Shown here: one piece after another, positions 1 through 64,000 of the stretch
Layout of the letters: the number at the start of each line of letters is the position of its first letter
How positions within the stretch are numbered: position 1 is the stretch's first letter
Origin: Streptomyces noursei
GTDB taxonomy: Bacteria; Actinomycetota; Actinomycetes; Streptomycetales; Streptomycetaceae
Reading direction: 5' to 3'
Length of the DNA stretch: 64,000 nt
Assembly (NCBI RefSeq): GCF_001646665.1
Contig: NZ_LWBU01000091.1
Coordinates: 62,001-126,000, forward strand
Notes under the pieces: model-generated
The model's database searches: none
What the model saw: only the letters and a program-made list of their open reading frames with translations
Told to the model about the DNA's origin: nothing
Made by a program: the position numbers and the translations under genes

Positions 1-731
1 CGGCCGAGAGCGCGGGGATGGTCGGTGACAAGGCCTCCGAGGTGGCCGGCACCGCCAAGGAGCAGGCTGCGGGGGTGACCCATGAGGCCACGGCACAGGC
101 GCGTGACCTCGTGGGCGAGCTGCGGGAACAGCTCCGCGACCAGGCCCAGAGCCAGACGCAGCGGCTGGCGGAGAACGTCCGCCGGCTCTCCGACGAGCTG
201 CGTGACATGAGCGAGAACGGCAAGCCGGATTCGGGCGTCGGTGGCGTCGTACGGCAGATATCCGACGGCGGGCACCAGGTGGCCGCGCGGCTGGAGCAGC
301 GGGGCCCGGAGGGTCTCGTCGGTGACTTGCAGGACTTCGCCCGGCGGCGACCGGGTGTCTTCCTCGCGGGCGCGGCCCTGGCGGGGTTCGTCGTCGCGCG
401 GGCCGGGAAGGGCGTCAGCGCCGCGGGTTCGTCCGGTTCGACGGGAGCCGGCCCGCAGGGCGGGCAGCAGTACGCGCCTCAGCGGCCCGCGGCCGGTACG
501 GGCACGGGCCTGGACACGGGCACGGGTGCGGGTGCGGGCCTGGACACGGGCACGGGTGCGGGCCTGGGCGCAGGCGTCGGCACGGGCGCCGGCGCGGGTG
601 TCGGGGCGGTGCCCCCGGCCCCGCCGGTCGTCCCGCCCGTCACCCCGCCGGCGCCGGCGCCGCCCACGGCGGCACCGGGCTCGCCGTACCCCACCACTCC
701 CCGGCCGGGGGGTGAGGGCGAATGGCGGTGA
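1..731 (+). CDS. Apolipoprotein-like/stress-type protein with Gly-Thr-rich tail (5' end outside window)
   Basis: The reading frame is open to the left edge, so the true start lies upstream; the first ATG in the window (18) is probably internal. The visible part is a charged helical region (repeated KASEVAGTAKEQAAG-like segments, likely coiled coil), then one hydrophobic segment (FLAGAALAGFVVARA, about residues 115-130 from the ATG), then a low-complexity Gly/Thr/Ala tail with repeated GLDTGTGAG units ending in a Pro-rich stretch. In Streptomyces such proteins sit directly before a holin-family and a DUF3618 protein, exactly as here, and the next gene overlaps its end (ATG at 722). Function is unknown; a membrane-associated envelope-stress role is an inference from context. 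Confidence 0.7.
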   Translation, partial: AESAGMVGDKASEVAGTAKEQAAGVTHEATAQARDLVGELREQLRDQAQSQTQRLAENVRRLSDELRDMSENGKPDSGVGGVVRQISDGGHQVAARLEQRGPEGLVGDLQDFARRRPGVFLAGAALAGFVVARAGKGVSAAGSSGSTGAGPQGGQQYAPQRPAAGTGTGLDTGTGAGAGLDTGTGAGLGAGVGTGAGAGVGAVPPAPPVVPPVTPPAPAPPTAAPGSPYPTTPRPGGEGEWR

Positions 732-1168
732 CGACCCGCGTGCCCGAACGCGACCGGGTGGGCGTGCAGGAGCCGCCGCCCGCCGCCGTGGAGGACACGT
801 CCATCGGCGATCTGATCAGTGACATCAGCACGGACCTCTCCCAACTGGTCCGGGACGAGATCGAGCTGGCCAAGGCGGAGATCAAAGAGGAGTCCACGAA
901 GGCCGGCAAGGCCATGGGCATGCTCGGCGGGGCCGGGTACGCCGGACACCTGGTGCTGCTGCTCGGCAGCTTCACGGTGATCTTCGCGCTGGCCAACGTC
1001 ATGGACATCGCGTGGGCGGCCCTCATCGTCACGGCCCTGTGGGCCGTGGTCGGCGCGGTGCTCTACACGACCGGCCGCAAGCGGCTGCGCACCGTCAACC
1101 TCAAGCCCGAACAGACCATGGAGAACCTGAAGGAGGACGCCCGATGGGCGCGACACCCCAGGAGTTGA
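722..1168 (+). CDS. Phage holin family / DUF1469-type membrane protein
   Basis: This 148-aa protein has a short acidic N-terminus, an amphipathic helix (LSQLVRDEIELAKAEIKEE) typical of the actinobacterial Phage_holin_3_6 (DUF1469) family, and two transmembrane segments at about residues 70-92 and 98-118, followed by a basic tail. The family is not known to act as a true phage holin; most members are chromosomal membrane proteins of unknown role. It overlaps the gene before it by 10 bp and the DUF3618 gene after it by 25 bp, so the three are almost certainly co-translated. Confidence 0.85.
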   Translation: MAVTTRVPERDRVGVQEPPPAAVEDTSIGDLISDISTDLSQLVRDEIELAKAEIKEESTKAGKAMGMLGGAGYAGHLVLLLGSFTVIFALANVMDIAWAALIVTALWAVVGAVLYTTGRKRLRTVNLKPEQTMENLKEDARWARHPRS

Positions 1169-1818
1169 GGAGCGACGTGGAGTACCGCCGCGCCCATCTC
1201 GCCCGCAACGTCGATCTCCTCGCGGAGAAGGTGACGCCCGGCAGGGTGGTGCGGCGCAAGGCGGGGTCGGCCCGCAACCGGCTCAGCGGAGTGAAGGAGC
1301 GCGTGATGGGCACGACGCGGGACGCCGCCGACGGGCTGACGCAGTCGGCGCACGGGGTCGCCGGGAGCGCCGGTGACACGGCGAGCAGTGCGGCGCGGAC
1401 GGTCCAGGAGACCGCCGGCCAGGCCGGGGAGGCCCTGCAGCAGGCCCCGGAGCAGATCAAGCGGCAGACGCAGGGCAGCCCGCTGGCCGCCGGGCTCATC
1501 GCCTTCGGCGCCGGCATGCTCACCGCCGCCCTGCTGCCCACCACCAGCGCCGAGGAACGCGCCGGGCAGCGGATCCGCGAGCACTCCGACGAACTGCTGG
1601 AGCCGGTGAAGCAGCAGGCCGTGCAGGCCGCGCAGGAGGTCAAGGAGGAGTTGCGCGAACCGGCGGCCCAGGCCGTCGAGTCCGTGAAGTCCACGGCCCA
1701 GGACGCGGTGGACACCACCAAGGAGCAGGCCAGGACCGCCGGTCAGGACACCGCCGAGGGCCTGCGGCGGACCGGGCAGGACACCGTCGCCGAGGTCCGG
1801 GACCGGACGGGTCACTGA
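1144..1818 (+). CDS. DUF3618 domain-containing protein
   Basis: This 224-aa protein starts at an ATG inside the holin gene; the frame extends further upstream but homology-like sequence begins at MGATPQELRSDVEYRR. The N-terminal 50 residues (LRSDVEYRRAHLARNVDLLAEKVTPG) match the DUF3618 pattern. A long Ala/Gln/Glu-rich amphipathic region follows, then a single membrane segment (LAAGLIAFGAGMLTAALL, about residues 115-132) and a C-terminal coiled-coil-like region with repeated TAQDAVDTTKEQARTAGQDT units. It closes a three-gene operon and is followed by a strong hairpin. The function is unknown; the pattern suggests a helical envelope-associated protein. Confidence 0.88.
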   Translation: MGATPQELRSDVEYRRAHLARNVDLLAEKVTPGRVVRRKAGSARNRLSGVKERVMGTTRDAADGLTQSAHGVAGSAGDTASSAARTVQETAGQAGEALQQAPEQIKRQTQGSPLAAGLIAFGAGMLTAALLPTTSAEERAGQRIREHSDELLEPVKQQAVQAAQEVKEELREPAAQAVESVKSTAQDAVDTTKEQARTAGQDTAEGLRRTGQDTVAEVRDRTGH

Positions 1819-1854
1819 CCCTCACGCGACGACGGGAGCGAACGGGGCACACGC

Positions 1855-1901
1855 GACGCCCCCGTGCCGGTGGCCCGACCGCCGCCCGGCACGGGGGCGT
1901 C
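1855..1901 (+). terminator. Rho-independent-like hairpin after the DUF3618 gene
   Basis: A perfect 15-bp stem (GACGCCCCCGTGCCG at 1855-1869, its complement at 1887-1901) with a 17-nt loop lies 36 bp after the DUF3618 stop. There is no T-run, which is common for Streptomyces terminators. It is followed by a three-fold tandem GGCCACGTC repeat (about 1900-1925). Confidence 0.7.
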
Positions 1902-2062
1902 GGCCACGTCGGCCACGTCGGCGGCTGCTGTGGGGCCCCCCACCCGTGCGCCGCACCCGCGACGCGGACCACCCCACGGCCCCGGGCCTCCGCCGCCTTC
2001 CGGGTGGTCCCGCGCCGTGGCCGGATCACAGCGCATGGTCACGGCGACCGACCGGCTGAACT

Positions 2063-2090
2063 CCTGTACGGGAGTAGCTGACAGGTACGG
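2063..2090. promoter_or_regulatory. Weak dyad upstream of the TetR gene
   Basis: CCTGT (2063-2067) and ACAGG (2081-2085) form inverted arms, and GTACGG occurs twice in the same stretch, ending just before the TetR start at 2098. This may be an autoregulatory operator, but the arms are only 5 bp, so the call is tentative. Confidence 0.3.
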
Positions 2091-2097
2091 TTTGGCC

Positions 2098-2808
2098 ATG
2101 GACGCATCCGGAATCGGCTCCGCCGACGAGAACATCAAGTCCACCGCGCGCGACCTGCTGGTGAAAGCGGGCGCCGCCGGGCTCACGCTGGAGGCCGTCG
2201 CCCGCGAGAGCGGCGTGCCCGTCGCCGGCGTGGAGGCCGTCTTCCCGCACCGGGACGCCCTGTTGACCGCTCTGGTGATCGACGCCTACGACGCGTCCGG
2301 CGCCGCGATGGAGCAGGCCGACCGCACGGCCGCGGAGGCCGGCGCCACGGCGGGCGCCCGGCTCCTCGCGGCCACCCGCGCGCTGCGGCGGTGGTCCTTC
2401 GACAACACGGCCGAGTTCACACTGATCTACGGCTCCCCCATCCCCGGCTATCACGCCCCGCAGGACACGGTGCCCCCCGCGTCCCGTACGCCCGCCGTGC
2501 TGGCCGGGATCGTCCGCTCGGCGCTGGAGGCCGGTGAACTGACCCCGCCGCGGCGGGCCGTGGCCGGGCCGCCGCTGCTCCTGCCCGAGGCGGTGGAGCT
2601 GTTCGGAGGCGTACCGGAGGCTCCGTTCTCGGACATCATCGAGCGGGGCATCGTGCTGTGGAGCAACCTGATCGGGCTGCTGGTGTTCCAGGTCTTCAGC
2701 CGCACCCACGACAGCGTCCGGGACGAGTCCGCGTTCTTCGACTACGCCATCGCCGTGGCGGCCGAGAGCATCGGGCTCGAGGTACCCGCGGGCGAGACCA
2801 CCGACTGA
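2098..2808 (+). CDS. TetR family transcriptional regulator
   Basis: This 236-aa protein has an N-terminal TetR helix-turn-helix (STARDLLVKAGAAGLTLEAV, then ARESGVPVAGVEAVFPHRDALLTALV, residues about 13-60) and a C-terminal domain containing the RRWSFDNTAEFTLIYGSPIPGY segment seen in the TetR_C_13/WHG-type actinobacterial group. The frame extends upstream of 2098, but that stretch includes the terminator hairpin and has no regulator-like sequence, so the ATG at 2098 is preferred. The membrane gene at 2852 follows after 43 bp in the same direction and may be co-transcribed. The ligand is unknown. Confidence 0.85.
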   Translation: MDASGIGSADENIKSTARDLLVKAGAAGLTLEAVARESGVPVAGVEAVFPHRDALLTALVIDAYDASGAAMEQADRTAAEAGATAGARLLAATRALRRWSFDNTAEFTLIYGSPIPGYHAPQDTVPPASRTPAVLAGIVRSALEAGELTPPRRAVAGPPLLLPEAVELFGGVPEAPFSDIIERGIVLWSNLIGLLVFQVFSRTHDSVRDESAFFDYAIAVAAESIGLEVPAGETTD

Positions 2809-2851
2809 ACCGTCCGCCGCGCGTACGCGTCACCCGCAGGGAACCAGGCCG

Positions 2852-4021
2852 TTGAACACCATCAGAACCCTCTGCTTCGTCATCGCGGCGCTCTCGTCGT
2901 ACTCCGCGCTGGTCTACCGGCTGTGCCAGGTGCGGCGCAGCTGGCGGGACAGCGCCTACCGCACCCTCGTCGTCACCCTGCTGTTGCAGTGCCTCACCTT
3001 CACGATGGGGGCCGTCGCCATGGGCGGTGGCAGCTTCCTCGGCGTCGGCAACCTCGCCATCCTGGTGATGCACCTGGCGGCCGTGGCCTTCTGCGTCAGC
3101 GCGCAGATCATCCTGTTGCGCTGGGCGACCACCGGCGAGGAGGCGGCGCGCAAGTCCCGCAACTGGCTGGTCACCGGGATCGTCCTCGACGTGGTGCTGG
3201 TGGCGCTGTTCCTCGTCGCGGACGGCCCGGACCGGCCCGCCTCGGACTTCGACACGGGCAGCGGCCGGCCGCTGATCCTCACGTACCTCCTGCTGTTCAT
3301 CGTCTCGCAGGCGGTTCCGTGCGTCACGATCTTCCGCCAGTGCGGACCGTACGCGCGGATGACCGACAACGCCTCGCTCCGTCAGGCCCTGCGGCTGCTC
3401 AAGGTCGCCGCGGTGGTCCTGTTCCTCTACTGCGCTGCGCGGACGGTCAACATCCTCACCGCCGCGTCCGGGGTGGACATCGGGGTGTGGAAGGTCGCCG
3501 CGTCGGTGTTCAGCGCGGCGGGCATCGTGCTGCTCTCCCTCAGCCTCACCATGTCCTCCTGGTGGGCCTCGGTCGCCGGTGTGGCGGGCTGGGCGCGCCG
3601 GTACCGCGCGTACCGGGCCCTCTATCCGCTCTGGCGCGACCTGTACGAGTCTTCTCCCGACATCGTCCTGGAGCCGCCCGGCGCCGCGTCGGTCGCCGAC
3701 CTCGACTACCGCCTGCACCGGCGGGTGGTGGAGATACGGGACGGCTGGCGGGACCTGCGCCCGTACATCGACCGCACGGCCGGTGCCGCCACGGGGGCGG
3801 GCGAGGGGGCGGAGGAGGGCACGCCCGAGGAGTCCCGGCAGGCGTTCACCGAGGCGGCGCAGATCCGGCAGGCGCTGAGCGCCAAGCGGGCCGGCACGAT
3901 CCCGGCCGACAACGCGGACGCCGGCGACTTCGAGGACCGCGACACGGACAACTTCACCGCGGAGGTCGCCTGGCTGACCAAGGTCGCCGCCGCCTACAGC
4001 AAGCTGGACAAGGCGGGTTGA
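2852..4021 (+). CDS. MAB_1171c-family putative transporter (integral membrane protein)
   Basis: This 389-aa protein starts at TTG; a GCAGGG-like ribosome site lies just upstream. Residues about 1-245 form roughly seven transmembrane helices. The C-terminal 140 residues are soluble and include the segment WARRYRAYRALYPLWRDLYE and LDYRLHRRVVEIRDGWRDLRPY, which I associate with the MAB_1171c-type family common in Streptomyces. These genes often lie beside an XRE regulator and an ImmA/IrrE-like protease gene, as here (4372 and 4809). The transport role is only a family label; the soluble tail could be a regulatory module. Two hairpins follow the gene. Confidence 0.8.
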   Translation: MNTIRTLCFVIAALSSYSALVYRLCQVRRSWRDSAYRTLVVTLLLQCLTFTMGAVAMGGGSFLGVGNLAILVMHLAAVAFCVSAQIILLRWATTGEEAARKSRNWLVTGIVLDVVLVALFLVADGPDRPASDFDTGSGRPLILTYLLLFIVSQAVPCVTIFRQCGPYARMTDNASLRQALRLLKVAAVVLFLYCAARTVNILTAASGVDIGVWKVAASVFSAAGIVLLSLSLTMSSWWASVAGVAGWARRYRAYRALYPLWRDLYESSPDIVLEPPGAASVADLDYRLHRRVVEIRDGWRDLRPYIDRTAGAATGAGEGAEEGTPEESRQAFTEAAQIRQALSAKRAGTIPADNADAGDFEDRDTDNFTAEVAWLTKVAAAYSKLDKAG

Positions 4022-4070
4022 GGTCCCGGAGGCCGGCCGCCGCCCGGCCCTGCGGCTCCCGCGGTCACCA

Positions 4071-4108
4071 CCCGCCCGGTCCGGCTTTCCCCCGTCGGAC
4101 CGGGCGGG
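4071..4108 (+). terminator. Hairpin after the membrane protein gene
   Basis: A 13-bp perfect stem (CCCGCCCGGTCCG at 4071-4083, complement at 4096-4108) with a 12-nt loop containing TTTCCCCC, 50 bp after the stop. It is a good terminator candidate for the 2098-4021 unit. Confidence 0.65.
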
Positions 4109-4140
4109 ACATCCCCCCGTTTCCCACTGCGGTCTGGCGG

Positions 4141-4165
4141 GCCGGGCGGGTGTTCCCCGCCCGGC
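4141..4165 (+). terminator. Second hairpin in the same gap
   Basis: A 10-bp perfect stem (GCCGGGCGGG at 4141-4150, complement at 4156-4165) with a 5-nt loop. It may work with the preceding hairpin to insulate the XRE/ImmA pair. Confidence 0.5.
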
Positions 4166-4245
4166 CCCACGGCCCGACCCATCCCCCGAGGACCGGACCG
4201 GCCGAGGTGACCGGCAGCGAACTCGGCCACCCCCGTGAACCAAGT

Positions 4246-4258
4246 TAGCTGCCAGCTA
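4246..4258. promoter_or_regulatory. 13-bp perfect palindrome upstream of the XRE gene
   Basis: TAGCTGCCAGCTA is a perfect palindrome about an unpaired centre, 114 bp before the XRE start. It lies at the start of the only AT-richer stretch of the 350-bp gap 4022-4371, so it is a plausible operator for the XRE regulator at 4372. No convincing -35/-10 pair could be assigned. Confidence 0.4.
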
Positions 4259-4371
4259 TCGGCGAGCTCCAACGTTGTCTGAGACGCGCCCAATTGTCAA
4301 CTGTCCGCTAATCTGGGAAAGTGACGGTTAGCCAAGGGCTATGCCTAGGAGGTGACGGGAGGGAGATCGCG

Positions 4372-4812
4372 ATGACCGGGACTGATGACCGGCCCGTGCT
4401 GGCGGTGCGTCTGGACGACCTCTTCAAGACGGTGCGCCCCAAGGGCAGGCACTGGACCAACGCCGAGGTGGCGGAGGAGCTGAAGCGGGCCAATCCCGAC
4501 CTCAGGGTCGGGGGTGTGTACCTGTCGCAGCTGCGGACCGGCAAGCGCTCCAACCCCTCCCCCGACCTGCTGGCCGCCCTGGCGCGCTTCTTCGGGGTGT
4601 CGGTCGCCTACTTCTTCGACGACGACGTCGCCGAGTCGGTCCTGAGCCAGGTCGCCGCCATCGAGGCGCTGCGGCAGGCGGGGGTCCGCTCGGTGGCGAT
4701 GCGGGCCGCCGGGATGAAGAAGGAGAACCTCCAGGCGATCACGGCCATCATGGACCAGTACCGGCAGATGCAGGGGCTCCCGCCCGTCACCGACCCCGCG
4801 GACCACGAATGA
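4372..4812 (+). CDS. XRE family helix-turn-helix regulator
   Basis: This 146-aa protein is read from the ATG at 4372, which has a GGGAGGGAGAT ribosome site 5-13 bases upstream; a GTG at 4321 is possible but less well placed. The HTH lies at about residues 15-70 (WTNAEVAEELKRANPDLRVG, VYLSQLRTGKRSNPSPDLLA, ALARFFGVSVAYFFDDD), the layout seen in regulators that precede ImmA/IrrE peptidases. Its stop overlaps the peptidase start as ATGA, so the two are translationally coupled. By analogy with ImmR/ImmA the peptidase may act on this or a related repressor, which is inference. Confidence 0.88.
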   Translation: MTGTDDRPVLAVRLDDLFKTVRPKGRHWTNAEVAEELKRANPDLRVGGVYLSQLRTGKRSNPSPDLLAALARFFGVSVAYFFDDDVAESVLSQVAAIEALRQAGVRSVAMRAAGMKKENLQAITAIMDQYRQMQGLPPVTDPADHE

Positions 4813-5366
4813 GGAGCGGCAGGAGGGGCCGGCCGGCCGACCAGGACCGCCGCAGCCGGCTCAAGAGGCTCCGGAAGGCCGGCGCGCAGCGGATCGCCGA
4901 TCTCGACCTGCCGCGCGTGGCCGACGTGGCCGAGCTCTGCCGCCATCTCAGCGAGGTCCGGGGCCGCCCGATCACCCTGGTCCCGATGCAGATGCCGGCG
5001 TCGCACCCGTGCGGGATGTGGGTCGCCGCCCGCGACGAGGACCTCATCTTCTACGACGCCAACACCACCAGCGCGCATCAGGAGCACATCATCTTGCACG
5101 AGCTGGGTCACATCATCTGCTGTCATCGCGGCGCGGGTTGGCTGGACGAGGCGAGTGCCCGCCTCCTCTTCCCGGACCTCGACCCCGATCTCGTGCGCGA
5201 CATGCTCCTGCGCGCCACCTACGACGACGTCCAGGAGCAGGAGGCGGAGATCATCGCCTACCTGCTATCCCAGCGGGTCGGCGGCACCGAGGGGCGGCAG
5301 GGCGAGGCCCCGGCGGGGCCGGGCGAGAACGCCACGCTCAGCCGCATAGAACGCACCCTCATCTGA
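4809..5366 (+). CDS. ImmA/IrrE-like metallopeptidase
   Basis: This 185-aa protein has a zinc-protease HELGH motif at residues 97-101 (in the context IILHELGHIICCH), preceded by LIFYDANTTSAHQEHIILHE-type sequence typical of the ImmA/IrrE domain and followed by an acidic segment. Members cleave repressors (ImmA of ICEBs1, IrrE/PprI of Deinococcus) or serve as toxin-like partners in Streptomyces. It overlaps the XRE gene by 4 bp and its 3' end overlaps the convergent polyketide-type gene by 8 bp. No integrative element is visible around it, so a host regulatory role is more likely than ICE control. Confidence 0.85.
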   Translation: MRSGRRGRPADQDRRSRLKRLRKAGAQRIADLDLPRVADVAELCRHLSEVRGRPITLVPMQMPASHPCGMWVAARDEDLIFYDANTTSAHQEHIILHELGHIICCHRGAGWLDEASARLLFPDLDPDLVRDMLLRATYDDVQEQEAEIIAYLLSQRVGGTEGRQGEAPAGPGENATLSRIERTLI

Positions 5367-8300
5367 CGTGGCCGGCCTCCCGCGCGGTGTACGCGACCTC
5401 CTCGGCGAGGACGGACACGGTACGCCGGATGTCGTCCTCACGGTGGTCGGCGGTGACGAAGAACCGCAGCCGGGCCAGCCCCTCCTCGACGGCGGGGTGC
5501 AGGATCGGGTCGGCGACGACGCCGCGCCGGAACAGCCGGTCCGCGACGTGCAGGGTCCGGGCGGAGTCGCCGAGGAGGCACGGCACGATGGGCGTGCCGG
5601 CGCTGGCGCCGGTCGCGAGCCCCGCGGAGGCCGCCAGACCGAGGAACAGCTCCGCGTTGCGCCGCAGGGCCCGCACCCGGTGCGGTTCGGCGACGATCAG
5701 CTCCGTGGCGGCCAGCGCGGCGGCCGCGTTGGGCGGTGTCAGGCCCACGCTGTACACGAAGCCGGGCAAGGTGTGCCGCAGCCACCGCACGGTCCGCGCC
5801 GAGCCGCCCAGGTACCCGCCGCAGCTGGCGAAGGCCTTGGAGAGGGTGCCCATCCACAGGTCGACGTCGGACCGGTCGACGCCGAAGTGCTCGCCCACGC
5901 CCCGGCCGCTCTCCCCCACCGTGCCGATGCTGTGGGCCTCGTCGACCATCAGCAGAGCGCCGTAACGCTTCTTCAGCTCGATCACGGCCGGCAGGTCGAC
6001 CAGGTCGCCGTCCATGCTGTACGCGCCCTCGACGGCGATCAGGACCCGCCGGAACCGGGAGCGGTTGAGCCGGAGCAACTGCTCCAGCCGGCCGGTGTCG
6101 TTGTGGGCGAACGGGCGCCTGGCCGCGCCGGACAGGGCGCAGCCCTGGAGGATGCTGTCGTGCGCCAGCGCGTCGTGGAGCACCAGGTCGTCGGGGCCGA
6201 CGAGGTGGCCGATCGCGGTGACGTTGGTGGCGTGGCCGCTGACCAGCACCAGGCAGTCCTCGACGCCGAGGAAGCCGGCGAGTGCCCGTTCCAGCCGTAC
6301 GGTGAGGTCCCGCTCGCCGGACAGGGGCCGGCTCGCCGAGACGGAGGTCCCGTACCGCTCCACCGCGAGGCGGGCGGCCTCGTTGACGGCCGGATGGCCG
6401 GACAGCCCCAGGTAGTTGTAACTGCCGAACGACAGGTACGAGCGGTCGCCGATCACCGTCGTGTCGCGGATGGTGCCCTGGTGGACGCGGAAGTACGGAT
6501 AGGACGCGCCGCCCGCGGTGACCGCGTGCAGGCGCTCCTCGAACTGCCGCACCTCGGGGAAGTCCTCGACGCGTCCGGTCGCGGCGGGCGGCTGCGGACC
6601 TTGATCGGGGCCGGGCTCCGGCTCCGTTGCCGGGCGGGGCTCCGGGGCGGGGGTCGGGTCGATGGCCCGGGCGGGGGCAGGGCCGGCCGTGGCCCACGGC
6701 TCCTCGCGGTGCGGATCGACCAGGTGGATCAGCCGTCCGATGGTGAGCCCCGGCGCGTACATCTCCTCGGTGCGGAAGCCGGGTACGCGCCTGGCGATGC
6801 CGGCCTCCAGGTCGTGCAGCATCAGGGAGTCGAAGCCGAGGTCGTCGACCAGGGCCATCCGCTCGTCGAGGTCGGCGAGGGGGAAGACGCCGATCCGCGA
6901 CACCTCCGCCAGCACGACGGACGCGCCGGAGGGGCCGCCGGTCCGCGCCGCGGGCCGGTCCTCCGCGCGGCGCTGCGCCGGCAGCGGCACGGACGGCGCG
7001 GGCAGCTGCGCGGGCGGGGGCGCCTGCGCGGACGGAGGTACGTGCGCGGGCGGGGACAGGGCGGTGAGCGGGGGCGTCGTGGGGTCCTCCTCCGTCGCCT
7101 CGCGGGCCGACTCGTTCACCACCCAGTGGTGGCGTGGGGCGAGCGGGCTCGGCGGCAGGGTGCACGGGGGGAAACGTTCCGGCGCGGGGCGGGGCACCTG
7201 GACGGTGACCGCGCGGTGTGCGAGGCGGGTCAGCGCGGCGGTGCGCGCCGCCACCCCGCCGGACGCCACCCCGCCGGACGCCACTTCACCGGACGCCACT
7301 TCACCGGACGTCGCTTCACCGGTCGTCGTCTCGTCGGGCAGTACCTCGCCGGACGTCACTCCGCCGGACTTCGCCGTGCCGGTCACCCGTCCCGGTCCCA
7401 GCTCCCCGGTGCGGCCGGCCTCCACCTCCCCGGCCGCCGCGATCAGCCGGGCCACGGCGTCGGGGGTGTCCTCCGCGACCACCGCGAGGCGCTCGGCCAG
7501 GGCGGTGCGGCGGGCCAGGGTGTCCGCCACCCGGGCCAGGGGCGGCCGGTCGGCGGCGAGGGTCTCCGCCACCTCCCGGGCGTACCGGGCCAGCCCGGCG
7601 CGGTCGCGGGCGCTCAGGAGCAGGAGGTGCGGTCCCGGGTCCGCCGCCGGGGGCGGGGCCGGCGCCGTGACGCACTCCTCCACCACGAGGTGGACCCCGG
7701 TGCCGCCGAAGCCGAAGGCACTCACCCCGGCGCGGCGCGGGGTGCCGGAGCCCGGCCAGGGGGCCGGCTCGGTCGGCACGGTCAGCCGTGCGGCCTCCAG
7801 GACGGAGCGGTCCGCCAGGTCGAAGTCGGGCTGCGGCGGGACGACTCCCCGGTGCACGGCCAGGACCGTCTTGATGAGGCCGGCGATGCCCGCGGCGTTG
7901 AGCGAGTGCCCGACCACCGCCTTGACCGCTCCGAGGAGGGCGGGCGCGGCGTCCGCCTCGCAGCGCAGGTCGCGCAGGACCCCGGTCTCGACCGGGTCGC
8001 CGACCGTGGTCCCGGTGCCGTGCGCCTCCAGGTAGCCCACCGCTCCGGGGCTCAGGCCGGCGTCCCGGTAGGCGCGGCGCAGGGCGCGCAGCTGGCCGGC
8101 GGCCTGGGGGTGCATTCCGCCGTGCACGGTGCCGTCGTTGGCGGTCCCCACGCCCCGGATCACGGCGTACACCCGGTCGCCGGCCGCCAGGGCGTCGGGC
8201 AGGGGCCGCAGGACCAGGACCCCGGCGCCCTCGCCGAGGACGAACCCGTCGGCCTCCGCGCCGAACGGCAGGCATCTGCCGCTGCGCGAGATGGCGCCGA

Positions 8301-9060
8301 TGCGGCACAGTCCCACCAGCAGGTCGGGGGTGAGCTGGAGCTGGGCCCCGCCGGCGAGGGCGATCCGGCACCGGCCCGCGCGCAGCGCGAACACGGCGTT
8401 GGCCACGGCCATCAGGCCGCCGGAGCACGCCGAGTCCAGCGCGTAGCTCTCGCCGTGCAGGTCGAAGACCGAACTGATGGTGTTGGGGCCCATGTTGAGC
8501 AGCAGCCCGGCCGCGGACGACCCGTGCAGTCCGCCGACGGCCCGGGCCGACTCGCGCCACCGGGGGTCGGCCACCCGGGCGCCGAACTCGCCGCCGGCCA
8601 GCTGGCGCATCCGGATCTGCAGGGTGCTGATCTCGCGGTAGCCGCTCTCGGTGAGCGAGGTGATCACCGAGGTCTCCTCGCGGTCGAAGCCCCCGGCCTC
8701 CCAGCCCGCGTCCTGGATCGCCTCGCGGGCGAGGTCGATGAGCAGCCGGCCCTGGGGGTCCATCGCGGCGGCCCGGCGGGGCGGGATGTTGTAGTGCGCG
8801 GCGTCGAAGTGCCCCACGTCCGGCAGGAGCGCCATCGTGTCCGTGTAGACCGAGGACGGGTCGCGGAAGTCGTCGCCGAGGAAGGCGGCGCTGCGCCACC
8901 GCGAGCCGGGGACTGCGGAGAACTGGGCGCGCGGGGACATCAGCAGGCGCCAGTACTGGTTCAGGTCGCGCGCCCCGGGGAAGCGGCAGGCCATCCCCAC
9001 GATCGCGATGTCGTCGTGCCGCGCCTCCCGGGGGCCCCGCGGGGCCTCGCCGGCGGTCAC
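5359..9060 (-). CDS. AT-less polyketide-type fusion: ketosynthase - ACP - alpha-oxoamine synthase
   Basis: This 1233-aa protein starts at GTG (9060-9058), overlapping the stop of the upstream epimerase gene as GTGA. Domains: a type I ketosynthase at about 17-440 with Cys212 (DSACSGG), His347 (EAHGTGTT) and His385 (KAVVGHS) all present; a KS-associated linker (LLLLSARDRAGLARYA); no acyltransferase; a Pro/Ala/Gly/Glu-rich linker about 555-690 with a 15-bp tandem repeat; an ACP with phosphopantetheine Ser745 (GFDSLM); and an alpha-oxoamine synthase at about 835-1225 with PLP Lys1075 (TLSKAFASCGG). Oxoamine synthases condense an acyl thioester with an amino acid and lose CO2, releasing an aminoketone; RedL in undecylprodigiosin assembly is a known PKS with this terminal domain. 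A trans-acting malonyl transferase is inferred. The product is unknown. Confidence 0.9.
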   Translation of the reverse strand: MTAGEAPRGPREARHDDIAIVGMACRFPGARDLNQYWRLLMSPRAQFSAVPGSRWRSAAFLGDDFRDPSSVYTDTMALLPDVGHFDAAHYNIPPRRAAAMDPQGRLLIDLAREAIQDAGWEAGGFDREETSVITSLTESGYREISTLQIRMRQLAGGEFGARVADPRWRESARAVGGLHGSSAAGLLLNMGPNTISSVFDLHGESYALDSACSGGLMAVANAVFALRAGRCRIALAGGAQLQLTPDLLVGLCRIGAISRSGRCLPFGAEADGFVLGEGAGVLVLRPLPDALAAGDRVYAVIRGVGTANDGTVHGGMHPQAAGQLRALRRAYRDAGLSPGAVGYLEAHGTGTTVGDPVETGVLRDLRCEADAAPALLGAVKAVVGHSLNAAGIAGLIKTVLAVHRGVVPPQPDFDLADRSVLEAARLTVPTEPAPWPGSGTPRRAGVSAFGFGGTGVHLVVEECVTAPAPPPAADPGPHLLLLSARDRAGLARYAREVAETLAADRPPLARVADTLARRTALAERLAVVAEDTPDAVARLIAAAGEVEAGRTGELGPGRVTGTAKSGGVTSGEVLPDETTTGEATSGEVASGEVASGGVASGGVAARTAALTRLAHRAVTVQVPRPAPERFPPCTLPPSPLAPRHHWVVNESAREATEEDPTTPPLTALSPPAHVPPSAQAPPPAQLPAPSVPLPAQRRAEDRPAARTGGPSGASVVLAEVSRIGVFPLADLDERMALVDDLGFDSLMLHDLEAGIARRVPGFRTEEMYAPGLTIGRLIHLVDPHREEPWATAGPAPARAIDPTPAPEPRPATEPEPGPDQGPQPPAATGRVEDFPEVRQFEERLHAVTAGGASYPYFRVHQGTIRDTTVIGDRSYLSFGSYNYLGLSGHPAVNEAARLAVERYGTSVSASRPLSGERDLTVRLERALAGFLGVEDCLVLVSGHATNVTAIGHLVGPDDLVLHDALAHDSILQGCALSGAARRPFAHNDTGRLEQLLRLNRSRFRRVLIAVEGAYSMDGDLVDLPAVIELKKRYGALLMVDEAHSIGTVGESGRGVGEHFGVDRSDVDLWMGTLSKAFASCGGYLGGSARTVRWLRHTLPGFVYSVGLTPPNAAAALAATELIVAEPHRVRALRRNAELFLGLAASAGLATGASAGTPIVPCLLGDSARTLHVADRLFRRGVVADPILHPAVEEGLARLRFFVTADHREDDIRRTVSVLAEEVAYTAREAGHVR
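7250..7384. repeat. 15-bp in-frame tandem repeats in the KS-ACP linker
   Basis: Nine consecutive 15-nt units run from 7250; the first four are near identical (GCCACCCCGCCGGAC twice, GCCACTTCACCGGAC twice) and later ones decay. They encode pentapeptides of the ASGGV/ASGEV/TTGEA type at residues about 559-603. They sit where an acyltransferase would be in a normal PKS module, so they appear to be an expanded flexible linker. Copy number is likely to vary between strains. Confidence 0.85.
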
Positions 9061-10007
9061 CGCCGCGACCCGGTGGTCGCCTGCCGTTCGCGCCACCAGT
9101 CGACCGTGGCGGCGACCTGTTCGTCGACCGGGGTGGCCCGTACGGCGAAGGCGGCCTCGTAGGCGCCGGAGTCGACGACGAAGGGACGGTCGAACTGGTA
9201 GCGCACCTCCTTGAGTTCGCGGACGAGCGGGGAGAGGAGCGCGGCGATGCCCAGGACGGCCGGCGGCATCGCGCGGACCGGGACCGGTGCCGTTCCCGCG
9301 CGGGCCGCCAGGAGGTCGACCATGGCGCGGGTGGAGAGGGCGGGCGCCGTCGGGACGTGCCAGGCGCGGCCCCAGGCCCGTTCGTCGCCCGCGACCTCGG
9401 CCAGTGCCGCGGCCACGTCGGGGAGGTAGGTCCAGCTGTGCGGGGCGTCCGGGTCGCCGAGGGCGGTGACCGGCCTGCCGCGCAGCAGCCGGGGCATGAC
9501 CCGGGCCGCCAGGTGGCCGCCGTCGGTGACGCCGGGCCCGAAGAAGTCGGAGGCCCGTACCTCGACCGCCCGGAGGCGGCCCTGTTCGTGCCGGGTCCGG
9601 GCCTGCTCCCACAGGGAGGCGCGGAGGCGCCCCTTCGGGCCGGTCGCCGCGAGAGGCAGGTCCTCGGTCAGCGGGCGGTCCACCGGGCCGTAGCCGTAGA
9701 GGTTGCTCAGCATGACGAGGACGGCGCCGGTCGCCTCGGCCGCCTCGAAGGCCGACGAGGCCAGCGGTGGCCAGTCGCTCACCCAGCGGTGGTAGGGCGG
9801 GGCGGCACAGCAGTGGAGGGCGGTGGCGCCCTCGGCGGCGGCGGTGAGTCCGGCGCTGTCCGTGGCGTCCAGCGCCAGGTGCTCGATCCCCGGTTCGGGG
9901 CTGCGGCCCGACCGGGTGATGACGCGTACGGAGTGGCCCTGTGCTGCCAGCAGCCGCGCGGTGGCCGCACCGGCGGGCCCGAAACCTATGACGACATGAA
10001 GGTTCAC
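9057..10007 (-). CDS. NAD(P)-dependent epimerase/dehydratase-family (atypical SDR) protein
   Basis: This 316-aa protein starts with a Rossmann dinucleotide motif at the N-terminus (VVIGFGPAGAATARLLAAQG) and has the SNLYGYG and EVRASDFFGPGV segments characteristic of extended/atypical SDRs. It lies immediately upstream of, and overlaps by 4 bp, the KS-ACP-oxoamine synthase gene, so it is the first gene of a two-gene operon. A reductase acting on the aminoketone released by the oxoamine synthase would give an amino alcohol, as in sphinganine synthesis; this is an inference from context, and a housekeeping epimerase is the alternative. Confidence 0.8.
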   Translation of the reverse strand: MNLHVVIGFGPAGAATARLLAAQGHSVRVITRSGRSPEPGIEHLALDATDSAGLTAAAEGATALHCCAAPPYHRWVSDWPPLASSAFEAAEATGAVLVMLSNLYGYGPVDRPLTEDLPLAATGPKGRLRASLWEQARTRHEQGRLRAVEVRASDFFGPGVTDGGHLAARVMPRLLRGRPVTALGDPDAPHSWTYLPDVAAALAEVAGDERAWGRAWHVPTAPALSTRAMVDLLAARAGTAPVPVRAMPPAVLGIAALLSPLVRELKEVRYQFDRPFVVDSGAYEAAFAVRATPVDEQVAATVDWWRERQATTGSRR

Positions 10008-10294
10008 CCCCGCACAGTAACCCGGGGGCGAGAGGCGCCCGTCGGGGACCCGCCGTCCGGCCGCCGCAGCCGGCCGGCGCCAACGGGGGCCGCGGCAGGG
10101 CGACTTCAGGCCACTCGTCCGGCGCGCGGGTTGGCGGACGCGGCCGGTGGCGGTGGTGTCGGCGACGTCTCGGCGAGGGGGCCTTTACACCGAACTGGCT
10201 TGTGACGAAAGTGGCTTGAGTGTGCGTGGAGGGGGCGCGGGGTGGTGCGACAGATCTCGACATGGTCACAAGCCGCACGATCACGGTCACACCC

Positions 10295-10314
10295 CTAAGG
10301 TGTGCCTTACCTAA
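10295..10314 (+). promoter_or_regulatory. Iron box (DmdR/IdeR-type operator) upstream of the siderophore importer
   Basis: CTAAGGTGTGCCTTACCTAA closely matches the 19-bp DmdR1 consensus (TTAGGTTAGGCTAACCTAA or its complement), 43 bp before the ATPase gene. Fe(II)-loaded DmdR1 represses such promoters when iron is plentiful. The rest of the 349-bp gap 10008-10356 holds no gene that I can support. Confidence 0.88.
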
Positions 10315-10356
10315 GTTGTATGGTGGCGCCGTCGGACCGGCAGCGGGGGAAGGAAA

Positions 10357-11169
10357 GTGGTGTGCATGGGCGACGTCCGCCTGGTGGCGAAGGACCTCGA
10401 GGTGGGGCACGGCGGCCGCCCGGTGCTGAAGCAGGTGGACCTCTCCCTCCGGGCCGGTGCGATCACCGTGCTGGTCGGCCCCAACGGCTGCGGGAAATCG
10501 ACCCTGTTGCGCACGGTGGCCGGCCTTCTGCCACCGCTCGCCGGTGAGGTGCGCATCGACGACGCCCCCCTCGCCTCGTTCGCCCGCCGCTCGCTGTCCC
10601 AGCGGCTGGCGTTCCTGCCCCAGACCTCGCAGGCACCGGCCGGGGTGACGGTCCGTGAGCTGGTACGGCACGGCCGCTACGCCCACCGCGGGGCGCTCGC
10701 CCGGCACACCGGCGAGGACACCGAGGCGATCGACTGGGCGCTCGACGTCACGGACGCGGCCCCCCTCGTCGAGCGGCGCCTCGACGAGCTGTCCGGCGGT
10801 GAACGCCAGCGCGCCTGGCTCGCCATGGTGCTGGCGCAGCGCGCCGGGGTCCTCCTGCTCGACGAGCCCACCACGTACCTCGACATGCGCCACCAGTTCG
10901 AAGTACTCGACGTCGTGCGGCGCCTGGCCCTGGAGCACGACATCGCCGTCGGCGTGGTCCTGCACGACCTGATGCAGGCGGCGGCCTACGCCGACGACGT
11001 CGTGGTGGTCGCCGACGGCGGGATCGCCGCCGCCGGCTCGGCCGACGACGTCCTCACGCCGGACGTCATCGAGCGGGCCTTCGGGCTGCGCGTGAACGTC
11101 GTCCGCGATCCCGCCACCGGCCATCTCGCCTGCTTCCCCCAGCGGTCCCAGGCTCCCGCCGCGTCCTGA
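10357..11169 (+). CDS. Iron-siderophore ABC transporter, ATP-binding protein
   Basis: This 270-aa ATPase of the FepC/FhuC type has a Walker A (GPNGCGKST, about residues 45-53), a Q-loop (LPQTSQAPAGVTVRELV), a signature LSGGERQ, a Walker B (VLLLDEPT) and a switch His (VLHD). The start is ambiguous: GTG at 10357 or 10360 follows a GGGGAAGGA ribosome site, and an ATG lies at 10366. It powers uptake together with the binding protein at 11226 and the fused permease at 12227. The iron box just upstream indicates iron repression. Pairing with the adjacent siderophore operon suggests its substrate is that siderophore. Confidence 0.92.
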   Translation: MVCMGDVRLVAKDLEVGHGGRPVLKQVDLSLRAGAITVLVGPNGCGKSTLLRTVAGLLPPLAGEVRIDDAPLASFARRSLSQRLAFLPQTSQAPAGVTVRELVRHGRYAHRGALARHTGEDTEAIDWALDVTDAAPLVERRLDELSGGERQRAWLAMVLAQRAGVLLLDEPTTYLDMRHQFEVLDVVRRLALEHDIAVGVVLHDLMQAAAYADDVVVVADGGIAAAGSADDVLTPDVIERAFGLRVNVVRDPATGHLACFPQRSQAPAAS

Positions 11170-11225
11170 ACCCGAGGGCCCTCGGCGGTCCGCCCGCATC
11201 ACCAGCACACAAGGAGAGATTCACC

Positions 11226-12227
11226 ATGCAGAAAATGCTGCGCGCCCTCGCGACGGGCGGTACCGCCGTGGCCCTGCTGCTGACGGCCACCGGCTGCGGG
11301 TCGGGCACGGTCGAGGAGAGTACGGACGGCGGCGGGAAGGGCGGCGCCGACAAGCCGGCGAAGGGCGCGATCACCGTCGACACCGCGCAGGGCAAGGTCA
11401 GCCTGGACAAGCCCGCGACCAAGGTCGTCGCGCTGGAGTGGACGTACACCGAGGAACTGGTCGCGCTCGGCGTGACCCCGGCCGGCAACGCCGACAACAA
11501 GGGCTACGGCACCTGGATCACCGCCAAGGGCGCCGCCCTGTCGGGCAAGGTGACCGACGTGGGCGACCGCAACGAGCCCAGCCTGGAGAAGATCCGCGCC
11601 CTCCAGCCCGACCTCATCGTGATCGACAACGACCGGTCGAAGGCCAACCTCAAGCAGCTGCGGGCCATCGCGCCGGTGCTGTCGTTCACGTACACCACCA
11701 AGCCGCAGCTCGAGACGATGAAGAAGAACTTCGGCGAGCTGGCGAAGGCGGTCGGTAAGGAGGACAAGGCCGCCGAGGTGACGCGGCAGATCGACGCCAA
11801 GGCCGCCGACCTCAAGGGCCGGCTGGACAAGGCGGGCAAGGGTGGCCTGAAGTACGCCCTCGCGCAGGGCTTCACCGCCAACGGCGCGGCCTCGATCCGG
11901 ATGCTCACCGACGACGCCATCGCCCCGCAGGTGCTGAACCTCGCCGGGCTGAAGAACGGCTGGAAGGGCCAGTCCGACGCCTGGGGCATGACGACCGTCG
12001 GCGTCGAGGGTCTGACCAAGGTCGAGAAGGACGCGACGTTCCTGTACGTCGCCGCCGCCAACGACAACCCGTTCACCGGGGACCTCGCCGGCAACGCGGT
12101 CTGGAAGGGCCTGGAGTTCGTCAAGAAGGACAAGGCCCTGCCGCTCGACCCGGGCACCTGGCTCTTCGGCGGTCCGCTGTCGGCGATGCACATCCTCGAC
12201 GAGACCGGCAAGGCTCTGAAGGTCTGA
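11226..12227 (+). CDS. Iron-siderophore ABC transporter, substrate-binding lipoprotein
   Basis: This 333-aa protein has a lipoprotein signal peptide ending in a lipobox-like LLTATGC (Cys at about residue 22), so it should be anchored to the outer face of the membrane. The mature part is a Peripla_BP_2 (class III, FepB/FhuD/DesE-like) fold: KVVALEWTYTEELVALGVTP near the N-terminus, a central IRALQPDLIVID helix-strand, and a C-terminal WLFGGPLSAMHILDE. It is preceded by an AAGGAGA ribosome site and its TGA overlaps the next ATG by one base (TGATG), which indicates coupling to the permease. Confidence 0.92.
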   Translation: MQKMLRALATGGTAVALLLTATGCGSGTVEESTDGGGKGGADKPAKGAITVDTAQGKVSLDKPATKVVALEWTYTEELVALGVTPAGNADNKGYGTWITAKGAALSGKVTDVGDRNEPSLEKIRALQPDLIVIDNDRSKANLKQLRAIAPVLSFTYTTKPQLETMKKNFGELAKAVGKEDKAAEVTRQIDAKAADLKGRLDKAGKGGLKYALAQGFTANGAASIRMLTDDAIAPQVLNLAGLKNGWKGQSDAWGMTTVGVEGLTKVEKDATFLYVAAANDNPFTGDLAGNAVWKGLEFVKKDKALPLDPGTWLFGGPLSAMHILDETGKALKV

Positions 12228-14302
12228 TGGCCCCGGAAGGACTGACGACGGCCGCACCCGCCGCCCGTCTGCCCGGCCGCCGCCCACGGGCCCTGCTCGT
12301 GGGCGGCGGCCTGTCCCTCGCCCTGTGCCTGGTCGGCGTCGTCCACCTCGGGCTCGGCGTGTCCGGCGTGGGCATCGGCGACATCGCCGACCTGATCCTC
12401 GGCCACGGCGACGCCCGCACCCGGGACGTACTGCTCGGCAGCCGCCTGCCGCGCACGCTGACCGGCCTGGTCGTCGGCGTCGCGCTGGGTGTCTCCGGCG
12501 TGCTGGTGCAGGGCGCGACCCGCAACCCGCTGGCGGCCCCCGACACCCTGGGCGTCAACGCCGGGGCGTACTTCGCCGTGGTGCTGGTGGCGTTCACCGG
12601 CATCAGCCTCGGCCCGATCCCGGCGGGCGGCGCGGCGTTCCTCGGCGGGCTCGTCGCGGTCGCCGTGGTGTACCTGCTCAGCAGCGGCGGTGTGATGACG
12701 CCCGGGCGGGTGCTCCTCGCCGGGGCGACGGTCGCGCTCGCGGGCACCGCGGGGGCCGAGTTCCTCCAGATGCTCGACGTGCAGGCCACCCGGGGGCTGT
12801 TCTTCTGGGGCAACGGCACCCTGATGCAGACCTCCCTGGAGCGGCCCCTGACGCTCGGCGCGGTCGTCGTCGCCGGCGCGCTGCTCGCCCCGTTCCTGGC
12901 CCGCCCGCTGGACCTGCTGGCGCTCGGCGACGAGACGGCCGAGGCCATGGGCGTACGGGTGGAACGCGTCCGCCCGGCCGCCTTCCTGGTCGCCGTCCTG
13001 CTGTCGGCGGCGGCCGTGTCGCTCGCCGGGCCGATCGGCTTCGTCGGGCTGATCGCCCCCGTGATCGTCCGGCAGCTGGGCGTCCGCCGGCACGCCACGA
13101 TGATCCCGCTGGCGGCGCTGCTGGCCTCGGCGCTCGTGCTGGGTGCCGACGCGGCGGCGCAGCTGATCGTGACGCCGTCCGCCACGCAGCCCGCCGAGAT
13201 CCCGGTCGGTGTGGTGACGGCGCTGATCGGCGGCCCGGTGTTCATGGCACTGGCCCGCCGGGTGAGCACCGGTGACGCCGACACGGGCGCCGCGGTGGTG
13301 GTGTCCGACCGGAGGCGGGCGCCCGCGTACGCCGTCGCGCTCGGCGGTGGGCTGGTGGCGCTGGCCGTCGCCGTCGCGGTCTCACTGCGCGTCGGGGACG
13401 TCGAGATCACCTGGAGTCAGCTCGGCGCGGCGCTGTTCGGTTCCGCCGAGCAGATCACCGAAGCGGTGGTGGACTACCGGCTGCCCCGCATCCTGGTGGC
13501 CGCGCTGGCCGGGGCGTGCCTGGCGGTGGCGGGGGCAGCGGTGCAGGCGGTCGTCCGCAACCCGCTGGCCGAGCCGGGGCTCGTGGGCGTGACCGGCGGG
13601 GCGTCGCTCGGCGCGATCGCGGTCATCGTCGCCGTGCCGTCGGCCCCGCTGGTGGCCCTGCCGGCGGCGGCGGGGATCGGCGGCGTCGCGATGCTCGCGC
13701 TCGTGGTGCTGGTCGCCCGGGGGAGCGCCAAGGACGGGCGGGCCGGGCTGGACCCGACCCGGGTGGTGCTGGTGGGCCTGGGGGCCGCCGCCACCTCGAT
13801 GGCCCTGGTCAACATCATGGTGGTCAGCGTCCAGATGAACATCTCCTCCGCGCTGGGCTGGCTGGCGGGCAGTACGTACGCCCGGGACTTCTCGGCCCTG
13901 GGCTGGCTCGCGCTGCCCGCCCTGGTCGCGGTGGTCCTGGTGGTCGCGGCGCGGCCGGTGAACCTGCTCTCGCTCGGTGACGAACTGCCGCGCGCCCTCG
14001 GGCTGGAGCTGGGCCGCGCCCGGCTGCTGGTCCTCGGCGCGGGCGCGGTGCTGGCGGCGGGTACGGCGGCGGCGGTGGGAGCGGTGGGGTTCGTCGGGCT
14101 GGTGGCTCCGCATCTGGCCCGGCGGATCGTCGGCAACAACACGGCCCGGATGGTGCCGATGGCCGCCGTCCTCGGGGCGGTGCTGGTGGTGTCCTCGGAC
14201 GCCCTGGGCCGCTGGCTGCTGGCGCCGACCGAGATCCCGGTCGGCATCGTCACGGCGCTGGTCGGCGCCCCGTACCTGGTGTGGCTGCTGCGCCGGCTGT
14301 GA
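12227..14302 (+). CDS. Fused FecCD-type iron-siderophore permease (FhuB-like)
   Basis: This 691-aa protein contains two complete FecCD/BtuC permease units in tandem, about residues 25-345 and 365-690. Each carries the family motifs: RLPRTL(T/V) with GATRNPLAAPDTLGV in the first and VVRNPLAEPGLVGVTGGAS in the second, plus GPIGFVGLIAPVIVR and GAVGFVGLVAPHLARR. Most Streptomyces siderophore permeases are two separate genes, whereas fusions are typified by E. coli FhuB. About 20 transmembrane helices are expected. It ends the importer operon and faces the MFS gene tail to tail. Confidence 0.92.
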   Translation: MAPEGLTTAAPAARLPGRRPRALLVGGGLSLALCLVGVVHLGLGVSGVGIGDIADLILGHGDARTRDVLLGSRLPRTLTGLVVGVALGVSGVLVQGATRNPLAAPDTLGVNAGAYFAVVLVAFTGISLGPIPAGGAAFLGGLVAVAVVYLLSSGGVMTPGRVLLAGATVALAGTAGAEFLQMLDVQATRGLFFWGNGTLMQTSLERPLTLGAVVVAGALLAPFLARPLDLLALGDETAEAMGVRVERVRPAAFLVAVLLSAAAVSLAGPIGFVGLIAPVIVRQLGVRRHATMIPLAALLASALVLGADAAAQLIVTPSATQPAEIPVGVVTALIGGPVFMALARRVSTGDADTGAAVVVSDRRRAPAYAVALGGGLVALAVAVAVSLRVGDVEITWSQLGAALFGSAEQITEAVVDYRLPRILVAALAGACLAVAGAAVQAVVRNPLAEPGLVGVTGGASLGAIAVIVAVPSAPLVALPAAAGIGGVAMLALVVLVARGSAKDGRAGLDPTRVVLVGLGAAATSMALVNIMVVSVQMNISSALGWLAGSTYARDFSALGWLALPALVAVVLVVAARPVNLLSLGDELPRALGLELGRARLLVLGAGAVLAAGTAAAVGAVGFVGLVAPHLARRIVGNNTARMVPMAAVLGAVLVVSSDALGRWLLAPTEIPVGIVTALVGAPYLVWLLRRL

Positions 14303-14321
14303 CGGGAGGTCCGGCACCACA

Positions 14322-14339
14322 GGTCCGGCGCCGCGGACC
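14322..14339. terminator. Hairpin between convergent permease and MFS genes
   Basis: GGTCCG GCGCCG CGGACC gives a 6-bp stem, and further CCGCGGACC-type dyads follow up to about 14380. The 91-bp gap separates two convergent genes, so a bidirectional terminator is likely. Confidence 0.4.
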
Positions 14340-14393
14340 GGCGGCTCCGGCCCGGCGGCTCGGGTGCCGCGGACCCGGTGCGGCGGCCCCGGC

Positions 14394-15917
14394 TCAGGAG
14401 GTCTGCGCGACGCGGGTCCGGGAGCGCCGGGGGGTCTTCCCGGCGGCCCCGGGCCCGCCCCTGAGCGTCCGCGCGGCCAGCACGCCCAGCAGGCAGACGA
14501 GCGCGGACGCCAGGCACACGGTGGTGAAGGCACCGGAGAAGGCCGTGCGGGCGAGCGGCTGGAGCGCGGGGTCGAGCAGTTCGAGCCGCCCGGTCTCGAC
14601 GGCCTCGCGCACCGGCGCGGTGATGCCGGGGCCCGTGCCGAGCCCGTCGCTCAGCCGGGCGGAGAAGACCGCGCCGAAGACGGCGACGCCGGTCGCCGTG
14701 CCGAGCGGATAGCAGGCGTTGGTCAGCCCGGAGGCCATTCCCGCCCGGTCGGCGGGCGCCGCGCCGACGGCGATGCCCATGAGGGGCGGGAAGATGACGG
14801 CCCCTCCGATGCCGAGGAGCACCAGCGCGAGGACGGTGACGGCGCGGCCGGTGCCTCCGGCCACCGTTCCCGCGACGGCCAGTCCGGTCAGTCCGAGCCC
14901 CTGGGCCGCGAAGCCGGCGGCGACCAGCAGGTCGGGCGGGAAGACCCGTTGCAGGCGCGCCACGAAGAGTCCGGCCACCAGCAGGCTGCCGGTGAGCGGC
15001 AGGAGGTGCAGCCCGACCTCGAGCGGCGAGTACGCGTGGGTGCTCTGGAGCCACAGGGTGACGAAGGCGAGTACGCCCAGGCTGGTCAGCCGGGCCAGGA
15101 AGCCCAGCACGGCGGCGCCGGAGAACGCCCGCACGCGCAGCAGGGTCATGTCGAGCAGGCCGTCGCCGCGCCGCTGGCTGGCCACCAGCGCGGCGGCGAG
15201 GAGGACGCCGACGGCCGCCGAGACGAGCACCTCCGGTGCCGCCCAGCCGGACTCGGGTCCCGTGACCAGCGGGTAGTGCAGCGCCAGGAGGGCTCCGACG
15301 CCGAGCCCCGCGCCGGTCAGGTCCAGGCGGCGCCGGTCGCCGCGCGGGGCCAGGGACTCGGGCATGCGGGTGAGCGCCCCGGCCACCACGAGGATGCCGA
15401 TGGGGACGTTCACCAGGAAGATCCAGCGCCATCCGAGGACCTGGACGAACAGGCCCCCGACGATGGGGCCGAGGGCGCCGGCCGCGGAGGCGATGGCGGC
15501 GAAGGCGGCTATCGCGGCCTGGCGGCGGGCGCCTTCGTACACGGCGGCCAGCAGGGCGAGGGTGGGGGCGAACACCATGGCGCCGCCGAGTCCCTGGGCG
15601 GCGCGGGCGGCGATGAGGGTGCCGGCGTCCGGTGCCAGGCCGCAGGCGGCCGACGCGAGGGTGAACAGCGCCATGCCGGCGGTGAAGACGGTGCGGCGCC
15701 CCACGCGGTCGGAGAGGGCGCCCGCCGTGAGGAGCAGCGCGCCGAACGCCAGCGAGTAGGCCGACACGGTCCACTGCACCCTGCCGAGTCCCGCGTCGAC
15801 GTCCCGGGCGATGTCGGACAGGGCGACGTTCACCACGGTCACGTCCAGGGTCATCATCACGCCACCGGCGCTGACCAGGGCGAAGGTCCAGCGCGGGGTA
15901 CGACGGCGGGAAGGCAC
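14394..15917 (-). CDS. MFS transporter, DHA2 (14-TM) family; candidate siderophore exporter
   Basis: This 507-aa protein starts at GTG with an excellent ribosome site (GGAGGTGATC). It has motif D1-like MMTLDVTVVNVALSDIARDV in helix 1, motif A GALSDRVGRRTVF in loop 2-3 and motif C-like GALGPIVGGLF, so it is a DHA2/EmrB-type drug:proton antiporter with about 14 helices. It diverges from the siderophore operon and shares the gap containing the near-consensus iron box at 16024, which argues that it exports the siderophore. Export of an unrelated compound remains possible. Confidence 0.88.
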   Translation of the reverse strand: MPSRRRTPRWTFALVSAGGVMMTLDVTVVNVALSDIARDVDAGLGRVQWTVSAYSLAFGALLLTAGALSDRVGRRTVFTAGMALFTLASAACGLAPDAGTLIAARAAQGLGGAMVFAPTLALLAAVYEGARRQAAIAAFAAIASAAGALGPIVGGLFVQVLGWRWIFLVNVPIGILVVAGALTRMPESLAPRGDRRRLDLTGAGLGVGALLALHYPLVTGPESGWAAPEVLVSAAVGVLLAAALVASQRRGDGLLDMTLLRVRAFSGAAVLGFLARLTSLGVLAFVTLWLQSTHAYSPLEVGLHLLPLTGSLLVAGLFVARLQRVFPPDLLVAAGFAAQGLGLTGLAVAGTVAGGTGRAVTVLALVLLGIGGAVIFPPLMGIAVGAAPADRAGMASGLTNACYPLGTATGVAVFGAVFSARLSDGLGTGPGITAPVREAVETGRLELLDPALQPLARTAFSGAFTTVCLASALVCLLGVLAARTLRGGPGAAGKTPRRSRTRVAQTS

Positions 15918-16023
15918 CGCTGATCACCTCCGTGAGATGGGGGGTTCGGCCAATCGCGCACAGGGAACTGACGTTGCGTCAGGTGTCAACTGGGGCCCTG
16001 TGGCCGAAAGTTGACCTTGCCCA

Positions 16024-16042
16024 TTAGGTAAGCCTAACCTAA
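16024..16042. promoter_or_regulatory. Near-consensus iron box between MFS exporter and siderophore operon
   Basis: TTAGGTAAGCCTAACCTAA differs from the DmdR1 consensus palindrome at two positions. It sits in the divergent promoter region and probably controls both the exporter (minus) and the biosynthetic operon (plus). Confidence 0.93.
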
Positions 16043-16107
16043 TCTAACTCCGCTTGGACGTCCAGGCGTTCGAGCGCAATGATCCGGACAGACATCGGAG
16101 CCGCCTG

Positions 16108-17919
16108 ATGCCCACCCCCGCCGACCATCCCGTGCCCGCGCTGCCCGACGTGGCCCCCGCAGCATGGCGGGAGGCCAACCGACGACTTCTCGCCAAAGCG
16201 ATAGGCGAGTGGTGCTTCGAGGACATGCTCAAGGCGGTGGAAACCGGTGACGGCGGTTACCGCATCGACCTTGACAGCGGCACCACCTACGCGTTCACGG
16301 CCGCGCCGGGCGCGTTCGGCTGGCTGCGCGTCGACCCGGCGTCGATCACCCGCACCGCCACCAGCATGCTGGGCAACAGCATCGCCCAACCGGCTTGGGA
16401 CGCGCAGGAGTTCCTGATCGAGGCCGCGTCGACCATCGGCAGCGACCCGTCGACCGTCGCCACGTACTTCACCGAACTGTCCGCCACCCTCGCCGTCGAC
16501 GCAGCCCGGATCACCCACGGCGGCGAGACGGTGGCCGAGATGCGCGCCCTGGACCACACCGAGCTGGAGTGCCGCATGACCGGGCACAACCTCCTCGTGG
16601 CCAACAAGGGACGCATCGGCTTCTCCGCCACCGACGTGCGCCGTTACGCCCCCGAGTCCGCGCAGTCCCTGAAACTCCGCTGGGTGGCCGTCCACCGCGG
16701 GCTGGCCGAGTTCCGCGGCACCTCGGAGCTGTCCGAAAAGAACATCCTCGCGGCGGAGCTGGACGACGAGACCCGGGCCCGGTTCACCGCCGTCCTCCAG
16801 GAGGCGGGCGTCGATCCCGAGGGCTACGTCTGGATGCCGGTGCACCCCTGGCAGTGGGACCACGCCGTGCAGATCCTGCACGCCGCCGACGTGGCGCAGC
16901 GCCGCATCGTCCCGCTGGGCGAGAGCCCGGACGCGTATCTGCCCGGACAGTCCATCCGGACCATGGCCAACGTCACCACGCCCGAGCGGTTCGACGTCAA
17001 ACTCCCCCTGAAGATCCTCAACACCCTCGTCTGGCGCGGCATCCCGCCGCACTGCACGATGGGCGCGCCCGTCGTCACCCAGTGGCTGCGCGGCCTCGTG
17101 GAGCGCGACGCATTCCTGACCGAGGAGTGCCGCACCGTCTTCCTCGGCGAGGTCGCCTCGGTGACCGTCCGCCATCCCTACCTCACGCGGCTCGACGACG
17201 CGCCCTACCAGCACCTCGAAACGCTCGGCTGCATCTGGCGGGACTCGGTGTCGGCGCGCCGGGACCCCGGCGAGCGGGTGCGGACCTTCGCCTCGCTGCT
17301 GCACGTCGACCACACGGGCGACGCGTTCGTCGCCGAACTCGTCCGTGCCTCGGGGCTCGACCCGCAGGAGTGGCTGCGGCGCCTCTTCGACACCCTGCTC
17401 GTGCCGATCATGCACGTGCTGTACCGGTACGGCGTCACCTTCAACCCGCACGGGCAGAACACGCTCATCGGGTACGACGAGAACGACGTCCCCGCCCGCC
17501 TGTACCTGAAGGACTTCGTGGACGACGTGTGCGTGTCGTTCACCGACGTGCCCGAGCGCGGCCCGGAGCCGGACGGGCACGACCACGTGCTCCCCCGCAA
17601 ACACCCCTCGATCATCAAGCAGCACGTCGTCGACCAGGTCTTCGTGGGCCACTTCCGCTACCTCGCGCCGCTCTGCGCCGACCAGCTCGGCGTACCGGAG
17701 AAGACGTTCTGGCGCCTGGTGCGGCAGACGATCCTCGACTTCCAGCGGCGGTTCCCCGAGCTGTCCGAGCGGTTCGCCGAGTACGACCTGCTCACCCCGG
17801 AGATCCCCCGCTACGGCCTCAACCGCGACCGGATCGTGGTGACCCGGTACACCGACCGCGCACTGCGCCACGCGCTCCACCCGAACGGCACGCACCCCAA
17901 CCCGCTGGCCGAGCACTGA
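16108..17919 (+). CDS. NIS siderophore synthetase, IucA/IucC family (first of two)
   Basis: This 603-aa protein is read from the ATG at 16108 (GGAG 8 bases upstream). A TTG at 16054 is open but lies only 12 bases after the iron box. It has IucA/IucC-domain signatures: MTGHNLLVANKGRIGF (nucleotide-binding region), WMPVHPWQWDH, KLPLKILNTLVWRG and the C-terminal FhuF/IucC-type half with GVTFNPHGQNTL and PRLYLKDF-like segments. NIS synthetases adenylate a carboxylate such as citrate and join it to an amine or hydroxylamine. It leads a five-gene operon with overlaps of 4 bp in the later junctions. Confidence 0.9.
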   Translation: MPTPADHPVPALPDVAPAAWREANRRLLAKAIGEWCFEDMLKAVETGDGGYRIDLDSGTTYAFTAAPGAFGWLRVDPASITRTATSMLGNSIAQPAWDAQEFLIEAASTIGSDPSTVATYFTELSATLAVDAARITHGGETVAEMRALDHTELECRMTGHNLLVANKGRIGFSATDVRRYAPESAQSLKLRWVAVHRGLAEFRGTSELSEKNILAAELDDETRARFTAVLQEAGVDPEGYVWMPVHPWQWDHAVQILHAADVAQRRIVPLGESPDAYLPGQSIRTMANVTTPERFDVKLPLKILNTLVWRGIPPHCTMGAPVVTQWLRGLVERDAFLTEECRTVFLGEVASVTVRHPYLTRLDDAPYQHLETLGCIWRDSVSARRDPGERVRTFASLLHVDHTGDAFVAELVRASGLDPQEWLRRLFDTLLVPIMHVLYRYGVTFNPHGQNTLIGYDENDVPARLYLKDFVDDVCVSFTDVPERGPEPDGHDHVLPRKHPSIIKQHVVDQVFVGHFRYLAPLCADQLGVPEKTFWRLVRQTILDFQRRFPELSERFAEYDLLTPEIPRYGLNRDRIVVTRYTDRALRHALHPNGTHPNPLAEH

Positions 17920-17930
17920 GGAGACCGGGC

Positions 17931-19469
17931 GTGACACCGCTGACCGGGACACGGCCCCCGCTGTCCCCCTTCCCCCCTGCCCTGCTGGCCGGTTCCCACG
18001 AGGGGCTCGCCGAGGTCCTGGCCACGCTCGCCGAGGCGGTCGACACCGCGGCGGCCGCGCGCAGGCCGGACGGCCCCGTCCCGGCGGGCACCCCCGCCGA
18101 GGTCCTCGCCGCCGCCTCCCGGGCACTGGGCCCCGCCGAACTCCCCACCGAGGGGCTCGGCTCCAAGGCCGCGCTCCAGCTGCTGACGACCCTGCTGGTC
18201 GAGGGCGGCATCGACCTGGCCCACCCCAGGGCCGCCGCCCACCTCCAGCCGCCCTCGCTGGCCGTCGCCGTCGCCGCCGACGCCCTGGCGAGCGCCGGCA
18301 ACGCCTCCCTGGACACCTACGACTCCGGGGCCTCCGCACTCGCCGTGGAGCGCTGGCTCATCGGCGTACTGATCCGCCTGGCCGGCCTCGGGGAACGCGC
18401 CGACGGCGTCCTGACGCCCGGCGGCTCCCTCTCCAACCTGATGGGCCTGCTGCTGGCCCGGGACGCCGCCGCGCTGCACAGGGGTGTCGACGCCCGTGAG
18501 CAGGGCGTGGCGGCGCTGCCCGGACCGGTGGTGTTCTGCTCGGAACTCGCCCACTTCTCCACCCACCGCGCCTGCGCCGCCCTCGGGCTGGGCGAGGCCG
18601 CCGTGCACACGGTGCCGGTCGACGAGCACCGCCGCATGCGGCCGGACGCGCTGGCCGCCGCCCTGGACGCGCTCGGCCCGGACCGGACGCCGATCGCGGT
18701 GGTGGCCACCGCCGGGACCACCGACTTCGGATCCGTCGACCCGCTGCCGGAGATCGCCGAGATCGCCGCGGGGCACGCCGTGTGGATGCACGTCGACGCC
18801 GCCTACGGGTTCGGCACGCTCTTCTCGCGGCGCCTGGCCGACCGCATGGCCGGACTGGAGCTGGCCGACTCGGTCACGCTCGACCTGCACAAGATCGGCT
18901 GGCAGCCCGCCGCCACCAGCGTCCTGCTGGTCTCCGACACGACCGCGTTCACCTCGCTGGACCGCCAGGTCGCCTACCTCAACCCGGTGGACGACACCGA
19001 AGCCGGGTACGACGGGCTCCTCGGCCGCAGCCTGCAGACCACCCGCCGCCCCGACGCCGTCAAGGCGGCCGCCACGCTGCTGGCGTACGGCCGGGACGGC
19101 ATGGGCCGGATGGTCGACGCGTGCCACGACCTCGCCCGCCACGCCGAGCGGCGCATCCTCGCGGAACCCGAGCTGGAACTGGTCGCCCCGGCCGAACTGA
19201 CCACCGTGCTGTTCCGCTACCGCGCCCAGGACCCGGCCCTCTCCGACGCGCTGAACGGCGCGCTGCGCCGCCGGCTGCTGGAGTCGGGCACCGCCCTCAT
19301 CGGGCGCACCGGGGCCCGGACCGGCGGGCCCGGCTCGCCCGAGCGGGTGTGCCTGAAGTTCACCCTGCTCAACCCCACCGCCACCACCGACGACATCGAC
19401 GGCCTCGTGGACACCGTCCTCGACGCCGGCCGCACCTGTGAACGACTCATCGAGGAGGGCGCCGCATGA
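17931..19469 (+). CDS. PLP-dependent group II amino acid decarboxylase (siderophore diamine supply)
   Basis: This 512-aa protein starts at GTG (17931) after TGAGGAGACC. It has the group II decarboxylase features: LTPGGSLSNLMGLLLARD, WMHVDAAYGFG, and the PLP lysine in LDLHKIGWQP. The family includes DesA (lysine to cadaverine) and RhbB (2,4-diaminobutyrate to 1,3-diaminopropane). No diaminobutyrate aminotransferase is encoded nearby, which favours lysine or ornithine, though an ectoine-pathway enzyme could supply diaminobutyrate. Its product would be the diamine that is hydroxylated and acylated by the genes downstream. The stop overlaps the next ATG as ATGA. Confidence 0.88.
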   Translation: MTPLTGTRPPLSPFPPALLAGSHEGLAEVLATLAEAVDTAAAARRPDGPVPAGTPAEVLAAASRALGPAELPTEGLGSKAALQLLTTLLVEGGIDLAHPRAAAHLQPPSLAVAVAADALASAGNASLDTYDSGASALAVERWLIGVLIRLAGLGERADGVLTPGGSLSNLMGLLLARDAAALHRGVDAREQGVAALPGPVVFCSELAHFSTHRACAALGLGEAAVHTVPVDEHRRMRPDALAAALDALGPDRTPIAVVATAGTTDFGSVDPLPEIAEIAAGHAVWMHVDAAYGFGTLFSRRLADRMAGLELADSVTLDLHKIGWQPAATSVLLVSDTTAFTSLDRQVAYLNPVDDTEAGYDGLLGRSLQTTRRPDAVKAAATLLAYGRDGMGRMVDACHDLARHAERRILAEPELELVAPAELTTVLFRYRAQDPALSDALNGALRRRLLESGTALIGRTGARTGGPGSPERVCLKFTLLNPTATTDDIDGLVDTVLDAGRTCERLIEEGAA

Positions 19470-21262
19470 GCATCACCACCACGGCGGCAACCACCACCCG
19501 GGCCGCCGAGGCCGATCCGCTGCACGGGCCCGACGCCCGGGGCGCCGCCGAGCACGCCCACATCGAGGCCCTGCTCCGGTGCTGGCTGCGCGAGACCGGC
19601 ACCCCCGTCGCGCCCGGCCCGCTGCGGGTGGAGCTGCCCACCGCGGGGCTCGCCCTGGTCACCGAGGTGACGCACTGCTCCCCCACCGGCTGGCACCGGT
19701 TCGGCCCCGCCCGCCTGGAGGGCCCCGGCGGGCCGCTCGGCCCGGCCGCCGACCCGGTGACGGCCGTCGCGCTGCTGTCCACCGAGGCGGCGGTGCGCGG
19801 CGGCAGCCGCCCCGGCGGCGTCCCGGCCGGCGAGGTCGCCGATCTGGTGGAGCGCACCGCCGAATCCGTGCGCCGGGTCGCCACGTTCATCTCCGAACGG
19901 CGCGCCCACCCGGAGCCGCCGCCCGGCACGGACGGCTTCCTCGACGCGGAACAGGCTCTGCTGCTGGGCCACTTGAACCACCCGGCGCCCAAGAGCCGCG
20001 ACGGCATCTCGGACCACGACGCCGCCGCCTTCTCGCCGGAGCTGCGCGGCTCGTTCCGGCTGCACTGGTTCGCCGCCGACGCGTCGGTGGTCTCGCACGA
20101 CGCGGTCGACGAGGCACCCTCGCTGGCGGGCCGCGACACGGTGGCCCTCCTCGCCGACCTGGCCGGCCGGCGGCCGGACGACGGTACGGTGCTGGTGCCC
20201 GCGCACCCCTGGCAGGCCCGCGACCTGCTGCACCGCCCCCGGATCAAGGCGCTCGTCGCGTCGGGGGCGCTGCGGCCGCTCGGTGAGCTGGGCCCCGAGT
20301 GGTGGCCCACCTCCAGCGTGCGGACCGTGTACCGGCCGGACGCCGAGGTGATGCTGAAACTCTCGCTCGGGCTGCGGCTGACCAACTCCCGCCGCGAGTC
20401 GACCCGTACGGAGCTGCGCCGGGGCCTGGAGATCAACCGGCTCCTCGACGCCGGGTACGCCGAGAGCACCTTCCGGGCGCACCCAGGCTTCGCCATCACC
20501 CGCGACCCGGCGTGGCTCGCGGTGGACGAGCCCGGCCGCGCCGGGGGCCCGGACGTCACCGGCCTCGACGTCGCCGTGCGGGAGGTCCCGGACGGCATCG
20601 CCGACCTGCGCTGCCTGGTCGGCCTGGTCGCCCCGCGGCCCGGCATCGGCCGCAGCGCGCTGGGCGAACTGGTCGCCGCGCTCGGCCCGGGCGCGGCCGA
20701 GGAGTGGACGGCCGACTACACCGACAAGGTGCTGGTGCCGATGCTGCACCTGTACGCCGCGACCGGCATCGGCCTGGAGGCCCACCAGCAGAACACCCTG
20801 GTACGGCTGGACGCGGCGGGCCGGGTCACCGGCTCCACGTTCCGCGACAACCAGGGTTACTACCTGGCGACGTCGTATCTGCCCGGGCTGCTGGAGCGGC
20901 TGGGCGCGGACTCCTCGACGCTGGCCGTCGTCGACGACGCCCTCGTCGACGACCGGCTCTCGTACTACCTGCTGCGCAACCAGGCGCTGTCGGTCGTGGG
21001 CTGCCTCGCCGTCGACGGGCTGGCGGACGAGCGGGACCTGCTCGCCGTGCTCGCCGGCCGGCTGCGGGCCGCGCTGCCTGCGCTCGCCGAGGCCGGGCCG
21101 GACGGCGACCGGCTGGCGCGCCGCTGGCTGGAGGCCGGCACGCTGCCGTGCAAGGGCAACCTGCTGACCCGGCTGCACGGCATCGACGAGGTGCTCGCCC
21201 CGCTCGACGCCCAGTCCGTCTACCTCGACGCCCCCAACCCCCTCCAGGAGGCCACCGCATGA
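19466..21262 (+). CDS. NIS siderophore synthetase, IucA/IucC family (second of two)
   Basis: This 598-aa paralogue of the first synthetase has LNHPAPKSRDGISDHDAAAF, LVPAHPWQARDLL, SSVRTVYRPDAEVMLKLSL and GLEAHQQNTLVRLD motifs. Two synthetases in one operon fit stepwise condensation of two hydroxamate arms onto one dicarboxylate, as IucA and IucC do for aerobactin and RhbC/RhbF for rhizobactin/schizokinen-type molecules. It overlaps the decarboxylase and acyltransferase genes by 4 bp each. Confidence 0.9.
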   Translation: MSITTTAATTTRAAEADPLHGPDARGAAEHAHIEALLRCWLRETGTPVAPGPLRVELPTAGLALVTEVTHCSPTGWHRFGPARLEGPGGPLGPAADPVTAVALLSTEAAVRGGSRPGGVPAGEVADLVERTAESVRRVATFISERRAHPEPPPGTDGFLDAEQALLLGHLNHPAPKSRDGISDHDAAAFSPELRGSFRLHWFAADASVVSHDAVDEAPSLAGRDTVALLADLAGRRPDDGTVLVPAHPWQARDLLHRPRIKALVASGALRPLGELGPEWWPTSSVRTVYRPDAEVMLKLSLGLRLTNSRRESTRTELRRGLEINRLLDAGYAESTFRAHPGFAITRDPAWLAVDEPGRAGGPDVTGLDVAVREVPDGIADLRCLVGLVAPRPGIGRSALGELVAALGPGAAEEWTADYTDKVLVPMLHLYAATGIGLEAHQQNTLVRLDAAGRVTGSTFRDNQGYYLATSYLPGLLERLGADSSTLAVVDDALVDDRLSYYLLRNQALSVVGCLAVDGLADERDLLAVLAGRLRAALPALAEAGPDGDRLARRWLEAGTLPCKGNLLTRLHGIDEVLAPLDAQSVYLDAPNPLQEATA

Positions 21263-21843
21263 CCCCGGCACAGTCGGCCGCGCGCACCGTCCCCGGCCCG
21301 CCGCTGCCCTTACTGCCCGCCCCCTGGTCGGCCCGGGTCGCCCGGGCCGAGGGCGCCGACCTCGACCTGGTGCACGGCTGGATGCAGTCGGCGCACATCG
21401 ACGCCTTCTGGCACCAGGCGTGGCCGCGGACACGCTGGTACGAGGAGATCGCCGGGCACCTCGCGGGGGACGCGATCCTGCCGGTCCTGGTCGACCTGGA
21501 CGGCCGGCCGCTCGCGTACCTCGAGGTGTACCGGGTGGTCAGGGACCGGCTCGCCGGGCACTACGCCGAACTGCCGCACGACCTGGGCGTCCACATCGCG
21601 ATCGGTGAGGAGGGCCGGACCGGCAAGGGGCTCGGCCGGGCCCTGCTGCGGGCCGTGGCGGAGGGCCTGCTGGTGGCCGACCCGGACTGCGCCCGGGTGG
21701 TCGCCGAGCCCGACGTGGCCAACGCGCCGTCGCTGAGGGCGTTCGAGGCGGCGGGCTTCCGTCCCGCCGGGGAGGTCGTCTTCCCCGACAAGACCGCCGC
21801 CCTGATGGTCCACCCCCGCCGTGAGGAGGACATGCCCCGATGA
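21259..21843 (+). CDS. Siderophore hydroxylamine N-acyltransferase (GNAT, IucB/DesC-like)
   Basis: This 194-aa protein has the AlcB/IucB-type acyltransferase sequence: HIDAFWHQAWPRTRWYEEI, LAYLEVYRVVRDRL, HDLGVHIAIGEE, and a GNAT acetyl-CoA loop at GRTGKGLGRALL. It should acylate the N-hydroxylated diamine to form the hydroxamate arm, with acetyl or another short acyl-CoA as donor. It starts inside the stop of the second synthetase (ATGA) and its own stop overlaps the monooxygenase start (ATGA). Confidence 0.9.
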   Translation: MTPAQSAARTVPGPPLPLLPAPWSARVARAEGADLDLVHGWMQSAHIDAFWHQAWPRTRWYEEIAGHLAGDAILPVLVDLDGRPLAYLEVYRVVRDRLAGHYAELPHDLGVHIAIGEEGRTGKGLGRALLRAVAEGLLVADPDCARVVAEPDVANAPSLRAFEAAGFRPAGEVVFPDKTAALMVHPRREEDMPR

Positions 21844-23165
21844 CCGGTACCGTCCCGACCGGTGACCACGACGTGGTCGCCATCGGCTGCGGCCCCTTCA
21901 ACCTGGGGCTCGCCGCGCTGGCCTCGACCGTCGACGACGTCGACCTGGTCGTCCTGGAGGAGCAGCCCGAACTCACCTGGCACCGCGGGATGATGTTCGG
22001 CGACGCGTCGATGCAGGTGAACTTCCTCGCCGACCTCGTCACCCTCGTCGCCCCCTGGCACCCCCTGTCGTTCCTCGCCTACCTGCACGACATGGACCGG
22101 CTGTACACGTTCACCGTGCGGGAGAACTTCTTCCCCTCGCGCCGCGAGTACGAGGACTACCTGCGCTGGGCGGCGGCGAAGCTGCCCTCGGTCCGCTTCT
22201 CGCACCGGGTGGAGGAGGTGCGGTGGGACGCGGGCGAGCAGCGGTTCACCGTGGACGCGGTACGCGGTGACGGCACCCGGCTGCGGATGCGCGCCCGGGA
22301 CCTGGTGGTGGGCATCGGTACCGCTCCGTACGTCCCGGAGGCGCTGGCGGGCCTGCCGGAGCCGATGCTGCTGCACACCTCCGAGTACCTGTACCGGGCG
22401 GACGACGTGGCCGCCGCGGGGAAGGTGACGGTGGTCGGGTCCGGGCAGTCGGGCGCCGAGGTGGCGGTGGACCTGCTGGGGCGGAACGTGGCGGGCGGGC
22501 CGGCGGTCAGCTGGCTGACCCGCACGTCGTCGTTCGCCCCGCTCGACTACACCAAGATGAATCTGGAGCTGACGACCCCGGCGTACATGCAGTACTTCCA
22601 CTCCCTGCCCGAGCAGGTCCGCGACCGGTTGGTGAAGGAGCAGTGGCAGTTCTACAAGGGCATCTCCACCGACACCCTGGAGGAGATCCACGAGCTGCTG
22701 TACCGGCGCCAGCTGGAGCACGGCCTGGCGGAGGTGGAGCTGCGGTTCGGCATCACCGTCGAGTCGGCGTCCGTCGACGCCGGCACGGGCCGGGCGGTAC
22801 TGACGTGCCGTCACCGGGACACCGGGGAGAGCTTCCCGCACACCACAGACCTGGTGGTGGCGGCCACGGGCTACCGCAACCGCACGCCGGGCTTCCTCGC
22901 GCCGGTGGAGGACCTGCTGCTGCGGGACGACCGGGGCCGCCCGCGCGTCCGGGCGGACCACTCGGTCGAGCTCGCCGACGGGGTGAGCGGGCGGGTGTTC
23001 GTGGCCAACGCCGAGATCCACAGCCACGGCGTCTCCGCGCCCAACCTGGACATCGGCGCGGTGCGCAACGCGGCGATCCTCAACGCGGTCACCGGGCGGG
23101 AGGCGTACCGGCTGCCGAAACGGAGCGCGTTCACCAGTTTCGACGTGCCGGGGCGGGTGTCGTGA
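21840..23165 (+). CDS. FAD/NADPH-dependent diamine N-monooxygenase (IucD/DesB-like)
   Basis: This 441-aa flavoprotein has an FAD-binding GCGPFNLGLAAL motif at about residues 17-28, the K/R-oxygenase segment MFGDASMQVNFLADLVTLVAP, an NADPH-binding VVGSGQSGAEVAVDLL at about 200, and the C-terminal VVAATGYRN. It belongs to the lysine/ornithine N-hydroxylase family and would hydroxylate one amino group of the diamine made by the decarboxylase. It closes the operon and is followed after 5 bp by a strong terminator hairpin. Confidence 0.93.
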   Translation: MTGTVPTGDHDVVAIGCGPFNLGLAALASTVDDVDLVVLEEQPELTWHRGMMFGDASMQVNFLADLVTLVAPWHPLSFLAYLHDMDRLYTFTVRENFFPSRREYEDYLRWAAAKLPSVRFSHRVEEVRWDAGEQRFTVDAVRGDGTRLRMRARDLVVGIGTAPYVPEALAGLPEPMLLHTSEYLYRADDVAAAGKVTVVGSGQSGAEVAVDLLGRNVAGGPAVSWLTRTSSFAPLDYTKMNLELTTPAYMQYFHSLPEQVRDRLVKEQWQFYKGISTDTLEEIHELLYRRQLEHGLAEVELRFGITVESASVDAGTGRAVLTCRHRDTGESFPHTTDLVVAATGYRNRTPGFLAPVEDLLLRDDRGRPRVRADHSVELADGVSGRVFVANAEIHSHGVSAPNLDIGAVRNAAILNAVTGREAYRLPKRSAFTSFDVPGRVS

Positions 23166-23170
23166 ACCCG

Positions 23171-23203
23171 GGCCCGCCGGACCGCTGCCCGGTCCGGCGG
23201 GCC
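23171..23203 (+). terminator. Terminator of the siderophore operon
   Basis: A 14-bp perfect stem (GGCCCGCCGGACCG at 23171-23184, complement at 23190-23203) with a 5-nt loop and a short TTT immediately after, starting 5 bp past the last stop codon. Confidence 0.85.
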
Positions 23204-23356
23204 TTTGGTACGTTGATCGTTCCGCAGGAACCGGACGAGGGAGGTCGATGAATATGGCCCGCCAGGCGCTTCACCGGCATGCCCGAATCCGGGTCGGCGC
23301 GCGGCGGTAGCCGCGGGGACGCGACCCGGTCACCCCGCGACGACCTGGAGTGTCAC

Positions 23357-23875
23357 GTGTCCTTCCGCCCCCTGTCCCACCCGCCCGTCCCCGATCCGGC
23401 CACCGACCGCCTCGTGCTGCGGACGTGGTCGCCCGGCGACCTCGACGCCGTCCTGGCCGGCACCCGCCTCCCCCACTTCGCGGAGGACTTCCCCGCCGAG
23501 GGAGACGGCGTCATCGCGGGGTTCGTCCGCGAGGACCCCGCGAGCCTCGGCGTATACGGCCAGCGGCTGATCATCGAACGGGCCGGTGGCCTGGTCGTCG
23601 GCTCGATCGGCCTGTTCCGCACGTCGGCCGGAGGTGTCCTGGAGGTCGGGTACGGCGTCGTCCCCTCCCGCCGCGGCCGGGGCTACGCCTCCGAGGCCAC
23701 CCGGGCCATGGTGGCGCACGCTCTGACCGCGCCGGGCGTGCACACGGTGTGCGCCACGGTGGAGCTGTCGAACCCCGCCTCGGCGCGGGTGCTGGAGAAG
23801 GCCGGGCTGCGGCGCTGGAGCGAGGACGGGACGACCGCCCGCTACCGCACCGCGGCCGCCTCCCCGCACCGGTGA
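23357..23875 (+). CDS. GNAT family N-acetyltransferase (RimJ/RimL-type)
   Basis: This 172-aa protein is read from GTG at 23357, with GGAG 7 bases upstream; an upstream ATG at 23279 is open but encodes no family-like sequence. It begins with PATDRLVLRTWSPGDLDAVL, typical of the Acetyltransf_3 subfamily, and has the acetyl-CoA-binding stretch PSRRGRGYASEATRAMVAHA and a terminal NPASARVLEKAGLRR. It probably acetylates an amine on a protein or small molecule; the substrate is unknown. It stands alone between two hairpins. Confidence 0.88.
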   Translation: MSFRPLSHPPVPDPATDRLVLRTWSPGDLDAVLAGTRLPHFAEDFPAEGDGVIAGFVREDPASLGVYGQRLIIERAGGLVVGSIGLFRTSAGGVLEVGYGVVPSRRGRGYASEATRAMVAHALTAPGVHTVCATVELSNPASARVLEKAGLRRWSEDGTTARYRTAAASPHR

Positions 23876-23881
23876 TCCCCG

Positions 23882-23918
23882 CCCGCCGGGCCCGTCGCTC
23901 CCCGACGGGCCCGGCGGG
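23882..23918 (+). terminator. Terminator after the GNAT gene
   Basis: A 16-bp perfect stem (CCCGCCGGGCCCGTCG at 23882-23897, complement at 23903-23918) with a 5-nt loop, 6 bp after the stop codon. Confidence 0.8.
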
Positions 23919-23985
23919 TGTCGCCCGCCCCGTCGGCGGTACCCGTCACCCCGGGGTGCACCCGAGACGGAGGCGAGGCAGCGCG

Positions 23986-24636
23986 ATGCGTTTCCAGGAC
24001 CGCAGGGAGGCCGGCCGGGAGCTGGCCGCCCCCCTGGTCGAGCGGCAGCGGAGCGGCCTGCTGGAGAACCCGGTGGTGCTGGCCCTGCCGCGCGGGGGCG
24101 TGCCGGTGGCCGACGAGATCGCCGGGGCGCTGCGGGCGCCCCTGGACGTGCTCGTCGTCCGCAAGATCGGCGCGCCGTTCAATCCGGAGGTCGGGATCGG
24201 CGCCCTGGTCGGCGAGGAGCCGCCGGTCTTCGACGAGCGGGCGCTCGCGGTGCTCGGCCTGACGCCCGAGCAGCTGAGCGGCCGGGTGGACGCCGAGCGG
24301 CGGGAGACGCGCCGCCGTGAGGAGCTGTACCGCGGCGGCCGTCCGGCTCCCGTGCTCCGCGGGCGGACCGTGGTGGTGGTCGACGACGGGCTGGCCACCG
24401 GGGTCACCGCGCGGGCCGCGCTGCGGGCCGTACGGGCCGCCGCCCCGGCCCGGCTGCTGCTGGCCGTGCCGGTCTGCTCGCACCAGGCGACGGAGGCGCT
24501 GCGCGAGGAGGCCGACGAGATCGTGTACGTGTACCAGCCGCCGTACTTCGAGGCCGTGGGGCAGTGGTACGACGACTTCGCGCAGCTCACCGACGACGAG
24601 GTGGTACGGACGCTGCGGCAGCCGCACGGCGGCTGA
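23986..24636 (+). CDS. Phosphoribosyltransferase-domain protein
   Basis: This 216-aa protein starts at ATG (23986) with GGAGGCGAG upstream. It shows the PRTase fold: VVLALPRGGVPVADEIAGAL, VVRKIGAPFNPEVGIGALV, and the PRPP-binding motif VVVVDDGLATGVTARAALRA. The C-terminus (VPVCSHQATEALREEADEIVY, then YFEAVGQWYDDFAQLTDDEV) matches the short predicted phosphoribosyltransferases found widely in actinobacteria, sometimes fused to a dienelactone-hydrolase domain. The biochemical role of this subgroup is not established. It is convergent with ctaD, with a 6-bp gap. Confidence 0.88.
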   Translation: MRFQDRREAGRELAAPLVERQRSGLLENPVVLALPRGGVPVADEIAGALRAPLDVLVVRKIGAPFNPEVGIGALVGEEPPVFDERALAVLGLTPEQLSGRVDAERRETRRREELYRGGRPAPVLRGRTVVVVDDGLATGVTARAALRAVRAAAPARLLLAVPVCSHQATEALREEADEIVYVYQPPYFEAVGQWYDDFAQLTDDEVVRTLRQPHGG

Positions 24637-24642
24637 CGCCGG

Positions 24643-26385
24643 TCAGACGTGCCCCTCGCCCCGCTCGTCGGGCCCGCCGAACGGCGAGGCGGCGCCCCGG
24701 CCGGGTTCGACGACGTCGCGGCGGCCCCCGGTGTGCGCCTTCTCCACCTCCGCGATCTCGGGGTGGTGGAGGTCGAAGGCGGGCGACTCGGAGCGGATGC
24801 GGGGCAGCGCCGTGAAGTTGTGGCGGGGCGGCGGGCAGGAGGTCGCCCACTCCAGTGACCGCCCGTGGCCCCAGGGGTCGTCGACCGTGACGCGCTCGCC
24901 GTGCGCGGCGGTCCGCCACACGTTGTAGAGGAACGGCAGGGTGGACAGGCCCAGCAGGAAGGCGCCGATCGAGGAGGCGGTGTTGAGGGCGGTGAACCCG
25001 TCGGCGGCGAGGTAGTCGGCGTACCTGCGGGGCATGCCCTCGGCGCCGAGCCAGTGCTGGACGAGGAACGTCAGGTGGAAGCCGGCGAACAGGGTCCAGA
25101 AGTGGATCTTGCCGAGGCGCTCTTCGAGCATCGTGCCGGTCATCTTGGGCCACCAGAAGTGGAACCCGGCGAACATCGCGAAGACGATCGTTCCGAAGAG
25201 CACGTAGTGGAAGTGGGCGACGACGAAGTACGAGTCGGTGACGTGGAAGTCCATCGGCGGGGAGGCGAGGACGACGCCGGTCAGCCCGCCGAAGAGGAAG
25301 GTGACCAGGAAGCCGATGGCCCACAGCATGGGGGTCTCGAAGGTGAGGGAGCCCTTCCACAGCGTGCCGGCCCAGTTGAAGAACTTCACCCCGGTGGGCA
25401 CGGCGATGAGGAAGCTCATGAAGGAGAAGAACGGCAGGAGGACGGCGCCGGTGGCGAACATGTGGTGTGCCCACACCACGACGGACAGGCCGGTGATGGC
25501 GATGGTGGCGCCGATCAGCCCGATGTAGCCGAACAGCGGTTTGCGGGAGAAGACGGGGAGGATCTCGGTCACGATCCCGAAGAACGGCAGCGCCAGGATG
25601 TACACCTCGGGGTGGCCGAAGAACCAGAAGAGGTGCTGCCACAGCAGTGCCCCGCCGTTGCCGGGGTCGAAGATGTGCGACCCGAAGCGCCGGTCGGCCT
25701 CCAGGCACAGCAGGGCGGCGGCGAGCACCGGGAAGGCCAGCAGCACCAGTACCGAGGTGAGCAGGACGTTCCAGGTGAAGATCGGCATCCGGAACATGGT
25801 CATGCCGGGCGCGCGCATGCAGACGACGGTGGTGATGAAGTTGACCGCCCCCAGGATCGTGCCGAAGCCGGAGAGCGCCAGCCCCATGATCCACAGGTCG
25901 GCGCCGAGGCTGGGGCTGCGCTCCTGGCTGTTGAGCGGCGCGTAGGCGGTCCAGCCGAAGTCGGCGCTGCCGTCGGGCGTGAGCAGGCTGCCGACGACGA
26001 TGAGGCCGCCGAAGAGGAACAGCCAGTACGAGAACATGTTGAGCCGGGGGAACGCGACGTCGGGCGAGCCGATCTGCAACGGCATGACGGCGTTGGCGAA
26101 CCCCACGAAGGTGGGGGTGGCGAAGAGCAGCAGCATCACGGTGCCGTGCAGGGTGAACGCCTGGTTGTACTGCTCCATGGAGATCAACTGCATGCCGGGG
26201 CGGGCGAGTTCGGCCCGCATCAGCAGCGCGAGCGCGCCGGCGAACAGGAAGAACGCGAACGACGTGGCCAGGTACAGCTGCCCGATCTTCTTGTGGTCGG
26301 TCGTGGTCAGCCACGCCACCATCACCCGGCCGGCACCGCGCCCCGCAACCGGTACCGGGGTGACCGGCTCCGTCGTCGTCACCAT
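24643..26385 (-). CDS. ctaD: Cytochrome c oxidase subunit I (lone, accessory copy)
   Basis: This 580-aa protein is read from the ATG at 26385 with GAGG 6 bases upstream; a TTG at 26400 is also open. It has 12 predicted membrane helices and the heme-copper ligands: His in [11 protein letters not shown], the [11 protein letters not shown] motif, HHMF, and [14 protein letters not shown]. It belongs to the aa3-type terminal oxidase that reduces O2 and pumps protons. No ctaC, ctaE or qcr genes are near, so it is probably a second copy beside the main oxidase operon; Streptomyces coelicolor also carries a dispersed second ctaD. It diverges from the IclR gene. Confidence 0.93.
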
Positions 26386-26560
26386 ACGAATCCTCGTCAA
26401 CGCACACGCACGGGCAGGACGCGCGGCCGGGCACCCCCCGTGCCGCGCTCGGAAACGCTACGCAGTCGGCCGCCGGTCCCGCCCGCTTTGCACCCGTACG
26501 GCGCCGGGTACGTCACCCGTACCGGTCAGCGCCCCGTGCGTCCTCCCGCGTTCGTCCGGC

Positions 26561-26577
26561 GACGTAAACTTCACGTC
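26561..26577. promoter_or_regulatory. 17-bp inverted repeat upstream of the tandem-IclR gene
   Basis: GACGT AAACTTC ACGTC has 5-bp perfect arms within the divergent ctaD/IclR gap, 67 bp before the IclR start. The length matches typical IclR-family operators, so autoregulation is plausible. Confidence 0.4.
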
Positions 26578-26644
26578 CCGGCCCGGACGCGCGCCCGCCC
26601 GCCCGGCCGGCTCCCGCGTTCCGACCCCGGCGACGGAGGGACCG

Positions 26645-28306
26645 ATGCCCGCGCCCAGCCCGACGCAGCCGCCGCCCGAGGCCGTCGCGCCCCTGATGCG
26701 GGGCATCGCCGTCCTGCGCGCGCTGAGCCACGCCGCCGGGACGCTCAGCCTCAGCGAACTGGAGCGCGCCACCGGCCTCGCCCGCGCCACCGTCGACCGG
26801 GTCACCGCCACCCTGGCACGCCTGGGGTACGTCCGCCTCGACGGCCGCGACGCCGTCCTCGCCCCGCGCCTGATGGAACTGGGCAACGCCTACCTGGCCG
26901 CGATCCGCCTCCCCGACCTGCTCGGCGGCCGCGCCGCCGCCCTCGCCGCCGAACTGGACGAGTCGGTGTCCCTCGCGGTCGCCGACCGGGACGGCGTCCG
27001 CCACGTCCACCAGGCGACCCGCCGCCGCGCGATGTCCCTCAGCTTCCGCATCGGCGACCTGCTGCCCGCGGAGCGCACCGCTCCCGGACCGCTGTTCGCC
27101 GCCGGCTGGACGGCGGCGGAGTGGACGCGGTGGCGCGAGCACCGCGCCGCCGACCCGGACGGCCGGGACTTCCCCGCCGTACCGCCGGCGGCCGTCCCGC
27201 ACGGCGAGGGGTTCGAGCGGCGGGCCGCGGAGGCGGGCAGGCGCGGCTGGGCCCTGGACGACCAGCTCGTCGCGCCCGGCCTGGTCGCCCTCGCGGTACC
27301 GGTGCGCGGGCCGGACGGACGGATCGTGTGCGCCGCGGGCGTGGTGAGCCACACCAGCCGGCACAGCGCCGCCTCGCTGCGGGACGCGGCACTGCCCCGG
27401 CTGCGGGCGGCCGTCCACGACATGGAGCGGGAGCTGCTCGCGGCCCGGCCGGCCGGCCCCGCGCCCGCGCCCTGCCCGGACGGCGGGCCGGCCGCCCGGA
27501 TCCGGGCGGCCAAAGGGGAACTGGGCCGGGACTTCGTCGAGTCGCTGGCCCGCGGGCTGTCCGTGCTGACCGCCTTCGGCGAGGGGCGGGACACCCTGAC
27601 GCTCAGCGCGGTGGCGGAGGCGACGGGCCTGGCCCGCGCCACCGCGCGCCGCGCGCTGATCACCCTGGAGCACCTGGGGTACGTCACGGCCCACGAGCGG
27701 GACTTCCGCCTCACCCCCCGCGTCCTGGACCTCGGCCACCCCCCGCTGTCCCGGACCACGCTCGCCGCCGTCGCCACGCCCCACCTCGCGGCGCTCGTGA
27801 CCCGGGTGCACGACTCGGCGTCGCTGGCCGTGCTCGCGGGCGACGACATCCAGTACACGGCCCGGGTGGCGACCGGCCGCATCATGAGCGTCGACATCAC
27901 CGTCGGGACGCGCTTCCCGGCGTACGCGACCTCGATGGGCCGGGTCCTGCTGGCCGCGCTCCCCCCGGCTCGGCGGGCGGAGCGGTGGGCGGGCACCGGC
28001 CTGCGCCCGCTCACCCCGCGCACCGTGACCGATCCCGGCGAGCTGGGCGCGGTCCTGGAGTCCGTCGCCCGCTCCGGGTACGCCCTGGTCGACGAGGAAC
28101 TGGAGGAGGGGCTGCGCTCCCTCGCCGTACCGGTCCGCGACCGGGCAGGGACGGTGGTCGCGGCGGTCAACGTCGCCATGCACAGCGTCCGCCGCACCCG
28201 CGCGCAGTGCGTGGACGAGCTGCTGCCGCAGCTGCGGGCGACGGCCGGCCGCATCGAGGCGGACCTGCAGGTTGCGGGCCGCTTCTCCCCCGTCGCGACG
28301 GCCTGA
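26645..28306 (+). CDS. Tandem IclR-type regulator (two complete IclR units)
   Basis: This 553-aa protein is read from the ATG at 26645 with GGAGGG upstream. It carries two IclR units: HTH 1 at about 20-75 (LSLSELERATGLARATVDRV) with effector domain 1 to about 265, and HTH 2 at about 300-355 (LTLSAVAEATGLARATARRA) with effector domain 2 to about 545 (SASLAVLAGDDIQYTARVAT, PAYATSMGRVLLAAL). The second half matches the PcaR/PobR group that controls aromatic acid (beta-ketoadipate) catabolism; the first half is more divergent. Fused IclR pairs recur in actinobacteria. No target catabolic operon is adjacent, so the effector is unknown. Confidence 0.88.
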   Translation: MPAPSPTQPPPEAVAPLMRGIAVLRALSHAAGTLSLSELERATGLARATVDRVTATLARLGYVRLDGRDAVLAPRLMELGNAYLAAIRLPDLLGGRAAALAAELDESVSLAVADRDGVRHVHQATRRRAMSLSFRIGDLLPAERTAPGPLFAAGWTAAEWTRWREHRAADPDGRDFPAVPPAAVPHGEGFERRAAEAGRRGWALDDQLVAPGLVALAVPVRGPDGRIVCAAGVVSHTSRHSAASLRDAALPRLRAAVHDMERELLAARPAGPAPAPCPDGGPAARIRAAKGELGRDFVESLARGLSVLTAFGEGRDTLTLSAVAEATGLARATARRALITLEHLGYVTAHERDFRLTPRVLDLGHPPLSRTTLAAVATPHLAALVTRVHDSASLAVLAGDDIQYTARVATGRIMSVDITVGTRFPAYATSMGRVLLAALPPARRAERWAGTGLRPLTPRTVTDPGELGAVLESVARSGYALVDEELEEGLRSLAVPVRDRAGTVVAAVNVAMHSVRRTRAQCVDELLPQLRATAGRIEADLQVAGRFSPVATA

Positions 28307-28327
28307 CCCCGCCCCCTCGGCGCGGGG

Positions 28328-29263
28328 TCAGAAGACGGACAGTCCCGTCAGGGTCGTGAAGAGGTCCAGTGCCGCCACGCCCGCCACCGAGTTGCCGCGC
28401 CGGTCCAGGCCGGGGCTCCACACGCACAGGGTGCAGCGGCCGGGCACGACGGCGATGATGCCGCCGCCTACACCGCTCTTGCCGGGCAGCCCGACGCGGT
28501 AGGCGAAGTCGCCGGCCGCGTCGTACGTCCCGCACGTCAGCATCACCGCATTGATCTGCTTGGCCTGGCTGCGGGTGAGCAGCGTCGAGCCGTCGGCCCT
28601 GATGCCGTGCCGGGCCAGGAAGCCGGCCGCCAGGGCGAGGTCGGCGCAGGACGCCTCCACCGAGCACTGGCGGAAGTACTGGTCGAGCAGGTCCGGCACC
28701 GGGCCCGTGATGTTGCCGTACGACGCCATGAAGTGGGCCAGGGCGGCGTTGCGGTCGCCGTGCGCCGACTCGGAGGCGGCCACCCGCTCGTCGAAGTCCA
28801 GGTCCGGGTTGCCGCTCTCGGCGCGGAGGAAGTCCCGCAGCGTCCCGGAGGCGTCACCGGTCAGGGCCTGGAGCCGGTCGGTGACGACCAGGGCGCCCGC
28901 GTTGATGAACGGGTTGCGCGGGATGCCGTTCTCGTACTCCAGCTGCACCAGGGAGTTGAAGGGGTTGCCGGACGGCTCGCGCCCCACGCCCTCCCACAGC
29001 GCCCCGCCGTCCATGGACAGGACGAGGGCGAGGGTGAACACCTTGGTGATCGACTGGGCCGAGAACGGCTGCTGCCAGTCCCCCACCCCGTACACCGTGC
29101 CGTCCAGCTCGGCGACCGCCATGCCGAAGCGGCCGGGGTCGGCCTCGGCGAGCAGCGGGATGTAGTCGGCGGGCCGGCCCCGGCCGGGGGTGGCGGCGAC
29201 CTCGGCGGCGATGCGGTCGAGCACCGGCCGGAAGTCCGTGACGGGCTGGAAGGAGGGTGACAC
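28328..29263 (-). CDS. glsA: Glutaminase A
   Basis: This 311-aa protein belongs to the beta-lactamase-fold glutaminase family that hydrolyses L-glutamine to glutamate and ammonia. It has the catalytic FSAQSITKVF (Ser-x-x-Lys), YENGIPRNPFINAGALVV, the Tyr/Asn-containing NAALAHFMASYGNI and the substrate-lid GLPGKSGVGGGI motifs, and the length is normal for a single-domain GlsA. The start is GTG at 29263. It is 18 bp after the molybdenum oxidoreductase gene (29282) on the same strand and may be the last gene of that transcript. Confidence 0.94.
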   Translation of the reverse strand: MSPSFQPVTDFRPVLDRIAAEVAATPGRGRPADYIPLLAEADPGRFGMAVAELDGTVYGVGDWQQPFSAQSITKVFTLALVLSMDGGALWEGVGREPSGNPFNSLVQLEYENGIPRNPFINAGALVVTDRLQALTGDASGTLRDFLRAESGNPDLDFDERVAASESAHGDRNAALAHFMASYGNITGPVPDLLDQYFRQCSVEASCADLALAAGFLARHGIRADGSTLLTRSQAKQINAVMLTCGTYDAAGDFAYRVGLPGKSGVGGGIIAVVPGRCTLCVWSPGLDRRGNSVAGVAALDLFTTLTGLSVF

Positions 29264-29281
29264 GGTCGCCCACCCTAAGGG

Positions 29282-31420
29282 CTACCGCAGGGCGGGCAGT
29301 ACCCGGTCCGGGGTCAGCGGCAGTTCCCGGAAGCGGACGCCGGTGGCGTGGTGCACGGCGTTGCCGATGGCGGCCGGGGTGCCGACGATGCCGATCTCCC
29401 CGATGCCCTTGCTGCCCATGGGGTTGAGGTGGGGGTCGTCCTCGTCGACCCAGTGCGCGTCGACCTCCGGCACGTCGGCGTTGCTCGGTACGTGGTAGGA
29501 GGCGAGGTCCCGTTCGGCGAAGTCCCCGAAGGCCGGGTCCGCGGTGCTGTGCTCGGTGAGGGCCATGCCCAGTCCCATGACCATGCCGCCGATGAACTGG
29601 GAGCGGGCGGTACGCGGGTTGAGGATCCGCCCGGCGGCGTAGACGCCGAGGAGCCGCCGCACCCGCACCTCCCCTGTGCCGGTGTCGACCTGCACCTCCG
29701 CGAAGTGGGCGCCGAACGCGTGGCGGGCGAACGGCGGGGTCCGCCCGGCCTCCTCGGTGGTGTCGGCGGAGGCGGTGACCCCTTCGGCGGGCAGGGGACC
29801 GGTGTGCCTGGCCAGCCTCTCGGCCAGGTGGGTGCAGGCCCGGTGCACGGCCCAGCCCCAGGAGGCGGTGCCGGACGAGCCGCCGGCGAGCGGGGCGCGG
29901 GGCAGGCGGGTGCTGCCGATGCCGATCGTCACCGAGCCGACGGCGACGCCGAGGGCGTCGGCGGCGATCTGGGCGAGGACGGTCCGGGCGCCGGTGCCGA
30001 TGTCGGTGGCGTTGACGCGGATGTCGTAGCCGCCGTCGTGGAGGGCGGTGGCGGTGGCGGTGGACGGGGTGACGAGCACCGGGTAGGTGGCCGCGGCGAC
30101 TCCCGTGCCGGTGAGCCACCTGCCCTCGCGGCGGGTGGCGGGGCGCGGGTCGCGGTCGGCCCAGCCGAACCGGCGGGCGCCCTCGCGCAGGCAGGCGACG
30201 AGGTTGCGGCTGCTGAAGGGCAGGCCGCTGTCGGGTTCGGTGGCGGGCTCGTTGCGCACCCGCAGCTCGACCGGGTCCATGCCCAGGGCCTCGGCCAGCT
30301 CGTCCATCGCCGACTCCAGCGCGTACATGCCGGGCGCCTCGCCCGGGGCGCGCATCCAGGAGGGGGTCGGGACGTCGAGGGGCACGACGTGGTGGTCGGT
30401 GAGGCCGTGCGGCGACGCGTACATCACCCGGGCGGGCACGCCGGCCTGCTCGACGAACTCCTTGACGCGGGAGGTGTGGGTGGTGACCTCGTGGCCGACG
30501 CCGAGGAGGGTGCCGTCGCGTCCGGCGGCGAGCCGGACCCGCTGGATCGTCGGCGCGCGGTGGCCGACGACGGCCGCCAGGTGGCCGCGGGGCAGGGCGA
30601 GCTTCACCGGCCGGCCGGTGTGGCGGGCGGCCATCGCGGCGAGCACGACGTGCGGGCGGGGAGTGCCCTTGGAGCCGAATCCGCCGCCGACGTGCTCGGA
30701 GACCACCGTGACCCGGTCCTCGGGCAGGCGGAAGAGGGCGGCGAGGGTCTTGCGGACCGGGTCGGCGCCCTGGCTGGAGTCGTACACCGTCAGGTGGGTC
30801 CCGTCGCCCTCGCCGTCCCAGCGGGCGAACGCCGCGTGCGGCTCCATCGGGTGGTTGTGCAGCGGCGGGATCCGGTAGGTGACGTCCACGCGGACGGGCG
30901 CGGCGGCGAGGGCGGCGTCGATGTCGCCGCGCTCGCGGAAGGCCGGCTGGCCGCCGTTGGCCAGGTCGGGCCGGTAGGCGTCCGGGTGGTGCTCGGTGAG
31001 GGTGACGTCGTGCGGTTCCGTGGCGTACGTGACGCGGACGGCCCGGGCGGCGGCGCGGGCGTCCGGGAGGGTCTCGGCCACGGCGAGGGCGACGTACCAG
31101 CCGCGGTGCGGCACGGCGTCGTCCTGGAGGACGGCGAGGGTCGGATCGTCGGCCTCGCCGAGGCGGGGGGCGGTGCCGGGGGTGAGGACGGCGAGGGTGC
31201 CGGGCAGGGCGAGGGCGGCGGAGGTGTCGACGCCCGTCACCCGGCCGCGGGCCACGGTGGCGGGCACGGGCCAGGCGTAGGCGCAGTCGGGCGGCGTGTG
31301 GGCGTGTTCGCCGGCGTAGCGGGCGGTGCCGGTGACCTTGTCGCGGCCCTCGACCCGCTCGGTGGCGGCGCCGAGGGCGGGGGCGGGGGCGGCGGGCACC
31401 CGGGCGCGGGTGGAGTGCAT
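29282..31420 (-). CDS. Molybdopterin-binding large subunit, PaoC/YagR-like aldehyde/xanthine-type oxidoreductase
   Basis: This 712-aa protein has the Ald_Xan_dh_C N-terminal domain (VEGRDKVTGTARYAGEH) and the Mo-binding domain with EHVGGGFGSKGTPRPHVV, SWMRAPGEAPGMYALESAMDELA and the catalytic-Glu region MGSKGIGEIGIVGTPAAIGNA. The length (about 730 in PaoC) sets it apart from the 800-aa enzyme at 40144. With the FAD and 2Fe-2S subunits upstream it forms a three-subunit molybdenum hydroxylase that oxidises aldehydes or N-heterocycles. The substrate is unknown. The start is ATG, 15 bp after the FAD-subunit stop. Confidence 0.92.
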   Translation of the reverse strand: MHSTRARVPAAPAPALGAATERVEGRDKVTGTARYAGEHAHTPPDCAYAWPVPATVARGRVTGVDTSAALALPGTLAVLTPGTAPRLGEADDPTLAVLQDDAVPHRGWYVALAVAETLPDARAAARAVRVTYATEPHDVTLTEHHPDAYRPDLANGGQPAFRERGDIDAALAAAPVRVDVTYRIPPLHNHPMEPHAAFARWDGEGDGTHLTVYDSSQGADPVRKTLAALFRLPEDRVTVVSEHVGGGFGSKGTPRPHVVLAAMAARHTGRPVKLALPRGHLAAVVGHRAPTIQRVRLAAGRDGTLLGVGHEVTTHTSRVKEFVEQAGVPARVMYASPHGLTDHHVVPLDVPTPSWMRAPGEAPGMYALESAMDELAEALGMDPVELRVRNEPATEPDSGLPFSSRNLVACLREGARRFGWADRDPRPATRREGRWLTGTGVAAATYPVLVTPSTATATALHDGGYDIRVNATDIGTGARTVLAQIAADALGVAVGSVTIGIGSTRLPRAPLAGGSSGTASWGWAVHRACTHLAERLARHTGPLPAEGVTASADTTEEAGRTPPFARHAFGAHFAEVQVDTGTGEVRVRRLLGVYAAGRILNPRTARSQFIGGMVMGLGMALTEHSTADPAFGDFAERDLASYHVPSNADVPEVDAHWVDEDDPHLNPMGSKGIGEIGIVGTPAAIGNAVHHATGVRFRELPLTPDRVLPALR

Positions 31421-31435
31421 CGCTGGTCTCCCGGT

Positions 31436-32428
31436 TCAGGGGCGGTCGGCGGCCAGTTCGGACAGGACCCGGCAGGCCAGGTTGTGGGCGAGCGGCACCT
31501 TGAAGGCGTTGTCCCGCAGCGGCTGGGCGAGGCCGAGTTCGGCCTCCACCGCGTGGGCGATGGCCCGGTCGGTGGGCGTGGCGCCCAGGAGCGCGGTCTC
31601 GGCGAGCCGGGCCCGCCACGGCCGGTGGGCGAGGCCGCCGAAGGCGAGGCCGACCCCGCGCACGGTGCCGTCGTCGGCCAGGTCGAGGACGGCGGCGACG
31701 GAGGCGAGCGCGAAGGCGTACGAGGCGCGGTCGCGGGCCTTGCGGTACGCGGACGGCAGGCCGGCCGTGGCGGCCGGCAGGACCACCGAGGTGATCAGCT
31801 CGCCGGGCCGGATGACGGTGTCCCGCTCGGGGTGGTCGCCGGGCGAGCGGTGGAAGCCGGTCACCGGCACGGTCCGTTCGCCGTCCGGGCCGTGCAGGTG
31901 GACGGTGGCGTCCAGGGCGGCGAGGGCGACGGCCATGTCGGAGGGGTGGGTGGCGACGCAGTGCGGGGAGTGGCCGAGGACGGCGTGGTCGCGGTGGACC
32001 CCCTCGAGGGCGCCGCAGCCGGTGCCGGGCTCGCGCTTGTTGCAGGGCATGGCGGTGTCCTGGAAGTACGGGCACCGGGTGCGCTGGAGGAGGTTCCCGC
32101 CGGTGGTGGCGATGTTCCGCAGCTGTCCCGACGCCCCGGCGAGCAGCGCCTGCGACAGGACGGGGTACCGCTCGCGGACGAGGGGGTGGGCGGCGAGGTC
32201 GCTGTTGCGCACCGTCGCGCCGACGCGCAGGCCCCCGTCGGGCAGTTCCTCGACGGTGTCGAGCGGCAGTCTGCTGACGTCGACGAGGGTGCCGGGCTCT
32301 TCGACGCCGTGCTTCATCAGGTCGACGAGGTTGGTTCCGCCGGCGAGGTAGCGGGCGCCCGGGCGGGCCGCGTGCGCGGCGGTGGCCTCCTCGACGCTGG
32401 TGGCGCGTACGTATCCGTAGGGCTTCAC
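31436..32428 (-). CDS. FAD subunit with extra 4Fe-4S site, PaoB/YagS-like
   Basis: This 330-aa subunit starts at GTG (32428), overlapping the 2Fe-2S subunit stop as GTGA. It has the FAD-binding ARYLAGGTNLVDLMK and QLRNIATTGGNLLQRTRCPY segments. A Cys-rich insertion (RCPYFQDTAMPCNKREPGTG, then CGALEG and HSPHCVATHPSD) matches the PaoB-type additional 4Fe-4S cluster, which is absent from ordinary xanthine dehydrogenase FAD subunits such as the one at 43172. It passes electrons between the 2Fe-2S subunit and the flavin. Confidence 0.92.
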   Translation of the reverse strand: MKPYGYVRATSVEEATAAHAARPGARYLAGGTNLVDLMKHGVEEPGTLVDVSRLPLDTVEELPDGGLRVGATVRNSDLAAHPLVRERYPVLSQALLAGASGQLRNIATTGGNLLQRTRCPYFQDTAMPCNKREPGTGCGALEGVHRDHAVLGHSPHCVATHPSDMAVALAALDATVHLHGPDGERTVPVTGFHRSPGDHPERDTVIRPGELITSVVLPAATAGLPSAYRKARDRASYAFALASVAAVLDLADDGTVRGVGLAFGGLAHRPWRARLAETALLGATPTDRAIAHAVEAELGLAQPLRDNAFKVPLAHNLACRVLSELAADRP

Positions 32429-33069
32429 CGGGTCACGTCCTCGACGGCGGCGACGATGTTGGGGTAGGCGCCGCAGCGGCAGAGGTTGCCGCTCAGCCGC
32501 TCGCGGATCTCCTCGCGGGTGAGCTCCACCGGGCCCCGCCCGGCCGGCCGGGCCGGGTCGGTGACGTGGGAGGGGTGGCCCGCCGCGGCCTCGGCGAACA
32601 CGCCGACGGCGGAGCAGAGCTGCCCGGGGGTGCAGTACCCGCACTGGAAGGCGTCCCGGTCGAGGAACGCCTGCTGGACCGGGTGCAGCTCGCCGCCCGC
32701 GGCCAGTCCCTCGACGGTGATGACCTCGGCGCCGTCCTGGGCGACGGCGAGGAGCAGGCAGCTGTTGGCGCGCCGCCCGTCGACGAGCACGGTGCACGCC
32801 CCGCACTGCCCGTGGTCGCAGCCCTTCTTCGCCCCGGTCAGCCCGAGGTCCTCGCGCAGGACGTCGAGCAGGGTGGCCCGGTGGTCGACGGTGAGGTCCC
32901 TCGGCGCGCCGTTCACCTGGAGGGTGACGCGGGACCGGGTGTCGTCGCGGTCCGCGGCGGCGGGGTCGTGGGGCCGGGTCGCGTCGCCGCCCGTGGCGGC
33001 GGGGTCGTGGGACCGGCCGGCGGCCCCGTCCGTGGCCGCGGGGTCGCGGGGCGGGTGTGCGGCGCTCAT
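32425..33069 (-). CDS. 2Fe-2S subunit, PaoA/YagT-like, with repetitive N-terminal extension
   Basis: This 214-aa subunit has the plant-type 2Fe-2S motif KKGCDHGQCGACTVLVDGRR and the second cluster motif FQCGYCTPGQLCSA with SGNLCRCGAYPNIV. The N-terminal 47 residues are a repetitive, disordered DPAA-rich stretch (DPAATDGAAGRSHDPAATGG type). PaoA has a Tat signal at this position; no twin-arginine signal is visible here, so the enzyme is probably cytoplasmic. Its start overlaps the stop of the DUF5709 gene as ATGA. Confidence 0.92.
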   Translation of the reverse strand: MSAAHPPRDPAATDGAAGRSHDPAATGGDATRPHDPAAADRDDTRSRVTLQVNGAPRDLTVDHRATLLDVLREDLGLTGAKKGCDHGQCGACTVLVDGRRANSCLLLAVAQDGAEVITVEGLAAGGELHPVQQAFLDRDAFQCGYCTPGQLCSAVGVFAEAAAGHPSHVTDPARPAGRGPVELTREEIRERLSGNLCRCGAYPNIVAAVEDVTR

Positions 33070-33548
33070 CGATAGGTCTCGTCGGCCTCGTCGGGGACGG
33101 TGTGCATGGCCGCCTCCTCGGCGGACGCGGCGGCGCCCGCGATGCCGACGTCCCGGGCGACGACGTCCTTCTCGTCGTCCTCCCGCACCCCCTCGTCCGG
33201 TGCGACGAGGCGGCCGGAACGCTCGCGGCCCACCTGGTCGTCGATGGGTTCGCCGTCGCCGCCGGGGAGGTCGCCGATGCCGTTGGAGTCGTCGGGCTCC
33301 GCCAGCGCCGGGTCGGGCACCTCCTCCGCGAGCCGCTGGTCGAGGGTCTCGCCCTCGCGCTGCTCGCGGGCGGTGGTGCCGACGTGGTCGACGGCGAGGG
33401 GCCGCTCGGGCGGGGACCAGCCCTCGTCGTAGGGGTCGGCCTCCCGGTCCGACAGCGTGTCCTCGGGGTCGAGGATGCCGTCGTCCTCCCGGCCCTCGGC
33501 GTCGTCCGGCTGGTAGACGTTGTCGCCCATCGTGCTCTCGGTGTCCAT
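33066..33548 (-). CDS. DUF5709 domain-containing protein
   Basis: This 160-aa, strongly acidic protein has repeated Asp/Glu/Pro-rich segments (NVYQPDDAEGREDDGILDPE, DPYDEGWSPPERPLAVDHVG, ERSGRLVAPDEGV) that I recognise as the actinobacterial DUF5709 family. It has no membrane segment and is probably largely unstructured. It overlaps the molybdenum-enzyme 2Fe-2S gene by 4 bp, so it is the first gene of that operon; DUF5709 proteins also occur alone, so a functional link is uncertain. Confidence 0.85.
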   Translation of the reverse strand: MDTESTMGDNVYQPDDAEGREDDGILDPEDTLSDREADPYDEGWSPPERPLAVDHVGTTAREQREGETLDQRLAEEVPDPALAEPDDSNGIGDLPGGDGEPIDDQVGRERSGRLVAPDEGVREDDEKDVVARDVGIAGAAASAEEAAMHTVPDEADETYR

Positions 33549-33677
33549 GGCGTCACTCCCGTGTGCGGCTCCTGATCACGTCTGCTGATCGCGTATCCAG
33601 CCTGGATCAGGTCACACATCCCGGCATTCCGGGCGGCGCGGAACGGGAGCCCCGCCCGTGGGCGGCCGCCCCTCGGA

Positions 33678-33842
33678 CTATTCCGCGGGATCGGCCCCGG
33701 ACGCGGACAGGTCCCAGGTGAGGAGCCGCTCGGCCTCCCGGCGGGTGATGTCGGCGAGCTTTCTCGCCTCGCCGGGCACGTCTCCGTGCTCGTCGACGAG
33801 CTGGTCGTATATGGGTGATCCGAGCAGGGCGGGGCGGGTCAT
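33678..33842 (-). CDS. Small conserved-type protein (54 aa)
   Basis: An ATG at 33842 opens a 54-codon frame ending at TAG (33678). The protein starts MTRPALLGSPIYDQLVDEHG and continues with DVPGEARKLADITRREAERL, ending LLTWDLSASGADPAE. It has natural amino-acid composition, two helices and codon use with GC-rich third positions, unlike the shadow frames around it. GTG at 33845 is an alternative start; AGGAG lies further upstream. It resembles small Streptomyces proteins of unknown function, so it is reported as a probable gene without an assigned role. Confidence 0.65.
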   Translation of the reverse strand: MTRPALLGSPIYDQLVDEHGDVPGEARKLADITRREAERLLTWDLSASGADPAE

Positions 33843-33872
33843 CACGGGAGGTCACTCCTGAGGCACGTAGGG

Positions 33873-34658
33873 CTACGGGCCGGGGCGGCCCCGGCGCCGG
33901 GGCATCTGCCCCTGCTCGGCCGGTTCATGCCCGGCCGGTTCGTGCGGGGCGGTGAGCATCGCGTGGCGCCCGTGGCGCGAACCGCTGTAGGCGGCGGCCC
34001 GCAGGCCGTGCAGCCGGTGGGTGGGGCGCAGGCCGGCGAGCGCGTGGAGGTACGGGTCGAAGGCGGGCGCGGAGGGTTCGCCCTGCGGCCGGGGCGCCCG
34101 TACGGTCAGGGTCGCGAAGGGCCGCCAGGGCTCGTCCGGCGCGGCCGCGCACAGGGCGAGGCGGACGGGCGCCAGGTCCAGTGCCCGGCGCAGCGCGTCC
34201 GGGTCGCCCGGGACGCGGCGGTGACCCGTGCGGACCGGGAAGGCCGCGACGACGCGCTCCCGGCCGCCGGTGCGGTAGGAGAGCAGCGTGGAGTACGGCC
34301 CGGCGAGGGCGTCGCGCCGCGGCAGGGGCACGTGGCGGCCCAGGCGGCCGGTGCCGCTGGAGGTCATGAGCAGGTCCAGCGGGACGCCCGGCCCGCCGGC
34401 GTCCTCCACCCGCACGGCGAGGCCCAGGCCGTCGGGCCGGCCGGCCGGCAGCCCGAGCGCCCGGGACCACCGCACGGCCGCGTCGTAGCGGCCCGTCCGG
34501 TCCAGGAAGGGCACGCCCCACGGGGCGGCGTCCGCGGCGCCGGTCCCCGGTACGTCGAGCACGCCCGGGCAGATCAGCCCGTCCGGGTGCAGGGCGGGGG
34601 CGGACCGCCGTCGGGCGAGGCGCCGCGCCACTCCGAAGGCCTGCTTCTCGATCGCCAC
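33873..34658 (-). CDS. Catalase-fold-like conserved protein of unknown function
   Basis: This 261-aa protein starts at GTG (34658), preceded by GAAGGGAG. Sequence such as FLDRTGRYDAAVRWSRALGL, GRPDGLGLAVRVEDAGG and VPLDLLMTSSGTGRLGRHV resembles the beta-barrel part of catalase-related proteins, but the heme-ligand region of a true catalase is not visible. Related Streptomyces proteins are, as far as I recall, sometimes labelled phosphodiesterase; I see no phosphodiesterase motif. It lies downstream of the glutamate-cysteine ligase gene (74-bp gap), so a redox role is a reasonable guess only. Confidence 0.6.
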   Translation of the reverse strand: MAIEKQAFGVARRLARRRSAPALHPDGLICPGVLDVPGTGAADAAPWGVPFLDRTGRYDAAVRWSRALGLPAGRPDGLGLAVRVEDAGGPGVPLDLLMTSSGTGRLGRHVPLPRRDALAGPYSTLLSYRTGGRERVVAAFPVRTGHRRVPGDPDALRRALDLAPVRLALCAAAPDEPWRPFATLTVRAPRPQGEPSAPAFDPYLHALAGLRPTHRLHGLRAAAYSGSRHGRHAMLTAPHEPAGHEPAEQGQMPRRRGRPGP

Positions 34659-34732
34659 AGGGGCTCCCTTCGGTGTCGGGGAGCACCGGGTACCCCGTCC
34701 CCGCGCGGCCAAGGCGGCGGGGGCGACCCGTG

Positions 34733-35830
34733 CTAGGGGCCTTCCTGGGTGCGGCGTACGCAGGCGGCGACGACCTCGCGGAGGCTGCCGGTGCGGCGCA
34801 GCAGTTGCCGCTGGACGCGGGCGCCGTTGCCGCCGGCGAGGAGTTCGGCGAGGCCCTGCCGGGCCTGGGCGAGGTCCCCGTTGTCGTCGAGGGCCTTCTC
34901 GATGTGGGCGAGCAGGGCGTGCACGACCCGGTCGGCGGGGGCGGGGCGCATGGTGAGCGGGTGGATCAGGTCGCCGTCGAGGCCGGAGCGGGCGGCCTGC
35001 CAGGTCGCGGCGCGCAGCAGGCCGACGCCGTGGCGGGCGGGGGGTTCGCCCTGGCGCCACTCGCGGGCGGCGGTGTCCACCAGGCCCCGGGTGAGGGCGG
35101 CGAGCAGGGCGGTGGTGGAGGCGTCGAGGCAGACGTCGGCGGCGCGGACCTCGACGGTGGGGTAGGTGCGGGAGAGCCGGGCGTCGAAGTAGACCATGCC
35201 CTCGTCGGGTAGGACACCGGTGTCGAGCAGGTCGCTCACCTGCCGGTGGTATCGGTCGGCGGAGCCGAAGACCTCCACGGGGCCGGCGGAGGGCCAGCGC
35301 CCCCACACCCGGTTGCGGTAGCTGTTGTACCCGCTGTCGTTGCCCTGCCAGAAGGGCGAGTTGGTGCTCAGCGCGAGCAGGACGGACAGCCACGGCCGCA
35401 TCCGGTCCAGGACGCCGACGCCCTCCTCGTCGGACTCGACCGAGACGTGGACGTGGCAGCCGCAGGTGAGCTGTTCGAGCGCGGTGAGGCCGAACTGCTC
35501 CCGTATCCAGCGGTAGCGCCGGCCTTCGGTGAGTGCCGGTCCGGCGGGCAGCGGGGAGGTGGCGAGGGCCACCACCGCCGCCCCGGCCCCGGCGGCGTGC
35601 CGGGCCGCCTCGGCGCGGTGACGTCCGATCTCGGCGCCCAGCTCCTTCATCCCGGTCTGCGGGTACGTGGCGAACTCCAGCTGCTGGCCCTGGAGTTCCT
35701 TGGTGAAGGCGTGGGCCCTACCACGGCTCTCCCTGGTGGCGGCGGCCAGGACGGCGGTGGACAGGGCGCGCGGCTCACCGCTCCGCGGGTCCACCAGCAG
35801 GAGTTCCTCTTCCACTCCGACAGTGCGCAA
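34733..35830 (-). CDS. Carboxylate-amine ligase, YbdK-type glutamate-cysteine ligase 2
   Basis: This 365-aa protein is read from TTG at 35830 (M-RTVGVEEELLLVDP) with GAAAGGTGG about 8 bases upstream; the length matches the YbdK/GCS2 family (about 370). Motifs are the N-terminal GVEEELLLVDP (ATP/Glu-binding), ELQGQQLEFATYP, the HVHVSVESDEEG region with CGCHVHVS, and TVEVRAADVCLD. Members ligate glutamate and cysteine weakly or act on other amines; in actinobacteria, which use mycothiol, the physiological product is unclear. The 170-bp gap upstream contains no gene. Confidence 0.9.
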   Translation of the reverse strand: MRTVGVEEELLLVDPRSGEPRALSTAVLAAATRESRGRAHAFTKELQGQQLEFATYPQTGMKELGAEIGRHRAEAARHAAGAGAAVVALATSPLPAGPALTEGRRYRWIREQFGLTALEQLTCGCHVHVSVESDEEGVGVLDRMRPWLSVLLALSTNSPFWQGNDSGYNSYRNRVWGRWPSAGPVEVFGSADRYHRQVSDLLDTGVLPDEGMVYFDARLSRTYPTVEVRAADVCLDASTTALLAALTRGLVDTAAREWRQGEPPARHGVGLLRAATWQAARSGLDGDLIHPLTMRPAPADRVVHALLAHIEKALDDNGDLAQARQGLAELLAGGNGARVQRQLLRRTGSLREVVAACVRRTQEGP

Positions 35831-36000
35831 CGGAAACCACCTTTCCGATCGCGTCCGGCGGGGACTGCGGGACGCACCATCATGGCGGCTCGGGGGCCGG
35901 TGCGCACCGGTGCGCCGGGCCGCCGCCGGGGATGTGGCGGGTTCCCGACGCCTTCGGCCGGAACCGCTCCGCGTACGGTGCCGTGCGGAGCGGCGGCGGA

Positions 36001-37215
36001 TCAGAACTCGTCGCCCGTGTGCGGCAGCAGTTCCGTGCGCAGGGCGGCGTCGAGCCGGGCCGCGGCGCCCGGGGTGTGCTCCGTGACGAGGCCCGCCCGC
36101 ACCAGGCTGCCCACGCGTGTGCCGCCGAGGTAGCAGGCGGCGAGGTCCCGCACGTCGAGGGTGAGGTCGGGGGCGTCGCCGGTCGGTCCGTACGCGCTGC
36201 TCCGCGGGCCTGCGGTGAGGCGGAACCGGCCGCTGTTGGCGGGCAGGTGGTCGTCGCGCACCTCCAGGACGACGTCCACGGGCGCCGCCCAGCCGCGGCC
36301 GGTGAGCGCCGCGGCCACGTCGACCAGCCGCACCCACAGGCCGGGGTACTGGCCCGTGACACGCACCTGGTCCCGGTCGGCGGCGAACCGCAGCAGGGGG
36401 TCGTCGAGGGGGCGGCCCCAGGCGCGGACCGTGCCGGTGAGGTCGATGGAGGCCAGGTAGCGCCAGAGGGCGGCGGCCACGGCGGCGTCGTCCGCCTCCA
36501 GCTCGTCCACCCGGACCAGGCCGGGCGCTCCGGGGCCGTCGCCGCCGGCCTTGGTGCGGTAGACCGCGTACCCGGCGAGGGGCTCGCCGAGGGCGACGAT
36601 CCGGGGCGGGGACAGTTCGTCGTCGTCCTCGTCGTGCTCGGCCAGCCATTCGCCGCGCCAGCGCTCCGCGTCGCGGGCGTGGCGTCCGGCGCGGGCGGCG
36701 CGGGTGGCCTCGAAGTACGGGCCGACGACCGCGGGGGCGTCCGCCGGGTCGATCAGCCGCAGCGGCCGTTCGTCGGGCGGGACGCGCAGTGCGAGCGGGC
36801 GCCGGGAGTCGATCTCGACGCCGAGGCCCTCCGTGGCGGGGCCGAAGCCGAAGCGGCCGTAGATGGCGTCCTGCGAGGCCCACAGCGCGGCGAGCGGCCG
36901 GCCCTGCCGGATGCCGCGCCGGAACAGCTCGGCCATCATCGCGGAGAGGACGCCGCGCCTGCGGTGGGTGGGGGCGACGGCCACGAACGTCGGCCCGGGG
37001 CAGGGCAGGTCCCCGCCGGGGACGGAGAGGGTGAAGCGGTGCGCGGCGAGGAACCCGACGAGGGTGTCGCCGTCGTACGCGCCGATGCGCTCGCAGCCGA
37101 GCACCAGCTCGCGGTGGTGCTTGCGCCGCTCCTCCTCCGGGGCGTCGTGGAAGACGAGGTACACGAGATCCAGGGCCCGGTCCACATGGGCCTCGGGCAC
37201 ACCGCGGATGTCCAT
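36001..37215 (-). CDS. Eis-like GNAT N-acetyltransferase
   Basis: This 404-aa protein has the three-domain architecture of Eis: an N-terminal GNAT domain with FVAVAPTHRRRGVLSAMMAE, a second GNAT-like region, and a C-terminal sterol-carrier-like domain, ending in a C-terminal Phe (HTGDEF) whose carboxylate is catalytic in Eis. The ALWASQDAIYGRFGFGPATE segment is typical. Eis enzymes acetylate aminoglycosides and other amines at several positions; whether this member gives resistance cannot be read from the sequence. The start is ATG at 37215. Confidence 0.9.
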   Translation of the reverse strand: MDIRGVPEAHVDRALDLVYLVFHDAPEEERRKHHRELVLGCERIGAYDGDTLVGFLAAHRFTLSVPGGDLPCPGPTFVAVAPTHRRRGVLSAMMAELFRRGIRQGRPLAALWASQDAIYGRFGFGPATEGLGVEIDSRRPLALRVPPDERPLRLIDPADAPAVVGPYFEATRAARAGRHARDAERWRGEWLAEHDEDDDELSPPRIVALGEPLAGYAVYRTKAGGDGPGAPGLVRVDELEADDAAVAAALWRYLASIDLTGTVRAWGRPLDDPLLRFAADRDQVRVTGQYPGLWVRLVDVAAALTGRGWAAPVDVVLEVRDDHLPANSGRFRLTAGPRSSAYGPTGDAPDLTLDVRDLAACYLGGTRVGSLVRAGLVTEHTPGAAARLDAALRTELLPHTGDEF

Positions 37216-37298
37216 GGTCCGGACTCTAGGGCGCCGGCTATGGGCTGGTCACGGGGGTTTTCCGCCGCCGTCGCCGGGGGCCGCCGCAGGCCGGGGGT

Positions 37299-38438
37299 TC
37301 AGGCCACCGACCCGATGCGCCCGGCCGGGGCGGCGTCGGGGCCGTCGTGGTGGATGGGGGTGTGGGCGCCGGTCAGGGACACGCCGCTGCCGCCGCGCCG
37401 GCCGGCGACGATCTCCGCGCCGATGGAGAGCGCCGTCTCCTCCGGGGTACGGGCGCCGAGGTCGAGGCCGATCGGGGAGCGGAGCCGGGCCAGTTCCAGT
37501 TCGGTCACGCCGGCCTCGCGCAGACGGCGGTTGCGGTCCTCGTGGGTGCGGCGGGAGCCCATCGCGCCGATGTACGCGACGGGGAGCTTGAGGGCCAGTT
37601 CGAGCAGGGGCACGTCGAACTTGGCGTCGTGGGTGAGGACGCACAGCACGGTGCGGCCGTCCACCTCGGTGCGCGCGAGGTACTCGTGCGGCCACTGGAC
37701 GACCACCTCGTCCGCGTCCGGGAAGCGGGCGGGCGTCGCGAAGACGGGGCGGGCGTCGCACACGGTGACGTGGTAGCCGAGGAACTTCCCCACCCGTACC
37801 AGCGCCGCGGCGAAGTCGATCGCCCCGAAGACGATCATGCGGGGGGCCGGCACGCTGGACTCGACCAGCAGGGTGAGCGGCTGTCCGCAGCGCGAGCCGT
37901 CCTCGCCGATGGTCACCGTGCCGGTGCGGCCGGCGTCGAGCATCGCGCCGGCCTCGGCGGCCGCCGTGCGGTCCAGCTCGGGGTGACCGCCCAGACCGCC
38001 CTCGTACGAGCCGTCGGGGCGGACCAGGAGGGCGCGGCCCATCAGGTCGGCCGGGCCGTCGGTGATCCGGGCCAGGGCCGCCGCCTCCCCCGCGACGGCG
38101 GCGCCCAGGGCGGCGGGGAAGACCCCGCCGCGGACCGGGGTGACGAGGATGTCGATCACACCGCCGCAGGTCAGACCGACCGCGAAGGCGTCCTCGTCGC
38201 TGTAGCCGAAGCGCTCCAGGACGGTCCCGCCGTCCTCCAGCGCCTGCCGGCACAGGTCGTACACGGCCCCCTCCACACATCCGCCGGAGACCGACCCGAT
38301 CGCGGTGCCCTCGCTGTCGACGGCGAGGGCCGCGCCCGGTTGCCGGGGCGCGCTGCCGCCGACGGCCACCACAGTGGCGACGGCGAAGTCACGTCCCTGC
38401 CCGACCCACCGGTGAAGTTCCTCGGCGATGTCCAGCAT
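37299..38438 (-). CDS. xdhC: XdhC/CoxI-family molybdenum-enzyme maturation protein
   Basis: This 379-aa protein starts at ATG with AAGGAGG upstream. It has the N-terminal XdhC motif (AVATVVAVGGSAPRQPGAAL, GSVSGGCVEGAVYD) with a Cys in GGCVEG, and a C-terminal Rossmann-like domain (IDFAAALVRVGKFLGYHVTV, PVAYIGAMGSRRTHEDR). XdhC binds molybdenum cofactor and supports its sulfuration and insertion into xanthine dehydrogenase. It is the last gene of the minus-strand set that includes the NCS2 permease and the three Xdh subunits. Confidence 0.92.
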   Translation of the reverse strand: MLDIAEELHRWVGQGRDFAVATVVAVGGSAPRQPGAALAVDSEGTAIGSVSGGCVEGAVYDLCRQALEDGGTVLERFGYSDEDAFAVGLTCGGVIDILVTPVRGGVFPAALGAAVAGEAAALARITDGPADLMGRALLVRPDGSYEGGLGGHPELDRTAAAEAGAMLDAGRTGTVTIGEDGSRCGQPLTLLVESSVPAPRMIVFGAIDFAAALVRVGKFLGYHVTVCDARPVFATPARFPDADEVVVQWPHEYLARTEVDGRTVLCVLTHDAKFDVPLLELALKLPVAYIGAMGSRRTHEDRNRRLREAGVTELELARLRSPIGLDLGARTPEETALSIGAEIVAGRRGGSGVSLTGAHTPIHHDGPDAAPAGRIGSVA

Positions 38439-38478
38439 GTCGGCCTCCTTGCAGGCGGATGTGTGGGAGGGGGTCCCG

Positions 38479-39921
38479 TCAGTGAGCGGTACCCGAGGCG
38501 AAGTAGAAGATGAACACCGCGGAGAGCACCCACATCAGGACGCTCGGCTCGCGCCACTTGCCCTGTGCGGCCTTGATGGCGCAGTAGGCGATGACGCCGG
38601 CGCCGACACCGGTGGTGATGGTGTACGTGAACGGCATGAGCACGACGGTCAGGAAGACCGGGACGGCGACGGACCAGTCGGTCCAGTCCACGTGCCGGGC
38701 GTTCTGGAGCATCATCGCGCCGATGACGACCAGGGCGGCGGAAGCCACCTGGCCCGGCACGAGCTGGGTGAGCGGGGTGAAGAACAGGCAGGCGGCGAAG
38801 AACAGGCCGGTGACCGAGGCCGACAGGCCCGTACGCGCCCCCTCGCCGACGCCCGTGGCGGACTCGATGAAGACGGTCTGGCCGGAAGCTCCGGAGACTC
38901 CGCCGATCGCGCCGCCGGCGCCGTCGATGAACAGGGCCTTGCTCAGGCCGGGCATGCGGCCCTGGGCGTCGGCGAGCTTGGCCTCCTGGCCGACGGCGAT
39001 GATCGTCGCCATGGCGTCGAAGAAGCCCGCCAGCACCAGGGTGAAGACGATCATCGAGACGGTGGTGTAGCCGAGCTTCTCCCAGCCGCCGAACTCGACC
39101 ATGCCGAAGAGCGAGAAGTCCGGCATCGAGACGACGCTGCCGTGCAGGACGGGGGCCTTGCCGGCCCACGCGGCCTCGTCGATGAGTCCGGTCGCGGTGG
39201 CGGTGACGGACACGATCGTGCCGACGACGATGCCCAGGAGGATCGCTCCGGGGATCCTGCGCGCCTGGAGCATGAAGATCAGCAGCAGGGTGAAGGAGAA
39301 GATGGCGACCGGCCAGCCGGCGAGCGAACCGCCGACCCCGAGGGTGACGGGGCCACCGCCCTCGCCCTTGCCGACGAATCCGGCGTTGACGAAGCCGATC
39401 ATCGCGATGAAGAGCCCGATGCCCATGGTGATGCCGTGCTTCAGGGCGAGCGGTATCGCGTTCATGATGATCTCGCGGACACCGGTGACCACCAGGAGGC
39501 AGATCACGGCGCCGTAGATGACACACATGCCCATGGCCTGCGGCCAGGTCATGTCCGGGGCGACCTGTGTGGAGATGACGCCCGCGACACTCAGGCCCGC
39601 CGCGAGGGCGAGCGGGACCTTGCCGATGAAACCCATCGCCAGAGTGGTGACCGCCGCGGCGAGAGCGGTGGCGGTGATGAGGGCGGGCTGGCTGAGCTTG
39701 TCACCGGCCGCGTCCGGACCGCCGAGCAGCAGCGGGTTGAGCAGGAGGATGTATGCCATCGCCATGAAGGTGGTGATGCCGCCGCGCACTTCCTGCGCGA
39801 CCGTCGATCCTCTGTGGGTGATGTGAAAGTACCGGTCGAGCCAAGACCGTCCGGCGGGGACGCGGGAACCGGGTCCCGCGTCTTCGGCGACGGTCTTCGG
39901 CTCCACTGACGATTGGGTCAT
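38479..39921 (-). CDS. NCS2/AzgA-type nucleobase permease
   Basis: This 480-aa protein is read from ATG at 39921 (MTQSSVEPK) with GGGAG upstream; an ATG 15 bases earlier is less well placed. It has about 13 membrane helices and the AzgA-like motifs GGITTFMAMAYILLLNPLLL, TALAAAVTTLAMGFIGKVPL and GASGQTVFIESATGVGEGAR. This group imports adenine, guanine, hypoxanthine or xanthine by proton symport. Placement between the xanthine dehydrogenase genes and xdhC supports purine uptake for catabolism. The 222-bp gap upstream (39922-40143) may hold its own promoter. Confidence 0.92.
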   Translation of the reverse strand: MTQSSVEPKTVAEDAGPGSRVPAGRSWLDRYFHITHRGSTVAQEVRGGITTFMAMAYILLLNPLLLGGPDAAGDKLSQPALITATALAAAVTTLAMGFIGKVPLALAAGLSVAGVISTQVAPDMTWPQAMGMCVIYGAVICLLVVTGVREIIMNAIPLALKHGITMGIGLFIAMIGFVNAGFVGKGEGGGPVTLGVGGSLAGWPVAIFSFTLLLIFMLQARRIPGAILLGIVVGTIVSVTATATGLIDEAAWAGKAPVLHGSVVSMPDFSLFGMVEFGGWEKLGYTTVSMIVFTLVLAGFFDAMATIIAVGQEAKLADAQGRMPGLSKALFIDGAGGAIGGVSGASGQTVFIESATGVGEGARTGLSASVTGLFFAACLFFTPLTQLVPGQVASAALVVIGAMMLQNARHVDWTDWSVAVPVFLTVVLMPFTYTITTGVGAGVIAYCAIKAAQGKWREPSVLMWVLSAVFIFYFASGTAH

Positions 39922-40143
39922 GGTGCCTACTCCCAAGGTTCAAAGGGGCACCCGCATGCCCGGGGGCAAAGACTGCGGGATTTGGGATGCTGCGTGGGCT
40001 GCACGACCCGGGGGACGGCCCGAGACGAACGGGGTGGGGCTGTGGAGCGGTACTGCGTGGGGGGAGCGGGGAGTGGGGGATGCTCCGGGCGGTGCGGGCG
40101 TGGAAGTGTGACGTTCCCGGGAGGCACGCACCGCCCGGAGGGC

Positions 40144-42552
40144 CTACAGGGTGCCGGTGAGGTGCTCGGGGCGTACCGGCGTCTTGTTGAGCTCCAGTCC
40201 GGTCGCGTTCCGGATCGCCGCGAGGACGGCCGGGGTGGACGACAGGGTCGGGGCCTCGCCGATGCCGCGCAGGCCGTAGGGCGCGTGGTCGTCGGCAAGC
40301 TCGAGCACGTCGACCGGGATGGTCGGGGTGTCGAGGATGGTGGGGATCAGGTAGTCCGTGAAGGAGGGGTTGCGCACCTTCGCGGTCTTCGGGTCGACGA
40401 TGATCTCCTCCATGACCGCGACGCCCAGGCCCTGGGTGGTGCCACCCTGGATCTGGCCGACGACGGACAGCGGATTGAGCGCCTTGCCGACGTCCTGGGC
40501 GCAGGCCAGTTCGATGACCTTGACCAGGCCCAGCTCGGTGTCCACCTCGACGACCGCGCGGTGCGCGGCGAACGAGTACTGGACGTGGCCGTTGCCCTGG
40601 CCGGTGCGCAGGTCGAAGGCCTCGGTGGGGCGGTGGCGCCACTCGGCCTCGATCTCGACGGCCTCGTCCTCCAGGACGTCCACCAGGTCGGCGAGGACCT
40701 CGCCGCCGTCGGTGACGACCTTGCCGCCCTCGAGCAGCAGCTCGGCGGTGGCCCAGGCGGGGTGGTAGGTGCCGAGCTTGCGGCGGCCGATCTCCAGGAC
40801 CTTCTCGCGGACCAGCTCGCAGGAGTTCTTGACCGCGCCGCCGGTGACGTACGTCTGGCGGGAGGCCGAGGTGGAGCCGGCGGAGCCGACCTGGGTGTCG
40901 GCCGGGTTGATGGTCACCTGGGTGACGCCCAGCTCGGTGCGGGCGATCTGCGCGTGGACGGTGATGCCGCCCTGGCCGACCTCCGCCATCGCGGTGTGGA
41001 CGGTGGCGACCGCCTCACCGTTGATGACCTCCATGCGCACCTTGGCGGTGGAGTAGTCGTCGAAACCCTCGGAGAAGCCGACGTTCTTGATGCCGACCGC
41101 GTAGCCGACGCCGCGTACGACGCCCTCGCCGTGCGTGGTGTTGGACAGGCCGCCGGGCAGCGCGCGGACGTCGGCGCCCTCGGTGGACTCCCACTGGCGC
41201 TCGGGCGGCAGCGGACGCGCCTTGACGCGGCGCAGCAGCTCGGCGACCGGGGCGGGCGAGTCGACCGGCTGGCCGGTCGGCATCAGGGTGCCCTGCTCCA
41301 TGGCGTTCAGCTGCCGGAACTCCACCGGGTCCATGCCGAGCTTCTTGGCGAGCTTGTCCATCTGGGCCTCGTACGCGAAGCACGCCTGGACCGCGCCGAA
41401 GCCGCGCATGGCGCCGCAGGGCGGGTTGTTGGTGTAGAGCGCGATCGCCTCGATGTCGACGTCGTCGATCACGTACGGGCCGACGGCGAGCGAGGAGGCG
41501 TTGCCGACGACGGCCGGGGAGGCCGAGGCGTAGGCGCCGCCGTCCAGCACGATCCGGCACTTCATGTGCGTGATCCTGCCGTCCTTGGTGGCGCCGTGCT
41601 CGTACCAGAGCTTCGCCGGGTGGCGGTGGACGTGGCCGAAGAAGGACTCGAACCGGTTGTAGACGATCTTGACCGGCTTGCCGGTGCGCAGCGCGAGCAG
41701 GCAGGCGTGGATCTGCATCGACAGGTCCTCGCGGCCGCCGAAGGCACCGCCGACGCCGGAGAGTGTCATGCGGACCTTCTCCTCGGGCAGGCCGAGGACG
41801 GGGGCGATCTGGCGGAGGTCGGAGTGCAGCCACTGGGTGGCGACGTACAGGTCGACGCCGCCGTCCTCGGCGGGTACGGCGAGGCCGGACTCGGGGCCGA
41901 GGAAGGCCTGGTCCTGCATGCCGAAGACGTACTCGCCGGAGACGATGACGTCGGCCTTCTTGGCGGCCTCGTCGGCGTTGCCGCGGACGATCGGCTGGCG
42001 GTGCACGATGTTGGGGTGGGGGACGTGGCCGGCGTGGTGGTCGTCGCGGCCGGGGTGCAGCAGCGGCGCGCCGGGGGCGGTCGCGGAGGCCTCGTCGGTG
42101 ACGACGGGCAGCTCCTTGTACTCCACCTTGATCTTGGCTGCGGCGCGGCGGGCGGTCTCGGGGTGGTCGGCGGCGACCAGGGCGACGGGCTCGCCGTGGT
42201 GGCGCACCCGGCCGTGGGCGAGGACCGGGGTGTCCTGGATCTCCAGGCCGTAGTTCTTCACCTCGGTGGGCAGGTCGTCGTAGGTGAGGACGGCGTACAC
42301 ACCGGCCTGGGCGAGGGCCTCGGAGGTGTCGATGGAGACGATCTCGGCGTGCGCGACCGTGGAGCGGAGGATCTGGCCCCACAGCATGTCCTCGTGCCAC
42401 ATGTCCGAGGAGTAGGCGAACTCGCCGGTGACCTTGAGGGTGCCGTCGGGGCGGAGCGTGGACTCGCCGATGCCGCCCTTGGTCCGGGAGCCCTGGGTGA
42501 CCTTGGTGGGAGTGCCGGCCGGGGCGGCGGCGACTCGGGTGTTCCGTGACAT
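40144..42552 (-). CDS. Xanthine dehydrogenase, molybdopterin-binding subunit
   Basis: This 802-aa subunit starts at ATG (42552), 2 bp after the stop of the 2Fe-2S subunit. It has the Mo-binding motifs GQDQAFLGPESGLAV-like MQDQAFLGPESG, GVGGAFGGREDLSMQIHACL, AMRGFGAVQACFAYEAQMD and the catalytic-Glu region YGLRGIGEAPTLSSTPAVLA. It hydroxylates hypoxanthine and xanthine to urate in the purine degradation pathway. Genomic context (PucR, nucleobase permease, XdhC) supports a purine substrate more strongly than for the enzyme at 29282. Confidence 0.93.
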   Translation of the reverse strand: MSRNTRVAAAPAGTPTKVTQGSRTKGGIGESTLRPDGTLKVTGEFAYSSDMWHEDMLWGQILRSTVAHAEIVSIDTSEALAQAGVYAVLTYDDLPTEVKNYGLEIQDTPVLAHGRVRHHGEPVALVAADHPETARRAAAKIKVEYKELPVVTDEASATAPGAPLLHPGRDDHHAGHVPHPNIVHRQPIVRGNADEAAKKADVIVSGEYVFGMQDQAFLGPESGLAVPAEDGGVDLYVATQWLHSDLRQIAPVLGLPEEKVRMTLSGVGGAFGGREDLSMQIHACLLALRTGKPVKIVYNRFESFFGHVHRHPAKLWYEHGATKDGRITHMKCRIVLDGGAYASASPAVVGNASSLAVGPYVIDDVDIEAIALYTNNPPCGAMRGFGAVQACFAYEAQMDKLAKKLGMDPVEFRQLNAMEQGTLMPTGQPVDSPAPVAELLRRVKARPLPPERQWESTEGADVRALPGGLSNTTHGEGVVRGVGYAVGIKNVGFSEGFDDYSTAKVRMEVINGEAVATVHTAMAEVGQGGITVHAQIARTELGVTQVTINPADTQVGSAGSTSASRQTYVTGGAVKNSCELVREKVLEIGRRKLGTYHPAWATAELLLEGGKVVTDGGEVLADLVDVLEDEAVEIEAEWRHRPTEAFDLRTGQGNGHVQYSFAAHRAVVEVDTELGLVKVIELACAQDVGKALNPLSVVGQIQGGTTQGLGVAVMEEIIVDPKTAKVRNPSFTDYLIPTILDTPTIPVDVLELADDHAPYGLRGIGEAPTLSSTPAVLAAIRNATGLELNKTPVRPEHLTGTL

Positions 42553-42554
42553 GG

Positions 42555-43169
42555 TCAGACCGCGCCTTCCTGGATCCCCTGACGTTCCTGGCGGGCGGCC
42601 GCGAGGCGGACGGCGTCCAGGATCTTCTCGTAACCGGTGCAGCGGCAGAGGTTGCCGGAGAGCGCCTCGCGGATGTCCTCGTCGGACGGGGAGGGGTTGC
42701 GCTCCAGCATCTCGTCGGCCGCGACGAGGAGGCCGGGGGTGCAGAAGCCGCACTGCACGGCGCCCGCGTCGATGAAGGCCTGCTGGATCGGGGAGAGCTC
42801 GGTGCCCTCGCCGGTCTGGGAGTCGCTGCCCTTGGCGGACCAGCCCTGGGCGTCCTGGAGGGACGTGCCGGAGGAACCGCAGGCGCCGGTGCCGCAGGCG
42901 CCGCCGTGCTCGGCCCGCTGCTTGGCGTAGTCGGCGAGGCCCTCGACGGTGACGACCTCGCGGCCCTCGACCTGGCCGGCGGCCACGAGGCAGGAACAGA
43001 CCGGTACGCCGTCGAGACGGACCGTGCAGGAGCCGCACTCGCCCTGCTCGCAGGCGTTCTTGGAACCGGGCAGGCCCAGGCGCTCACGCAGGACGTAGAG
43101 GAGGGACTCGCCCTCCCAGACGTCGTCGGCCTCCTGCGGGCGTCCGTTGACCGTGAAATTGACGCGCAT
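42555..43169 (-). CDS. Xanthine dehydrogenase, 2Fe-2S subunit with Cys/Gly insertion
   Basis: This 204-aa subunit has the plant-type 2Fe-2S motif (KNACEQGECGSCTVRLDGVP) and the second cluster (VQCGFCTPGLLVAA, SGNLCRCTGYEKI). Between them, residues about 83-120 form an insertion rich in Gly, Ser and Cys (EHGGACGTGACGSSGTS) that typical small subunits lack and that adds two cysteines. Gaps of 2 bp separate it from both flanking genes, so the three subunits are one transcript. Confidence 0.93.
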   Translation of the reverse strand: MRVNFTVNGRPQEADDVWEGESLLYVLRERLGLPGSKNACEQGECGSCTVRLDGVPVCSCLVAAGQVEGREVVTVEGLADYAKQRAEHGGACGTGACGSSGTSLQDAQGWSAKGSDSQTGEGTELSPIQQAFIDAGAVQCGFCTPGLLVAADEMLERNPSPSDEDIREALSGNLCRCTGYEKILDAVRLAAARQERQGIQEGAV

Positions 43170-43171
43170 CG

Positions 43172-44062
43172 TTATGCAGCTCCTTCAAGGGTGCGGCCGG
43201 TGCCGCGGTACTGCTCCCAGGTCCAGCCGAGCGTGCGGCGGGCCATGATGCCGACGGCGTGCCGGCGGTACTTGGCCGTGCCCCGTACGTCGTCGATCGG
43301 GTTGCAGGCCCCGGAGGCGAGCTCCGCGAACTGCTTGGCGATCGAGGGAGTGATGATCTTGCCGCTCTCCCAGAACCCGCCCTCTTCGAGCGCGGCGTTC
43401 AGGAACTCCTCGGCCTCCTTCGCCCGTACGGGTGTGGGGGCGGCCGAGCCGATGCCGGTCCGAACGGTCCGGGTCTCCGGGTGCAGCGCCAGACCGAACG
43501 CGCACACCGCGATCACCATCGCGTTGCGAGTACCCACCTTGGAGTACTGCTGCGGCCCGTCGGCCTTCTTGATGTGGACGGTCTTGATCAGCTCGTCCGG
43601 CTGGAGCGCGTTGCGCTTCACGCCCGTGTAGAACGCGTCGATCGGGATGAAGCGGGAGCCGCGCACGGACTCCACCTCCACCTCGGCACCGGCCGCCAGC
43701 AGGGCGGGGTGCGCGTCGCCGGCCGGGGACGCCGTGCCCAGGTTGCCGCCGACACCACCGCGGTTGCGGATCTGCGGCGAGGCCACGGTGTGGGAGGCGA
43801 GCGCCAGGCCGGGCAGCTCGGCCCGCAGGTGCTCCATGATCTCGGTGTACGGGACGGAGGCGCCCAGCCGGACGTTCTCCTCGCCGACCTCCCACTCGCG
43901 GAGCAGCTCGATGCGGTTGAGGTCCAGCAGGTACTCGGGCCGCCGGTGGTCGAAGTTGATCTCGACCATGACATCGGTGCCACCCGCGATGGGCACAGCC
44001 GTGGGGTGCTCGGCCTTCGCGGCGAGCGCTTCCTCCCAGCTGGCGGGGCGAAGGAAGTCCAT
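43172..44062 (-). CDS. Xanthine dehydrogenase, FAD subunit
   Basis: This 296-aa subunit is read from ATG at 44062 (MDFLRPASWEEALAAKAEHP) with AGAAGAGAG upstream; the frame stays open further upstream but that part is the promoter region. It has FAD-binding PIAGGTDVMVEINFD and QIRNRGGVGGNLGTASPAGD, and lacks the 4Fe-4S insertion of the PaoB-like protein at 31436. It is the first gene of the xanthine dehydrogenase operon and diverges from the PucR regulator. Confidence 0.93.
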   Translation of the reverse strand: MDFLRPASWEEALAAKAEHPTAVPIAGGTDVMVEINFDHRRPEYLLDLNRIELLREWEVGEENVRLGASVPYTEIMEHLRAELPGLALASHTVASPQIRNRGGVGGNLGTASPAGDAHPALLAAGAEVEVESVRGSRFIPIDAFYTGVKRNALQPDELIKTVHIKKADGPQQYSKVGTRNAMVIAVCAFGLALHPETRTVRTGIGSAAPTPVRAKEAEEFLNAALEEGGFWESGKIITPSIAKQFAELASGACNPIDDVRGTAKYRRHAVGIMARRTLGWTWEQYRGTGRTLEGAA

Positions 44063-44079
44063 GAGTGGCTCTCTTCTAC

Positions 44080-44149
44080 GTGATCCGGTGATCACTGGTC
44101 CCGCGGTGGGTGATCGTGGCGATCGACTCGTTCCGGGTTCCGCGTGATC
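44080..44149. promoter_or_regulatory. Four GTGATC direct repeats in the xdh/pucR divergent gap
   Basis: GTGATC occurs at 44080, 44088, 44110 and 44144; the second is part of a GTGATCAC palindrome. They lie just upstream of the xanthine dehydrogenase start (44062) in the 356-bp gap 44063-44418. A separate GGAGCA/TGCTCC dyad spans 44225-44250. These are candidate sites for PucR or another purine regulator. No other gene is visible in the gap. Confidence 0.4.
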
Positions 44150-44418
44150 AGTTGCTTCGCTGGGGCTCGGGGGACGGCCGGCCCTCGTGTTCGTCTTCAT
44201 GTTCATGTGCTGTTAACGCGTCGTGGAGCAAGTACACCCAGCGGTGCTCCGCCCGGTGCAGTCACCGAAACCATGAAGCGGTTGGCCGGTCACCCGCCGA
44301 GTCTTGTAGATTCGAACGAAAGACGAGGAGCAGTAACCTCGCCGTTTCCCCCCGGAAACGGTGGCCACGGCTCACCGGCAACAACGAGACACCCACGAGA
44401 CAGATCGGCGGCGATCAC

Positions 44419-46137
44419 ATGCGGCTGCGCGCACTGCTGGAGACCGATGCGCTGGGGCTGCGGCTGCTCGGCGGCGAGGACGAGCTCGACCGCACGGTCC
44501 GCGGCGTGATGACGACGGACCTGCGGGACCCCAGCAGGTACCTCTCCGGGGGCGAGCTGGTGCTCACCGGTCTGGCCTGGCGCCGGGACGCGGCCGACAC
44601 CGAGCCCTTCGTCCGCATCCTGGCGAGCGCCGGGGTGGCGGGCCTGGCGGCGGGCGAGGCGGAGCTGGGAGCGATCCCCGACGATCTCGTGCAGGCGTGT
44701 TTGCGCCACCGCCTCCCGCTGTTCGCGGTGAACGAGTCGGTTGCTTTCGCAACTATCACCGAGCACGTTGTTCGACAGGTGTCGGGTGAACGGGCCGGCG
44801 ACCTCGCGGCGGTCGTCGATCGCCACAGAAGACTGATGACATCCGGTCCGGCGGGCGGCGGCCCGGAGGTGGTCCTCGACCTCCTCGGCTCCGACCTGGA
44901 CCTTCGCGCCTGGGTGCTGTCACCGACCGGACGGCAGATCGCCGGGGCGGGCGCCCCGCTGCCCCCCGGGATCGGCGCCGCCCTGGCCGGCGAGCACCTG
45001 TCCGCCACGCGCACCGGGCGGCGCGGTCCGCACCGGGCCGTCGTGCGTGGCCTGACGTACTCGCTCTTCCCGATCCGTAACACCGGGCGCGGCGCCGCGC
45101 CCGCCACCCGCGACGTCCGGGAGACGGTGCTCTCGGACTGGCTGCTGGCCGTCGAGGCGGACGCCGGCGACTGGCCTGCCGCCCGGCTGGACCTGCTCCA
45201 GGGGGTCACGCAGCTCATCGCCGTCGAGCGGGACCGGCGGGACGCCGCCCGCACGGTACGGCGGCGGCTGGCCCAGGAGGTCCTGGAGCTGGTGCAGACG
45301 GGCGCCCCGCCCGCCGAGATCGCCGCCCGCCTCCGGGTGGCCGCCCCGGTGCTGCTGCCGGGGCTCGGGACGGCACCGCACTGGCAGGTCGTGGTGGCGC
45401 GGGTCGAGTGGGGCGAGGGCGGTACCGGCGCGCCGGGCATCGACGCCGGGCCGGTCGCCCAGTCGCTGCTGGAGGAGATCCTGGTCGACCCCGCGACGGC
45501 CGGCCCCGACTCGGCCGACCGCATCGCGGTGGCCCACACCGGGGACGAGGCCATCGCCCTGGTGCCGCTGCCTGCGGTGCCGGGCGCGGACGGGGACGCC
45601 CCGGCGGAGGAGGACGACGCGGCTCCCGCCCCGGACGGCGGCGGGCTGCACGCCGACGCCCTGCTGGCCGCCGTGCGCGGGCCCCTGTCGGCGGGGCTTG
45701 CGGACGACGGGCGCCTGACCCTGGGCGTGAGCGCCGCCGTGCACTCGGCCGAGGGACTGCGCGGTGCCCTGGAGGAGGCGCGGCACGCCCGGCGCGTGGC
45801 GGCGGCGCGGCCGGGGCGGGTGTGCGCGGCGGGCCACCACGAGCTGGCGTCGCACGTGCTGCTCCTGCCGTTCGTGCCGGACGACGTGCGGCGGGCGTTC
45901 ACGGCGCGGCTGCTGGACCCGCTGCGCGACTACGACCGGCGGCACCGGGCGGAGCTGATCCCGACGCTGGAGGCCTTCCTCGACTGCGACGGCTCCTGGA
46001 CGCGCTGCGCCGGCCGGCTGCACCTGCACGTCAACACCCTGCGGTACCGGGTGGGCAGGATCGAGCAGCTGACGGGGCGTGACCTGGCGCGGCTGGAGGA
46101 CAAGCTGGACTTCTTCCTCGCCCTGCGCATGTCCTGA
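44419..46137 (+). CDS. PucR family transcriptional regulator
   Basis: This 572-aa protein is read from ATG at 44419. It begins with the PucR N-terminal domain (MRLRALLETDALGLRLLGGE, MTTDLRDPSRYLSGGELVLT), has a GGDEF-like CdaR central region, and ends with the PucR HTH_30 domain (LEAFLDCDGSWTRCAGRLHL, HVNTLRYRVGRIEQLTGRDL). PucR of Bacillus activates purine catabolism; divergence from the xanthine dehydrogenase operon supports the same target here. The pentapeptide-repeat gene follows closely on the same strand. Confidence 0.93.
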   Translation: MRLRALLETDALGLRLLGGEDELDRTVRGVMTTDLRDPSRYLSGGELVLTGLAWRRDAADTEPFVRILASAGVAGLAAGEAELGAIPDDLVQACLRHRLPLFAVNESVAFATITEHVVRQVSGERAGDLAAVVDRHRRLMTSGPAGGGPEVVLDLLGSDLDLRAWVLSPTGRQIAGAGAPLPPGIGAALAGEHLSATRTGRRGPHRAVVRGLTYSLFPIRNTGRGAAPATRDVRETVLSDWLLAVEADAGDWPAARLDLLQGVTQLIAVERDRRDAARTVRRRLAQEVLELVQTGAPPAEIAARLRVAAPVLLPGLGTAPHWQVVVARVEWGEGGTGAPGIDAGPVAQSLLEEILVDPATAGPDSADRIAVAHTGDEAIALVPLPAVPGADGDAPAEEDDAAPAPDGGGLHADALLAAVRGPLSAGLADDGRLTLGVSAAVHSAEGLRGALEEARHARRVAAARPGRVCAAGHHELASHVLLLPFVPDDVRRAFTARLLDPLRDYDRRHRAELIPTLEAFLDCDGSWTRCAGRLHLHVNTLRYRVGRIEQLTGRDLARLEDKLDFFLALRMS

Positions 46138-46185
46138 CCGTTGACCATCAGCACCCGTACCGACACCCGAGAGAGCGAACACCAC

Positions 46186-47028
46186 GTGACGTCCGGACGG
46201 ACCGGCACCCAGACCGACCCCCTGCGCGGGGACTGCGCGAACTGCTTCGGCCTGTGCTGCGTCGCCCTGCCCTTCGCCGCCTCCGCGGATTTCGCCGTCG
46301 ACAAGCCGGCGGGCACCCCGTGCGCGAACCTGGCCGCGGACTTCCGCTGCGGCATCCACGAGCGGCTGCGCGACCGGGGCTTCACCGGCTGCACGGTGTA
46401 CGACTGTTTCGGCGCCGGGCAGAAGGTCTCGCAGATCACGTTCGGCGGCCGCGACTGGCGGCAGGACCCGGACACCGCACGGCGGATGTTCGCCGCGTTC
46501 CCGGTCGTACGGCACCTGCACGAACTCCTCGCGTACCTCACCGAGGTCCTGGCCCTGGAGCCCGCGAGCCGGCTGCACGACGAGGCGGGGCGTGTCCTCG
46601 CCGAGACCGAGCGGCTGACGCTCCTGCCGCCCGAGGAACTCGCCGCGCTGGACCTGGACGCGCACCGGCGGACCGTCGGCGACCTGTTGTCGCGGGCGGC
46701 CGAACTGGTCCGGGCGGGCGTGCCGGGCGCCAGGGGCAAGCGGAAGAACCGCCGCGGCGCCGACCTCATGGGCGCCCGGCTGGCCGGCGCGGACCTGCGC
46801 GGCGCGACGCTGCGCGGCGCGTACCTCATCGCGGCCGACCTCACCGGCGCCGACCTGCGGGACGCCGATCTGCTCGGGGCCGACCTCCGCGACGCGCGGC
46901 TCGCGGGCGCCGACCTGACCGGGGCGCTGTTCCTCACCCAGCCGCAGCTCAACGCGGCACGCGGCGACGACCGTACCGTGCTGCCCGCCCGGCTCACCCG
47001 CCCCGCGCACTGGACGCCGCGGCAGTAG
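46186..47028 (+). CDS. Pentapeptide repeat-containing protein with Cys-rich N-terminus
   Basis: This 280-aa protein is read from GTG at 46186, preceded by GAGAGAGCG; a TTG at 46141 is open but has no ribosome site. The N-terminal region is Cys-rich (CANCFGLCCVALPFAASADF, then CANLAADFRCGIHERLRDRG, FTGCTVYDCFG), resembling a metal-binding YkgJ-like or CxxCxxCC module. Residues about 195-265 form pentapeptide repeats of the A(D/N)LxG type (GADLMGARLAGADLRGATLR), which fold as a right-handed beta-helix. Some repeat proteins protect DNA gyrase; no such role can be inferred here. Confidence 0.85.
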   Translation: MTSGRTGTQTDPLRGDCANCFGLCCVALPFAASADFAVDKPAGTPCANLAADFRCGIHERLRDRGFTGCTVYDCFGAGQKVSQITFGGRDWRQDPDTARRMFAAFPVVRHLHELLAYLTEVLALEPASRLHDEAGRVLAETERLTLLPPEELAALDLDAHRRTVGDLLSRAAELVRAGVPGARGKRKNRRGADLMGARLAGADLRGATLRGAYLIAADLTGADLRDADLLGADLRDARLAGADLTGALFLTQPQLNAARGDDRTVLPARLTRPAHWTPRQ

Positions 47029-47086
47029 GCCCCGGCCCGGGCCCGGTGACGCGGGCCGCCGCCGGGTGCCGAGCGGTCCGGAGCGG

Positions 47087-47533
47087 TCAGTGGTGCGGGG
47101 CGCCTCCGGGCGGTGACGCGGGGCCCACGGCGAGCAGACGTGTGAAGTAGTCGTCGGGCATCGGCTCACCGACGGGGCGGCCCTCCGCCTCGATCCAGGC
47201 GTGCGCGGCGAAGGGCGGCACCACGCTCACCCCCGTGCACCAGGTGGGCCAGGTGCCGGTCAGCCGGCACAGCAGTGCGGCGCCCAGCGAGCGGGGCAGG
47301 CACCCGCGCGGTCCGGCGCACCGCAGGCTCACCGCGCACACGGCGTCGCGGGCTGCCTGCGCCCGGCCTGCGGTGGCGGGGCGCGCCCCGCGCCGCACGA
47401 CCTCCAGCACGGCCCGGATGCGGCGCGGCGGCAGGAGCGACAGCAGGACGGCGGGCACCAGCACCAGCCGGGCGGCGAGGCGGCGGCCGAAGGGCACGCC
47501 GGTGGGGATGTCCAGGGCGCTGGGCGTGGTCAT
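47087..47533 (-). CDS. Lasso peptide leader peptidase (B2, transglutaminase-like)
   Basis: This 148-aa protein is the lasso peptide B2 protease, with the catalytic Cys in GCLPRSLGAALLCRL, His in FAAHAWIEAEG and the downstream Asp region. It removes the leader from the precursor so that the cyclase can close the ring. The N-terminal hydrophobic helix (LVLVPAVLLSLLPPRRIRAV) is usual for this family. It overlaps the RRE gene by 4 bp (ATGA) and faces the pentapeptide gene tail to tail. Confidence 0.93.
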   Translation of the reverse strand: MTTPSALDIPTGVPFGRRLAARLVLVPAVLLSLLPPRRIRAVLEVVRRGARPATAGRAQAARDAVCAVSLRCAGPRGCLPRSLGAALLCRLTGTWPTWCTGVSVVPPFAAHAWIEAEGRPVGEPMPDDYFTRLLAVGPASPPGGAPHH

Positions 47534-47784
47534 GCGGCCAGCCCGGAGGCGCGCAGCTCGGCCACCAGCGCGGCGACGTCCGCCTCGGCGCCGGCCCGGT
47601 CGATGTCGTACGCGTCGGTGAGCGCCTCGACGGCCGCGGTCTCGTCGCCACTCTCCATCAGCACGCGCACGATCAGCGTGGCGGTGGGGTTCAGCTCCCA
47701 GTACTGCCCGTTGCGCTGGTCGAGGAGGACGGTGCCGTATCCGGTCTCCGTGGTGGAGACGTCGGTTCCGAAGCGCAGTGCCAT
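47530..47784 (-). CDS. Lasso peptide RRE protein (B1, PqqD-like)
   Basis: This 84-aa PqqD-like protein (GTDVSTTETGYGTVLLDQRN, GQYWELNPTATLIVRVLMES) is the RiPP recognition element that binds the precursor leader and hands it to the protease. ATG at 47784 has GGAAGGGAAG upstream. Unusually, its first 94 bp lie inside the 3' end of the cyclase gene in another frame. The stop overlaps the B2 start. Confidence 0.93.
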   Translation of the reverse strand: MALRFGTDVSTTETGYGTVLLDQRNGQYWELNPTATLIVRVLMESGDETAAVEALTDAYDIDRAGAEADVAALVAELRASGLAA

Positions 47785-49640
47785 GGTGACTTCCCTTCCT
47801 TCGAGAGTGCCGAGCGCGCCGCGAGGCCGCGCAGCCAGACCTCGCAGGCGATCGTCGAGTAGAGGACGGCGTCGCGCAGTCCGGGTGCGGACGGCCGCCG
47901 GGCGAGGCCGCGCAGCACCTCGGCGTCCACCAGGCCGAGCCGTGCGAGGTGAGGGTCCGCCCACAGTTCGGCCAGCTCCGCCCGGTGCTCCCGCAGTCCG
48001 TCGGCCGCGTCCATGGACGCGGCGGCCTTGTTGGTGCGGCGCAGGCAGACGTCCGGCACGACGCCGCGCATGGCGGCGGCGAGCAGGGGTTTGTACGCCC
48101 AGGGGGTGACGCGCTCCTCGGGGCGGACCGCGAGGCAGGCCTCGATCACCCGGTCGTCGAGGAACGGCGAGGCCATCGGCACCCCGGCGCCGACCGCCAT
48201 CCGATCCCACTGCCGGATGATCCGGGTGCAGGAGCGGATCTGCTCCAGGTCGGTGTGCATGCCCCGGTCCGGGTGCAGCGGTCGCGCGCCCGCCGCCGCC
48301 TCCCGGAGGGCCCGCCGCGCCGTCCGGGCCGCGTCGGGGGTCACCCAGTCGAAGAGGCGTGGGGGCACGCCCCAGCCGAGGCCGCTGTCGACCGAGCCGG
48401 GCAGCGGGTCGTGCAGGTGCCGTTCCGCGTCGGCGAGCCAGGCCCGGTAGGAGCGGGAGTCGGCCAGGGCGCGGAGGGTCCCGCCGAGCGGCCACTGCCA
48501 CAGGGCGCGGAACCCGCGCAGCTGCCGAAGGGCGAACAGCGGTCGCCGGCGCGCCAGTCGGTGGTAGTACGCCTCGGAGCACCAGGCGACGTGGTCGCCG
48601 CCGATGCCGGTCAGGTGGAGGCGGCTGCCGCGCCCGGCCATGGCCGGCAGGTGGTGCAGGACCCGCGAGCGGTCCATGACGCCGATCGTGGGTTCGTCCA
48701 GCAGGTCGTCGATGTCGAGCAGGTCGGTGTAGACCAGCGGTGAAGCGTGGGGATCCCAGACGACGTGCTCGGTGTCCGGCAGGAACCGGGCGGCCTGCCG
48801 GGCCCACTGGAGGTCGGTGTCGGCCGGGTCGCGCCCGGGCCAGGTGCTGGCCACCACACGGGCGGGCGAGCGGTCGGCGAGGAAGCAGATGGTGGTGGAG
48901 TCCAGCCCGCCGGACAGGTCGCAACTGACCACGCCACCCTGGCGGGTGCGGGCGTCGACCGCCTCGGTCAGGGCTTCGCGGACCAGCGGCGCCCCGGCGG
49001 CGAGCGTCCGGACCGGTTCCGGGGGCGTCCACCACCGCGAGTGGCGGACGGTACGCCCGTCCGGGCCGACGACGAGCGCCTCGCCGGGCGGTACGGCGGT
49101 GACACCGCGCCACATCGGCGCCTCCCCGAGCGGGTGGGGCACGGGCCACAACAGCCGTACGGCCAGCTGCTCCTCGTCCGGGGCGAGGCCCAGCGCCGCG
49201 GCGAGCACGTCGGCGCGGGTGGCGGCCACCGTCACGCCCTCGATCCGGGCGTGGAACACCAGCCGCAGGCCGGACGCGGTGCCCTGCGCCCTGAGCCGGC
49301 CGTCGAGCGCGGCCAGGAGGTGGCAACTGCCGGGGAGGCTACGGGCCAGGGCGTCGAGCCGGGCGATGTCCCGCAACCGCGCGGCGTGGCGGCGCAGCGC
49401 GTCCGGGTCGAGGGTGTGGCAGCCGATGAGGGCGAGCGCGGTGGAGCCCGCGCGGGCGGTCACCATCTCGTCGTCCCGCCAGTGGCCGACCAGCCAGGGG
49501 CGGCCCGAGGGGTGCGGCAGCGTGCGCGTACCGGGGCGGGCGAAGAACCGGGCCACGGCGGCCGCGGCGTCGAGGTCGGGAAGGACCGCGACGTGCGCGT
49601 CACCGGGGCCCGGGCCCGCACTTTCGTGCGCTTCAGTCAT
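47691..49640 (-). CDS. Lasso cyclase (asparagine synthetase-like, C protein)
   Basis: This 649-aa protein is a lasso cyclase, with the ATP-binding SGGLDST motif (VVSCDLSGGLDSTTICFLAD) of asparagine synthetase B and an N-terminal glutaminase-like domain that lacks the catalytic Cys2. It adenylates the ring Asp/Glu side chain and closes the isopeptide bond. The last about 31 residues (after LAARSALSKEGK) overlap the RRE gene by 94 bp and look like an out-of-frame shadow with no family resemblance, so the functional protein probably ends near residue 615 or the stop has been lost. The ATG at 49640 is 26 bp after the precursor stop. Confidence 0.92.
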   Translation of the reverse strand: MTEAHESAGPGPGDAHVAVLPDLDAAAAVARFFARPGTRTLPHPSGRPWLVGHWRDDEMVTARAGSTALALIGCHTLDPDALRRHAARLRDIARLDALARSLPGSCHLLAALDGRLRAQGTASGLRLVFHARIEGVTVAATRADVLAAALGLAPDEEQLAVRLLWPVPHPLGEAPMWRGVTAVPPGEALVVGPDGRTVRHSRWWTPPEPVRTLAAGAPLVREALTEAVDARTRQGGVVSCDLSGGLDSTTICFLADRSPARVVASTWPGRDPADTDLQWARQAARFLPDTEHVVWDPHASPLVYTDLLDIDDLLDEPTIGVMDRSRVLHHLPAMAGRGSRLHLTGIGGDHVAWCSEAYYHRLARRRPLFALRQLRGFRALWQWPLGGTLRALADSRSYRAWLADAERHLHDPLPGSVDSGLGWGVPPRLFDWVTPDAARTARRALREAAAGARPLHPDRGMHTDLEQIRSCTRIIRQWDRMAVGAGVPMASPFLDDRVIEACLAVRPEERVTPWAYKPLLAAAMRGVVPDVCLRRTNKAAASMDAADGLREHRAELAELWADPHLARLGLVDAEVLRGLARRPSAPGLRDAVLYSTIACEVWLRGLAARSALSKEGKSPWHCASEPTSPPRRPDTAPSSSTSATGSTGS

Positions 49641-49665
49641 GAGACCGAGGGATCGCCGTCGGCCG

Positions 49666-49776
49666 TCAGTTCTTGCTGAGGACGAGACGGTCGTTGCCCG
49701 CCAGGCCCAGCAGGCCGGTCTGCTTGCGGAACGATCCGAGCCGGACGAGCGTCGGCGCCTCGTAGGCCTTCTTCAT
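49666..49776 (-). CDS. Lasso peptide precursor, citrulassin A type
   Basis: This 36-aa precursor starts at ATG (49776) with a strong AGAAGGAG site 5 bases upstream. The leader carries the RRE-recognition pattern Y-x2-P-x-L-x3-G-x-F (YEAPTLVRLGSF) and the essential Thr at the penultimate leader position (RKQTG). The core is LLGLAGNDRLVLSKN: Leu1, with Asp8 as the ring acceptor, giving an 8-residue macrolactam and a 7-residue tail. I recognise this core as citrulassin A, whose Arg9 is converted to citrulline by a peptidyl arginine deiminase encoded elsewhere; no such gene is in this window. No exporter gene is present in the cluster. Confidence 0.93.
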   Translation of the reverse strand: MKKAYEAPTLVRLGSFRKQTGLLGLAGNDRLVLSKN

Positions 49777-49800
49777 GACGTCTCCTTCTGCTTGGTTCGC

Positions 49801-49839
49801 CACCCGCCCTGCGATGGCGGGTGACCGTCCTTCGGAAGG
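49801..49839 (-). promoter_or_regulatory. Hairpins in the lasso precursor 5' leader
   Basis: CACCCGCC (49801-49808) and GGCGGGTG (49816-49823) give an 8-bp stem, and CCTTC/GAAGG (49829-49839) a second small dyad, between the likely promoter and the precursor start at 49776. They may shape the 5' untranslated region or attenuate transcription. Confidence 0.4.
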
Positions 49840-49862
49840 TAGACGCGGTGGAGGGGGACACC

Positions 49863-49894
49863 GCAACAGCTCATCGGTTGCTCATACCGTATGA
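49863..49894. promoter_or_regulatory. Palindromes upstream of the lasso operon
   Basis: TCATACCGTATGA (49882-49894) is a perfect 13-bp palindrome, and GCAAC/GTTGC (49863-49881) is an adjacent dyad. They lie about 90-120 bp before the precursor start, in the only AT-richer part of the 594-bp gap 49777-50370, and are candidate operators. No regulator gene is directly adjacent to the cluster. Confidence 0.45.
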
Positions 49895-50275
49895 CTTTCC
49901 GCCATGATCACCGATGTGCGGAACCACTGACTCCGCGGCGTCGGACGCCCGCCGCGCCGGCCCGGCCGGCCCGGGTCGGCCAGCGAAACGTTTCCATCTG
50001 CACCCTTGTCCGTGCATGGGGCAACCGGCCTACGGAGCCGTCCGGTTGGCCGGCCTGTCGCCGCCCGGCGCGGAAGCCGTCGGCCGCGCGCCCGTACCGT
50101 GCCTCGCCGTCCTCCGTGGAGCGCCGGTACGAACGGACCGGATTCCGGCCACCGTTGGCGTCCGCCCGCGGCCGCCGGGCCGCCCCGTCCCCCTTCACTC
50201 GTTCGTGTGGAACGGCGGTGCCCGCCCGGGACGGCCCCGAGCCCGTGACGCCTGGCCCCACCGCCTCCGGTGATT

Positions 50276-50289
50276 GTGAATCAATTCAC
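50276..50289. promoter_or_regulatory. Palindrome upstream of the TPR gene
   Basis: GTGAAT CA ATTCAC has 6-bp perfect arms and lies 82 bp before the TPR start, next to TGATTGTGAATCAATT. Candidate promoter/operator. The stretch 49900-50270 otherwise shows only GC-rich shadow frames. Confidence 0.4.
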
Positions 50290-50370
50290 TCGGCCCTCTT
50301 GGCCGGGCGTCCGTTCCGTGCTGAGATGCATCGGACTCAACAGCTCAATGGCGCGCTCGGGGAGGGCAAT

Positions 50371-51147
50371 GTGGCGCATACCGCCATGTCTGGTTCCGGA
50401 ACGACCGCAAGCGACGATCCCCTCCAGACCGCGGTATGGCGGCTGCGTTCACGCGGCTGCTGGAGCGACGCGGCCGCCCTCCTCGCGCCCGGCGCGGCCG
50501 ACCCGGCCGTCGCCCTGCAACGCGCCTCCCTGCTGATCGAGCGGTGCCTCTACACCGAGCAGGGCTGGGCCGAGGCGGAGGACGCGCTGCGCGCGGCCGA
50601 GGCGCTCGCCCAGGAGGACGACCAGCGCGGCGCCGCCGCCTGCGAACGCGGCCATCTGGCCTACGCGTCCACCCTGCTGGGCGTGCGCGACCGGGCCGAC
50701 GAGGCGCGGGCGGCGCTGGGCCGCGCGGCGGCGCTCATCGCCCCCTCCGCGCCCGGCCGCCCGCTGCTGGACTACCGCCGGGGGCTGGTCGCCCAGAACC
50801 TCGGCGACTCCCCGCAGGCCGCCCGCGCCGCGTACCGCAGGGCCCACGCTGGCGCCACCGCCCAGGGCGACGCCCTGCTGCTCTCCGCCACCTGGCGGCA
50901 CCTCGCGGGACTGGCCCTGCACGACGGCGACGTCGCGGAGGCCCGGCACGGCTTCGCAGAGTCGCTGCGCCTGCGCGAGGAGCTGGGCTACCTGGTCGGT
51001 ACGGCGCCGGCCCTGGTGGCCCTGGCCGACGCCGAGCCCGAACCGGAGGCCACACGGCTGCGGGCGGAGGCCCGGCGGCTGTTCCAGCTCCTCGGCGGCG
51101 TACCGACGTGGCTGGCGGACCGGCTGGCGCCGCCGGCCGCCGCCTGA
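50371..51147 (+). CDS. Tetratricopeptide repeat protein
   Basis: This 258-aa protein is read from GTG at 50371, with GGGGAGGG 4 bases upstream; ATG at 50386 is an alternative start. It is all-helical with TPR-like pairs (GCWSDAAALLAPGAADPAVA, WAEAEDALRAAEALAQEDDQ, GDSPQAARAAYRRAHAGATA, GDVAEARHGFAESLRLREEL), ending in ATRLRAEARRLFQLLGG. TPRs bind proteins or peptides; many Streptomyces TPR proteins are regulatory. The partner is unknown. It is convergent with the gene at 51214. Confidence 0.8.
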   Translation: MAHTAMSGSGTTASDDPLQTAVWRLRSRGCWSDAAALLAPGAADPAVALQRASLLIERCLYTEQGWAEAEDALRAAEALAQEDDQRGAAACERGHLAYASTLLGVRDRADEARAALGRAAALIAPSAPGRPLLDYRRGLVAQNLGDSPQAARAAYRRAHAGATAQGDALLLSATWRHLAGLALHDGDVAEARHGFAESLRLREELGYLVGTAPALVALADAEPEPEATRLRAEARRLFQLLGGVPTWLADRLAPPAAA

Positions 51148-51213
51148 CGCGGTCGTCGCGCGACGCAGAGGACACCGGCGGCAGCGGACACCGGGGTGCG
51201 CGGCGAGGACCCG

Positions 51214-52398
51214 TCAGCGGCGGGGGCGGGACGCGCGGCACGCCAGGTGGAGCACCGCGTCGTCCAGCCCGACGACCAGGGTCCCGTCGGCCGTGGCGGC
51301 CACCGCGCGGATCCGCGGGCCGGGCCGGAAGAGCGCGGTGCCGCCGGTGTCGGGGCGGCGCAGTTCGGCCAGGCCGTCCGCCCACGCGACCGCCAGGTAC
51401 GGGCCCGCGGCGTGCAGGGCGACGACCGGGCACGGGCGCCGTGCCAGGGCGGACCGGCCGGGCGGCCGGCCGGGACGCCAGGCGCGTACGGTGCCGTCCG
51501 TCCCGCCGCTGTACACCGTGAGCGCGGCGGGGGCGGGTGACGGTGCCGCCCCGGACGCCGTCGCCGTCGCGGTCGCCGCGGCCGGTGCCGTGGCCGTCGC
51601 CGTCGCCGTCAGGGCGGTGACGCGGCCGGAGTGCAGAGCCGCCTGCTCCAGGCCCGTCAGGCTGAACGCGTGCACGGTGCCCATCCGGTCGCCGGTCAGC
51701 ACCGAGTCGCCCGCGGCGGCGAGGGCGGTGGCCGGGTGACTCGCCAGGGTGGCCGCCACCGCGTCCGCCAGCCGGCCGGCCCGGCCGCCGGGGAGCCGCA
51801 GGCGGCCCCGTTCGTCGAGGGCCGCCTGGGTGCCGTCCGGGAGACACGCCACCGCGAGGACGCGGTCCTCCCGTACCACCGGCCGCCCGTCGGGCGCGGC
51901 CGTCAGGGCGGTGCACGGCCTGCGGGACGACCGGGCGAGCGTCCACGGCGATCCGGCCGCCCCCCGGGTGAGCGCCGCCGCGGTCCGCGGGTCGGCGCCC
52001 TCGTCCAGGGCGGCGAGCAGGACCAGGGCCCGGTCGGCCGGGTCCTGGTCGCGCAGGAGCGACTGGCCCGCGCGCAGCCAGGCGGGGCGCAGACCGCCGC
52101 GGGGGTCGGGGTCGGCCTCGTACGCCCGGGTGACGCGCACGGGGTCGGCCGCGCAGACGGCGGCCGGGTCGCCGAGGTCGACGGAGCCGGCGGGCGGGGG
52201 CCCGGGGAGCTCCGGAGGCTCGTCGAGGACCAGGTCCAGGTGGCCGAGCGGCCGAAGGGCCCGCACCAGGGCGTGGTCCGGCGGCAGCGGCAGCCGTACC
52301 GTGCGGCGCGGCCCGGCGAGCAGCACGGAGAACAGTTCGGCGGGGGTCCCGGCGACCACGCCGAGCCGGTTCGCCACCTCCCACACGGCGACGCGCAT
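51214..52398 (-). CDS. Beta-propeller-like (WD40/PQQ-type) hypothetical protein
   Basis: This 394-aa protein is read from ATG at 52398 (MRVAVWEVANRLGVVAG), 2 bp after the GntR stop, so the two are co-transcribed. Residues about 175-385 show repeated blade-like strands (GTVHAFSLTGLEQAALHSGR, GTDGTVRAWRPGRPPG, GPYLAVAWADGLAELRRPDT). A low-complexity Ala/Thr stretch (about residues 262-283) comes from tandem GCCGTCGCC-type DNA around 51555-51615. There is no signal peptide. The role is unknown; a scaffold or sensor is possible. Confidence 0.65.
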   Translation of the reverse strand: MRVAVWEVANRLGVVAGTPAELFSVLLAGPRRTVRLPLPPDHALVRALRPLGHLDLVLDEPPELPGPPPAGSVDLGDPAAVCAADPVRVTRAYEADPDPRGGLRPAWLRAGQSLLRDQDPADRALVLLAALDEGADPRTAAALTRGAAGSPWTLARSSRRPCTALTAAPDGRPVVREDRVLAVACLPDGTQAALDERGRLRLPGGRAGRLADAVAATLASHPATALAAAGDSVLTGDRMGTVHAFSLTGLEQAALHSGRVTALTATATATAPAAATATATASGAAPSPAPAALTVYSGGTDGTVRAWRPGRPPGRSALARRPCPVVALHAAGPYLAVAWADGLAELRRPDTGGTALFRPGPRIRAVAATADGTLVVGLDDAVLHLACRASRPRR

Positions 52399-52400
52399 GC

Positions 52401-53159
52401 TCACTTGGCGCTGGTGAAGTGCTCGCGCACCAGGGACTGGACGACCGGGAGGTCCTGGGCGATCAGTGCCTCCAGCAGGGCGGAGTGCTCGGCCGCGTCC
52501 GCGACGAGGTCGGCCCGCCGGACGGCGGGGCCGGCCACGAGGGGCCACTGGGAGCGGCGGTGCAGGTCCTCCGCGACGGCGACGAGCTGCCGGTTGCCGG
52601 ACAGCGCGAGGACGGCGCGGTGGAAGGCGCGGTCGGACTCGGCGTAGTGGGCGAGGTCGCCGCGGGCCGCCGCGGCGGAGGTGGCCTCGGCCAGCGGACG
52701 CAGCTCGTGCCAGCGGTCGGCCGGGACGGTGCGGGCCAGGCGAAGCATGACGGGCACCTCGATCAGGGCGCGCACCTCGGCGAGTTCGGCCAGTTCGTCC
52801 GGGGTGCGTTCGGTGACGCGGAACCCCCGGTTGGGGACGACCTCGACGGCGCCCTCGGTGGCGAGCTGCTGCATGGCCTCGCGGACGGGGGTGGCGGACA
52901 CGCCGAGGCGGGCGCCCAGGGCGGGCGCGGAGTAGACCTCACCGGGTACCAGCTCGCCGCCGACGAGGGCGGTGCGCAGCGCGTAGAGGACCTGTCCGCG
53001 CACGGAGTGGCGCTGCACGGTGCGGGGGGCGGGGGGCTCGCTGTGGGTGTGTTCGCCGCGGGTCTGCCCGGGTACCCGGTCGAGGCCGTGCGGCTCGTGG
53101 CCGGGCGCGCCGGGTGCCGGGTCCGGCGGCGCGGCGTCGCGCGTTCTGCCCTGCTCCAC
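52401..53159 (-). CDS. GntR family regulator (FadR/FCD subfamily)
   Basis: This 252-aa protein starts at GTG (53159) with AGGAGG upstream. After a disordered Pro-rich 45 residues it has the winged-helix GntR DNA-binding domain (VLYALRTALVGGELVPGEVY, LGARLGVSATPVREAMQQLA) at about 50-115, and the FCD all-helical effector domain (ESDRAFHRAVLALSGNRQLV, AEHSALLEALIAQD) to the end. It diverges from the FhuF-like gene and shares the gap with the iron box at 53265. The effector is unknown. Confidence 0.92.
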   Translation of the reverse strand: MEQGRTRDAAPPDPAPGAPGHEPHGLDRVPGQTRGEHTHSEPPAPRTVQRHSVRGQVLYALRTALVGGELVPGEVYSAPALGARLGVSATPVREAMQQLATEGAVEVVPNRGFRVTERTPDELAELAEVRALIEVPVMLRLARTVPADRWHELRPLAEATSAAAARGDLAHYAESDRAFHRAVLALSGNRQLVAVAEDLHRRSQWPLVAGPAVRRADLVADAAEHSALLEALIAQDLPVVQSLVREHFTSAK

Positions 53160-53264
53160 TCGGGTCCTCCTGGCGATGCGTACCGGGGGCCCGGCTCGCG
53201 GTGGACGGGGCCCCTGTGCACGATAGGCGCACAGGGTCGCCGTTCACACATCGATCAGATCGGG

Positions 53265-53283
53265 TAAGGTAAGGCTTACCTGC
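53265..53283 (+). promoter_or_regulatory. Iron box upstream of the FhuF-like gene
   Basis: The core AGGTAAGGCTTACCT (53267-53281) is a perfect palindrome matching the DmdR1/IdeR operator core. It lies 29 bp before the FhuF-like start and within the divergent GntR promoter region, and so should be iron-regulated. Confidence 0.85.
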
Positions 53284-53311
53284 TAACGATCGCGATTCGG
53301 TGGTCCCCTGC

Positions 53312-54163
53312 ATGCCCGCTCCCGCCCTCCTCCCCGCCCTGACCTCGCCCGTCGCGGACGCGTACGAACGCCTGGCGGAGGTCTTCCCCGGGCTGCGCGT
53401 GCAGGAGCTGGCGGACGGCGAAGAGGCTCCGCGGGGCTCCGGCTGGGTCGGTGCGGACGAGCTGGCGGCGGGGGGTGCGGCCCTGGACGCCTTCCTCTCC
53501 TGGGACGACGCGCAGGTGCTGCGGGACTACGGGCAGCAGGCGCGTCCCGACGTCGTGGCCAGCTTCGGTCTGCACCGGTACGCCTGGCCGGCCTGCCTCC
53601 TGATCACCGTGCCGTGGTTCCTGCACCGCCGGGTGCCGCGTCTGCCGGTCGGGGACGTGGCCTTCCAGCGGGCGCTGGGCCGGATGACGGTACGGGTGCG
53701 GGAGTTCGCCTGCCTTCCCGGCGACCCCGCCGCCGCCCTGCCCGGGGCGCTGGTCGTGGCGGACGAGGAGGCGCTGCGCGGCGAGGTGCGGGCGGCCGTC
53801 GCCGAGCACCTGGGGCCCGTGCTGGAGGGCTTCGGGCCGCGGATGCGGCGCGGCAAGCGGGCCCTGTGGGGAATGGCGACCGACGAGATCGTCGAGGGCC
53901 TGTGGTACGTCGGACACCTGCTGGGCGAGGAGCCCCGGGCCATGGCGGAGCTGGGGCTGCTGCTGCCGGGGACGGGCACGGCGAAGCCGTACGTCGGCAC
54001 GGCCGGCTTCCGCGAGCTGACGGGCCCGGACGGCGCACCGCTGCCGACCCGCGACCGGGCGAGCTGCTGCCTCTTCTACACGCTGCGCCCGGAGGACACC
54101 TGTGTCACCTGTCCGCGTACCTGCGACGCCGACCGGGTCGCCAGGTTGAGCGCATCCGCGTGA
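53312..54163 (+). CDS. FhuF-like ferric-siderophore reductase (2Fe-2S)
   Basis: This 283-aa protein is read from ATG at 53312 (GTG at 53300 also open). The C-terminus has CCLFYTLRPEDTCVTC, the C-C-x10-C-x2-C 2Fe-2S motif of FhuF, and the central FhuF/IucA-like helical region (LITVPWFLHRRVPRLPVGDV). FhuF reduces ferric siderophores to release iron in the cytoplasm. The iron box upstream ties it to the siderophore locus at 10-23 kb. It is the last step needed by that pathway, although 30 kb away. Confidence 0.88.
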   Translation: MPAPALLPALTSPVADAYERLAEVFPGLRVQELADGEEAPRGSGWVGADELAAGGAALDAFLSWDDAQVLRDYGQQARPDVVASFGLHRYAWPACLLITVPWFLHRRVPRLPVGDVAFQRALGRMTVRVREFACLPGDPAAALPGALVVADEEALRGEVRAAVAEHLGPVLEGFGPRMRRGKRALWGMATDEIVEGLWYVGHLLGEEPRAMAELGLLLPGTGTAKPYVGTAGFRELTGPDGAPLPTRDRASCCLFYTLRPEDTCVTCPRTCDADRVARLSASA

Positions 54164-54371
54164 CCTCCGGCCGCAGTCCACGCCACCCTCACGGGTGACG
54201 TGAATCGAACACAACTCCCTTGCTGCACAAGGCCGTTCGAGAAGATCGCGGCTATTCGCCCGCCCTGCGGCCCCGATGGCGTTCTCTTGCCCGGAAACCG
54301 CGTGGGGTCCCTCGCCGTTCGGCCACTATGGCGCCCGAACGCCCTACCGCGAGCGATGCAAGGGACACCGC

Positions 54372-55472
54372 ATGAGACTGACCGACATATCGCTGGACTG
54401 GCTGCTTCCGGGCGGCGTGATGCTGGTGGGAGTCCTGGTGGCGGTGGCGGTGGTGACGCGCGGCAGGCGCGTCGGCGACAAGGCCGCGGCCGACGACTCC
54501 TGGGAGCGCAGCGAGGAGCGCCGCCGCCGCAAGGAAGCGGTCTACGGCACCGCCTCCTACCTGCTGCTCTTCTGCTGCGCGGCCGTGGCCGCCGCGCTCT
54601 CCTTCCACGGCCTGGTCGGCTTCGGCCGGCAGAACCTGAACCTCTCGGGCGGCTGGGAGTACCTCGTCCCCTTCGGGCTCGACGGCGCCGCCATGTTCTG
54701 CTCGGTCCTCGCGGTGCGCGAGGCGAGCCACGGTGACGCGGCGCTCGGCTCCCGCCTGCTGGTGTGGACGTTCGCGGGCGCGGCCGCCTGGTTCAACTGG
54801 GTGCACGCGCCGCGCGGCCTCGGGCACGCGGGCGCCCCGCACTTCTTCGCGGGCATGTCGCTGTCGGCGGCGGTGCTCTTCGACCGGGCGCTGAAGCAGA
54901 CCCGCCGGTCCGCGCTGCGGGAGCAGGGCCTGGTGCCCCGCCCGCTGCCGCAGATCCGGATCGTCCGGTGGCTGCGGGCCCCGCGCGAGACGTTCGGCGC
55001 CTGGTCGCTGATGCTGCTGGAGGGCGTACGCACCCTGGACGAGGCGGTCGACGAGGTTCGCGAGGACCGGCGCCGCAAGGAGCAGGACAAGCAGCGGCAG
55101 CGCGAGCACCAGAAGATGGAGCGGGCGCGGCTGAAGGCGTTCAACCGCCAGCACCGGGCCTGGGGCCCGGGGCGGGCCGGCCGCCAGGTCGACGTCCCGG
55201 CGATGACCGCCACCCAGGTGGACGTCCAGGCCGTGAACTCAGGCGGCTCCATGGGCGGTTCCGCCCCCGCCGCCGTCGGAGCGTCCGTCGCGGAGCCCGC
55301 CATATCCGAGCGGGGACACCAGCCGCCGCGCTCCCGGCCCTCCCTCCAGGCCGTGCGGGGCAGTGACCCGCCCCGGACGGTCGACCTCACCGCCGAGGAC
55401 GACACCCAGACACTGCCCCGGCTCGACTCGCTGGAGCGCAAACTCAAGGACCTGGAGCAGCAGTTCGGCTGA
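54372..55472 (+). CDS. DUF2637 membrane protein
   Basis: This 366-aa protein is read from ATG at 54372 (MRLTDISLDWLLPGG). It has an N-terminal membrane helix, then DUF2637-type helices (TASYLLLFCCAAVAAALSFH, WEYLVPFGLDGAAMFCSVLA, VWTFAGAAAWFNWVHAPRGL) and a long charged, coiled-coil C-terminal half (EDRRRKEQDKQRQREHQKME), ending LPRLDSLERKLKDLEQQFG. DUF2637 proteins occur in actinobacterial integrative elements and, as here, singly in chromosomes. The function is unknown; the tail may bind a cytosolic partner. Confidence 0.85.
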   Translation: MRLTDISLDWLLPGGVMLVGVLVAVAVVTRGRRVGDKAAADDSWERSEERRRRKEAVYGTASYLLLFCCAAVAAALSFHGLVGFGRQNLNLSGGWEYLVPFGLDGAAMFCSVLAVREASHGDAALGSRLLVWTFAGAAAWFNWVHAPRGLGHAGAPHFFAGMSLSAAVLFDRALKQTRRSALREQGLVPRPLPQIRIVRWLRAPRETFGAWSLMLLEGVRTLDEAVDEVREDRRRKEQDKQRQREHQKMERARLKAFNRQHRAWGPGRAGRQVDVPAMTATQVDVQAVNSGGSMGGSAPAAVGASVAEPAISERGHQPPRSRPSLQAVRGSDPPRTVDLTAEDDTQTLPRLDSLERKLKDLEQQFG

Positions 55473-55516
55473 CCGGTCCTGAACGGGGGCGGGTCCGCCG
55501 GTCGGGCGGGCCCTCC

Positions 55517-56002
55517 CTACGCCCCGGCGGGCGCGGTCGTGCCGCCGGACAGTTCGAACCAGACGACCTTGCCCACCCCGTGCGTGAGCACTCCCCACGC
55601 GTCGGCGAGCGCCTGCACCAGGACGAGGCCCCGGCCGTGCGTCCCGTCGTCGACCGCGGGGGCGTACGGGGTCGGCAGGTCGGTGGCGAAGTCCCGTACC
55701 TCCACGCGGAGCGTCCTCGGGGTCATGGTCGCCGTGATCACCGCGCCGTGCTCGGTGTGTATCAGCGCGTTGGTGACCAGCTCGCTGGTCAGCAGCTCGG
55801 CGACGTCCGGCACGCCCGGCCCGCCCCAGTGCCGCAGCAGCTCGCGCAGGGCGCGCCGCACCTCCGGTACCGCCGACAGGTCCGCGCTCGCCACGTGGCG
55901 GCGCCACTGCACCGACCGGCCGTGCCGCTCCGCCCCGGGTACCAGCCCGTCGGTGACGGATCCAGCCCCTCCATGACGTCCCATCATCTCCCCCACCCGC
56001 AC
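55517..56002 (-). CDS. ATP-binding protein, RsbW/SpoIIAB-type HATPase
   Basis: This 161-aa HATPase_c_2 protein has the N-box (LLTSELVTNALIHT), G1-box-like DDGTHGRGLVLVQAL and the ATP-lid region of the anti-sigma-factor kinase group that is very numerous in Streptomyces. The true start may be internal (for example ATG at 55987). It could control a sigma factor or an anti-anti-sigma partner; none is adjacent. It faces the DUF2637 gene tail to tail. Confidence 0.85.
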   Translation of the reverse strand: MRVGEMMGRHGGAGSVTDGLVPGAERHGRSVQWRRHVASADLSAVPEVRRALRELLRHWGGPGVPDVAELLTSELVTNALIHTEHGAVITATMTPRTLRVEVRDFATDLPTPYAPAVDDGTHGRGLVLVQALADAWGVLTHGVGKVVWFELSGGTTAPAGA

Positions 56003-56321
56003 GTCGTCGGCCCTTCCCCTCGAACAGGTTCACGGGATGCATGCCCCCGCCTACACGCCGTCACGCCTGGGATCGGACGGTCCGGGGGGCGCCCGGGGGG
56101 CGCATCGGGGTAAGTCCCCGTCAGGCCGCGCGGAGCGGAGATCGACCGGTGCGCGGCCGCGGGAGGAACCGCGGCGTCCGGCGGGCGTCACGCGCGGTAC
56201 GGCCGCGCACGACGGGCCGTGCGCCAGTCCGTGCGCCCCGCGCGGCACCCGGCCGCCCCCGGAACCGTGAGGGAGTTCCCCGGCATGGACGACTCGCGTC
56301 CGCCCGCGGCTCGGCCGTGCG
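56003..56321. other. 319-bp gap without a gene
   Basis: I see no coding frame with family resemblance in this gap. It contains the hairpin GCGCACG/CGTGCGC (56205-56224), a candidate terminator for the hydrolase gene ending at 56322 on the minus strand. Confidence 0.4.
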
Positions 56322-57764
56322 TCACGGGTGGTGGACGCCGAGGTCGCCGTAGGCCGACAGAACGTCGGCCAGGGGGCCCGGTTCGCCCCGGAGCGTGGAG
56401 TCCAGGAAGGCGCGAGTGGTTGCGGCGACGACGCGCGGGCTCTCCGTACGGCCCAGGGATCCGACCATGGAGGGCACAGGCGGCAGGTAGAGGGGGGCGT
56501 CCATGAAAGTGAGATGCGCGGCGCCGGGAACGGTCAGCCGGTAGCTCGTCGCGGTGCTCAGTTCGAGAACCTTGGTGAGGCGCGGCAGGTAGCGCGGGTC
56601 GGTCTCCGGGGTGACGGCCTGGGTGAGCCCGAGCACCGGCTGGGGGTAGGAGGTCGGTCCGGGGTCGCGGGGATAGCCGTCCAGATCGATGACGGCGGCG
56701 AACCGGCGGTCCTGTCGGGCTGCTTGCAGGGCGGCGGCGCCGCCAAGGGAGTGACCGGTCACCGCGACCCGGCCGGTGTCCAGACGCCCGGTCAGCGGGC
56801 CGGGGATCTCGCCCCGGTCCAGGCGGCCCAGTTGGGTCAGGCCGAAACTCAGGTCCGCGGCCCGGATCCTCGTCGTTTCCACGGCCCGCCGGTCGTCTTC
56901 GTCGTCGTTGCCGGTGGGAGTGATCCTCGTGTTGATCGTCCGGCCGTCGGCGAGGACGACCGCGGCGGAGTCGTACGGGTGGTCGAAAGCGACGACCGCA
57001 TAGCCGTGGCTGGCCAGTTCCTCCGCCCAGGCGGTGTTCTGGGTGCGCACTCCTCCGAGCCCGGGCGAGAACAGGACGACCGGGAACCGTCCGCCCCCGT
57101 CGGCCACCGGGGCGTCGAAGACCGCGTGGCTGTGGGCGCGCGGGACGCCGTCGACGAGGAAGCCGGGCAGACCGGTGTAGCGCGCGAGGGCGTCGGAGAC
57201 GATGCGCGCCTCGCTCTGTGTGCGTCCGAGGTACTGGGCACGCTGCGCGCCTGCGGGGCTCCTCTTCGCGGGATACCAGAGCTGGACCACGACCGTGCGC
57301 CGGTCCCGAGGGTCCGAGGTGGCGGTCTCGTGACGGAGTGGGTCCGTCCACTGCACCACGCGGGTGCCGACCGCGAAGTCGCCCGACGGCGCGGGGAACA
57401 CGGGTACGGGAAAGGCCCAGGCGGCCACCGGGCTCATGGCGATCAGGCCGAGGCAGGCCACCGACCCCGGCAACGCCAGCCACCACCGCGCCCGCCGCGC
57501 CGGGCGTCCGCCGCGGTGGCGCAGCAGTGGGGACAGGGCGAACGGCAGCGCGAAGGCAGCGCCTGCCAGCACCGGCAGCATCTGCCACCTGAGCCCCACC
57601 ACGCTCAGCACGATCGCGGACAGGGTGAAGAGCGTCACCGCCGCGATCGTGACACGTGGACGGGCGGCGGGGGCCGTCCAGCGCGCCCCCACGATCACTG
57701 TGGCACCCAGCAGGACAAGGCATTCCGGGGGAGACATGTGCAGCCCCGTGATGATCTCGGTCAC
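56322..57764 (-). CDS. Membrane-anchored alpha/beta hydrolase, PAF-acetylhydrolase-like
   Basis: This 480-aa protein is read from GTG at 57764 with GAGG 8 bases upstream. The N-terminal 110 residues contain about four membrane helices (ECLVLLGATVIVGARW, VTIAAVTLFTLSAIVLSVVG, GSVACLGLIAMSPVAAWAF). The rest is a PAF_acetylhydr_II-type hydrolase with an oxyanion segment PVVLFSPGLGG, the nucleophile elbow GHSLGGAAA (Ser), an acid in VIDLDGYP and His in GAAHLTFMD. It probably hydrolyses an acyl or lipid ester facing the outside of the cell. The substrate is unknown. Confidence 0.85.
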   Translation of the reverse strand: MTEIITGLHMSPPECLVLLGATVIVGARWTAPAARPRVTIAAVTLFTLSAIVLSVVGLRWQMLPVLAGAAFALPFALSPLLRHRGGRPARRARWWLALPGSVACLGLIAMSPVAAWAFPVPVFPAPSGDFAVGTRVVQWTDPLRHETATSDPRDRRTVVVQLWYPAKRSPAGAQRAQYLGRTQSEARIVSDALARYTGLPGFLVDGVPRAHSHAVFDAPVADGGGRFPVVLFSPGLGGVRTQNTAWAEELASHGYAVVAFDHPYDSAAVVLADGRTINTRITPTGNDDEDDRRAVETTRIRAADLSFGLTQLGRLDRGEIPGPLTGRLDTGRVAVTGHSLGGAAALQAARQDRRFAAVIDLDGYPRDPGPTSYPQPVLGLTQAVTPETDPRYLPRLTKVLELSTATSYRLTVPGAAHLTFMDAPLYLPPVPSMVGSLGRTESPRVVAATTRAFLDSTLRGEPGPLADVLSAYGDLGVHHP

Positions 57765-57820
57765 CTCGCCATCCTCGGGGCAGGCCACCCGTGGCACATC
57801 GGCCCCCGGTCGCCATCGTG

Positions 57821-57903
57821 TGCGACCGGAGTCGCATTCGCGCACGCCGGGCAGCGGCCCGCGTGCGACCGCGGCAGGAGCCGAGCTCCTCCTGCGGTCG
57901 CAC
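57821..57903. repeat. Repeated palindromes upstream of the hydrolase
   Basis: TGCGACCGGAGTCGCA (57821-57836) is a perfect 6+4+6 palindrome, and GTGCGACCGC (57863-57872) pairs with GCGGTCGCAC (57894-57903) to give a 10-bp stem. The TGCGAC/GTCGCA element thus appears twice as a palindrome within 83 bp. Either a regulator site or a structured leader is possible. Confidence 0.5.
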
Positions 57904-58138
57904 CTCGCTGCGGTCGCGGACACCGGACCTCCGCCCCGCGGGCTCGCGGCCCCACCGTGACAGGACACCCGTGGCACAGTCCGCGGCGGCGGCCTGCGGG
58001 TGCTCCGGGGCTGGTCGCGGTCGGCGACGCCCCGGCGCCGCGAGACGGACCGGTCGCCGGCCTGTTCGGTCGGGCCGGGGCGCTTCTTTTGGATCGGGCC
58101 GGACAGGGGAGCGGGGTCTGGTGCGGGCGGATGCACGG

Positions 58139-58236
58139 CGGAGGTGGGGTCCCCCCCGGCCGAAGGCAGGCGGAGGCTCACTGCGGTGGGGGCACCTCCC
58201 GTGCCCGGAGGGCTACGGGGGGCAGTGGCGACCGAC
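58139..58236. repeat. Streptomyces-type intergenic GC palindromic repeat
   Basis: Two adjacent units of GGTGGGG-x-CCCC/CTCCC-type sequence (GGTGGGGTCCCCCCCGGCC, then GGTGGGGGCACCTCCCGTGC) resemble short dispersed palindromes seen between Streptomyces genes. They occupy the 3' side of the 533-bp gap 57765-58297, which contains no gene I can support. Confidence 0.4.
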
Positions 58237-58297
58237 GGCAACGCCGCAGACGCGCGTGCCGGGGCACGCGAGCCCGGCAAGATCCGATGGAAGCGCC

Positions 58298-58921
58298 CTA
58301 GGTGTGATCGGGATCGGGTTCGTCGTGGATGGTCAGGGTTCCCGCGAGGTCGAGTTCGCCGGCGGTGCCGTGTGCCCCTGCGCGGACGAGGAGCACCGCA
58401 CCGAGCGCGGTGCTCCAGAACGTCCTGGCTTCCACGCCGAGCGGTCGGCGGGTCTTCCAGCCGCGACTGTCGATGAGCCGGCCCACGAAGCGCTCGGACT
58501 GCCGGAACAGCAGCTGGAGGTGCTGGTCGACCACGGGGGCGAGTTCGGGCCTGGAGATCCCGGCGGCGAGTGCTCGCGTGACCGACGGAAGCGAGGGCAT
58601 GGCCAGTACGGCGCGGGCGATGTTGCGCCGGAACGCCGCCGCATCGGGGGCCTGGCGGCCGATGCGCTCAATGCGTCGCGCATCGTGCAGCAGGCCGAGG
58701 AAGGCGGCGCGCACGAGGAGCGCGTCCTTGGAGCCGAAGTAGTACGTGACCTGATTGGGGAAGGCGCCTGCCGCGTCGGCGATCTCCGCGACGCTCACCT
58801 CGGCGCCGGGCCGTTCCCTGCACAGCCGTGCGGCCGCCTCGATGAGCCGGTGCCGCGTCGCGCGGCCGCGGTCACGCGACCGGGGCGACGTCGCACGGGC
58901 TTCGGTTCGCGTCTTCTCCAC
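58298..58921 (-). CDS. TetR family regulator of the divergent ketosynthase gene
   Basis: This 207-aa protein has an N-terminal HTH (TRHRLIEAAARLCRERPGAE, VSVAEIADAAGAFPNQVTYY, FGSKDALLVRAAFLGLLHDA) and a C-terminal TetR_C-type domain (AAFRRNIARAVLAMPSLPSV, SRPELAPVVDQHLQLLFRQS). The start at 58921 is followed upstream by two near-identical 15-bp operators (58929-58971). It is very likely an autoregulated repressor of the divergent FabF-type gene, with an acyl-CoA or acyl-ACP-like or drug ligand as an inference. Confidence 0.9.
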   Translation of the reverse strand: MEKTRTEARATSPRSRDRGRATRHRLIEAAARLCRERPGAEVSVAEIADAAGAFPNQVTYYFGSKDALLVRAAFLGLLHDARRIERIGRQAPDAAAFRRNIARAVLAMPSLPSVTRALAAGISRPELAPVVDQHLQLLFRQSERFVGRLIDSRGWKTRRPLGVEARTFWSTALGAVLLVRAGAHGTAGELDLAGTLTIHDEPDPDHT

Positions 58922-58928
58922 ACCGCGA

Positions 58929-58971
58929 TTGTATGTGATACAACAAAGGCGTTCACTTGTATCGCATACAA
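58929..58971. promoter_or_regulatory. Two TetR operators in the 58.9-kb divergent promoter
   Basis: TTGTATGTGATACAA (58929-58943) and TTGTATCGCATACAA (58957-58971) are 15-bp perfect inverted repeats (6-bp arms, 3-bp centre), 28 bp apart start to start, that is on nearly the same helix face. They fill the 65-bp gap between the TetR start (58921) and the ketosynthase start (58987) and stand out as AT-rich in GC-rich DNA. Confidence 0.92.
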
Positions 58972-58986
58972 GAAAGTTTGAGGCGC

Positions 58987-60249
58987 ATGCACCGGACTGA
59001 AGTCGTCGTGACCGGACTCGGCGCGATCACACCGCTCGGCGCGGACGTCGCGTCCACCTGGGCCGCCCTGCTCGCCGGGGAATCCGGCATCCGCGGCGGC
59101 GTCCCGCACGGCCACGCGGACGCCGGCCTTCCCGACACCGCCGCGGGGACGATGGCGGTCGATCCCGCGGAGTTGCTGCCGCCGGTGCGGGCCAGGCGGC
59201 TCGACCGCTCACAGCAGGCCGCTCTGGTCGCGGCCGCCGAGGCCTGGGCCGACGCGGGGGCCCCGGAGGTGGATCCCGACCGGCTCGCGTCGGCGATCGG
59301 CACCGGCATCGGGGGCGTACAGACGCTGTTGAAGGAAGACGACGTTCTGGAGGCGTCCGGGACGCGGCGCGTCTCGCCCCGTACGGTCCCGATGCTCATG
59401 CCCAATGCGGCGGCGGCGCTGATAAGCATCGAATACGGCGCCCGGGCCGGCGCCTACACGCCCGTATCGGCGTGCTCCTCCGGTGCGGAGGCGATCGCCC
59501 TGGGGGCCAGGCTCATCCGTGCCGGCGAGGCGGACGTGGTGATCGCGGGCGGGACCGAGGCCGCGATCGCCCCGATCACCGTCGCCGGCTTCGCCCAGGC
59601 GAAGGCACTGTCACGGCATACGGCCGACCCCGCATCCGCGTCCCGGCCGTTCGCCGCGGACCGCGGCGGATTCGTCCTCAGCGAAGGCGCGGCCGTCATG
59701 GTGCTGGAAAGCGCCGAGCACGCCGGCGCCCGGGGCGCGCACGTCCACGCGGTCCTCGCCGGGGCCGGCATCGCCGCCGACGCCCACCACATCACGGCGC
59801 CCGCAGCCGACGGCTCCGGTCAGATCTCGGCCATGCGCAAGGCCCTCGCGCAGGCCGGTCTGGCCCCCGAGCAGATCAGCCACATCAACGCCCACGCCAC
59901 CGGGACTCCGGTCGGCGACGTCGCCGAGGCACACGCGATCGGGGAAGTCTTCGGCCGCGCCACCGTGACGGCCCCCAAGGCGGCGCTCGGTCATCTCTTC
60001 GGCGCCGCCGGCGCGATCGAAGCACTCGTCGCCGTCCTCAGTGTCGAGCACGGCGTCATCCCGCCGACCCGTAACCTCACCGCGGCCGGCGTCGATCCCG
60101 GCATCGACCTCGATGTCGTCGCGGAGCGACGGGACGTCCCCCAGCATGCCGTGCTCAGCAACTCCTTCGGCTTCGGCGGGCAGAACGTCTCACTCATCGT
60201 CACCGGTGCACGGCACCACACCTCCCCCACGACCCCGACGACACCCTGA
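58987..60249 (+). CDS. Beta-ketoacyl-ACP synthase, FabF (KAS II) type, lone copy
   Basis: This 420-aa protein is read from ATG at 58987 with GAGG upstream; an upstream ATG in frame overlaps the operator. It has the KAS II catalytic triad: Cys163 in VSACSSGAEAI, His in NAHATGTPVGD and His in KAALGHLFGAAGA. It extends acyl chains with malonyl-ACP in fatty acid synthesis. No fabD, acpP or fabH is adjacent, so it is separate from the housekeeping fab cluster. Duplicate FabF under a TetR repressor could adjust fatty acids or give insensitivity to FabF inhibitors, an inference. Confidence 0.9.
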   Translation: MHRTEVVVTGLGAITPLGADVASTWAALLAGESGIRGGVPHGHADAGLPDTAAGTMAVDPAELLPPVRARRLDRSQQAALVAAAEAWADAGAPEVDPDRLASAIGTGIGGVQTLLKEDDVLEASGTRRVSPRTVPMLMPNAAAALISIEYGARAGAYTPVSACSSGAEAIALGARLIRAGEADVVIAGGTEAAIAPITVAGFAQAKALSRHTADPASASRPFAADRGGFVLSEGAAVMVLESAEHAGARGAHVHAVLAGAGIAADAHHITAPAADGSGQISAMRKALAQAGLAPEQISHINAHATGTPVGDVAEAHAIGEVFGRATVTAPKAALGHLFGAAGAIEALVAVLSVEHGVIPPTRNLTAAGVDPGIDLDVVAERRDVPQHAVLSNSFGFGGQNVSLIVTGARHHTSPTTPTTP

Positions 60250-60362
60250 CCGACGCCGACGCCCGCGGCCCGGCGGTGCGCCGACCGGGCACGCCCCATG
60301 GGTGGTCGTCCCCCACTCCGGGTCCGGCCGTCCCCGGGGCGGAGCGGCGCCGGCGCCCGACG

Positions 60363-62105
60363 TCAGGGGCGGGGGACGTTGCGCAGGTTGGAGCGGGCCA
60401 TCTGGAGCATCCGGCCCACTCCCCCGTCCAGCACGATCTTGCTGGCGGACAGGGCGAAGCCGGTCACCATCTCCGACTTGATCTTCGGGGGGATGGACAG
60501 GGCGTTGGGGTCGGTGACCACGTCGACGAGCGCCGGACCCTTGTGCCGGAAGGCGTCCTTGAACGCGCCGGCCAGGTCCTTCGGCTTCTCCACCCGGACG
60601 CCGTACGCACCGGCGGCGCGGGCGATCGCCGCGAAGTCCGGGTTGAGGTTGGTGGTGCCGTACGACGGCAGGCCCGCCACCAGCATCTCCAGCTCGACCA
60701 TGCCCAGCGACGAATTGTCGAACAGCACGACCTTCACCGGCAGGTCGTGCTGGACCAGACTGAGGAAGTCGCCCATCAGCATGGAGAACCCGCCGTCGCC
60801 GGACATGGAGACGACCTGCCGCCGGCGGTCGGTGAACTGCGCGCCGATCGCCTGCGGCAGGGCGTTGGCCATCGAGCCGTGGCTGAAGGAACCGATGATC
60901 CGGCGCCGCCCGTTGGGGGTGAGGTAGCGGGCCGCCCACACGTTGCACATCCCGGTGTCCACGGTGAAGACCGCGTCGTCGTCGGCGATCTCGTCGAGGA
61001 CGGACGCCACGTACTCGGGGTGGATCGGCCGGTGCTTCTCCACCTTCCGGGTGTACGCCCTGACGACCCCCTCCAGCGCGTCGGCGTGCTTCTTGAGCAT
61101 CTTGTCGAGGAACCTGCGGTCCGTCTTCGGCCGCACCCGGGGGATGAGGCAGCGCAGAGTCTCGCGCACGTCGCCCCAGACCGCGAGGTCGAGCTTGGAG
61201 CGGCGGCCGAGGTGCTCGGGCCGCACGTCCACCTGGACGATCTTCACGTCGTCGGGCAGGAAGGCGTTGTACGGGAAGTCGGTGCCCAGCAGGATCAGCA
61301 GGTCGCACTCGTGCGTGGCCTCGTAGGCGGCGCCGTAGCCGAGGAGTCCGCTCATCCCCACGTCGTAGGGGTTGTCGTACTGGATCCACTCCTTGCCGCG
61401 CAGCGCGTGCCCGACGGGCGACTTGATCCGCTCCGCGAACTGCATCACCTCCGCGTGGGCGCCCTTCGTGCCGCTGCCGCAGAACAGCGTGACCCGGTCC
61501 GCGTCGTCGATGAGCCGGACCAGGGCGTCGATCTCCGCGTCACCGGGGCGGACGGTGGGGCGCGAGGTGACCAGCGCGTGCTCCACCGCCTTCTCCGGGG
61601 CCGGCTCGGAGGCGATGTCGCCGGGCAGGGCCACCACGCTCACGCCGCCGCGCCCGACGGCGTGCTGGATGGCCGTCTGGAGCAGCCGGGGCATCTGCTT
61701 GGGGCTGGAGATCAGTTCGCTGTAGTGGCTGCACTCCTGGAACAGCCGGTCGGGGTGGGTCTCCTGGAAGTAGCCGAGCCCGATCTCGCCGGAGGGGATG
61801 TGGGAGGCGAGGGCCAGCACGGGGGCCATCGAGCGGTGCGCGTCGTAGAGACCGTTGATGAGGTGGAGGTTCCCGGGTCCGCAGGAGCCGGCGCAGGCGG
61901 CGAGGCCGCCGGTGATCTGCGCCTCGGCGCCGGCCGCGAACGCGGCGGTCTCCTCGTGCCGGACCTGGATCCAGTCGATGCCGCGGGTACGGCGGATGGC
62001 GTCGACGACGGGGTTCAGGCTGTCGCCGACGACCCCGTACAGCCGTTGCACACCGGCGCGGACCAGGATGTCGACGAACTGTTCTGCCACATTCTGTTTG
62101 GCCAT
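60363..62105 (-). CDS. poxB: Thiamine-diphosphate-dependent pyruvate dehydrogenase/oxidase, PoxB-like
   Basis: This 580-aa protein has the three-domain TPP-enzyme layout: N-terminal PYR domain with catalytic Glu (IQVRHEETAAFAAGAEA), central FAD/Rossmann region, and C-terminal PP domain with the GDG...N motif (SMSGDGGFSMLMGDFLSLVQ, VVLFDNSSLGMVELEMLVAG). The length and motifs match pyruvate:quinone oxidoreductase PoxB, which decarboxylates pyruvate to acetate and passes electrons to quinones. It is 27 bp downstream of the PP2C-like gene on the same strand, so a shared transcript is likely. Confidence 0.9.
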   Translation of the reverse strand: MAKQNVAEQFVDILVRAGVQRLYGVVGDSLNPVVDAIRRTRGIDWIQVRHEETAAFAAGAEAQITGGLAACAGSCGPGNLHLINGLYDAHRSMAPVLALASHIPSGEIGLGYFQETHPDRLFQECSHYSELISSPKQMPRLLQTAIQHAVGRGGVSVVALPGDIASEPAPEKAVEHALVTSRPTVRPGDAEIDALVRLIDDADRVTLFCGSGTKGAHAEVMQFAERIKSPVGHALRGKEWIQYDNPYDVGMSGLLGYGAAYEATHECDLLILLGTDFPYNAFLPDDVKIVQVDVRPEHLGRRSKLDLAVWGDVRETLRCLIPRVRPKTDRRFLDKMLKKHADALEGVVRAYTRKVEKHRPIHPEYVASVLDEIADDDAVFTVDTGMCNVWAARYLTPNGRRRIIGSFSHGSMANALPQAIGAQFTDRRRQVVSMSGDGGFSMLMGDFLSLVQHDLPVKVVLFDNSSLGMVELEMLVAGLPSYGTTNLNPDFAAIARAAGAYGVRVEKPKDLAGAFKDAFRHKGPALVDVVTDPNALSIPPKIKSEMVTGFALSASKIVLDGGVGRMLQMARSNLRNVPRP

Positions 62106-62132
62106 GCGTCCATCAAGTCACGGTGTCCGCGA

Positions 62133-63374
62133 TCACGCCTCCCAGATCGCCGCAGCCGTACGGTCATCGGCGTACCCCTTCACCCTCAGCTGGGTGTCCG
62201 CCAGGAACTGTGCCAGGCCGGGCGGTTCGCCGGTGGCCCAGCGTCCGGCCAGTTCCTCTGCGAGGGCGGGCTCTCCGCGCAGCGGCTCGGCCAGCCCGCG
62301 GGCGGCGAGCAGCAGCGTGTCGCCGGGCCGGGCGACGGAGGCGCGGAAGCGGAACGGCTCGGCGGGCGGCGGTACGGGCGCGTCGACGTGCGGGGCCGGG
62401 GGTGTCGTGATGCCGAGGTCCATGGTCAGCCGGTCGCCCTGCGCCGTCTCGGCCGGCGGCGATCCGTAGCCGATCACGGGCTCACCGGTGAGGGCGGCCG
62501 GTTCGGGGACGGGTGGTTCGATGTCCTGCCAGACGCCGTCGCGCAGGCGGAACAGACCCCCCTCGCCGACGCCGAAGAACACCCGGGTGCGGCAGCCGGG
62601 GTCGGCGGTCAGCAGCAGGCAGCGCAGCCCCGCGGTGTACTCGTCGGGGGCGAGGCCCAGGTCGGCGGCGCGGGCGCGGAGCCGGCCGTAGGAGCGGTCG
62701 GTGAGCCGGTGCAGTCCGGACTTGAGGTCGCGGCGGCGGCCGGCGCGGATGTCCTCGGCGAGCCGCCCGTGGCTGCGGCCGACGGCCTCGCCGATCCAGC
62801 GGCAGGCGTCGGCGGCGGCGAGGTGGGCGCCCGCGTACGGGCGGGCCCCGGTGGCGACCGCGACCAGCACCAGCGCGGCGTCGCCGGAGCCGAAGCGGGC
62901 GGTGAGCAGCGCGTCGCGGCGGGGCTCGCCGCGGTGGCGGGCGGAGTCGCCCCGCACGGAGGCGGCCCGCAGGGTGTACGTGCCGTAACGGGCGCCGTCC
63001 AGGACGGTGTCGGCGACGAGCTCGTCCAGCTCCTGCGGCCGGGCCGGGGGCAGCGCGGTCGGTTCGGCCTCGTAGGTGGGCGGTCCGTCGCCGACGTACT
63101 CCGGGCGCGGGCGCGGCAGGCGGGCGGCCGGTCGCGGGCCGGCCGGGAAGGTGCGCGGGGTGCCCGGGGGCCCGTCCGCCCGGTCCTTGGGCTCCCAGGG
63201 GGCGCGGTTACGGCCCGGCGGTCCGGCGGAGGCGCCGGGCGCCGGGCGGGAGCGGTCGTGGAGCGTGCCGCCCGGTCCGGTCGGGGCCGTGTCCGGGGCG
63301 GTGTCGTCGTACAGCTTGTCCCACCAGTCGTCCCCGCCGGTGGTGGGCGTCTCCCCCTGTGGGCTCATGCCCAT
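62133..63374 (-). CDS. PP2C-like protein phosphatase domain protein
   Basis: This 413-aa protein is read from ATG at 63374 (MGMSPQGE; ATG at 63368 is also possible). The first 110 residues are Pro/Gly/Asp-rich and disordered. A PP2C-like (PrpC) fold follows (VRGDSARHRGEPRRDALLTA, RFGSGDAALVLVAVATG, PGDTLLLAARGLAE), but the usual metal-binding Asp-Gly pair is not clear, so activity is uncertain. It lies upstream of poxB in the same orientation and diverges from the gene at 63624. Confidence 0.75.
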   Translation of the reverse strand: MGMSPQGETPTTGGDDWWDKLYDDTAPDTAPTGPGGTLHDRSRPAPGASAGPPGRNRAPWEPKDRADGPPGTPRTFPAGPRPAARLPRPRPEYVGDGPPTYEAEPTALPPARPQELDELVADTVLDGARYGTYTLRAASVRGDSARHRGEPRRDALLTARFGSGDAALVLVAVATGARPYAGAHLAAADACRWIGEAVGRSHGRLAEDIRAGRRRDLKSGLHRLTDRSYGRLRARAADLGLAPDEYTAGLRCLLLTADPGCRTRVFFGVGEGGLFRLRDGVWQDIEPPVPEPAALTGEPVIGYGSPPAETAQGDRLTMDLGITTPPAPHVDAPVPPPAEPFRFRASVARPGDTLLLAARGLAEPLRGEPALAEELAGRWATGEPPGLAQFLADTQLRVKGYADDRTAAAIWEA

Positions 63375-63623
63375 AATTGTCGACCGCGCGGGGCGTACGA
63401 AAACGGGCATCCGGAAAAGTGGTCCGCCGGGCGACCCCACCCCCCACGGGAAGGACGCCCGGCGGACCGGCGTGATCGACGCACGTCATACGCGCGGACC
63501 ACGGTCCGGGGGATGAGCGGACTTCGAGAGTAGACCGCTTTGGTCAAATCGTGAACAGAATGTCCACGGAGTGAGAGCGGCGGGGAACGGCGGACGCCGG
63601 AGGGCGACGAGGGGGTACCAGGG

Positions 63624-64000
63624 GTGCTGGCGGCGATAGGGCTCGACGAGCGGCAGGAGGCGGCGTACCGGGCGCTGGTCGCGCTGGGTGCGGCGGACGT
63701 GACGGACCTGGCGCACCGGCTGGGGCTGACGGAGGCGGAGACGGAACGGGCGCTGCGGCGCCTGGAGTCGCGCGGGCTGGCGGCCGGGTCGCCCGCGCGC
63801 GCCGGGCGATGGGTGGCGGCGCCGCCGGGGGTGGCGCTGGGGGCGCTGCTGACCCGGCAGCGGCAGGAACTGGAGCGGGCGCAGGCGGCCGCGGCCCGGC
63901 TGGCGGAGGAGTACCGGGCGGAGGCGGCGGAGTGCGCCGTGCCGGACCTCGTGGAGGTGGTGACCGGTGCGGCCGCGGTGGAGCACCGGCTGGACCAGCT
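63624..64000 (+). CDS. Helix-turn-helix regulator, TrmB/LuxR-like (3' end outside window)
   Basis: GTG at 63624 opens a frame that runs past the right edge. The N-terminus MLAAIGLDERQEAAYRALVA, LGAADVTDLAHRLGLTEAET and ERALRRLESRGLAA is a TrmB-type winged helix, followed by a helical stretch (RQRQELERAQAAAARLAEEY). In Streptomyces this N-terminus is found on regulators that end with a LuxR HTH; that part would be outside the window. Confidence 0.75.
   Translation, partial: MLAAIGLDERQEAAYRALVALGAADVTDLAHRLGLTEAETERALRRLESRGLAAGSPARAGRWVAAPPGVALGALLTRQRQELERAQAAAARLAEEYRAEAAECAVPDLVEVVTGAAAVEHRLDQ

Follow-up and report, generated by a model that had tools for sequence, protein, structure and literature searches.

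A citrulassin A gene cluster without its exporter gene in Streptomyces noursei, and a remote, probably secreted arginine deiminase

A citrulassin cluster that carries neither a deiminase gene nor a transporter gene raises the question of where, and when relative to export, the arginine of this lasso peptide would be converted to citrulline. Citrulassins are deiminated by remote enzymes of the PF03068 type, according to the available parts of two papers (PMC9266682, PMC8498205), and the accessible portion of a third counts a remote deiminase in 15 of its 34 citrulassin strains (PMC12971885). The precise timing of the step is called mysterious in the sections available from one of these (PMC8498205), and future work on it is called necessary in those from another (PMC9266682). 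A literature search by title, with Harris 2020 outside its scope, found no paper on secretion of the citrulassin deiminase. The cluster considered here lies in a draft genome of S. noursei (7.64 Mb in 413 contigs), within the stretch of 64,000 nucleotides that was analysed and is called the window below (G000:C91:62001-126000).

Four genes in the order A-C-B1-B2 occupy positions 47087-49776 of the window on the minus strand, from the precursor start at 49776 to the B2 stop at 47087 (Table 1). The precursor is hit both by Pfam DUF5972 (1.2e-13) and by the lasso leader L3 model of NCBIfam (1.9e-6), B2 matches lasso_biosyn_B2 (5.8e-34), B1 matches lasso_PqqD_Strm (7.8e-31), and the cyclase matches Pfam Asn_synthase (4.1e-51), each of them over the cut-off. 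The NCBIfam cyclase models all scored below their own cut-offs, the best being macrolact_Ik_Al with 236.8 of 300 bits. The split-B-type gene set of precursor, cyclase, RRE and leader peptidase is complete, with the cyclase assigned by Pfam only. Going by family membership, B1 would bind the leader, B2 would cut it off after Gly-1, and C would join Leu1 to Asp8 around the threaded tail. A citrulassin precursor is found at E < 1e-9 in 46 of 392 genomes of the genus, this one included (3 of 49 genomes whose precursor matches were all weak, at E above 1e-4, were dropped), and the order A-C-B1-B2 recurs in 47 of 48 sequences examined, so the cluster is not a product of chance. One other genome (G251) has, besides an intact cluster, an isolated citrulassin precursor together with a short match to the cyclase (L119, G251:C3:111820-123927), a locus at which B1 and B2 were not found. 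The S. noursei genome also holds a second lasso cluster (L099:8287-13126, on G000:C384), with a precursor MAYERPTLTKVGDFQKVTG/LAGTGSPDLLGGHSLL, a cyclase, B2 and an ABC exporter.

Table 1. Features of the citrulassin locus, in positions of the window
Feature	Position	Strand	Basis
citA: 36-aa lasso precursor, leader MKKAYEAPTLVRLGSFRKQTG, core LLGLAGNDRLVLSKN	49669..49776 (stop 49666-49668)	-	Pfam/NCBIfam and core identity
citC: lasso cyclase, asparagine-synthase family	47691..49640	-	Pfam match
citB1 (E): RRE, PqqD-like leader-binding protein	47530..47784	-	NCBIfam match
citB2 (B): leader peptidase, transglutaminase-like	47087..47533	-	Pfam/NCBIfam profile match
Site of ABC exporter gene D in the syntenic relative NRRL S-118 (L147)	47016..47117	none	Flank comparison
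Pentapeptide-repeat protein gene, convergent neighbour, common to L147; left edge of missing exporter	46141..47028	+	ORF, profile and synteny

The preliminary description of this DNA had recognized the core as that of citrulassin A and had pointed to Thr at leader position -2 and to Asp8. Both residues are present in the precursor translation, and the core agrees in every letter with the citrulassin A core printed in the available part of PMC6856326, which bears the assignment out. Judged by this identity, the cluster encodes the citrulassin A peptide, a known compound. Its calculated [M+2H]2+ is m/z 782.962 with Arg9 and 783.454 with citrulline at that position; for citrulassin N this calculation yields 820.9519, the calculated value in print. 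The core fits the citrulassin pattern of Gly6, Asp8, Arg9 and a Ser-Lys-Asn end; its 15 residues are those of citrulassin A from S. albulus NRRL B-3066 (Tietz 2017, as given in the parts available of PMC6856326, PMC9266682 and PMC8498205), a strain in which, as in the present one, the deiminase gene lies outside the cluster. Citrulassin N and the 34 citrulassin strains of PMC12971885, as far as its available text describes them, share the ring and tail pattern and Arg9 with the window but differ in their cores, and LLGLAGNDRLVLSKN is absent from those 34. Among the 97 further distinct clusters from the genus sample and the best 80 of 117 named relatives, a selection that may omit records very near the window, this core does not recur; other carriers are possible. 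Arg9 is present in 97 of the 98 distinct clusters in this set of genus sample and best 80 of 117 named relatives. The sole exception has Glu9 (L146, G219:C2:110176-122280); it is a distant citrulassin-like cluster with the core LLGLRGNDELVLDKH, without a D gene of the family type and in a genome without a deiminase. Among the sampled citrulassin genomes that lack a deiminase, 28 of 29 retain Arg9, and the arginine therefore appears to matter even where nothing deiminates it.

The usual citrulassin layout, in the genus sample and the best 80 of 117 named relatives, is A-C-B1-B2-D, where D is an ABC exporter of about 600 aa. The survey for D covered up to 12 kb of sequence around each genus-sample precursor as well as these best 80 of 117; removal of duplicates, with L119 and L195 skipped, reduced 128 sequences to 98 distinct clusters, of which 92 were assessable and the other 6 have too little sequence past B2. 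Of the 92, 82 have a full D, 1 has a remnant and 9 have none, among these the window, whose cluster does not belong with the citrulassin clusters that have D after B2. The lack of a transporter gene had been remarked on before. The absence itself holds, in that no citrulassin-type exporter adjoins the cluster, but the arrangement is not the ordinary one, with 82 of 92 assessable clusters carrying D and a close relative having it at the very site.

That relative, Streptomyces sp. NRRL S-118, is the closest among the best 80 of 117 (86% cyclase identity), and it matches the window on both sides, at 43584-47016 and 47117-49846. The stretch between the matching flanks measures 1992 bases in NRRL S-118, where it contains D, and about 100 in the window. 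The two strains share the flanking genes and each has a deiminase in its genome; they differ in the core, which is LLAFHGNDRLILSKN in NRRL S-118, and in the presence there of D between B2 and the pentapeptide gene. Because D is the common state, these data are most simply read as a loss of D in the window's lineage, although NRRL S-118 could in principle have gained it. On a quickly built cyclase tree with weak support at 28 of its 95 inner branches, absence of D calls for 9 changes, at least 8 of them on well-supported branches; such a count gives no direction, and the changes are most simply losses.

Relocation of D within the genome was considered and rejected. The assembly holds no full-length match above 48% identity; the best reach 47-48% (contig C280) and 45-46% (contig C384), and identity to the query is 66-82% among the D orthologues of the genus sample, bar one distant match of 37%. 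The C280 exporter adjoins trypsin/PDZ, methyltransferase and CobU genes, and that on C384 is part of the second lasso cluster. A link between absence of D and presence of a deiminase was likewise rejected: in the genus sample, with 2 truncated clusters left out, D is lacking in 1 of 16 clusters whose genome has a deiminase and in 2 of 28 whose genome has none (p = 1). Among the best 80 of 117 named relatives, 8 clusters lack a full D (one has a remnant), and a deiminase occurs in 2 of their genomes, one of which also has a second cluster with D. Streptomyces ficellus AS11 (L150, L158) has two citrulassin clusters that differ in their cores, and only one of them includes D.

There is a precedent for export without a cluster-borne transporter. 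The chaxapeptin cluster of S. leeuwenhoekii resembles that of the window in having no transporter gene, and the peptide is secreted regardless, according to the available part of PMC6856326. Chaxapeptin belongs to another peptide family, however, and its secretion was shown by experiment (PMC6856326, as far as available), whereas the window is known from genes alone. The same paper, in its available part, reports leepeptin as undetected without its own transporter genes, so secretion without a cluster transporter is not a general ability of lasso peptides.

The deiminase itself is encoded elsewhere. The preliminary description found no peptidyl arginine deiminase in the cluster, which is correct for the locus, and suggested a search of the rest of the genome. 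That search gave a single PF03068 match (E <= 0.001), at G000:C169:5930-7237 with E 3e-113. The citrulassin cluster sits on a different contig, about 109 kb in from the nearer end, so it and the deiminase gene are separated by at least about 109 kb. The predicted protein aligns with human PAD3 across the catalytic domain, including an Asp, a His, an Asp and a Cys that are invariant in 67 of 67 deiminase rows and that we take to be the catalytic residues of PADs. The sequence family and these four residues are common to human PAD2/3/4 and the C169 enzyme; to our knowledge the human proteins, unlike the bacterial one, have no bacterial signal peptide. By family score and catalytic residues, the C169 gene encodes a PF03068 peptidyl arginine deiminase.

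The deiminase search was controlled on 15 genomes reached through named loci, by comparison with published states. No deiminase was found, in agreement with print, in S. katrae NRRL B-16271, the very strain that the available part of PMC9266682 reports as a native producer of des-citrulassin D. Agreement with the accessible table of PMC12971885 was obtained for NRRL S-337 (same strain, absent), for S. calvus and S. cinerochromogenes (other strains of the species, absent) and for S. aureocirculatus (another strain of the species, present). S. torulosus was positive; either it or S. avermitilis makes the citrulline form, the available text of PMC8498205 not being plain on which. Fragments of PF03068 deiminases occur in several genomes of the genus (G009, G350, G319 and G290), suggesting repeated decay of the gene.

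The start of the S. noursei deiminase bears on where it would act. From a GTG codon at L001:880, preceded by GAAGGGA, the predicted protein runs from a charged start through a hydrophobic stretch to an Ala-X-Ala motif, with Arg-Arg before the hydrophobic stretch. A rule of our own making (a net positive start, a 10-residue hydrophobic window and Ala-X-Ala after it) was applied across the family. Of 80 deiminase rows, 12 fragments and one with an internal stop (G128) were left unscored; 67 were taken, and 3 of these had no anchor for the rule. It was passed by 54 of the 64 scored deiminases, 10 failing, versus 1 of 30 cyclase N-termini, with start codons picked freely for the deiminases and with similar but not identical freedom for the cyclase controls. 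The 18 deiminase rows of citrulassin genomes comprise 14 that pass, 2 that fail, one without anchor and one cut by a contig end, and 5 of 5 further full-length deiminases pass as well (the S. torulosus fragments L242 and L243 were not scored among these). An EF-hand-like stretch, DxNRDGxVD, is found in 52 of 67 deiminases, usually just past the predicted cut. In the main deiminase group, 55 of 55 retain the equivalents of Gln349, Glu353 and Glu411, presumably the calcium site residues of human PADs. The C169 deiminase is thus probably secreted, and because it starts with a signal-peptide-like sequence, deimination would probably occur outside the cell, after export. Its action on the exported lasso would then be calcium-dependent as well as extracellular.

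Whether this enzyme serves citrulassin in particular can be judged from its distribution. PF03068 matches occur in 66 of the 392 genus genomes (56 strong, 7 divergent and 3 only as fragments). A deiminase is present in 17 of 46 citrulassin genomes versus 49 of the remaining 346 (odds ratio 3.6, Fisher p 4.7e-4, uncorrected for kinship); with strong deiminases only, the association is weaker, at 14 of 46 versus 42 of 346 (p 0.0026, likewise uncorrected for kinship). Deiminase and citrulassin precursor are linked across the genus, and at the same time the precursor is missing from 49 of the 66 genomes with a deiminase, and the deiminase from 29 of the 46 genomes with a citrulassin precursor. A clade of deiminases dedicated to citrulassin was looked for and rejected, the deiminases of citrulassin genomes being scattered over the tree. 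The citrulassin label changes 13 times on that tree, which has some long branches, versus a shuffled mean of 16.0, and 14 of 500 shuffles are as low; there is slight clustering without a dedicated clade. Because most deiminase genomes lack the precursor and nearly every cluster has Arg9 with or without the enzyme, the deiminase gives the impression of a general enzyme and not of one dedicated to citrulassin.

Taken as a whole, it is fairly likely that citrulassin A is made, exported without D, and deiminated outside the cell by the C169 enzyme. The dedicated exporter having been lost, export, if any, would go through another transporter, as the available part of PMC6856326 reports for chaxapeptin; the remote deiminase would then turn Arg9 into citrulline on the folded lasso already outside, and citrulline would report that export took place. 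The sequence itself shows the cluster and its core, the deiminase gene with its signal-peptide-like start, and that D is missing; we infer the place and order of deimination, the substitute export and the actual production of the peptide. A weak point is that a peptide kept inside the cell for want of D would be missed by a secreted deiminase. It is possible, though unlikely, that the cluster makes des-citrulassin A, the peptide staying inside or leaving too poorly while the secreted enzyme serves other substrates. The missing D, with no close full-length substitute in the assembly, the frequency of deiminases without citrulassin, and the retention of Arg9 in deiminase-free genomes, from which arginine itself would be viable, all fit that outcome; set against it are the secretion of chaxapeptin and the fact that the identical core is known to carry citrulline as citrulassin A (both from the available part of PMC6856326).

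Somewhat less probable still is that the deiminase works in the cytosol, on the precursor or on the peptide once folded, either before it is itself secreted or in the course of that secretion, with its signal peptide irrelevant to timing. If exported by Tat the enzyme would fold inside first, and the Arg-Arg before the hydrophobic stretch is in keeping with this. Cytosolic free calcium is low, however, and retention of the presumed calcium site therefore speaks against cytosolic action, as do the secretion-like starts of most of the family. The timing is left open in the available parts of PMC9266682 and PMC8498205, which leaves room for such a course. To a similarly small degree one may suspect that the cluster is decaying, its exporter gone, its cyclase stop lost and its product no longer made. 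The cyclase frame does extend 94 bases into B1 (window 47691-47784), whereas the cyclase ends ahead of B1 in each of 46 other clusters measured (in three named clusters, among the best 80 of 117, the overlap is 4 bases). But NRRL S-118, in which D is still present, has an overlap of 112 bases, for which reason a sequencing error was also rejected. All four genes (A, C, B1 and B2) are open, and between the window and NRRL S-118 they show dN/dS values in the range 0.19-0.33, though much of the time that these values reflect may predate the loss of D. The remaining cluster genes look maintained. The odds given to these rivals overlap one another, and with the main reading they do not sum to one.

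Beyond the preliminary description, the analysis adds a deiminase in the genome, probably secreted, and a missing exporter that departs from the family layout. The wider proposition is evenly poised: that citrulassin is deiminated outside the cell by a secreted Streptomyces enzyme of general purpose, one that evolved for something other than lasso peptides, and that citrulline marks export, here without a dedicated transporter. Should deimination take place there, citrulline in the peptide would signal that it had been exported, and this D-less, deiminase-positive strain would be a clean test. A signal peptide on the deiminase family would make the timing question directly and cheaply testable. 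The clean loss of D beside an otherwise open cluster would be a natural experiment on the need of lasso peptides for a transporter of their own.
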